From Candidatus Micrarchaeota archaeon CG1_02_51_15 (lineage in GTDB: Archaea; Micrarchaeota; Micrarchaeia; Norongarragalinales; UBA8480): a stretch of 37,497 bases of DNA. The DNA lies in contig MNVG01000019.1 of the NCBI GenBank assembly GCA_001871495.1, positions 1 through 37,497 on the forward strand, in the 5' to 3' direction. Each line of letters starts with the position of its first letter. The first letter of the stretch is position 1. A program made the position numbers and the translations under genes. Positions 1-37,497 of this stretch are shown here, piece after piece. The notes under the pieces are model-generated. The model had not been told where the DNA came from, did not search any database, and worked only from the letters and a program-made list of their open reading frames with translations.

Positions 1-1449
1 GACGATAATCCTCAGGTTTTGGGGAATTTCCTGCATCATGGCTTGCAAGAACGAGGTTTTTCCCGCGCCCCTGGATCCGACTATGAGCATGGATGCTTGG
101 GCGTCTACGAAGAACGAAAATATTCCGCTTGCAATCGAGGGAAACATTTTGAAGTCGATGAACTGGCACAGCGTCCAGGGAGTGTCCTTGTGCAGACGCA
201 GTGCAAAAGCAGTGCCGTCAACGGCAAGTGGTTTTCCTATCGTGCAAATGCGCGTCTGCAAGTCGGGCAAATCAAAGTCCAAAATTGGGTGGGCTTCGTC
301 GAAAGGCCGCCCTGAAAGGGCGCGGAAGCGCGACACGGTTGCGCGTGCTTCTTCCTCGCTGAAGACGATGTTGGTTTGGCACTGGCCGTACTTTCCGTGC
401 ACTATGTAGATTGTCTTCATGCCTAAAGGCGAGTCTATGTAAACGTCGGTTATTTTCCGGTCGGAAAGCAGCACTTCAAGGATTCCGTAGCCTATAGTGT
501 AACGGGCGACTATTGTTGCAAGGTCTTCTTTTTCTTCCACGGAGAGGCTGATGTTGTTCTTGGTTGCCAAATCGGCGATTGTTGCAACGTAGATTTTGCG
601 GAAGTACTTGCGCGCCTGCTCCATGTCCATAAAGCCGACGCTGCCTGGCCGGTGTGCCGCGACGACTTCCTTGGTTTTTTCCAAAAGGAAGTACTTGTCA
701 GGCGGAAGCGAGTACTCGGGCGGGTTGATGTAGTACAAGTACTCGATTTTATCGGGTTGTTTGTAAATGTATACCTTGCTGTTTACCACGTCGTACTGGT
801 CTACCAACTGCATTTTTTCAACGCCGGTAAACAATATTCTCGAGCCGATGAAAGACGGTTTTATCGACACTTCGAACATGCTCATGTACAGCCCGCGGCC
901 TGAAGGCATTTGGCCCAGTTGCGCGAGGTATTGGCGCATTTTTTGAATCAATTGCGTGGATTCAAGCGTGGTTCGAATGAACGAAATGGTGTTTAAGTAA
1001 ACGCGTAAGTCGTCGAGAGCAGCCGGGTTTGCAGCCAGGGTGTTGGCGTAAGCAACTTGCTTCTTGAGTTCGGTCAACGAATTCATGTACGCGCCAAAAG
1101 GGTCGCCGCGGCACTTGTTCAAAAGAGAAAGCACGGCGTCATGGCGTTCGGCAGTCTTTTTGGCATCCAATTCCTTTCCCAAATGCGACGGGCTCCAAAT
1201 GCTTTCCGTTTCAAACTTGGTAACGCAGTCCGCAATTCCTTTAAGCATCTTGGTTTGGTCCACGTCGTAAATGCGTTCGTAATACTCGCTTAACACCACT
1301 TCATCCGCATCGACTTTTTGAAGCGTTTCAATAACGTCTTGGAACGCCTGCGGGTACTGCGCAATGTCAGGGCCGTACGATTTTCCCTTGTAGTTAATAA
1401 CCAGCCTGCGCCGATCGCCCTCGCTTTTAACAATAAAGTCTTCAGCCAT
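1..1449 (-). CDS. Type II/IV secretion (archaeal pilus/archaellum-like) VirB11/GspE-family ATPase, 3' end cut by window edge
   Basis: Read on the minus strand: ATG at 1447-1449, open frame of 483 codons to base 1 (MAEDFIVKSEGDRRRLVINYKGKSYG...), ending ...SFFVDAQASMLIVGSRGAGKTSFLQAMMQEIPQNLRIIV with Walker A GSRGAGKTS. The ITDVYIDSPLG segment is typical of the family. Absent from the ORF track because it has no stop inside the window. Confidence 0.9.
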   Translation of the reverse strand, partial: MAEDFIVKSEGDRRRLVINYKGKSYGPDIAQYPQAFQDVIETLQKVDADEVVLSEYYERIYDVDQTKMLKGIADCVTKFETESIWSPSHLGKELDAKKTAERHDAVLSLLNKCRGDPFGAYMNSLTELKKQVAYANTLAANPAALDDLRVYLNTISFIRTTLESTQLIQKMRQYLAQLGQMPSGRGLYMSMFEVSIKPSFIGSRILFTGVEKMQLVDQYDVVNSKVYIYKQPDKIEYLYYINPPEYSLPPDKYFLLEKTKEVVAAHRPGSVGFMDMEQARKYFRKIYVATIADLATKNNISLSVEEKEDLATIVARYTIGYGILEVLLSDRKITDVYIDSPLGMKTIYIVHGKYGQCQTNIVFSEEEARATVSRFRALSGRPFDEAHPILDFDLPDLQTRICTIGKPLAVDGTAFALRLHKDTPWTLCQFIDFKMFPSIASGIFSFFVDAQASMLIVGSRGAGKTSFLQAMMQEIPQNLRIIV

Positions 1450-1513
1450 TCTTTTTTCCCAAACGTGCTTACTGCAACGCACTATAATAATATTAGCGGC
1501 CTAAACCGCTTCC

Positions 1514-2026
1514 GTGAACAAACGCACCCTCGCAATAGAAGCACTGCGCTTTATAGCCGTTTTTGCAGTAGTTGCCCTCGCTTGCTGGCTTGCATTCTCG
1601 GCAACAACGCTGCCTAACGAAATTGCGGCATTTTCGGCAAACGCAGTGCTTACCTTATTCGGAAAAGCAGGGGCATTAACCGATGTTGACGGCGTTCCCC
1701 ACTTGGTTTTCAGCGAAGGAACGTTTTCTCGTAACAAAGTCGACGCGGAGCTAAGCGCGTTGTGCGCAGGCTCGCTGGAACTCGCAGTGCTTTTAGGCGC
1801 GATTGCCGCAAGCGAAGACCGTTCAGTCCGCAAGCGCGCACTGGGCTGTTTGGGCGCAGTGGCATTCGTGGCAATAATCAACCCCGCAAGAATCGCATTT
1901 ACCCTTCTTTACGCCGACTCATTATGGCTGCCGACAATCCACGACGTGGCGTTCCGCGTTTCATTGGTTGTCCTGACAGTATTTTATTACGCGGCTTGGT
2001 ATTACTGGCTGAGCACAAGAAAGTGA
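1514..2026 (+). CDS. Exosortase/archaeosortase-family membrane transpeptidase-like protein
   Basis: 170 aa, several TM segments. Catalytic-type motifs in order: ALCAGSLE (Cys), INPARIAF (Arg), IHDVAFR (His). GTG start. Confidence 0.75.
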   Translation: MNKRTLAIEALRFIAVFAVVALACWLAFSATTLPNEIAAFSANAVLTLFGKAGALTDVDGVPHLVFSEGTFSRNKVDAELSALCAGSLELAVLLGAIAASEDRSVRKRALGCLGAVAFVAIINPARIAFTLLYADSLWLPTIHDVAFRVSLVVLTVFYYAAWYYWLSTRK

Positions 2027-2032
2027 TTTTCA

Positions 2033-2614
2033 ATGCAGTTGCAACAACAAAGGGAACGGCAAGCAAGGGAAGAACGGGAGCGCACTGCAAGCACGCGGGC
2101 AAAACAATTCGGGCGGCAACGCGAAGAAAAGCGTATGGCCGGCTTCAAATCGCGTGAAAAACTATTGTTCACCGAATTACGGCAACGCAGGGTCTCCGAA
2201 GAAGAGAGTGCAAAACGCCGTTTCTTCGAACTTCGCGAAGACGAAGAGCTTACCGAACTCGCGCGGGAAAAAGGCGACGTAAGGATCCTGCTTAACGCCG
2301 AACGCAAGCGGCGCAAGGAAGAAAGCGAGCTCGAAACGCTGCGCACCAGCGAGCGCATGAAAGACGTTTTCACCCACCGCGAGCTGGAAACTGCGCTTGA
2401 AAAAAACGGGTTGGGCCACCGCACGCAATTGATTAAAGCAGCAGTCGACTCCATTGCACCAAAAGCAAACGCGCGGGCGTGGTGGACTCCAAACGGCAAG
2501 CAAGTAGTGCTTAACCCCGAAATGTTCAAGCACGTTGTAAGCCAGTCGAAGATGCGCACAAAACTCTTATTGGCCGCACTGGCCCAAAAAACGCGGCCGC
2601 ACTCGCTAAACTGA
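2033..2614 (+). CDS. Hypothetical charged coiled-coil protein
   Basis: 193 aa ORF, Arg/Glu-rich helical N-terminus, small folded-looking C-terminus (HRELETALEKNGLGHRTQLIKAAVDSI), 6 bp after the archaeosortase-like gene. Confidence 0.6.
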   Translation: MQLQQQRERQAREERERTASTRAKQFGRQREEKRMAGFKSREKLLFTELRQRRVSEEESAKRRFFELREDEELTELAREKGDVRILLNAERKRRKEESELETLRTSERMKDVFTHRELETALEKNGLGHRTQLIKAAVDSIAPKANARAWWTPNGKQVVLNPEMFKHVVSQSKMRTKLLLAALAQKTRPHSLN

Positions 2615-2664
2615 ATTCCATTCCCTCGCTTTTTATAGTTGTTTAACGTACATCCTAATAACTT

Positions 2665-4395
2665 ATGGCAGAAGAGAAACACAGCCGCGCATTCATTGCG
2701 GCGCCTTTGATAGGTACCATCATTTTCTTGACGGCAATAGTGTTCACGGTCAACATAAACAAGGTCGACGCAGCCGAAACCAAGCTCATCGTAGGAAACG
2801 CCTACCACAACCGCATCGTTTCCCTGCTGGAATTATACCGCGCCGACCTCGGCGTGCTCTTTAGGGAAAGCATGGGTCGTCTTATTGAAACCGCTTTAAC
2901 TGCCCCGGGCTGGTCGCTGTTCAACGTGCCCCTATCTCCTAATTCCCACGTCGAAACAGAACATCCTTTCAACGCAGCGCTGCCGTCACTCACCCAGTTG
3001 AACCGCTTCGACAGCTGCGGACGCGTCAAAGAAGTCATTGAAGCAATGATTTGCTCGGACTCGTCAAGCGACGTGGGCTGCGGTCCAAACGTAGCCGGAG
3101 AATGCGAAGACGGCTGCGCACTAGGCGAAGGCGGCGGGCGTTGCGTGCCCGACGCTGAGCGCGCGGTAGACAAACAAAAGTACGGCTTGCAAGAATGGGT
3201 AACCAACCTCAAGAAGTCCGGACAGTTTGAAGGAGTTTTCTTCAGCCCCGCAGGCGAGATTGCAGGTTCGGACTGCAACGGAGCGCCTTGCACTCGCTTC
3301 GACTACTTCGTCAACCCCCGCAACGACCCGGCGTGCGCGCTGGCTGCAGGCAGGCCGCTTGACGACCCGCGGTGCAGTTACACCCGCAACTGCAAGAACC
3401 TCATTCCATTCATTTTATTCGACTGCCCCAACTTCGCCAAAAACAACGCCCAACCATTTCGGTGCTGCACCAAGTATAACACCCGCCGCGGAGTAGTTGA
3501 CTTAAACCTCGAACCAACTTACCCAGTTACCTTGGAAGACACTTGCGCCGAAGACGGGGTTATGGAAGGCTGCGAAGCCGGCAATTTTTTTGTGAAAATA
3601 AGCATTGCCAACCCCCAGGTGTTCCCTTACCTGCCGCGTTTACAGGCTTCTGACGGAGCAGGAAACGAAGTGCGTTCAGGCGCAATTGCCGACTCCGACT
3701 TTTACTTGTCGGTAAAATACCCTATTTACCGTTACATGGACGCGTCGTTTAGAATCTACGACCGGCTTGCCTACGGCGAAAGCGGAACCGCGTATCCTGA
3801 AAGAGAAGCGAACATAGGCTGGCGCGAAGGAATGCCTGGAGAATCGCCGGGAATAGTTGCCGGCTTTTTCGCAGGCGATCCCGCAGGATGCTTGGACGAA
3901 CACGGCGGCGGGGAAGTTGCAGGAAGGATTCCTCCCGAAGCAGACTTTGCAGGAGCAGTGGACGCGGGGCGTGCAGAAGCCGAAATAGGAGCCGAGTTGG
4001 GAACCGATTACTCTGCACAAGTAAGCCGAGCTGTTTCAGCAGCGGCTACGCCTGCAATAGGAAGCGGGCTTCAAGTGCGTTTTGAAGACTTGGTCGGCGG
4101 GCCGCTTGCAGGAAGCGCGCAGTTCACTTGCGACATTTCCGCAGCAGGTTGTTCCGAAGAAGGGTGGCAAGACGTTTTTGCCGCTCACTTCGGTGGCTCG
4201 GTGCAAATAAGTACCGTCGGGGCAGGCGCCGACGCGCGCGCTTGTGCTTACGTCAGGCGGCTTCCTTTGATTTCCAAGATAATCGACGAAACCGCTGCTT
4301 CGCGGGTGAGCTTGACTAAAGCAAACGAGTATTCTTGGATGGTTGACTTGCGCTTGTATGAAGACCGCGGCGCAGACCCGTTGGGACGTCGTTAA
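2665..4395 (+). CDS. Membrane-anchored exported protein, Cys-containing ectodomain, unknown function
   Basis: 576 aa; N-terminal TM (AFIAAPLIGTIIFLTAIVFTVNI) followed by long ectodomain with many Cys (CGPNVAGECEDGCALGEGGGRC). TATA-like CTTTTTATAG about 30 nt upstream. Confidence 0.75.
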   Translation: MAEEKHSRAFIAAPLIGTIIFLTAIVFTVNINKVDAAETKLIVGNAYHNRIVSLLELYRADLGVLFRESMGRLIETALTAPGWSLFNVPLSPNSHVETEHPFNAALPSLTQLNRFDSCGRVKEVIEAMICSDSSSDVGCGPNVAGECEDGCALGEGGGRCVPDAERAVDKQKYGLQEWVTNLKKSGQFEGVFFSPAGEIAGSDCNGAPCTRFDYFVNPRNDPACALAAGRPLDDPRCSYTRNCKNLIPFILFDCPNFAKNNAQPFRCCTKYNTRRGVVDLNLEPTYPVTLEDTCAEDGVMEGCEAGNFFVKISIANPQVFPYLPRLQASDGAGNEVRSGAIADSDFYLSVKYPIYRYMDASFRIYDRLAYGESGTAYPEREANIGWREGMPGESPGIVAGFFAGDPAGCLDEHGGGEVAGRIPPEADFAGAVDAGRAEAEIGAELGTDYSAQVSRAVSAAATPAIGSGLQVRFEDLVGGPLAGSAQFTCDISAAGCSEEGWQDVFAAHFGGSVQISTVGAGADARACAYVRRLPLISKIIDETAASRVSLTKANEYSWMVDLRLYEDRGADPLGRR

Positions 4396-4459
4396 ACAAT
4401 TGTTTTTAAAGCAGGTTTGACAATTTATTTTCACTATATTAGTTGGGGGCTTGTTGTAA

Positions 4460-7400
4460 ATGGCGTTGGAAGAATTAAAGGAAAAGTACGCTGCATTTTT
4501 GGATAGTTTAAGGGAAAAAGGAATTCCTTCTCCGGAAGTCGTTTTTCCACTGGTCTTGGTTCTTGCAATTGTTGCAGTCGGATACTTCGTCGCCCCCGCG
4601 ATAATGTCTTCCATGCAGCCAACGCGCTCAGTCTCGTTTACTGTTAAGGACCAGCGCGGCAACCCCCTTGCAGCTGCTACTGTAACCGTAGTCTACGAAA
4701 ACGGCACTACGTTAGGCGATCAAGTAACCGATTTTGACGGCGTTGCAGAGTTTTCAGGCGTTCCGCTACGCGGCGCAACCGCTTCTGTTTACGCTTCGGG
4801 CTATTCTGCTAAAGAAGATATTTCAATAGGCGAAGGCGAACGTATTCCAATAAGTCTTTCAGCAGTCGAATCCGCTTCGTCTTACGTGCCGTCCACGCGT
4901 TCTTTTGCAGTTAACGTAAGGAATACTGTCGGCCAAGCGCTTGACAACGCGTACGTAGTAGTTAATTTTGCAGACGGGGCAAGCCAAGGCGGCTTGACTG
5001 ACGCATTGGGCGCGACCACGTTCGCAGTTGCCGACGGAAAACAACCGGCTACAATAGTAGTTGAAACAATCGGCTTCAAACGCGTGGAACAATCGGTTGC
5101 CTCCGACGCGGTTTCCCGCGGGGCAGTCGACATTATACTACAACCTGAAAGCACGACTTCCAATTCCTATGACGAACCCGAAATTTCTTCAAGCGGAACC
5201 GCAGTAGTGGAAGTTGAAAGCAACGGCGTGCCCGTGCGCGCCCGCGTTTCCCTAGTCGACTTGGTAGAGCAAGAAATGACTTCTTCCCAATCAGGCGCGG
5301 ACGGACGCGCTGCTTTTGACGGAATTACTTACGGAAGCCGCTTCAGCGTAAAAGTACAGGCAGACGGATTCCTCACTTTCATAAGCCCCGACTACATTAC
5401 GTTCGGCGAGTATACCCGACCTATCCTGGTTTCCCTCTCAAAAAAGACTGCCTCGCGCAGTGCAACGGTTTCTCTTGAAGTTTCCGACGAAAACGGCGCG
5501 CCGGTTTCAGGAGCCGAAGTCAACGTATTCTTCCAATCCACGAACAAGTTCCTCTCAAAAGAATTTACTAACGGAGACGGCGAACACTCTTTCGACGCGG
5601 AACGCAACACGTTGTTCTACGCAACGGTTTACCGCGAAGGCTACTTGGTCGGGGTTGCAGACAATTTGCAAGCCGGCTCTACGCGTCAAATAGTGTTAGC
5701 CGAAGAAGTTGACGGCAGCACGGCTGCGCTTACGATAAAAACGGGTACTGCAACCGGAACCCCTGCTGCAAACGCAGTCGTTTCACTATACCGCAACGGC
5801 GGCTTCTTCCTGGGAATACCGCAGTTCCCCACCAACGCAGCAGGCGAAGCAACAATCAACGTCCCGCGGCAATTCCGGGGCTCGGACTACGAAGTTTACG
5901 CCCGAGCCAAACTCGACGCCCAAGTAGGCCAAAGCGACCAAGTTTCACTAACGAGCGAAACAACCGAAGCCCAACTCACCGTAACCGTAGTGGCCCCGCC
6001 CGCACAATTCACCGTAACCGCTTTGGATGCAGTCACAGGACGACCTGTTTCCGGAGCGCAAGTAACGCTCGCAGTATCCAACAGCCCTGTTGCAGTCCAA
6101 AGGACTTTCTCCAACGGCTCCACTACTTTTGCAGCCGCAGCGGACTCGGACTTCACCTTCTCGGCAACAGCCGGCGGTTACCTCACCTACTCGTCTTCAA
6201 CCCAACGCGTTGCAAGCAACGAAGAAAAAACAGTTTCAATAAAACTCTATCCCCTTTCGGCAGGAGGAATCCAAGCCCAATTCGTCGGGTTATACAACTC
6301 GCTTGGAGAAGTCAAAGAAGTAGTAAACGGCGACTACTACCGCGCCAAATTCCTGGTCAACATTCCCGCCTCGTCAACCCAATCCGGCTTCTACGTGAGA
6401 ATAGGCAACGCGGCAACAGCAGATGAAGAAATGGCTGAAATCACTTCCTTCGACACAACCGCCGCCCAAACAATCTACTCAAGCGCAAGCTACGACCCAG
6501 CCCTCGAATGCGTTTCCGAAACCCTTGCTGCAGGACAAAACCCTAAATGGATATTATTCCAATTCCCCTCCGGATTCGCAGGAACCAAGGAAATCGCGTT
6601 AAACATCCGCGTCAAACGCGAAGCACTGCCAACCGACTCCATCGACTTCTCCTACCGCGCGTACTCATTCAAAAACGAAGTCCCACTCTTCTCGCCTTCG
6701 GACGTCGATTTGGCAAACCAACTTATGGCAGTACCCGACGCAACCCTCACGCCAACAGAGTTATGCCACGCCCGCACTGCAACCGCCTCCATTCCCGTAA
6801 CCCAATCGCCTTTAATCTGCGACGAAAGCGGAGCACTATGCTACAAAATATACTACGAACAAAACGGAGTCCGCGGCTCGGACGGCTTCCAAACCACTCT
6901 CGGCTCCAGCCTGACCTTGCACTACGAAATACTTTCAGACTACCAAGTCTCCTCACTATCAATACAAAGCGACTACTTCAGCGTAACCGGTTCACAACCC
7001 AGCCAAACACGGTTAGCCGACGAAACCCCAAGCCGCAGCGGACCCCAACTCGTTTCAGTGTCAGCCCAACCCGGCGTAAAAACAATCGGCGCCGCAACAC
7101 TACGCGCAACCAAAAGCGGCTCCTTTGCCCCAATAACCTTCTCGTTCAACACCGCAAGCGGAGCACCCCTGCCTACAATCCAACACTCGCTAACCGTAAC
7201 CGGCACCAACTCGTTCAAAGTAGTCGTTACCCCCAACCAAATACAAGCAAGCCAACGCTCGCGCGCAACAGTCACCGTGCTCGACTCGCTCAACCAACCC
7301 GTAAACGACGCCAAAGTCGTTTTCTACGAATGCGAAGAAACACCGTTCAACTCCAACGAACCGCAAGAACTGCTGGGCGACGGCTCTTCAGACAACGGCG

Positions 7401-10400
7401 AAGACGGACGCTACTCACTCCGCCTAACTCCCATCTCAACAGGCTGGATAGGCGTAAAAGTATCAGGCCCAGACTACCGCACTTACGACTCCTGCGCAAT
7501 CCGCGTAACAGCAAACGAATTCATTAACGCCAACCCCGAATACCTCCTAATAGAAGGCGACTCCTCCCAAAAACTCTCCCAAACAATCACAGTCTCCTCA
7601 TCGATTCCGGCAACCGCCCGCGTGTCCGCAACAGGCACCTGCTTCGGAGCACAACGCGTAATCAAAGTATTCCCCAAAACATTCACCCTCCGCGAAGGCG
7701 CTTCTCCACAAGTAACAGTACGCATTGAAGACAACGTCACTGCCGACCTACAGTGCTTAGTGCACTTGACAGCAACCATTGCACCCAACAACATCGCAGA
7801 AGCAGACGTGCCAGTCGACGTGAAAGTCACCTGCCCCGGCTGTCAAACAACAACTACAGCATCAGGCACAGTCGGCGCATCCACGCTGCCTTCAAGAATA
7901 ACCCTTTCAGTAGACCAAAACAACCGCATCGACGAACGCTCTTACGACATCAACTTGGAAACCGAACCCGTTTCCTGCGAAGTCCGCGGATTCCGAGTAG
8001 ACCCCTACTCCCAAACCCAAGCAACAACCGGCTCCGGACTATGGGGCTGCCAAGCCTGCACAACCGGAATGGGAATCGGAACCTACTCCTGCTCGGCTTG
8101 CATAATACAAGCACAAATGGCATTCCGATGCCAGCAATGCGCCACCCAAGGATACCCAGCAAACGCATTCTACTGCCAAAACTGCATGTCTTACTACGGA
8201 ACAATGCAAACCAGCGCCTGGAACGCGGCAGCATACCCCGGCCAAGGCTACAACCAACAAGGCGCATTCACCCAAACCCAATTACCCCAACAAGGCTATG
8301 GCGCAATCGTTTCCCCGCAGGGAACGTCCTACCAACAACCCTACGCCGCCTACCCCCAAATGCAATACCCCTACGCCTCTGGCTACCCCCCCTCATCATC
8401 CTACTTCGACACTGCAGCCTATGAAGACGTCGTAACCGCAGAGTGCACACGCACCGAACTAATAGTAACAGCAGACTACCACGGACGCCAACCCATGCCC
8501 GGAACCGGCGAGTTGGTAATGAGCTTCCAAGACGGCACCCGCAAGCGCATTCCCATCGAAGTAGTTGCAGCCAGCCAACAAGGCACTGCAGGCGGCCCAG
8601 GAACCGCAGGCTACGGAATGTTCCCAGGCGTACCAAACAGCGTGCCCCAATTCTACCAAATGAACTACTACTGCCAAATAGACTCGCGTTACTCCGAATT
8701 CCAAGAACTGCACTTAACCGGACAACCCGCTTCACTACGCCGCACGCTGCAATACAACTGCCCACTAGCATTCCCATTAACCAGGGCTTCGCTGCGCATT
8801 TCCACCCTCGACCGCAACACCGGCCAGCCCTGCAGCATTCAAGGCACGGTTTCAGGCCAAGGCGGCTCGCTTGAAATCAGTTGCGACTTCACCACCCAAT
8901 TCCAACAAAACCTGCCCAACGGAGAAACCAGAGCCTTCCTCGACATCGACCTGGCCTCGCCACAAAACCCAACCACCCACCTACAAGCAACAATCGAACT
9001 AATACTCCAAAAAGAACCCGGCACAGACGAAATACCACAACTATCACTGCGGCCCATAACCTCGTCCGACTTTCTCTGCAACGTACGCACCGACGAATCA
9101 GGCGGAATAACCACGCCAGGCCGCAGAGTAGTCCTGAACTACCAGTTCCCACGCGGCGCAACCGAAGCTACAATAATACTAATAGGCCCTAACGACGACG
9201 AAGTAACCTGGCGCGGCCTCACTCTAAACCGTCCGGTTGCAGGAAGATCAGCCACCAGCGAATTCAGGATTCCAACCAACGCAGCCGCCGGCCAATACGC
9301 CTTCAGAATGATTTACCGACCACAAGGCGAAACCGGGCTAGTAGGACAAAACTGCATCTTCAACGTTCAAACCACAGGCGGCAATCAAGAACCCGGCACT
9401 CCAGAAGAACCCCGGCCCCCCTCTAACACGCCTCCGTCAAACAACCCGCCTTCAAACAATCCGTCATCCAACACGCCGCCTGCACCACAACCAAACGACG
9501 AACTCGACCGTGGCAACGAAGTAGGCACAGGCAGCGACTTCTGCAACACGCCCTCACTCCACCCCATACGCAACATCGTCGTCTATAACATGATGCAAAA
9601 CGGAGGAACAATCGTAAGACAATCACAAGCAAACACGTTCTTCAGCAGCACCGGCGCGCAGGCAAAAGTCAAGGTGTGTTTGCGGACAGACAACGCAAAC
9701 GTTCAACCCAACCAACTGAAAGTCAAATTCGTTCCCGAAACCAGTAATGCGGCAGACCGCATTTCAATGAGCAGCGCAATAGGCTTCGAAAACTGCAACC
9801 AACTTGCACAAAACGGCAAGAGATACTGGATTTGCGAAACCACTTCCAGGCCGGCAAGCGACTTCGGCGCAACAACTGCAGGCACCTACAACACGGTGGT
9901 AGACGCACTTGCGGCAATAACCGAAACTTTATACCCCGACTACTCAAGCGCAGCCGTAAGCCTGTTCAAGAAACGCTTTTATTGCAACGAATGGCCGCTC
10001 CGCCGCAACGCCAGGTCAACAGCAGACCTAAGAATAGGCAGCGGAGCAAGCGCAGACAACGCAGTATACCAAGCAATACACGCCAACCCATTATTCGACT
10101 GCCACTTGGCAGCAGGCTCGGTAAACTTCCAAGTAAGAAGCGCAACATCCGGAACAACCAACGCGCACGCCCCCGCGGCAAGTAATCCAAGCAGAGGTCG
10201 CATTAACGCAGTAGTAAGCGGAATGACTTCCTCAACGTCAGTAGGCCACGCAAGTGCAGCCAAGACAATCAGCTTCTCAACATTGCAAAAAACCATTTCC
10301 TTCACCAGCCGGAGCTTCAACTGGGGGACAGCAGGAGTAATCGACTTTTCAGGCACTAGCGGCGCAACCGCTATAGAATTGGTTCCAGTCCTATCGGCTG

Positions 10401-11758
10401 ACACAAGATACTCTATTCCGCGAGCCAACTGGCCCCGCGTAAACTATAACTTAGTATGTCAGAATATTCCCGGAGGGCATCAGTTCAGAATAAGGGTAAC
10501 CTTCAACGACAATGCAATAGCGTGGATGAACTACGACGGAACCACCGTCTCCGACGCCACAAGCCAAGCCGACGCAGCCATCTTCTCGGCAGTAAACTGC
10601 CCCCCAAACAGCTACCACGCCACAACCCCTGCAAGAGCCTCAACTGCCACAAGAACACCAACTGCACCTGGAACAACTGCTCCAGGACAGCCAGTTTACG
10701 TAAGGTTGAACGTAAACTATTACGGCGGCACTTCACTTTCAATCTCTATGGCCGGATTCTGGAGAGACTCGGCGCAAGTCACTTTCTCGCCAAGCGCGTG
10801 GGCTCTAGCTTCAGAAGACTACAACTCACTCGAAGACTTCGGGCAATACTCATCAAACTATGTTGACCCTACAAACTTCCTTGGCTTTACTGCAAGCATA
10901 CAGTTGTTAAAGGATGATTCTACGCGTTTTGAAACCGCTACGAGCATAACTCCACGCGCGTACTCATACGCCTCCGAAATCACTGACGACAATCTTTACG
11001 GCCTCGGTTGTTTCCATGACATCTACCACGAAACAATAAACGGCCAAGATTATCTTGTGCAATGCAAAATGATACCCGACAGCATATCAAATTACTTCGA
11101 GTTTCAAATGTCTTGCGGAGTATTCACTGAAGGCATTGCCGAAAAAGTAAGCCGAGCCGACAGGTGCCGCGCGCAACAGGCTAGCCGCCGCAGGTACTTC
11201 CGTGACCAGCCGGCTTCGCAAGAAGACATCATCCCAACTTCTTTCGTACTGAACCTAAACGCGTACGCATTCGAATCACAATCAACAGTCACCGCCAACA
11301 CTCCCTCGTTCAGGGTAATGACACAACAAATAACTATTCCCGCAGGCCAACAAGTGGAAACACGGCTTACTCTGACAAGACAGCCCAGCATTACCGGCGC
11401 GCCACGCGACTTGGTCGGTTTCGTAAACTACCAAGCCCGCCTGAACCGAATAAACACTGCGGAAAATGCAATCCCGAATACCAATCCGCTGGCAGGAGAC
11501 ACTCCCACTCGCTCTCCGGGAATACAACAAATAGTAACCTTCCCAAGCGGACAAAACACTATTACCTACGACGACGCGGCCGACCGACGAAGCGTTAGAG
11601 GCCACCTCTTATACCGGTGGAAAGAAATATACTCTATTGCCAACCACCGTATTTACTGCCGGCTAAACCAAATAGAATTAGTGCCAAGTAACCAAAACCA
11701 AGTCAAGGTAAACATCATCTGCAAAGACGCAATTACGCAAAACCCGGTTCCGTCTTGA
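4460..11758 (+). CDS. Giant surface protein 1: N-terminal TM anchor plus repeated carboxypeptidase-regulatory-like beta domains
   Basis: 2432 aa uninterrupted ORF. TM EVVFPLVLVLAIVAVGYFVAPAI. Repeats such as VSFTVKDQRGNPLAAATVTVVYENGTTLGDQVTDFDGVAEFSGVPL and VSLEVSDENGAPVSGAEVNVFF. Cys cluster, Q/Y-rich segment and Pro/Asn linker. Confidence 0.9.
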   Translation: MALEELKEKYAAFLDSLREKGIPSPEVVFPLVLVLAIVAVGYFVAPAIMSSMQPTRSVSFTVKDQRGNPLAAATVTVVYENGTTLGDQVTDFDGVAEFSGVPLRGATASVYASGYSAKEDISIGEGERIPISLSAVESASSYVPSTRSFAVNVRNTVGQALDNAYVVVNFADGASQGGLTDALGATTFAVADGKQPATIVVETIGFKRVEQSVASDAVSRGAVDIILQPESTTSNSYDEPEISSSGTAVVEVESNGVPVRARVSLVDLVEQEMTSSQSGADGRAAFDGITYGSRFSVKVQADGFLTFISPDYITFGEYTRPILVSLSKKTASRSATVSLEVSDENGAPVSGAEVNVFFQSTNKFLSKEFTNGDGEHSFDAERNTLFYATVYREGYLVGVADNLQAGSTRQIVLAEEVDGSTAALTIKTGTATGTPAANAVVSLYRNGGFFLGIPQFPTNAAGEATINVPRQFRGSDYEVYARAKLDAQVGQSDQVSLTSETTEAQLTVTVVAPPAQFTVTALDAVTGRPVSGAQVTLAVSNSPVAVQRTFSNGSTTFAAAADSDFTFSATAGGYLTYSSSTQRVASNEEKTVSIKLYPLSAGGIQAQFVGLYNSLGEVKEVVNGDYYRAKFLVNIPASSTQSGFYVRIGNAATADEEMAEITSFDTTAAQTIYSSASYDPALECVSETLAAGQNPKWILFQFPSGFAGTKEIALNIRVKREALPTDSIDFSYRAYSFKNEVPLFSPSDVDLANQLMAVPDATLTPTELCHARTATASIPVTQSPLICDESGALCYKIYYEQNGVRGSDGFQTTLGSSLTLHYEILSDYQVSSLSIQSDYFSVTGSQPSQTRLADETPSRSGPQLVSVSAQPGVKTIGAATLRATKSGSFAPITFSFNTASGAPLPTIQHSLTVTGTNSFKVVVTPNQIQASQRSRATVTVLDSLNQPVNDAKVVFYECEETPFNSNEPQELLGDGSSDNGEDGRYSLRLTPISTGWIGVKVSGPDYRTYDSCAIRVTANEFINANPEYLLIEGDSSQKLSQTITVSSSIPATARVSATGTCFGAQRVIKVFPKTFTLREGASPQVTVRIEDNVTADLQCLVHLTATIAPNNIAEADVPVDVKVTCPGCQTTTTASGTVGASTLPSRITLSVDQNNRIDERSYDINLETEPVSCEVRGFRVDPYSQTQATTGSGLWGCQACTTGMGIGTYSCSACIIQAQMAFRCQQCATQGYPANAFYCQNCMSYYGTMQTSAWNAAAYPGQGYNQQGAFTQTQLPQQGYGAIVSPQGTSYQQPYAAYPQMQYPYASGYPPSSSYFDTAAYEDVVTAECTRTELIVTADYHGRQPMPGTGELVMSFQDGTRKRIPIEVVAASQQGTAGGPGTAGYGMFPGVPNSVPQFYQMNYYCQIDSRYSEFQELHLTGQPASLRRTLQYNCPLAFPLTRASLRISTLDRNTGQPCSIQGTVSGQGGSLEISCDFTTQFQQNLPNGETRAFLDIDLASPQNPTTHLQATIELILQKEPGTDEIPQLSLRPITSSDFLCNVRTDESGGITTPGRRVVLNYQFPRGATEATIILIGPNDDEVTWRGLTLNRPVAGRSATSEFRIPTNAAAGQYAFRMIYRPQGETGLVGQNCIFNVQTTGGNQEPGTPEEPRPPSNTPPSNNPPSNNPSSNTPPAPQPNDELDRGNEVGTGSDFCNTPSLHPIRNIVVYNMMQNGGTIVRQSQANTFFSSTGAQAKVKVCLRTDNANVQPNQLKVKFVPETSNAADRISMSSAIGFENCNQLAQNGKRYWICETTSRPASDFGATTAGTYNTVVDALAAITETLYPDYSSAAVSLFKKRFYCNEWPLRRNARSTADLRIGSGASADNAVYQAIHANPLFDCHLAAGSVNFQVRSATSGTTNAHAPAASNPSRGRINAVVSGMTSSTSVGHASAAKTISFSTLQKTISFTSRSFNWGTAGVIDFSGTSGATAIELVPVLSADTRYSIPRANWPRVNYNLVCQNIPGGHQFRIRVTFNDNAIAWMNYDGTTVSDATSQADAAIFSAVNCPPNSYHATTPARASTATRTPTAPGTTAPGQPVYVRLNVNYYGGTSLSISMAGFWRDSAQVTFSPSAWALASEDYNSLEDFGQYSSNYVDPTNFLGFTASIQLLKDDSTRFETATSITPRAYSYASEITDDNLYGLGCFHDIYHETINGQDYLVQCKMIPDSISNYFEFQMSCGVFTEGIAEKVSRADRCRAQQASRRRYFRDQPASQEDIIPTSFVLNLNAYAFESQSTVTANTPSFRVMTQQITIPAGQQVETRLTLTRQPSITGAPRDLVGFVNYQARLNRINTAENAIPNTNPLAGDTPTRSPGIQQIVTFPSGQNTITYDDAADRRSVRGHLLYRWKEIYSIANHRIYCRLNQIELVPSNQNQVKVNIICKDAITQNPVPS

Positions 11759-12110
11759 AGGATATATTCCGTCCAGCGCCAGGTGGCTTGCCTTCTTACT
11801 CGTCGTAGCGAGTGGGGTCGTCGTCCTGCTGGACAACGGCAGGTTAAGCGCCGGTCTTGCAGGGGGTTTTGTCGAAGAGGTTGCGTAGGCTACTGCAACC
11901 TGCCGTAAGCGCGGTATTCCCGGTGACAAGTGTTCTTTATTGGAAGGGAAAGAATTCGGAATTTTTTCTCTCTTGGAAAGGAAAAGTTTGAAAGGAGGTT
12001 TCGGCCGCGAAAAGTGTGTTGCGGCCGAACGCGGAATCACGGACCTCGTACGCCGCGTGGGCAACCCAGGGTTACGCGAAGCTTTCGACGAACAGTTTTA
12101 CGCCTATTGT

Positions 12111-13304
12111 TTAGAACGCAGCCATTGCCATTAGTTGCCGGTCGTCTATTGTGGTTGTCTTGAATTGGCGTTTGTATTCGCGGAGTTGGGCAGTTGTTTT
12201 GTTTGGCCCGCCTATTTCTATTATCAGCGTTTCGTTGTTTTTTTGCACTAGGTAGTCGGGCGTGCGTTTTGCCCCTTTTATAGTGCTTGCCTTCCAGCCC
12301 CGGCCGGATAACGCGAACAATGCGAGTTCTTCGCGTTCTGCTCCCTTGTTGCTTTCCTTGCCAAGCGCTTGACAGACGGCCCTGCGGAGGTTGGGGTGGT
12401 AAAACAACAGCTTGGGTTCGCCGCGCGCGAAAGGCGCGCCTTGACCACAAGGGCGTACCCTGCGCAGGATATGCATTGACTCGAGCAATTCAGTTACGGT
12501 GTAGGCGCGGTGTTTTTTGACTTCCAACAGTTTCGACAGGTTGCTGGCGTTGAATTCGCCTGGAGGCGAGGTGGCTATGAAAGACAGCGTTTTTTCCATT
12601 GCAAGAATCGTTTCGGAATCTACTTTCGCAAAGGAAGGAGCGTCCTCCCGAATGGATTTTCGTATGCTGTTGTAAATGCTTGCCAGCGTTTTTTCCTTAT
12701 AGGAAAAGAAAGTCGGAAAGCCGCCGCCATTCAAGTAGTTTGAGTAGTGTTCATACAGTTGCGGCCGCGCGGCAACGAATTCGACTGCCTTGTTCTTGTC
12801 CCGCCAATATTCGTCGGGCACGCGCGTCTCTTTTTTTTCCTTGAGTTCAACGAATTCGCCAAGCGAAAGCGGGTTCACTTCAACGACGTCGTACCTTCGC
12901 TCGGGCTCGAAAGCCAACGGCGCGCTTCCGGATGCGAAAATGCAGAGGGAAGGAAACTCGTCGTATAACGCTTTAGTGTCGCGCCGCCAGTGAGGGTAGT
13001 ACTGTACTTCGTCAATCAACAGCGTGGAATAACCCGTGCGTGCAAGCGCCGCGCCTGTTTCGTAAAGGGAATTCATTTCCGCTATCGGGTTATCCATTGA
13101 AAAGTAAGCCGAGTTATCGTCAACCAGCTGAAGCAACGCAGTTGTTTTTCCTACTCCTCGAAATCCGCGCAATACTTTTATGCGAGGCTCGCTACGCGTA
13201 AGCTGTCTGACAAAACTGCGCAGTGCAAGGCCGCGAATGTTTTCGGCCAGCCGCAACCAATTTTCACGCAAACGCAGCACATCAACTTCACTCATACCCA
13301 ACAC
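12111..13304 (-). CDS. AAA-family ATPase, DUF4143/archaeal ATPase type
   Basis: 397 aa; Walker A RGFRGVGKTTALL; Walker B-like TLLIDEVQYYPHW; FASGSAPLAF sensor region; C-terminal endonuclease-like LVQKNNETLIIEIGGP. ATG at 13295 is a likely alternative start. Confidence 0.85.
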   Translation of the reverse strand: MLGMSEVDVLRLRENWLRLAENIRGLALRSFVRQLTRSEPRIKVLRGFRGVGKTTALLQLVDDNSAYFSMDNPIAEMNSLYETGAALARTGYSTLLIDEVQYYPHWRRDTKALYDEFPSLCIFASGSAPLAFEPERRYDVVEVNPLSLGEFVELKEKKETRVPDEYWRDKNKAVEFVAARPQLYEHYSNYLNGGGFPTFFSYKEKTLASIYNSIRKSIREDAPSFAKVDSETILAMEKTLSFIATSPPGEFNASNLSKLLEVKKHRAYTVTELLESMHILRRVRPCGQGAPFARGEPKLLFYHPNLRRAVCQALGKESNKGAEREELALFALSGRGWKASTIKGAKRTPDYLVQKNNETLIIEIGGPNKTTAQLREYKRQFKTTTIDDRQLMAMAAF

Positions 13305-13490
13305 AATAAACCGCCGCTAATATAAAACTTTCTATAAATGTAGCTGTTTTAACTACTTTGGGTTATTTTTATGTGCTTTTTTTGTTAATTACGCCTTTTC
13401 TTTCCTTATTTTTGGAAAGAATTATACTGCACATTCCGTTTTTCTGGAAAGCTTTGCGTTTTAAATGGTTTCTGAAGAACAAATCACGTT

Positions 13491-13916
13491 TCAAGTCAGA
13501 TCCAATACCAAGTGGCTTGCGTAAGCCGCCAGTCCGGCGAGGGCTAGTCCTTTGTCGAGTGTTGCGGCGTAGACTATTACCGCGAATACTATTGCAGCCG
13601 GCCAGGAGTGGGTTATTCCGCGGTGGCGGGGTTTAAGTGCTAACAAAACGATTACAGCCGTTGCTCCGACTGTAAGTGAAAGCAATGCGTTTGCAGTCAG
13701 TTGCCAGCATAGTATGGCAATTGTTGCGAAAACCACTGCTGCAACGAATTTGAATTGCTTGGTTTTGTAGTGGTCTACGTCCGGCAAGAGGGCGCCGAGG
13801 CAGGCTATTGCGATTAGTTGAAGGGAAATGCTTGCGCCGAGGCCAAACGGCGTCAAGACTGTTGCGGCAACGAGTGCGAATCCGATGCCGGCTGCAATGT
13901 GGAATGAAGAGTTCAT
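13491..13916 (-). CDS. YdjM/DUF457-family membrane-bound metal-dependent hydrolase-like protein
   Basis: 141 aa; GALLPDVDH, HRGITHSW and HLVLDL motifs with TM helices. Confidence 0.8.
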   Translation of the reverse strand: MNSSFHIAAGIGFALVAATVLTPFGLGASISLQLIAIACLGALLPDVDHYKTKQFKFVAAVVFATIAILCWQLTANALLSLTVGATAVIVLLALKPRHRGITHSWPAAIVFAVIVYAATLDKGLALAGLAAYASHLVLDLT

Positions 13917-14004
13917 TTTGACCGTTCAGAGGTTAAACAAGAGAGCGTTTTTATAGCTCGCAGACCAACTTTTGTCAAGTATAGTTCATAGTGGCGTGGG
14001 GTTT

Positions 14005-17000
14005 ATGGCTGAAGGCAAAGAAGGTTTTTTGAGGTCGGCGTATTTCGGTTTGGAAGACCGTTATTACTCTTTAATCGACTTTCTTAACGACAAGCTGCAC
14101 TTGCCGGTAGTGGATTTTTTTGTCAACCCGATTGAAAGCCGAGGGCTGCCGTCGTTCCCGTTTTTTGCAGCGTTGTGCCTGTTGATTGTAGGCGCGGTCG
14201 CGTTCTTCGTTTTTCCCTCGTTCGGAGTATGGGGCGCAACCACTTCCTTGGAGGTTCAAGTCTTAAGCGGGACTACTCCGATTGATGGCGCGGACGTTGC
14301 ACTGTGGCGGGACGGGAACTCGTTTGCGTCAGTGAAGACGCGAGACGGCACTGCATTATTTTCCGAGGTTCCACTGCAAGGCGATTATTCAATCCGCGTT
14401 TCGAAGACGGGTTTCGAGACTTTAGTGCAGGAAGTAGTGCTTTCAGGGGAAGCCGCTTCGTTGACCGCGTCGCTTCGGGCGTTGGCTGTTCCGAGTGCTA
14501 CTCCTCGTCCTGCTTTTAATTTCATTGTTAATGTGGCGGACTCTGCAGGCACTCCTGTTTCGGGCGCGTTGGTTTCGTACTCGAGTCCCAGCGCTGGAGG
14601 GGATTCGGGGCGTAGGATTACTGATGCAACCGGCCAGGCGGTGTTGGCGTTGTCGAAGCAGGACCAGATTCTCATGCTTTCTGTTTCGGCAGACGGGTTC
14701 GTGGACGGTTCGAAGGCAGTGCAGTCGCGGCAGGCTTATGCTTACCTGACGTTGCTTTCGGCTTCGGAAACGCGTTTTCAAGACAACGGCGATTCATCCG
14801 ATACTACTAGCGGGGACTACAATGATTACTCGCTTCCGGTTGCAGTTGACGTAAGGGTTTTTGTGAAAGACCAGCAGGATAATCCCGTGCCGTGCACGGT
14901 TACGCTCTACGATTCGGATACGGGCGAGGCACTGGATTCCGACCGCCAGAGTTCGGGGGCGTTTAACTTTCCAAGCAGGGTGTACTCGGGTTCCTACGTT
15001 TACGTGTTAGTGCAGCCGGATGATTCCGAAGCGTTTTTGGAGTATACTTCAGGCGAGCAGCAGGCGATTGCCGGAACGACTATGGAGTTCGAAGTTGCGT
15101 TGGAGGAAAAGACTATTGCGTCGAGCCGCGACATTTCGGTTATCGTTAAAGACGAGGAGGGAAACGGCGTTTCGTATGCTGCTGTTGAATTGTTTTCGGA
15201 TTCCACTAATTCTAAGATAAGCAGTACTTCAACGGATTCTGAAGGCAATGCTTCGTTCTCGATTTCGTCAGACGTTGAACTGAGTTCTTTTTACGCAACT
15301 GCTTTTGCGGAAGATTTTCTTCCGTCCAACATTATAGTGAGCTCGTCTTCGGTCACGCTTGTTTTGAAGAGGGTGCTTGCAGGCAATAACGCCGCGTTTG
15401 AAGCAGAGGTTTCCAACCTTGACAAGCAGGCTGTGAGCGGCGCGAAAACAGTGTTGTACGACGAGAACGGCAGGTTTTTCGGCGCTCCAGTTGTTGAAAG
15501 CGATTTGAACGGGTTTGCGCAGTTCCATCAAATGCCGGTGAACAAGCAGTTGCGGGCAAAAGCCAAGTACCGCAGCCAAGTGGGTTCAAGCGACATTTTC
15601 GTGCTTTCTGCAGCAGACGAGGAACGCGTGGTTCCAATAATCCTTTCGCAGGCAACGGGTTCGATAAAGTTTGTAGTTAAAGACATTGCAACCCTGCTCC
15701 CAATTGGCGGTGCAAGCGTGCAACTGCAGGTTGACGGGGAGAAACACGGTTCATGCACTACTTCCGACGGAAGGTGTGCAATAGACTCGGCGGACGCGGG
15801 AAAAGAGTTTACTGCCCGCATAATAGCGCCGGGTTACGCGGTGCTTTCAAGCGAGTCGTTCGCGGTTTCGGCCGAAGCAACACTGGAAAAAACGTTTTTC
15901 TTAGTCCCGTCTTCATTAGCCAACCAAACACGGGTTTTCTTGACTCAAGTGACTGACGAGCAAGACAATGACGTGACCGCAAATGAAGTGCTTGGAAAAG
16001 CGGGCTACTACAACTTCAAAATAGTTGCTTCGTTCCCGTTGTCAACCGAACGCCAGGGAGTGTTCGTGCGCGTAGGCGACTTGCAGAACGCGGCGGAAGA
16101 AAAAACGGTTTTAACTTCAGTGGACTACTCGCCTTCCGAAATAGCGCAATCCATTATTGCCAAAGGAACTTCCTACAAGGAAACCCTTGACGCGTCAACC
16201 GACTTGCTTAGCTCGCCCGAATCAGGCGCGGAATTCAAGTGGGCGTACGTGGAGTACGACGGCTTAGTAGGCTCGGCGGAATTGTCGGCAAAGGTTTTTG
16301 TCAAGCCGACTGCAAAACAACAGGACGACCAAGTGAAAGTATATTACCGCGCTTGGACGCGCATTGCAGGAGTATTCGACCGCTCGCCTTTAGACGACGT
16401 GCTTTCAACCAACGAACGCAGTCAAGGCAGGGACTCGCTGTACGCCAAGAGCAACGCGAAAACGTACGGAGTAAGCGACGGCAAGTACTACTGCAACCCA
16501 AGTGGAACGGCTTGCGTTGCAATCTCGTTCAGCACGTTAAACAACCCAATTGGAATACCCTCTCCCTTCAAATCAACGCTCGGCGAACGGTTTAGAATCA
16601 ATTACGAAGTGCGTTCGTTCGCCCCAATCGAAGCAAGCCAGGCATTCGTGAGAATAGCCAGTCTCGAACAATTGCTTCGCTTTGGCGCATTCGACGGCCA
16701 AGGCAACTTAGTTCGCACAACTGATTACGACGCGCGAATTCTTTTAGGAAGCCGCGGCCCAACCTTCAGCGGCTCTCTGGAAGCAGAAGGAATCGCTCCT
16801 GCAGCACTTGCAAGGTTGCAAGTAGAATTCGGCGACGCGCGCGGGCCAATATTCACTACCGCAGACCCTTTTGCAATAATAGAAGGAAAAGGACGATTGC
16901 TAATAACCGAACTTTCTCCATCGACTTTCGAAACGGGCAAGAAAAAAGACTTGCGGATAAGAATCCTTTCAGGAACCCAAATTCCAATTACCAACGCCCG

Positions 17001-20000
17001 AATTTCCCTTGAAGAAAACGACGATTCGGTTGACGGAGCGCCTTTTGCAGGCGAACCGCCTGCGCCGATAGTAGGCGACAATTCGGAGGACAACGGACTC
17101 GACGGTTACTACAAAATTTCCAAAATAAGAACAAAATCACCCGGCGTATTCACCCTACGGGTTCGGCGCGACGGCTATGCCGAAACAACAGAAGAACTCA
17201 CGTCCACCACCACAGAATTCCTTTCATTCACGCCCGACGAAGGCATTGAAGCCGAGTGCAAAGGTACGCAAACCACTATCGAAAACATTCTAGACACTTC
17301 ACTGGACGTAATTGCAACAGTCGGGCCAGGCGAAACCGACGCACCTTGCGCGGAAATAACGGGAATCGGAGTGAGCAAAACCAGTTCCGACGCAGGCGAA
17401 ACCGCTTACTCAATCAAAAAACTCGGCGCAGGAAAAACCAAACGCCTCAGAATAATTCCTTCAGCCCCCGGAGACTGCACGGTTTCATTCTCTTCGCGCG
17501 ACGCCCGCACTTCAGCCAACTACTACATTGAGTACGAAGTGTCGAACCTCTGCAACGAATACGCTTCAAACACGACCGCGTCGTTAAACGCAACCATTTC
17601 CACTAAAGAATACTTTTACGCAAAAGACGGAGTCTGGTACGACTACAGCGGCGGAAGCAACCCCGCGCGCGTACTGGTAAACGCAACGGAAGTAAACGAA
17701 GACGGAAGCGAAGCCGTAAACGTCTCAGTGTCATTCCAAAACCAAGACTCGCTTGCCCACGCCTTCCAATGCAAAAACCGAGTGGGACGAGTAGTATTCC
17801 AAGCAACAACAGAACAATTCACTCCAGGCGCAGTAGTCATAGGCACTTTCACCAAAGCAGGCTTGTTTAAATGCAAGCTCGAAAACGGCAACGAAGCACG
17901 ACTGAAAATAAAGAGCCTCTGCCCCCACCACAGTTGGAGCTACTACTCAGGCTTCCTCGCAGCCTGCTTGGTCCGCGAAGGACTACTCAGAAACACGCCT
18001 GTAGGCGACATCGTAAACTACGGGGCAAGCGCCTGGGAAGTCGCAGCCAGCATTCCCTACCACTTGGACGCAGCAGCAGGCTTCCGACCCTTGACTGCAA
18101 CCCAAGCGCAAGCATCTTATTCCCAAATACAAACCCAGTTCCAAAACCCGCAAGCCAACGTCCAAGCAGGAAGCTACTACAACCCCAACCAGCAACAAGG
18201 CTATAACCAATACCCTCAAAACCAGCCCTATAGCCAAACCCCGGTTCAACAAGGAACAGGATACCAAGCGGTTACGCAAGCCGCTTACTCCACTCCTTCC
18301 AACAGCCAGCAATACATTGCGGAAACCAGCACCACCTGCACGCCAGTAAGCGGCGGAACCCGTTGCATCATCAAAATCAATCCTGCAATGCGTTTTGGAG
18401 GCGCTGCAATAGCAATCGACAACGTCAACACGAACTACCTGCAGTACCTGCGAGTAGAACAAGTAAACCAACGCTTTGAAGCAACAACCGCAGAAGGCAC
18501 GGTTTCCCGCGGCAATGCAAACGAGTGCTTCCAATTCCTCGACTTGGACTCCGGCAGTTCAAGAATAGGAACTTCACTGGGCCAAGCCGTACAATCGGCA
18601 GGAATACCTGCTCAAGTTCCCTTGGCGCGGAGTTTCGCATTCCTGTTCAACCCCGAAGACAACGACGACTGCATCAACTACGTTTACGAAAACGGCAAGC
18701 TTTACGCCGAACCCGCGTTCACAAGCGGAACCTGGGTGTTGATGACCGGAGTGGGCAGCAGCCACCGCATTACCTTGGAAGTGCAGAGAATGACTGACGC
18801 AGACGACCCGGCTGCCCCCTACTACGTGATGGCGGTTCCCGCAGCAGGCAAAGTCAGCTACCGCTCGCAAACCCAGAACTCAATCGAACCCGTCTTCATA
18901 GTCAACAACATTGCAGGCAAAGACATTACCGTAGAAGGCAGCTTCCTTGACGAAGACGGCCAGCAACTAACCGAAACAACGCTTGGAGGAAGAGGAAACG
19001 ACCGCGCAGCAGTATTCCTGCAACCACTCGCAATGCAAGCCCCCTCATCGACAGGAGAGACAACCCCCGTAATACCGCTTACGCTCACCCGCATTGGAAC
19101 CCAAGAACTTACAACTTCCGAAGACTCGCCAAACCAAAACCGGCTTACCCTAGCCACGGCCGAACGCGTCGCAACAACCCCTGCTTCTTCAGCGTTGCTC
19201 AACTACGACGTAATCGGAAGCGTGGGCAAGGTAACCAACCCAAGCGACGCAACCGCGGCCAATTCAATTTCGCTTCCCGCACTACAGTGCAGCGGCACTT
19301 TCTTCTGCAAAGCCAGCGACGCCCAAAACGCGTACAACGACTTCAAAAACGACGCCGAAACCAGCATTGGAACCGCTTATTCCTACGTTCCGTTCGTTTA
19401 CCGCAGGAGTATGGGCGGCGGCTTGGACCAAGCATTCGAAACCTGCATCGGCGTTTTGGGCAACGAAATGATTGCAGACCGCGCCAGTGAAGCACTCTGC
19501 AAGACTTTCTTCAAAGCCTGCAACTCCGACGCTTACGACGAGGAGGAAGAGGAAATCGAAGAAGGCGAGGAAGAACACCTCGATTGGAGCGCAATAGGCG
19601 CTTCGGCCGGAAACGCTTTGAAAACCACTTTCTGCCAAGGAACGCAAATGGGCCAAAACCTCCAAGCAATGGAGTCAATGTTCGGCGACCAAAGAACCCG
19701 CGAAGTACTCCGACAAGCACTCGGCCGCGTTTTAAACGCAGGCAACTTCCGAACTCCGGAGTTACGGCCGCTGCTAAACATTCAAGAACGCACTCCTTAC
19801 TTCTTCAACATAATCAAAACCGCAGAACCAGTCAACGGAGACGCGGACGTTGGCCGTGGAATAAAACTGGTTGAAGTCTCCGTAAACCCCGACGAAATAA
19901 ACCAATTGCTTCAAAGCCAAGTACGCGGAAGAGACGAAGACCTGACAATAGTCTACGAAGAACGCGGACTATTCGCGCCACGCGCAAGAACTTCAGGTAG

Positions 20001-21252
20001 CAGCTCGACCACTATCGGCGGCGCAACCTACCGCGCGCTGCAAGCGCCCTTCCGCGCAGCCGACACTGCAATCAGGCACGCAATAGACACGCCCAACGTC
20101 GACTACGCCTTCCCCTACCTCAAATGGACGGCAGTTGAAGGCAACACGCCCGCACACTACACAATAGCATTCTCGGACGCCCCCAACCTTGCGGTGCTAA
20201 ACAAGTTCAAACTCGTTGCTGCTCCTGCAACCGCTGGAACGGAAACCCAAGACGCCCTCGAGATTGCGGCTCACTTAAACGGGCTCCGCGCAATGTCTGC
20301 AAACGCACGGTTATCCGACGAAGACGCGTTGAGAGTAAAAAGCGCTACTAACACGGAGTTGACTGCACCAACGTGGGCAATAACCGGCGGAAACCCGTTT
20401 GTTTACGTAAAATTCTACTCCGAAAGAAGCCACGACTACCTGAACGTAACAATCAACAATTCAAACTTGGCCAATGTAGCCAAGAACCTGCTTGCCTTCT
20501 ACGCCGACGAAAAAAGAAGCGCAACCGGCCTTGAAGAGTGCACTATAACATTCAAACCAGACGACCCCCGCGAGGTCGTAGCCAGCTGCCCAACGACTCC
20601 CGAACTCGTAGACGAAACTCAAGAACCTCCAGAAGAAGCAGAAGAAGCAACACAAGGAGAAGAGGCATCCGATGCTGAACCGGCTGTTCCGCCTGCGGTC
20701 GAAGCTTCGGTTCCTGCACCACCAGCGACGCCAACGGGGGGGGTAACTAGCGTTTATCAAATTGCAACGCAAGCAAACATTGACCGGATTTGTACCTCGA
20801 ACCAGGTTTGCTATGGATTATCCGTTCCTTCGGACTGCATAAATACTTGCGGCAGTAATCTTCCAGCAGGAATGCAGGCAAGCAATATCGTTGAGGAATG
20901 CACTCTGCGTTGTGCAGCACGCGCGACTACAAATGAAAGAATGGCTTGCGCAGTGCGCTGTAATTTACTCGCCAGCCCGGTTCCAACCTGCAGCCTTACT
21001 TCAACTACTACTGCCAACCAATATACTATTACCTTAAACCCTGCTCAACCGGCTACTGCGAACAGGAGAGAATTAGTGCAGACAACAACCACGAACACGG
21101 TCATAGCCACGCTTGGCACGACCAACACCGTCGCTTTAACCGGTTACACCGCCACAACTCCGGTTTACCTTCGGTTCGTGCGTGCAACAACAAGTCCTAC
21201 GCCACAAGATTACGCTGCCAGGGTATTGCAGTGCGTCCTTAGTAATAGCTGA
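14005..21252 (+). CDS. Giant surface protein 2, paralogue of giant 1
   Basis: ORF track opens at 13972; ATG at 14005 (MAEGKEGFLRS) is the more likely start. TM FPFFAALCLLIVGAVAFFVFPSFG; repeats such as LEVQVLSGTTPIDGADVALWRDGNSFASVKTRDGTALFSEVPL; Q/Y-rich segment; Cys-rich C-terminus. Confidence 0.9.
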   Translation: MAEGKEGFLRSAYFGLEDRYYSLIDFLNDKLHLPVVDFFVNPIESRGLPSFPFFAALCLLIVGAVAFFVFPSFGVWGATTSLEVQVLSGTTPIDGADVALWRDGNSFASVKTRDGTALFSEVPLQGDYSIRVSKTGFETLVQEVVLSGEAASLTASLRALAVPSATPRPAFNFIVNVADSAGTPVSGALVSYSSPSAGGDSGRRITDATGQAVLALSKQDQILMLSVSADGFVDGSKAVQSRQAYAYLTLLSASETRFQDNGDSSDTTSGDYNDYSLPVAVDVRVFVKDQQDNPVPCTVTLYDSDTGEALDSDRQSSGAFNFPSRVYSGSYVYVLVQPDDSEAFLEYTSGEQQAIAGTTMEFEVALEEKTIASSRDISVIVKDEEGNGVSYAAVELFSDSTNSKISSTSTDSEGNASFSISSDVELSSFYATAFAEDFLPSNIIVSSSSVTLVLKRVLAGNNAAFEAEVSNLDKQAVSGAKTVLYDENGRFFGAPVVESDLNGFAQFHQMPVNKQLRAKAKYRSQVGSSDIFVLSAADEERVVPIILSQATGSIKFVVKDIATLLPIGGASVQLQVDGEKHGSCTTSDGRCAIDSADAGKEFTARIIAPGYAVLSSESFAVSAEATLEKTFFLVPSSLANQTRVFLTQVTDEQDNDVTANEVLGKAGYYNFKIVASFPLSTERQGVFVRVGDLQNAAEEKTVLTSVDYSPSEIAQSIIAKGTSYKETLDASTDLLSSPESGAEFKWAYVEYDGLVGSAELSAKVFVKPTAKQQDDQVKVYYRAWTRIAGVFDRSPLDDVLSTNERSQGRDSLYAKSNAKTYGVSDGKYYCNPSGTACVAISFSTLNNPIGIPSPFKSTLGERFRINYEVRSFAPIEASQAFVRIASLEQLLRFGAFDGQGNLVRTTDYDARILLGSRGPTFSGSLEAEGIAPAALARLQVEFGDARGPIFTTADPFAIIEGKGRLLITELSPSTFETGKKKDLRIRILSGTQIPITNARISLEENDDSVDGAPFAGEPPAPIVGDNSEDNGLDGYYKISKIRTKSPGVFTLRVRRDGYAETTEELTSTTTEFLSFTPDEGIEAECKGTQTTIENILDTSLDVIATVGPGETDAPCAEITGIGVSKTSSDAGETAYSIKKLGAGKTKRLRIIPSAPGDCTVSFSSRDARTSANYYIEYEVSNLCNEYASNTTASLNATISTKEYFYAKDGVWYDYSGGSNPARVLVNATEVNEDGSEAVNVSVSFQNQDSLAHAFQCKNRVGRVVFQATTEQFTPGAVVIGTFTKAGLFKCKLENGNEARLKIKSLCPHHSWSYYSGFLAACLVREGLLRNTPVGDIVNYGASAWEVAASIPYHLDAAAGFRPLTATQAQASYSQIQTQFQNPQANVQAGSYYNPNQQQGYNQYPQNQPYSQTPVQQGTGYQAVTQAAYSTPSNSQQYIAETSTTCTPVSGGTRCIIKINPAMRFGGAAIAIDNVNTNYLQYLRVEQVNQRFEATTAEGTVSRGNANECFQFLDLDSGSSRIGTSLGQAVQSAGIPAQVPLARSFAFLFNPEDNDDCINYVYENGKLYAEPAFTSGTWVLMTGVGSSHRITLEVQRMTDADDPAAPYYVMAVPAAGKVSYRSQTQNSIEPVFIVNNIAGKDITVEGSFLDEDGQQLTETTLGGRGNDRAAVFLQPLAMQAPSSTGETTPVIPLTLTRIGTQELTTSEDSPNQNRLTLATAERVATTPASSALLNYDVIGSVGKVTNPSDATAANSISLPALQCSGTFFCKASDAQNAYNDFKNDAETSIGTAYSYVPFVYRRSMGGGLDQAFETCIGVLGNEMIADRASEALCKTFFKACNSDAYDEEEEEIEEGEEEHLDWSAIGASAGNALKTTFCQGTQMGQNLQAMESMFGDQRTREVLRQALGRVLNAGNFRTPELRPLLNIQERTPYFFNIIKTAEPVNGDADVGRGIKLVEVSVNPDEINQLLQSQVRGRDEDLTIVYEERGLFAPRARTSGSSSTTIGGATYRALQAPFRAADTAIRHAIDTPNVDYAFPYLKWTAVEGNTPAHYTIAFSDAPNLAVLNKFKLVAAPATAGTETQDALEIAAHLNGLRAMSANARLSDEDALRVKSATNTELTAPTWAITGGNPFVYVKFYSERSHDYLNVTINNSNLANVAKNLLAFYADEKRSATGLEECTITFKPDDPREVVASCPTTPELVDETQEPPEEAEEATQGEEASDAEPAVPPAVEASVPAPPATPTGGVTSVYQIATQANIDRICTSNQVCYGLSVPSDCINTCGSNLPAGMQASNIVEECTLRCAARATTNERMACAVRCNLLASPVPTCSLTSTTTANQYTITLNPAQPATANRRELVQTTTTNTVIATLGTTNTVALTGYTATTPVYLRFVRATTSPTPQDYAARVLQCVLSNS

Positions 21253-21349
21253 ACTAGGAGCGCCACTTGTGAGGCAGTATTAATCTGCCTGCCTTCGCAA
21301 GGCGGTTGAAAAGAGGTCAACGACGCCGAACGGGTTTTATTACGTGCGG

Positions 21350-22108
21350 TCAGGCCGTCTCCGTGATTTTCGCTTGTTTTTTTACTTCTTTTGCTACGGC
21401 GCCGTATTCGAGGTAGTTGGGGGTTAGGGCGGTGATTTCTTTTTTCCAGATTTTTTCCAGCGCGTCTACCCGCTTCGCGAATTCCTTGAAGTCGAAAGAC
21501 GTGGAGTAAAAAGAGAGTTTGGCGTCAACCGTCTTCTTGTCGGGCGGGCTGTTGCGGTGCAGTAGGAAGTACAAGTCGAACAAGTCCCGCGCCGAACTGC
21601 GGGTTATTATCGCCCTGATTTTTTCAGCCGTGATTTCGCGCTCATCCATTGCCCGTATGGAGTAAGGAAGGAGGTCGGGGTACGACGGGGTTATTGTTGT
21701 AGGCACGGGTTTGAAAAGCGTTTTTTCGCGTTTGCTGAAGTCAAAAGTTATGGTTGCTTCGCTTATTGCGGCTCCGTTGTATAGCGGGCCGCGTGCTCTG
21801 AGTTTGACTGAAGTGGAGTTGGCCCCGTTTTTTTCGGCGTGCGAACGGACTGAAAACCCGGCTGAGTTAAGGAATGCTGCAAGCGAATCAAAGTCGGGTT
21901 CCTTGGAGTCGTCGAGCGTGAAGTCCAAGTCTTCAGAGTAGCGGGGCAGGTTGAACGCCTTTTGCAGGCAGGTGCCGCCTTTGAACACGCCTGAAAAACC
22001 GGATTGCGACAGGAACCGCAGGCTCCAGTGTTGCAGGTAATCCTTCTCTTTTTGCGAGAGGTTAAACCCGGGCGGCCCGAATTTATTCAAGTCTTTCCGA
22101 TCCAGCAT
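21350..22108 (-). CDS. abiEii: AbiEii-type nucleotidyltransferase toxin
   Basis: 252 aa; FKGGTCLQKAFNLPRYSEDLDFTL is the AbiEii nucleotidyltransferase motif; REITAEKIRAIITRSSARDLFDLYFLL. Confidence 0.88.
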   Translation of the reverse strand: MLDRKDLNKFGPPGFNLSQKEKDYLQHWSLRFLSQSGFSGVFKGGTCLQKAFNLPRYSEDLDFTLDDSKEPDFDSLAAFLNSAGFSVRSHAEKNGANSTSVKLRARGPLYNGAAISEATITFDFSKREKTLFKPVPTTITPSYPDLLPYSIRAMDEREITAEKIRAIITRSSARDLFDLYFLLHRNSPPDKKTVDAKLSFYSTSFDFKEFAKRVDALEKIWKKEITALTPNYLEYGAVAKEVKKQAKITETA

Positions 22109-22676
22109 TCTTAATCACCTTTTTCAGGCGGGCTAACGCCCGGCCGGAACAAGCCTTGCGCACTTGCTCTGTGTCTATCGACGGCAACGCTTCTTTAAGC
22201 ACTATCTCAGAACAGGCGCGGGGAACGTTGATGCAGTCGGCAAACGCCTTTTCAGCAGAAGCCAACAGTACGCCGTCCCGCTTTTCGAAACCCGTAAACC
22301 GGCTTACTTTGTACTCTTTCACGTCCGTGTTTGAAACAGAGTATTTTTTTGAGTTTCTTGCTACTGCGAGTTGTACGAACCGCGGGATTTGCGTAGTCAA
22401 GCCATGCGCGTACAACGCGGAGTGAAACGATAAGTAGGCGGGTGCGGAAATCTCGCAAGCGATTGCATCCGGCAATGCGTCGGCAAACGCCCACCACCCG
22501 CGTTTTACCAAAACCAACTCCCCCTTGTTTTTCAAACGGTGCAGCGCAAGCCTCGCGTATCCCTTCCTCCCTGCAAGCGCGGCGTACTCTCGGGAACGGA
22601 ACGCGCTGCGGCCCGCCTTTCGAAATTCATTCAAAACCAAATCTATTACATCACTTTTGATTTGTTTCGTTATCAT
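22083..22676 (-). CDS. abiEi: AbiEi-type antitoxin/transcriptional regulator
   Basis: 197 aa; N-terminal winged-helix-like region, PAYLSFHSALYAHGLTTQIPR, and KRDGVLLASAEKAFADCINVPRAC; overlaps the AbiEii gene by 26 nt. Confidence 0.82.
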   Translation of the reverse strand: MITKQIKSDVIDLVLNEFRKAGRSAFRSREYAALAGRKGYARLALHRLKNKGELVLVKRGWWAFADALPDAIACEISAPAYLSFHSALYAHGLTTQIPRFVQLAVARNSKKYSVSNTDVKEYKVSRFTGFEKRDGVLLASAEKAFADCINVPRACSEIVLKEALPSIDTEQVRKACSGRALARLKKVIKNAGSERLE

Positions 22677-22686
22677 AAATGATAAC
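22669..22686. promoter_or_regulatory. Inverted-repeat operator candidate over the abiEi start codon
   Basis: GTTATCAT-AA-ATGATAAC, perfect 8-bp arms; TATA-like TTTTATATC on the minus strand immediately upstream (about 22690-22700). Confidence 0.6.
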
Positions 22687-22886
22687 TAATTGATATAAAA
22701 GCGTTGCGTGAGCTTGGTTTTGGTTCAGGTTAGGGTAACGCCCGGGCCGTAACGTGCTGTTGCAACAAAATCCACTGTTTTGTAGACTTTGATCACCGAT
22801 GCGGTTTGAACTGGCTCGTAAGAGGGCGGGCTTCCGAGTACGGCTTTAAATAGTGTTTTTTCCTTATTTGGTGCGGGTAGTATATA

Positions 22887-25800
22887 GTGGGTTTTGACGA
22901 GTTTGCAGCAGGTTTCCAAGAAAAGTGGGAGTCCTTCCTCGAGTCGTGCGACGAAAAAGGAATTCCACTAAGAGGTTTCTGTGAAGGACTTGAAGAACGC
23001 GGCATTCCCGCGCTACCGTTTTTTGCAGCAATTGTATTCATACTGGTTCTCGGAGCGCTGTGGTTCTCAGTAGTAGGACCTGTTCTAATGCCCACGTTGA
23101 CGTCAACTTCGTTGAACGTGCGCGTGCTCAACGAGGCGGGCGAACCCATTTCCGGCGCGGTTGTCGCACTGCGTGCAAGCGGCACGCAAATCGATTCGCA
23201 GACTGCCGACGATAACGGCAGGGTTTCGTTTGCTTCAGTGCCTGCAGGCCCTGTTGTTATTGAAGCAAGTGCGGGCGCGGATTACGAGAGTAAAACCGAT
23301 TCTTTTGCAGTCGAAGCAGGCAAGCCTAAGAGCACGTCGCTTCGTTTGATTAAGCAAGTGCGGCTGCGAGTTTCGCTGCGCATTCAAGTGGACGGGCCTG
23401 CTGCGGCCAATGTTTCGCTGTGGACTGAAAACAAGCAGGAGTTTGTTGAAACAAAGTTCGGTTCGATTGTTGCTTTCGACGTTGATGCGAATAATAATTA
23501 CGTTGTTTTAGTGCAGGCCCCGGGTTACCGCGATGAAGAGAAGCTGATTCAAGTTGGTTTAGCCAACACGATGCCGATGGTGATTCGGTTGTGGAAGTTG
23601 GGTGAATCCGCGTCGTCGAACTTGCACGTCATAGTAAGGGATTCGGCGGAAATGGAGGGCAAGGTTATTGAGAACGCGTCGGTGGAAGTGCGTTTGAACG
23701 GCACGGACGCGGTTTTGGCGACTCTTTCGACTGACGGCGACGGCGCAACCGAGGTTGTCGACGTTCCTACCGGTTCTGCGTTCAGCGTTTTTGCCAAAGC
23801 AGACGGTTTTCTTTCCAAGACAGTCGGGTCGCTTGTTGCAGAAACAGGGAGCAACTACGTTACGGTTCGCTTGGCGAAGAAAACCGCGGATAATTCAAAG
23901 TCGGTTTCAATAAGCGTGGTTGATTCAAGCGGAACTTTCGTTGAAAGCCCGTCGATTGCATTGTATTGCGGAGTGCCGTTTGTCAAGAAAGACGATGCGA
24001 CTCCGTTTTCCGGAGTGACGTCTTTCGACGTTGGAGAAGGCGAGAGTTGCGTGGTTACCGCGTTTAAAGACGGGTTTTTAGCTGCCTCGCGAGGGGTTGC
24101 AAACCAAGGGGAGTACACCATTGCGTTGCAGAACCCGACTTCACTTAATTCAGGCAAGCTTTCGGTTGCGGCAGTTGATTCAATGGGCTCGCCTGTTCCT
24201 GCGGCAATGGTTTCATTGTTTTACGCAAGCGGCTATCCGACTGGGATTCCCGAGCAGCGATCGGGCTTGGATGGAAAAACGGTTTTCAACCGCGTTGCAA
24301 ACGGGAAGTATGAAGTGCGCGCGTCTTACGGAAACAAGTTCGGTTACGTCAACACGGACGTTACGGCTGGCAGCGAGGGTTCGGTTCAAGTTACGTTGTT
24401 GCCGCTGAAAGCAACGTTGAACTTCGAGGCAGTTGATTATTACTCGAATGCAGCAATTGCAAATGCGTTGGTTTCTTTGACTGATTCAACAAGCAATTCA
24501 GTTAACTGCACCACTGATTATGCGGGAAGGTGCGCACTGCAAGCAGCCGAAGGGAAGGTGAGTTACGTTGTTTCAACAGGCAATTACGGAAGCTACTCTG
24601 CCGAAACAACGGTTACTGGCGGCGCATCTTCCAATGAGTCAGTGCGCTTGGTGAGCGCGTCTGTTGCCGCTTCGGTAAAGCTTGTTTTCTTGGGGGTTTT
24701 CGATTCGAACGGCAAGAAGGTTTCAGCGCTTTCACCGGCGTCGGTTTACTCTGCAAAGTACTTGATTCGCGCGCCTCAAGCTGCTTTTGAAAGCGCAGAA
24801 GCATTTGTCTTACTGGGCCAACAGCAGGCAATTACGGAAAACGACGTTGCGGAAATAATCGATTACTACGCGCCGGATGCTTCGTTGGTTGAAGGAGGAG
24901 CAGACTTTTCGTCAGCGGCGTATGAAGAAGAAGAGGCGCTTGCAAGTGAAACGCCGGTTCCCACTCCGTTGTCGGTTGAAGTGCTTACGGACTCGAAAGA
25001 AATTGCTTCAAGCGCAACAGGCGGGGTTCCGGTTCTTCCTTCTACAGTAGGCACTTCACAGTCGTTGAACAACGAGGGCTACAAGTGGGCGCGTTTTCGC
25101 TTCGGTTACTTCAACGGCTCCAAGGAACTGCGCGTGGTGTTCCGCACTAAAGCCGTTGCGTCGGCAAGCGTTTTGCTGAGCCACCGCAGCGCGTTCAAAA
25201 CCGCGTCGGGAATCCTACGCGACCCTGAAGACACGATTGCCGGCGTTTCCAAGCCCGAGTTGCTTGCGCGAACAGTGCAATCGGGTTTGTTTGAAGTCAA
25301 TTTCCAAGGCGATTGCGCAGACGGATTGTGCGTCCAAGCATTCCTTGAAGGAGTGAATGGAAAAAGCGGTGAGTTGCTTGAAGCAATTGTTCCCGAAGAA
25401 CTTTCCTTAAACGTAAAACTATTGTCTTCAACAGGGACAGTGGCATTGGCGCTTTCAACCGAAGGCAATGCACTGCAGTTGATTGAAGCAAGGTTCGGAA
25501 CAACCCGGGTTGCATCCAGGCCAAGTCAAGAAGGCGTGCAGGAACTTTCGCTCGACCGCCTTGCAAGCGGAAGCGAAGCAGTGTTTAAAGTAAAGGCAAA
25601 AACTTTTGCGCAAGACGCGATACTGCAACTGGAAGCAACTTCAGGTGACGGCGCAATTGAAAAAACTTTTTCAGTCCGCGTGGTAAACCCACGCAACAAC
25701 CTTAAAGTCGTTGCAAGGCCGCTTGCACTAAAGGCGCTTGAATCAAACAAAGTAACGTTTATAGTAAACGACGCGTTCGACCAGCCTGTTTCAGGCGCGA

Positions 25801-28800
25801 GGATCGTACTGGGCTCTGAAGACGACGAGCTGGGACTCCAGTTGGAAGCAACCGCGTCCGAAAACACTGAAGGAACTTACTTTATTGACGGCGTCGAACC
25901 AGCCAAAGTAGGCGAAGCGGAATACGGCATAACAGTTGAAGGGTTCAAGACCGTCCGCGGAACGATTCCCATTGTAACCCAACGCATTTTCTCAATAGAA
26001 CCTAACTCGCTAAGCGTTTCGGCTTCATTGGAAGACAACGAACCTGCCGAATTAACGTTAACCAACTTGCTCGACAACGACGCGCGCGTATCAATACAAG
26101 TAATGCCGGACTCCACTCCACAGTACACTGAATTAGTGGTGGACGAACCGGCATTCACTTTAACTGCAAAGCAAGAGAAGATAGTGAACTTGCGCGCACT
26201 GGTCTCCAACGCGGTCTTGACAGTTGCGCTCAAACAAAACACGCTGTCGGAAAGAGTCAACGGGCGAGTGCACGTCATTGCCCGCTTGGGAGAAACCACG
26301 CAGGAAGCCGACCTGCGTTTTTCCGCATCCACTTCAATAACCCAACAAGCGCTTGCCGAACTCGTCGAGTTCTCGGACGAAGAACTCGAGTTCTCGATAA
26401 ACCCGCCCCGCGAAAGCCGCAAGACATCGTCAGTTAATATTACCAACAACGCCCGCCACCCTGTTCTAATCAACCAGCAGTCAAGCGAACGCAACGTCCG
26501 CATCACTCCCTTGTCCGCGCAACTGGCGCCCGGCGAAACCAAGGAATTCACCGTAACCGCTTCATTGCCCCGCGAGTCAACAAGCGACCGCTGCATCGTC
26601 AACGACGTAAGCCAGTCAGTTGACTTGGAATTCAGAATCGCAATGCAATCCGTTTCCTTTACTAAAGTCGTAAAAGCCGACGTGGAAATAGCAGCTTCTT
26701 CAAGGTGCTACTTGTCCGATGGGCTTTCCTTCACCTTGCCGGTTCCCGTAATATTCAAGTTCCCAACCGGAACGGTAATCCGCGGCCAGCCTGCTGACGA
26801 CGGCTCCATTCCCGTGCTATTGCCTTCAAGCGACAAAATCGTTTTCTACGAAGGCACTTCGCTATACGGCGGCAACGCGGCTTTGCGCAGCCAAAACCCC
26901 AGTGCTTTAGACACCTACCCGTACGGAAACTCGCCTTACTACTCGTCCGCCGCAACCTCTTCATACTACCGCGACCCCTCGCTCTACTCGCCGACTGCCT
27001 CGTTCGAACAATCGACTGCAGTCAACCAACAACAAGCGGTTGTTCCTGCAGGCGTGCAGTTCGTAATGTCCTCGCGCTTCGCCTCCTCCGTAACCCCGCA
27101 AACGCCGTTGGCAGGCTCCAGCAGCAACGTAATAATCCGCTTCCCAACCGTAGTCTTCTTGCAACTTCCGTCTGATGCCGAACAAACCCAGGACGCTGCA
27201 GGAACGCGGGTAAACCTCCGCAACGCATACATAATACTGCCGCCAAACACTCCGATACTCCAAGCGCCGGGAATGGGAGTAATAGTCCAAATTCCACCCA
27301 ACACGCCAGTTGCATTCGGCCGCACCGGAAGCGAACTGGGCTCAATGGAATTGAATTACGACGAGGAAATGCTACTGCAATTGCCTACTGACGCCCGCGC
27401 TTACCAGGCCGGCGGCGGAATCCATGCAGACTTCACTTCCTGCACGCGCCTGACAATCCGCTCAGTGCGCGGCCGCACGTCCAACACTCTTCCCGCAGCG
27501 CGTTCAGTCGACGTCCAAGGCGCAACACTTGAAGGAACCGGAAGAACGGCAGTAATCCGCATTCCCCCGTCTTCGGTTTCCAACATCCGCTTGGGCACCT
27601 GCCTTGATTCGACCAACCCCGACGACCAAATGTTTTCCATGCGAACAGACCGGCCTACCACCATAATACTGCCTCCAGGCTACGACGGGCCAACCCGAAG
27701 GTTCAGAGTAGACTTCGACTCCTGCCAGCCAATAGACGTGCGTGGAGGAATGAGGACGGAAATATCTTCAGTTCGTCGCATAGTGTTTCCCGAAAGTAGC
27801 CGCGGGCAAGCAATAGAACAACCCGACGGTTCCAGCGTGTGGCAAGCGACAATCCCCGCAGGCGAAGAATGGGCAATACTACCTTGCGACGCAAGCGGAA
27901 CCGTAACCGTCTCGACAACCGGCGAATACCTTTCAGGCACGCCCACCGCCCTCGCGTTCAACCTTGACGACAGCACTAACGGACGTAGCCAGGACAAAGA
28001 CTTTTGTCTCGTCAACTCAGGCACTTCCCCGCTTTACCCTGCTCAAGGCGAGCACTACGCGGAAACCATTTCAGCAGCACTAGACCAAGAGACTTTCTCG
28101 CAGTTGATCCAGCGCGAAAACATTTACTTCAGCAACCAACTAGTCGGAACCCCGGCCAACCTTGCTTTGGAAACAGGCAGCCGCTGCAACCGACTCAAAA
28201 TACGCGCGAGCCTATCAGGCATGAGCTCGGACTGGGTGGACGGCAACGGCTGCGTAACCCGCGAGGGGACAATCACAGGCTCGATTACCTTCAGCGCAAC
28301 AGACCGCCGCAACTGGCAAGGAAGCTTCACGCTGCCAGTAACAATACGAATCGCGCGCTCGCAAAACGGATGCTTCTACGACCGCATTTTCGACACCGAA
28401 AACGCATTGCACGGCGCATTCGTCAACTACGACAACGAATACCCCAACGAACGAACCGGCGAAAACATGAAATTCTCATTCAAATCACCAGGCCACTACC
28501 GCTACATTAGCGTGGTAAACAACCTCCTCCAACCCGCAACCATTACCGCCGAAGGCGACGCGCCAATGGAATGTGAAATGCCCTCCGAACTCGAACAAGG
28601 CCAAGCAGCGCTAGTACGCTGCACTGCAACAGTCGAAGGCGAAGGAGACTACGCGATAATCTTTACCCCGGAGGACAGTGACGAACCGATTGAAAAAATC
28701 GTGCGCGTAATAGTCTACCCCACGCCTGCAACAGCAGAAGCGCGTGCTCTCTACTCGCAATCGCCAGTCGGAGAACTGGCGCCAAACCCGTCTACAGCAA

Positions 28801-31535
28801 CGGCAACTGCTCCCGCTCAACCAACAACGCCGCAAAACCCGGCTCCTGCCCAAGAAGAAGCAAGCCCTGGCCTGATCCGAAGCATCACCAACACCGTTGG
28901 AATAACCCAGCAACCCCGTGCACTTGTTTCGTTCACTAACGACGAACCAACTGCCCGCACGCCTGCAGTCCCGCAAGCAATTGACGCCAACGAAGAACCT
29001 CCCTCGCGGCCGCAAACACCCGAAACAGAAGAACAAGAACCGACTGAAGCAGACCCTGCGATACTCAACTGCCAAAAGTTCTTCTGCGACGCCCAACAAA
29101 CCCGCGCGGCATACGTGGCTTTCTTGAACAATATGCGCTCTTACTTGGAAACAATCACGCGCACGCAACAATCCAACACCGACTTCTGCGACCAAGCTTC
29201 GCTGGGCGAAAACGGCTTGCTCACCAAAACAATCATACTCCAAAAAGTGGCTGCCGACCAATCGCTCGACGAATTCAACACCGCCCTGCGCGCGGCTGCA
29301 CAAACTGCTCAAATAGACCGCAACTACCGCAACTTCTTTGAAGGCATTCCGTCAGGAAGCGTGCGCGGCTGCGGCTGGTACGAAGTCAGCGCAACAATAG
29401 ACGCCTGCAAGCTCGCAGGCTCGCACGCCGAAACCAACTGGAGACGCGAAACCGGAATCCGAGTGCGAGTGCGAAAACTCTTCGACTGCGAACAAACACT
29501 CGCCAACGCACCACTCTTCCTAAGAGGAAACACGCCGCAAGAACTCGGGGTTAACGTGGGCCGCAGGCTAGTTGAGTGGCCGCAGGAACTCGGAAGGCTG
29601 CGCACATTACCCGAACGGTTCGGCAATAACCTCGAATCAATCGACTTGGAAAACAATCCCGCAAGCGTGCTGAACATACTCGACTTAGGCGCAATGTCAA
29701 TAGGAAAATACGGCGGAGACGCGGACGAACGCGACGTCCAAACCGCAATGACTTTGTATCACTACTTGTACGGGCAACAGGAACACTACGCGGCACCCGC
29801 TGGATACTACGAAGACGACAACTTCTGCCGAAGGGAAGGAACCAAACCACTCGCCTACATTTACGGCGCGGGGGCAGGAGTCGCAATAGCATCGTGCACT
29901 GCAGCGGCACTTACCGGAGTAACGACGCAAGTGTGCATCCAATCGGCGCAAGGACTGTTAACCGCCGCCACAACCTGCGTAGGCATGTATGCCGCCGAGT
30001 CCCTTACTGCTCCCGAAGGCGGCGCTACCTGCCATGCAATAAACGACTGCATAACAACAGGCCTGTTCGGCGCGCTTTCAACAATTGTACCCACCGGCGG
30101 ACAAGTTGCATTGGGAAGAGGACTATTGGCAACCGCAGGAGGCAGGATAACCACCCGCGCCGCACAGGAAATGACCCGCACTAGAGCGTTAGCCAGCCTT
30201 GGAGTAATGACGGCAATCGCAGGCGGCACCACTGCAGCCGTAAACTTAATGGCGCCCGGCGCTTCGGAAACCACTTCCGCAACCATCCCTCTTTTCGCGA
30301 CTTCGGTTTACGCTTCAAGACTGGGCGGCGCGGCAACCCAAGCAGGCCAAACCGGAGTTGCGGGAACCACGGCAACCGGAACGCTGACCAACCAAGAACT
30401 GACCGTCTTCCTCACCGAAAACGGAATCCACCCCCAAAGCCGGCTTGCAAGCCAAGTCCGTACATTAATAAGGAGCGGATCAACACCCCAGCAAGCCGTT
30501 CAAGCCGCGCAAACCGAGTTCTTGCCCACCCTAGTAACGCAGGAAGCGGCATACCTGCAGAGATTACAGCAGGCACAACTGGACTCTGTTGCTTCCGCAC
30601 GCGGCTTGTCTGCAGGAGTAATAACTCCGACAAGCGCCCCCGAATTAACTAGTTTGGCTAGGGCGAGGGTGCTTGAAACGCAGTATACTCCGTCATTCCT
30701 GCAACGGACTTTGGGCGCGAACACGGTAACAGAATACGCGACAGCAAGGGCGGCAACCTTGCGCACCGGCCTTCCCTATCCCGCGCAGACAGGCGTGGCA
30801 CGCATTTCATTCTGGCACGGCAACTCCCCCTTAATTACAACCAATTCTTTTGAAGCCGTTGGAAGCAGGACCGGCGTCAACCTGCTAGAAAGCGTTACTT
30901 CAAGACAGGCAGTAATTCCCCAGTCGCTTCAACAACGCCTCGCGCCCGCCGCAATCCCGGCAGAAGGAGCGGCCGCCGCAACACAGGGCGGCCGGCTGTC
31001 CCGCGCACGCAACGCCTTATCCCGCTCGCAGGCAGGCCGCATTGCCTTGCAAGTACTTCCGCTACTATTGTTCTCTGCAGACGTGAGGCCCGCGCGAATT
31101 GAATTAAACCCCGCACTTCCTTCGCACTTCATGGCTTACCACTTAGACGGCCGCGCAAACGACTACACTCCCACCGCATTAGAACTGTGCGTGAAAGACG
31201 CCCAAGGAAGGTGCCTTGCAAGCGAATCATTCAAATTGGCAGACGCCTGCAACTCCGACTACGCAGCCTGCCTGTACCAAACGTCGGTAACTTCAACGGC
31301 TTCCAGCGCCGGAAGGGGATATAACCTAATAATTGCAGTAAACAACCCGTCGCTTAATACCGACGAGTTCTTCAAGTCCGTGTTCGCGCCCGACTCGCCT
31401 CCGCTCGCCGACGCGCGCCTCAAAGGAGGCGTTCTTTCTGCAGCGGAGATTACGCGCCTGCAAAACCAGCGCACCGACACGGGCTCCGGAAGGGGAATAG
31501 ACGGTACCATCCGAAGCCAAAGGAGTGAAGACTGA
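22887..31535 (+). CDS. Giant surface protein 3, paralogue of giants 1 and 2, with long extra C-terminal region
   Basis: 2882 aa, GTG start. TM LPFFAAIVFILVLGALWFSVVGPVLM; repeats such as LNVRVLNEAGEPISGAVVALRASGTQIDSQTADDNGRVSFASVPAG; central Y-rich stretch; repeated LPPNTP-like units; hydrophobic Gly/Ala-rich C-terminal segment. Confidence 0.9.
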   Translation: MGFDEFAAGFQEKWESFLESCDEKGIPLRGFCEGLEERGIPALPFFAAIVFILVLGALWFSVVGPVLMPTLTSTSLNVRVLNEAGEPISGAVVALRASGTQIDSQTADDNGRVSFASVPAGPVVIEASAGADYESKTDSFAVEAGKPKSTSLRLIKQVRLRVSLRIQVDGPAAANVSLWTENKQEFVETKFGSIVAFDVDANNNYVVLVQAPGYRDEEKLIQVGLANTMPMVIRLWKLGESASSNLHVIVRDSAEMEGKVIENASVEVRLNGTDAVLATLSTDGDGATEVVDVPTGSAFSVFAKADGFLSKTVGSLVAETGSNYVTVRLAKKTADNSKSVSISVVDSSGTFVESPSIALYCGVPFVKKDDATPFSGVTSFDVGEGESCVVTAFKDGFLAASRGVANQGEYTIALQNPTSLNSGKLSVAAVDSMGSPVPAAMVSLFYASGYPTGIPEQRSGLDGKTVFNRVANGKYEVRASYGNKFGYVNTDVTAGSEGSVQVTLLPLKATLNFEAVDYYSNAAIANALVSLTDSTSNSVNCTTDYAGRCALQAAEGKVSYVVSTGNYGSYSAETTVTGGASSNESVRLVSASVAASVKLVFLGVFDSNGKKVSALSPASVYSAKYLIRAPQAAFESAEAFVLLGQQQAITENDVAEIIDYYAPDASLVEGGADFSSAAYEEEEALASETPVPTPLSVEVLTDSKEIASSATGGVPVLPSTVGTSQSLNNEGYKWARFRFGYFNGSKELRVVFRTKAVASASVLLSHRSAFKTASGILRDPEDTIAGVSKPELLARTVQSGLFEVNFQGDCADGLCVQAFLEGVNGKSGELLEAIVPEELSLNVKLLSSTGTVALALSTEGNALQLIEARFGTTRVASRPSQEGVQELSLDRLASGSEAVFKVKAKTFAQDAILQLEATSGDGAIEKTFSVRVVNPRNNLKVVARPLALKALESNKVTFIVNDAFDQPVSGARIVLGSEDDELGLQLEATASENTEGTYFIDGVEPAKVGEAEYGITVEGFKTVRGTIPIVTQRIFSIEPNSLSVSASLEDNEPAELTLTNLLDNDARVSIQVMPDSTPQYTELVVDEPAFTLTAKQEKIVNLRALVSNAVLTVALKQNTLSERVNGRVHVIARLGETTQEADLRFSASTSITQQALAELVEFSDEELEFSINPPRESRKTSSVNITNNARHPVLINQQSSERNVRITPLSAQLAPGETKEFTVTASLPRESTSDRCIVNDVSQSVDLEFRIAMQSVSFTKVVKADVEIAASSRCYLSDGLSFTLPVPVIFKFPTGTVIRGQPADDGSIPVLLPSSDKIVFYEGTSLYGGNAALRSQNPSALDTYPYGNSPYYSSAATSSYYRDPSLYSPTASFEQSTAVNQQQAVVPAGVQFVMSSRFASSVTPQTPLAGSSSNVIIRFPTVVFLQLPSDAEQTQDAAGTRVNLRNAYIILPPNTPILQAPGMGVIVQIPPNTPVAFGRTGSELGSMELNYDEEMLLQLPTDARAYQAGGGIHADFTSCTRLTIRSVRGRTSNTLPAARSVDVQGATLEGTGRTAVIRIPPSSVSNIRLGTCLDSTNPDDQMFSMRTDRPTTIILPPGYDGPTRRFRVDFDSCQPIDVRGGMRTEISSVRRIVFPESSRGQAIEQPDGSSVWQATIPAGEEWAILPCDASGTVTVSTTGEYLSGTPTALAFNLDDSTNGRSQDKDFCLVNSGTSPLYPAQGEHYAETISAALDQETFSQLIQRENIYFSNQLVGTPANLALETGSRCNRLKIRASLSGMSSDWVDGNGCVTREGTITGSITFSATDRRNWQGSFTLPVTIRIARSQNGCFYDRIFDTENALHGAFVNYDNEYPNERTGENMKFSFKSPGHYRYISVVNNLLQPATITAEGDAPMECEMPSELEQGQAALVRCTATVEGEGDYAIIFTPEDSDEPIEKIVRVIVYPTPATAEARALYSQSPVGELAPNPSTATATAPAQPTTPQNPAPAQEEASPGLIRSITNTVGITQQPRALVSFTNDEPTARTPAVPQAIDANEEPPSRPQTPETEEQEPTEADPAILNCQKFFCDAQQTRAAYVAFLNNMRSYLETITRTQQSNTDFCDQASLGENGLLTKTIILQKVAADQSLDEFNTALRAAAQTAQIDRNYRNFFEGIPSGSVRGCGWYEVSATIDACKLAGSHAETNWRRETGIRVRVRKLFDCEQTLANAPLFLRGNTPQELGVNVGRRLVEWPQELGRLRTLPERFGNNLESIDLENNPASVLNILDLGAMSIGKYGGDADERDVQTAMTLYHYLYGQQEHYAAPAGYYEDDNFCRREGTKPLAYIYGAGAGVAIASCTAAALTGVTTQVCIQSAQGLLTAATTCVGMYAAESLTAPEGGATCHAINDCITTGLFGALSTIVPTGGQVALGRGLLATAGGRITTRAAQEMTRTRALASLGVMTAIAGGTTAAVNLMAPGASETTSATIPLFATSVYASRLGGAATQAGQTGVAGTTATGTLTNQELTVFLTENGIHPQSRLASQVRTLIRSGSTPQQAVQAAQTEFLPTLVTQEAAYLQRLQQAQLDSVASARGLSAGVITPTSAPELTSLARARVLETQYTPSFLQRTLGANTVTEYATARAATLRTGLPYPAQTGVARISFWHGNSPLITTNSFEAVGSRTGVNLLESVTSRQAVIPQSLQQRLAPAAIPAEGAAAATQGGRLSRARNALSRSQAGRIALQVLPLLLFSADVRPARIELNPALPSHFMAYHLDGRANDYTPTALELCVKDAQGRCLASESFKLADACNSDYAACLYQTSVTSTASSAGRGYNLIIAVNNPSLNTDEFFKSVFAPDSPPLADARLKGGVLSAAEITRLQNQRTDTGSGRGIDGTIRSQRSED

Positions 31536-31536
31536 A

Positions 31537-31836
31537 ATGGCCGTTAAACAAGGAAAAGAACTTCGCGCGCTCGCAGCCAAAATAGTTCCAATACTACAGG
31601 CAGTCGGAGTCCGCCGCGCGGGCTTGTTCGGAAGCTATGCGCGCGGCGACGCGCGGACAGACAGTGACGTCGACGTGCTCATACTGCCCCCAAAGGGCTT
31701 TGACTTGCTTGACCTCGGCGGGCTGGTAATACAGTTAAGAAGCGTTTTGAAAAAAGAAGTCGACGTAGTAACTTACGGAAGCCTGGATTCCCGAATTAAG
31801 GAAAGAGTGCTTTCGCAGGAAGTGAGAATAATATGA
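31537..31836 (+). CDS. mntA: MntA-like minimal nucleotidyltransferase (antitoxin), pair A
   Basis: GSYARGDARTDSDVDVLI (GSX10DXD). ATG at 31537 is 1 nt after the giant 3 stop, with GGAG upstream. ATGA overlap with the HEPN gene. Confidence 0.88.
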   Translation: MAVKQGKELRALAAKIVPILQAVGVRRAGLFGSYARGDARTDSDVDVLILPPKGFDLLDLGGLVIQLRSVLKKEVDVVTYGSLDSRIKERVLSQEVRII

Positions 31837-32189
31837 CTCAAGAAAAGCAAGCCTTAAACAGGTTGTATCACGTGCGCGAAAGCATACGGTTAATCGAAGA
31901 ATACCTGGCCGGCGTTTCGAAAACAGATTTTATGGAAGACTCCAAGCTACAGGACGCAATAACGAGGAGGCTAGAAATAGTCGGCGAAGCAGTAAACAAC
32001 CTGCCCTCCGAAATCACGGCCAAACATCCTGAAACCAACTGGAAGAAAATAGTAGGCATGCGCATCGTCTTCGCACACGCTTATCTCCAAGTAGACCTGA
32101 AACTAATATGGAAAACCTGCGAAAACAAGCTTCCATTGCTAAAACAACAAGTTGAAAAAATAATCGCCGAAGAAGAAAAAAAGAGATAA
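31833..32189 (+). CDS. hepT: HepT-like HEPN RNase toxin (DUF86), pair A
   Basis: 118 aa; RIVFAHAY matches RX4HXY; LEIVGEAVNNL motif. Confidence 0.88.
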   Translation: MTQEKQALNRLYHVRESIRLIEEYLAGVSKTDFMEDSKLQDAITRRLEIVGEAVNNLPSEITAKHPETNWKKIVGMRIVFAHAYLQVDLKLIWKTCENKLPLLKQQVEKIIAEEEKKR

Positions 32190-32194
32190 TAAAA

Positions 32195-32851
32195 ATGGCC
32201 GCTGAAAAAAAGCTTGAAACCCAAGAAGACAGGACTGCCAAGCGCGGGAAACGCACGTTATTAGCGCTACTGCTAGTAACCGCGTTGTTTATTGCTGGAC
32301 TGGCGTTTCACGTTCAACAGCAGGAAGCGCCTGAAGGCATTTACGCACAGACAAGCCCCGCAAAAGCGCAACTCATTGCGTCTTCAGTTGCCGAAAACCT
32401 GTTCTTCACTTATTACGACGAAGAATACGACTTTGAATTAAGATACCCATCAGGCTATAAGGCGGAAGAAAACCCCGATTTTGGCGTGCGCCTGCGCTTC
32501 ACTGCAGCCAACCCTTACCCTACTTATGACAAAATGCTCTCTGGAACCGCATTAAGCATTGCAGTCAACACTGCTCTTGCACCAACACAACTTGCCGAAA
32601 ACGCTTTCCAAGGCACACTAAACCAAGTCAAGACAACCGCAAGTGATGGAAAGATTTTCGTCACCGCCGAGACAACAGGCTTGATTAACGAAAACGAAAA
32701 AATCTTTTTACGCGCAACATTCTATTCCTGCAAAAAACGCGACGGCACTCCCTATACTGCAACTGCAATCGCTGCAATACCAGAATCCCTGCTCGCGGAA
32801 GAAAACGTCTTGAAACTAGCAATAGGCTCGTTAAACTGCACGGGTGGCTAA
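32195..32851 (+). CDS. Membrane-anchored protein of unknown function
   Basis: 218 aa; TM RTLLALLLVTALFIAGLAFHV; ectodomain with FTYYDEEYDFELRYPSGYKAEE, vaguely PsbP-like. Confidence 0.65.
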   Translation: MAAEKKLETQEDRTAKRGKRTLLALLLVTALFIAGLAFHVQQQEAPEGIYAQTSPAKAQLIASSVAENLFFTYYDEEYDFELRYPSGYKAEENPDFGVRLRFTAANPYPTYDKMLSGTALSIAVNTALAPTQLAENAFQGTLNQVKTTASDGKIFVTAETTGLINENEKIFLRATFYSCKKRDGTPYTATAIAAIPESLLAEENVLKLAIGSLNCTGG

Positions 32852-32853
32852 AC

Positions 32854-34734
32854 ATGGCTTACAAAGAAACACTTAACGAAAGAGGAGGAATAACGAAAAA
32901 ACGATACGACCCGCTCCACAAGCTGACTGAAGGAAAAAGATTACGCGGAGGCACCGAATCGAAAAGAAAACAAATAGAAGTCGATTTAGTAACTCTCACT
33001 ACCACAAAAAATAATGAAAAACTACACAAGTTACTAACCCACTTGCTCAGCCAACACCGCCTATTAAACAAAGAAAAAGCGGAAACAATCTCCAGAAACC
33101 TCGTTGCAGACCGCCGAATGCTGGGAGAAGTACTTCAAGGAGGACACTTGCGCGAGGCAATAATCGGCCAAACCAGTGCATTCGAAGGAAAAAACAACTC
33201 CACCGAAGCAATAATGCGGCTAAAAGCACCCCGATTAGCTGACGCATTCATGCAACGCATACACGAACGCGGATACCTCCAAGGACTTCTAACCGCGCAC
33301 GCCGAAGCCAAACTACCCCCACGCGAACGTCATTTAGAAGTAAGACAAGAACAACCCGCGCCTTTAGAAGAACCTGCAGCCCCCGACTCGGAAGCAACTC
33401 AGGAAATGGGGCCGGATTACGCCGAAGATTTAAGGAAAGTGGAAGAAGCTTATCAACTCGGCCTTGAACACGGAAAGACGGAAGCCAAAAAAGCCGCCGA
33501 TGCCACGCAACAAGATAGGCTCAAACGATTATTGAAGACAATGGCCGGCGCAGGAGACGCGCGGCCTGAAGACCGCCTCGCGCCAAGGTCTCGGCCCGGA
33601 GCTCGAACGCCAGGAGGCGGCAGGTCGGCTCCGCGTGCTCCGTCTGGTTCCAGGCCTGAACGCGATTCGGAAGCAACCGCAGAGTATACCCGAGACGAAC
33701 TTAATGAAGCGCTTAATCAATCCGGACCTGAAGAGAAAGTTCGCGACGCACAGCCCGGCAGGCCGTCGGCTTGGCAACGTGCGAAACAAGGCATAACGAG
33801 TTGGAATCAACGGCGCAGGGAAGGAAGGCAAGCAAGGCGTGAAGCTAAAAGGCAAGCGCAGGAAGCGTCAGAGCGTGAGTTGGCAGAAGCAGCAGGCGAC
33901 GTTGAAGAACCAGATGAAGACACGCGGGACACCCTCCCTATTCCCACCAGAGGACAGCGTGCGAAAGCGTGGGCACGCGAGAAAGGAAGCAAGTTACGCG
34001 ATTACGTGCGCGAAAAACAAGAACAACGCCACGCGAGAAAAACAGAAACGAAGGCGGAAGAGAACGCGCAACTGGAGCTGTTCGCGCCCGAAGACACTGC
34101 ACAGCCAAGCAGGCCGTGGTGGCCGCGCACGAAAGAGTGGAGTAAAAAACGCGGCCAACGCGCTTGGGCTTGGACTAAAGTAAGGGCGGGAACTACTGCG
34201 GAGAAAGCACGGACGCTGAAACAACGCGCCGCAGACGCGTATCAAGAACGACGGGACGCCAAATCCCAACAAGAAGGACGAGTGCAGGCCAACCCGAAGC
34301 TGTTGGGCAACATCCTGATTAACGAACACGAAAGCCAAGCGCAAGCTAGGGACGAGAGCACGCTTAAGCTCGCAACCGGCCGCAAGAAGTTCGTGAAAGA
34401 ACACGGCGGATTTTTTTATAACTTGAACCACGTAAGAAAGTGGGCGTTGCCGAAGCCGAACGAAACCAAAGAAGAGAAGAACAAAAGGAACGCCGATTTC
34501 CACGCTTTCCTTAAAGACAAGTGGGCGTTGAAGACCAAGGCGGGAAAACTAATTGCAAACGGGTTGCCAATATTCGGGGTTCCTCCTGTTGCCGCACACG
34601 CAGCAGGCCTGCACGCCGAATACCAATGGGAGTCAATGAAGCACTTCTACGGCTGGTTCGGAAAACAAGGCGGCAAACTCAAGCAAAAAGTCCAAGACGC
34701 GCGCGCAAAACGCAGGCAACCCCCACAAGCGTAA
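32854..34734 (+). CDS. Large basic Arg/Lys-rich repeat protein of unknown function
   Basis: 626 aa ORF starting 3 nt after the previous stop; W/K/R-rich tandem units; C-terminal KTKAGKLIANGLPIFGVP...HFYGWFGKQGGKLKQKVQDARAKR. Confidence 0.7.
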   Translation: MAYKETLNERGGITKKRYDPLHKLTEGKRLRGGTESKRKQIEVDLVTLTTTKNNEKLHKLLTHLLSQHRLLNKEKAETISRNLVADRRMLGEVLQGGHLREAIIGQTSAFEGKNNSTEAIMRLKAPRLADAFMQRIHERGYLQGLLTAHAEAKLPPRERHLEVRQEQPAPLEEPAAPDSEATQEMGPDYAEDLRKVEEAYQLGLEHGKTEAKKAADATQQDRLKRLLKTMAGAGDARPEDRLAPRSRPGARTPGGGRSAPRAPSGSRPERDSEATAEYTRDELNEALNQSGPEEKVRDAQPGRPSAWQRAKQGITSWNQRRREGRQARREAKRQAQEASERELAEAAGDVEEPDEDTRDTLPIPTRGQRAKAWAREKGSKLRDYVREKQEQRHARKTETKAEENAQLELFAPEDTAQPSRPWWPRTKEWSKKRGQRAWAWTKVRAGTTAEKARTLKQRAADAYQERRDAKSQQEGRVQANPKLLGNILINEHESQAQARDESTLKLATGRKKFVKEHGGFFYNLNHVRKWALPKPNETKEEKNKRNADFHAFLKDKWALKTKAGKLIANGLPIFGVPPVAAHAAGLHAEYQWESMKHFYGWFGKQGGKLKQKVQDARAKRRQPPQA

Positions 34735-34743
34735 AAAAACCAA

Positions 34744-35142
34744 ATGTATTCTTCCACCCATCCTGAAGAACGAAGGCGACCTTTGCGAGAGTTGCGCGCC
34801 GAACACTTCCGCAGAAATAACGCCAAGCGGCTTTTTGAACAACGCACGCCGTTAAGCGTAGAAAAGCGGCTTGAAAGAAAGCCTTTGCCGTCTTTTGGAG
34901 CAAGTGAGACAAAGCAACGCACGCGGCGCATTAAGGAAATCGCGGCAAAATACTACGGTATAAAGTCAAAGCCCGGCAAGTTTGTTGCAAAAGCATTGCC
35001 TGTTTCTGGAGTTCCGTAGTGGACCGCGTGGTTTACAGGCAAGCACACTGAAATACAATTGCAGCAAATAAAGCGATTTTACGGCTGGATGGGAGTGCAC
35101 GGCAAAACGCTTGCGAAGAAAGTAAGGCAAGCGCGTTCTTGA
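34744..35142 (+). pseudogene. Small paralogue of the basic protein's C-terminus, split by an in-frame TAG at 35017-35019
   Basis: 91-aa ORF ends ...KSKPGKFVAKALPVSGVP-TAG. The same frame continues WTAWFTGKHTEIQLQQIKRFYGWMGVHGKTLAKKVRQARS-TGA, collinear with the 626-aa protein. Confidence 0.65.
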
Positions 35143-35221
35143 AACGCGTTGTTGACCACGCCGGCTAAAACGGATTACAAACCAGACTGAAAGTCAGGGT
35201 TAAATACTGTTTCCGCCTTTT

Positions 35222-35542
35222 ATGGCTATGGCGTCTAAGGCGGACTTGAGTATTGCCCGAAAGTTCAAGTCGGAACTGGCTAAGCGTATTCCGTTGACTA
35301 AAATGATTTTGTTCGGCAGCCGCGCGCATGGAAAAAGCGGAAAAGAAAGCGATTTCGACTTTATTATAGTCAGCCCGAAATTCAAGAAAATGGAGTGGTG
35401 CGACCGGTCAATAAGACTCTACGACTGCTGGAAACCCCTTATTCCAATAGACATGCTTTGTTATGATCCTGACGAGTTTGAGAAGTACAAAAAAAGCCTT
35501 TCAACAGTAAAGCAAGCTGTTGAACAAGGCATTGTGGTGTAG
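35222..35542 (+). CDS. Nucleotidyltransferase-domain protein, pair B
   Basis: 106 aa; MILFGSRAHGKSGKESDFDFIIV; TATA-like GTTAAATAC about 20 nt upstream. Confidence 0.82.
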   Translation: MAMASKADLSIARKFKSELAKRIPLTKMILFGSRAHGKSGKESDFDFIIVSPKFKKMEWCDRSIRLYDCWKPLIPIDMLCYDPDEFEKYKKSLSTVKQAVEQGIVV

Positions 35543-35547
35543 CAAGA

Positions 35548-35946
35548 TTGGAAAAACCAGACGCCGGACAAGCAAGCGACTGGCTAAGGCAAGCCGAAGC
35601 CGACTTTATTGCAGCCGGCCACAGCGCGTTACTAGGAGACTTTCACGTCGCCGTTTTTTCCTATCAACAAGCGGCGGAAAAAGCATTGAAAGCAGTTTTG
35701 TTAGCACAAGGCAAAAACATTAAGAAAACGCACGACCTCAACGCAATAGGAAGGCAAACAGGCTTGCCTAAATCAATGCAGGACGGAGCTCGCTGGCTTT
35801 CAAACGCCTACATTCAATCGCGTTACGGCATGGTTGAAGACAAAATTCCTGCCGAAGCATTCACCGCAAAACACTCTGCCAAAGCCGCTTTTGCCGCAGA
35901 AGAACTAATTACCTGGTGCCGAAAGAACATTGCCAAAAAAAAATGA
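35548..35946 (+). CDS. HEPN-domain protein, pair B
   Basis: 132 aa, TTG start; WLRQAEADFIAAGHSALLGDFHVAVFSYQQAAEKALKAVLLAQG...KKTHDLNAI is a classical HEPN pattern. Confidence 0.85.
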   Translation: MEKPDAGQASDWLRQAEADFIAAGHSALLGDFHVAVFSYQQAAEKALKAVLLAQGKNIKKTHDLNAIGRQTGLPKSMQDGARWLSNAYIQSRYGMVEDKIPAEAFTAKHSAKAAFAAEELITWCRKNIAKKK

Positions 35947-35952
35947 CGAGGG

Positions 35953-36288
35953 ATGAAAATGTACGCCAAGAAACACGTTAAGACGATAGATGACGGAAGC
36001 AAGCGCAGCGTTCTCGCGTTGTGCGACGCAACCGTGTTGGGAAAAGTCTTGGAAGAAGGAAAAGTTTTTCTGGACTTGAAAACCAACGCAGGATTCTATA
36101 ACGGCACGCTAGTCAAACCACTGCAAGCCCAGACCATGCTTGAAGAAGCACTTGTCGACGCTCATTGTTCCATAAACGCAGTAGGCGAAAAATCGGTTTC
36201 CTGCCTTGCAAAAGCACTGCCAAGCTTCAAGCCGGAAAAAACCAAGTCAGTCCAAGGCGTGCCACACGCGCACGTCTACCGCGTTTGA
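35953..36288 (+). CDS. DUF424-like archaeal protein
   Basis: 111 aa; SVLALCDATVLGKVLEEGKVFLDLKTNAGFYNGTLV...AHCSINAVGEKSV matches the family as remembered. Confidence 0.7.
   Translation: MKMYAKKHVKTIDDGSKRSVLALCDATVLGKVLEEGKVFLDLKTNAGFYNGTLVKPLQAQTMLEEALVDAHCSINAVGEKSVSCLAKALPSFKPEKTKSVQGVPHAHVYRV
36269..36288. repeat. Direct repeat copy 1 (3' end of DUF424 gene)
   Basis: CGCACGTCTACCGCGTTTGA; 16-nt core CGTCTACCGCGTTTGA identical to the second copy. Confidence 0.8.
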
Positions 36289-36300
36289 GGTCTACAGAAA

Positions 36301-36308
36301 CTTAAATA
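36301..36308 (+). promoter_or_regulatory. TATA-like element upstream of pair C
   Basis: CTTAAATA within GAAACTTAAATAAAC, about 45 nt upstream of the ATG at 36353. Confidence 0.4.
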
Positions 36309-36352
36309 AACAACGGCTTCCCCGAACTTAATTCAAGAAAGGTTTACGCCAC

Positions 36353-36637
36353 ATGACTACAGTTGCAGAATTGAAGAAAAAAATAGTGCCCGTCCTTAAA
36401 AAATCCGGAATAAAACGAGCCGGACTATTCGGCAGTTGGGCACGCGGAGACCAACGCGCCAACAGCGACGTAGACGTTTTGTTCCTGCCTCCAAAGGGAT
36501 TCACGTTATTCGACTTAAGCAGCGTCGCAATCGAACTCAAGACCCTGCTAAAACGCGAGGTAGACCTCGTTTCCTACCGCGGAATACACCCCCTGCTAAA
36601 AGACCAGATTTTAGCTCAAGAGATGCGAATACTATGA
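36353..36637 (+). CDS. mntA: MntA-like minimal nucleotidyltransferase, pair C
   Basis: GSWARGDQRANSDVDVLF; closely resembles pair A. Confidence 0.88.
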   Translation: MTTVAELKKKIVPVLKKSGIKRAGLFGSWARGDQRANSDVDVLFLPPKGFTLFDLSSVAIELKTLLKREVDLVSYRGIHPLLKDQILAQEMRIL

Positions 36638-36987
36638 AACTAGACTCTCCATTATTTCGGTTGAAGCACATCCTCGAACGCATTGAAATGATTGATTTGT
36701 TCATGGACTGCGTTTCGAAAAAAGAATTCATGGAAAACCGAGAGAAACAAGAAGCCGTCCTCCGCTGCTTTGAAATAATAGGCGAAGCCGTAAACCAACT
36801 GTCCAAAGAATTCACTAAAAAACACGCGCGGGTCGACTGGAGTAATTCAGTTGGCCTCCGAATCCGCGCAGCACACTTGTACTACAGTATAGACTGGAAC
36901 ATAGTTTGGGACTCCTACAAAAACGCGCTACCCCAATTCAAGCAGCAAATAGAAAAAATAATCGCGGAAGAAGAAAACAAGACTTAA
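36634..36987 (+). CDS. hepT: HepT-like HEPN RNase toxin, pair C
   Basis: The track ORF opens at 36436, but the ATG at 36634 overlaps the mntA stop (ATGA). RIRAAHLY matches RX4HXY; FEIIGEAVNQL. Confidence 0.87.
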   Translation: MKLDSPLFRLKHILERIEMIDLFMDCVSKKEFMENREKQEAVLRCFEIIGEAVNQLSKEFTKKHARVDWSNSVGLRIRAAHLYYSIDWNIVWDSYKNALPQFKQQIEKIIAEEENKT

Positions 36988-36991
36988 CTCC

Positions 36992-37011
36992 CGCGCGTCT
37001 ACCGCGTTTGA
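36992..37011. repeat. Direct repeat copy 2, just after pair C
   Basis: CGCGCGTCTACCGCGTTTGA; 19/20 identical to 36269-36288. Confidence 0.8.
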
Positions 37012-37026
37012 AAAACCATTTCTTTT

Positions 37027-37493
37027 CTACACCGGCACGCACGTGCCGTCACGACAATGCGTCCTGGCACCGCACACAAGGTTCTGAAAACCCACTTGAC
37101 TGCCGTAACAAATGTATTCTCTAACCGCAGTTTCGCTATCGCAAACATCGGAATACCTTCCGTGCGACCCGCTCGTAATCACTCCCGTAGTAGTACCCTG
37201 GTACGCAGTGTCCAACCCGTCGGAGTCAACGCAATCCGAACGCGGGGCAAGCGCCTTTCCAACCGAACACCGCCCAGCAACGCAGTTAAACAAAACACGC
37301 GCACTCAAACTACCGCCCCGCGCAAGATAATCCCGCCCTGCTCCGAGTCAACAACGCCCTTAACCGACTGCGAAAGCGAAATGTCGTCAGAATAAACAAA
37401 GTACAAAACCACGCAAGCCAAAACAAAGCCAACTGCAAACACTGCAACGGCAGGCAACAAACTCTTTTCACTCAACGAAACCTTTTTGACCAA
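37027..37493 (-). CDS. Membrane-anchored protein with Cys-rich domain, apparently split by a frameshift
   Basis: 37493-37305 encodes a TM anchor (LLPAVAVFAVGFVLACVVLYFVY); 37308-37027 encodes a Cys-rich domain (DCVDSDGLDTAYQGTTTGVITSGSHGRYSDVCDSETAVREYICYGSQVGFQNLVCGARTHCRDGTCVP) in another frame. Confidence 0.55.
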
Positions 37494-37497
37494 AAAC

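Follow-up and report, generated by a model that had tools for sequence, protein, structure and literature searches.

We find that the 3′-end of a DUF424 gene is repeated immediately behind an operon of an MNT and a HepT-like gene in the window, by which we mean the whole 37,497-nt stretch of DNA analysed here, and we consider it probable that this operon was inserted at the 3′ boundary of DUF424 with duplication of the host target, as one case of a behaviour that extends across the class. The features concerned are collected in Table 1. The two 20-mers are identical at 19 of 20 positions, with a single base different and an exact 16-nt core, and a weaker extension to the left brings the match to 21 of 25 bases; the homology between the two copies of the DUF424 end stops exactly at the TGA. 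The coordinates, the identity and the core of this direct repeat were all verified as they stood in the original prediction, and so was its description of the interval as holding one toxin–antitoxin pair and one promoter-like element, namely the MNT and HepT-like genes and a candidate TATA-like sequence. No integrase gene lies between the window repeats, where these two genes are the only ones, in agreement with what was predicted. An assembly gap (N, 37498–37523 on contig C33) follows directly after the window, 486 nt beyond the right repeat copy.

Table 1. Features of the window around the DUF424 3′-end and the other MNT-HEPN pairs of the same gene run.
Feature	Position	Strand	Remarks
Second MNT-HepT pair	31537–32189	+	between 2882-aa and 218-aa genes, which abut in relative G001
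Third pair, MNT + HEPN (PF05168)	35222–35946	+	just upstream of DUF424; absent from G001
DUF424 gene (PF04242)	35953–36288	+	intact, ends ...PHAHVYRV-TGA; Pfam PF04242 E = 4e-9, above cut-off
Left direct-repeat copy, CGCACGTCTACCGCGTTTGA	36269–36288	+	final 20 nt of DUF424 with its stop codon
Inserted cassette (probable): promoter region + MNT + HepT-like genes	36289–36987	+	sole two genes between repeats
Candidate archaeal TATA-like element, CTTAAATA	36301–36308	+	~48 nt upstream of MNT start; read from sequence
MNT (MntA-like nucleotidyltransferase), predicted antitoxin	36353–36637	+	PF18765 53.6 bits, cut-off 26.9
HepT-like HEPN ribonuclease, predicted toxin	36634–36987	+	PF01934 80 bits, cut-off 23.5
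Right direct-repeat copy, CGCGCGTCTACCGCGTTTGA	36992–37011	+	displaced remnant of DUF424 3′-end; starts 4 nt past HepT-like stop (36987)
Convergent small secreted-type Cys-containing gene; right flank of insertion	37027–37497	-	lineage-specific; frame broken near 37300

The exact 16-nt core occurs at only these two places in the 1.13-Mb assembly, where three other matches carry two mismatches, and the 20-mer is thus not common genome-wide, which the original prediction had named as grounds for giving up its reading. Among 276 other gene ends from 20 stretches of the same genome, the best downstream match within 1.5 kb was 16/20, and shuffled sequence put through the same gene-end test gave 15/20 at best, against 19/20 at DUF424. 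The second copy of the DUF424 end is a match beyond chance. That the second 20-mer should have matched by chance, or should serve as a terminator, a dispersed repeat or another functional element, is extremely improbable in view of the rarity of the core and the behaviour of the other gene ends, even though the right copy can fold a small CGCG hairpin ahead of a T-rich stretch. A hairpin or terminator role of the right copy was tried separately and rejected, the hairpin being no better than those of shuffles (z = -1.4). One point that counts against an insertion is that the window repeat is short, with 20–25 nt recognisable and no sign of a longer original duplication.

The MNT and HepT-like genes overlap by 4 nt and form one operon, and both products score above the Pfam cut-offs, for PF18765 (Polbeta) and PF01934, respectively. 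GSX10DXD is present in the MNT protein (GSWARGDQRANSDVD) and RX4HXY in the HEPN protein (RIRAAHLY), of which R, H and Y are invariant among the sequences compared. By its domains and motifs the pair belongs to the HEPN/MNT type, which is among the most abundant predicted toxin–antitoxin families (PMC7641770), and its toxin and antitoxin roles are predicted accordingly. MntA/HepT systems have been described as two-gene MNT/HEPN operons with the same layout and both of these motifs (Yao et al., 2020, PMC7641770), which that paper ties to adenylylation and RNase action. In contrast to those systems, the window pair stays below the NCBIfam type VII equivalog cut-offs of 60 bits (MntA 54 bits, HepT 43 bits), which is why we speak of MntA-like and HepT-like proteins instead of the named equivalogs, and its activity is predicted from sequence. 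Mobility of the module is absent from the passages of that paper considered here. A viral carrier found no counterpart in IMG/VR, where a single-sequence query gave no HepT relative.

For a class-wide view, HepT-like loci were gathered across the class and the best local match was taken between the 600 nt upstream and the 400 nt downstream of each cassette. The score threshold of at least 18 was set after the window's own score was known, and thresholds from 15 to 20 all give a large excess. At 54 loci the left border was placed by distance because the motif pattern missed the MNT gene, which is no sign that MNT is absent there. Flank-to-flank direct repeats are present at 17 of 75 HEPN/MNT-type loci, with 0.3 expected from flanks mispaired across loci, compared with 28 of 1272 random and 7 of 314 ORF-anchored control windows (about 2%; Fisher p = 2e-11 and 2e-8, respectively); the controls had the same geometry and came from the window's genome (G000) and ten other genomes, with the background drawn from 40 sampled stretches. 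At a score of at least 24 the figures are 10 of 75 HepT loci and 2 of 1272 random windows. Repeats are about ten times commoner at HEPN/MNT loci than in ordinary DNA. The right copy starts within 100 nt of the cassette end at 16 of the 17 loci (binomial p = 3e-9), and within 30 nt at nine. About three quarters of the HepT loci tested have no detectable repeat. PIN (VapC) cassettes carry one in 3 of 63 cases, which is rarer than at HepT loci (p = 0.003), and flank duplication is thus shared with VapC cassettes and not exclusive to HEPN/MNT.

At 10 of the 17 loci the repeat falls on an identifiable edge of a neighbour, be it a gene 3′-end, a promoter with 5′-end or a tRNA-like 3′-end (the window, C48, L120, L124, L091, L136, L083, L157, L158 and L132). 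The other seven (L087, L088, L067, L069, L080, L145 and L154) are not relied on, as they may represent paralogous genes, coding similarity or dispersed repeats and not target duplications. L120, in genome G092, has exactly the anatomy of the window: the final 22 coding nt of a gene for 313 aa are found again 2 nt past the HepT stop. In four congeners the 313-aa gene has its 3′-end only once, and the cassette is missing. At L124, in genome G052, 82 nt of the enolase promoter and 5′-end are duplicated around the cassette, and again four congeners have a single enolase 5′ region with no cassette upstream. In both genomes the two copies have bases in common that the congeners do not have, at L124 AATAAC and a promoter stretch missing in all four. 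Because the copies share such genome-private bases, the duplicated DNA is the host's own and did not come from a distant donor. In the window's own genome, a cupredoxin gene on contig C48 has its final 39 nt repeated 26 nt past the HepT stop with 87% identity, the repeat ending at the stop codon as in the window, and a partial second cupredoxin copy lies ahead of that MNT-HepT pair. The duplicated part is the 3′-end of a convergent downstream gene at L091 and L136, the 5′-end of a gene homologous to the giant gene of the window at L158 (G017), and a tRNA-like 3′-end at L132. L083 (G125, contig C12) has two MNT-HepT pairs one behind the other, with the same perfect 35-nt promoter-like sequence ahead of each (1131–1166 and 1803–1838). 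Wherever a protein gene is involved, one copy forms part of an intact gene and the second copy is a fragment; the copy that is not under selection decays, as at L157 (G005), where part of a metallophosphoesterase gene is duplicated and the right copy has lost 297 nt internally.

The DUF424 site itself could be followed in relatives, 56 of 59 of which have DUF424 orthologues. The sole same-genus relative compared, G001 (matching contig JACCLL010000085.1, Candidatus Micrarchaeota archaeon isolate Sv246), possesses a single DUF424 end and lacks the cassette, and its gene order runs from the homologue of the 2882-aa gene over a 215-aa gene to DUF424, with no MNT or HEPN gene in between and no HepT match anywhere in the genome. 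In none of the 29 relatives examined in detail does the genome's own DUF424 end recur downstream of the gene, and no HepT match elsewhere lies near DUF424. The single end in G001, together with the same anatomy at other loci, supports the predicted insertion with regeneration of the gene end. A further expectation, that relatives would have DUF424 followed by the Cys-rich gene with a single 20-mer, held for the single end in G001 and failed for the right flank: there a convergent gene follows DUF424 at a distance of 3 nt, an FHA-type gene absent from G000 lies downstream, and the convergent Cys-containing gene of the window has no match, its weak paralogues lying at other places in G000. No ideal empty site was therefore found for DUF424, G001 being the only relative of the same genus and its right flank being different. 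Where G001 differs, the two DUF424 end copies of G000 agree with each other, and this one comparison points in the same direction, namely that the duplicate would be a host-own target. The window has three MNT-HEPN pairs in one gene run; the second and third show no terminal or flanking repeats above background, and neither do the pairs on contigs C37 and C7 of G000 show terminal repeats above background.

Integrative elements at tRNA 3′-ends regenerate the gene 3′-end and leave a displaced copy beyond the insert. The original prediction drew on this analogy, which holds for the regenerated gene end and the displaced copy but not for a shared site. Site-specific integration, with an integrase acting in trans on gene 3′-ends as att sites and incoming DNA bringing a copy of the gene end, would account for the duplications that end exactly at the stop codon (window, L120 and C48), for the tRNA-like 3′-end at L132 and for a VapC cassette at tRNA-Leu with duplicated 3′-end (L253). 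It nevertheless seems unlikely to us, as the duplicated targets of the 17 loci have no common sequence (judged by eye) and are between 20 nt and about 460 nt long, promoters or 5′-ends are among them (L124, L158 and L083), genome-private bases are present in both copies, and no integrase was seen in the inserts examined in detail. This lack of a common target sequence leaves a single att-like site unsupported, and in contrast to att-site elements the window insert has no integrase and no common core, with protein genes as targets and 5′ ends also used. The variety and lengths of the targets and the genome-private bases fit duplication of a host target better than a recombinase bringing its own copy.

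A plain tandem duplication of the gene end, which had been offered as an alternative, leaves the single cassette between the copies unexplained. In a fuller version, gene end and cassette would have been doubled by unequal exchange, after which the extra cassette was lost and the orphan end remained. In its favour, a class relative has an array of identical 1974-bp units with a pilin-like gene and an MNT-HEPN pair (L155), and in the window the 626-aa gene has an old tandem copy of its 3′ part with no cassette, but an exact additional deletion of the second cassette would be required each time, no cassette remnants were noticed behind the orphan ends examined in detail, and the cassette is wholly missing in the congeners at L124 and L120, so that we regard this explanation as quite unlikely. 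The same final structure could also arise by single-crossover (Campbell) integration, through homologous recombination, of a circle from a close strain that carries the cassette together with part of the target gene. Long variable repeats would be allowed by such a process, as at L157 or around the AlbA_2 gene of C48 (about 420 nt); repeats of 20–35 nt are, however, poor substrates for homologous exchange, and the origin of the first cassette–target junction is left unexplained, which makes this route very improbable.

We therefore return to insertion of the operon with duplication of the host target. The operon would enter at the 3′ boundary of DUF424 and duplicate the target, of which about 20–25 nt would still be recognisable, DUF424 would remain whole upstream, and what is left of its duplicated end would lie behind HepT. 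HEPN/MNT cassettes of the class would in the same way produce target duplications of variable length at the boundaries of genes, the insert itself having no gene for a recombinase. We infer that the host's own repair makes the insertion, either by filling in a staggered break in which the cassette is captured or by template switching in replication, since variable duplications without a recombinase would follow from either route. Inserts at gene edges would survive because the duplication spares the neighbouring gene, and, with intergenic space being scarce, insertion by a gene end would be tolerated if the duplication keeps the gene whole. The spare target copy would decay afterwards, and toxin addiction would then keep the cassette from being lost; the excess at HEPN/MNT loci may hence reflect preferential retention by addiction and not preferential insertion. 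Given the roughly tenfold enrichment of repeats at such pairs, the pairs appear to spread without a recognisable mobile element. A bolder proposal, which we put forward tentatively and hold to be rather doubtful, is that minimal HEPN/MNT operons, consisting of a promoter and two genes, are the mobility unit of an undescribed integration process that recurrently uses gene boundaries, duplicates the target and has no dedicated recombinase.

Insertion with long target duplication is known for restriction-modification systems (Nobusato et al., 2000, Gene 259:99; as reported in PMC1643837, PMC2654758 and PMC3874152), some of which, with no link to a mobile element, generate long duplications of variable size on insertion, with lengths ‘in the order of 100 bp’ (PMC3874152). 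The same review, which covers both system types, ascribes the mobility of toxin–antitoxin systems to carrier elements. The likeness lies in an addictive two-gene system, no recombinase, variable sites and a target that is single in a relative. A single target without insert is found cleanly in congeners at L124 and L120, and at DUF424 in G001 with a differing right flank. The cargo here is instead an archaeal MNT-HEPN pair and the targets are gene edges, and against restriction-modification duplications in the order of 100 bp stand 20–25 nt in the window and 20 nt to about 460 nt at the other HepT loci. No earlier report of target duplication for HEPN/MNT or toxin–antitoxin pairs, in archaea or Micrarchaeota, was found in the open-licence literature; a phenomenon that we found described only for restriction-modification genes would be extended to toxin–antitoxin pairs and to archaea with small genomes. 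The class-wide duplication signature, together with empty congener sites, offers a means to date and map insertions, the number of events is sufficient for statistics on insertion boundaries, and the signature makes it possible to ask if addiction to the toxin is by itself enough to fix captured DNA.

Several further arrangements were observed at related loci. On C48, an AlbA_2-type gene (L051; 1602–2903) lies between 42-nt direct repeats (1525–1566 and 2910–2951) that are 93% identical and have an imperfect palindrome inside, and a partial, broken second cupredoxin copy (2982–3405) comes after it. At L052 (G000, contig C37, about 7551–8290) a stop codon interrupts the HepT-like gene behind an MNT gene, apparently in a decaying pair. 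The degenerate copy of the 626-aa gene in the window (34963–35136, ~61% identical to the 3′ part at 34531–34705) is old, has no cassette and lies just upstream of the third MNT-HEPN pair. At L253 (G049, contig C1; 1214–1301 and 1936–1978) the VapC (PIN) cassette directly follows the tRNA-Leu gene, and a second copy of the 3′-end of this gene lies behind the cassette, matching at 36 of 37 nt. Finally, the L155 array (G056, contig C1, about 583500–591500) consists of three full identical copies and one partial copy of its 1974-bp unit.
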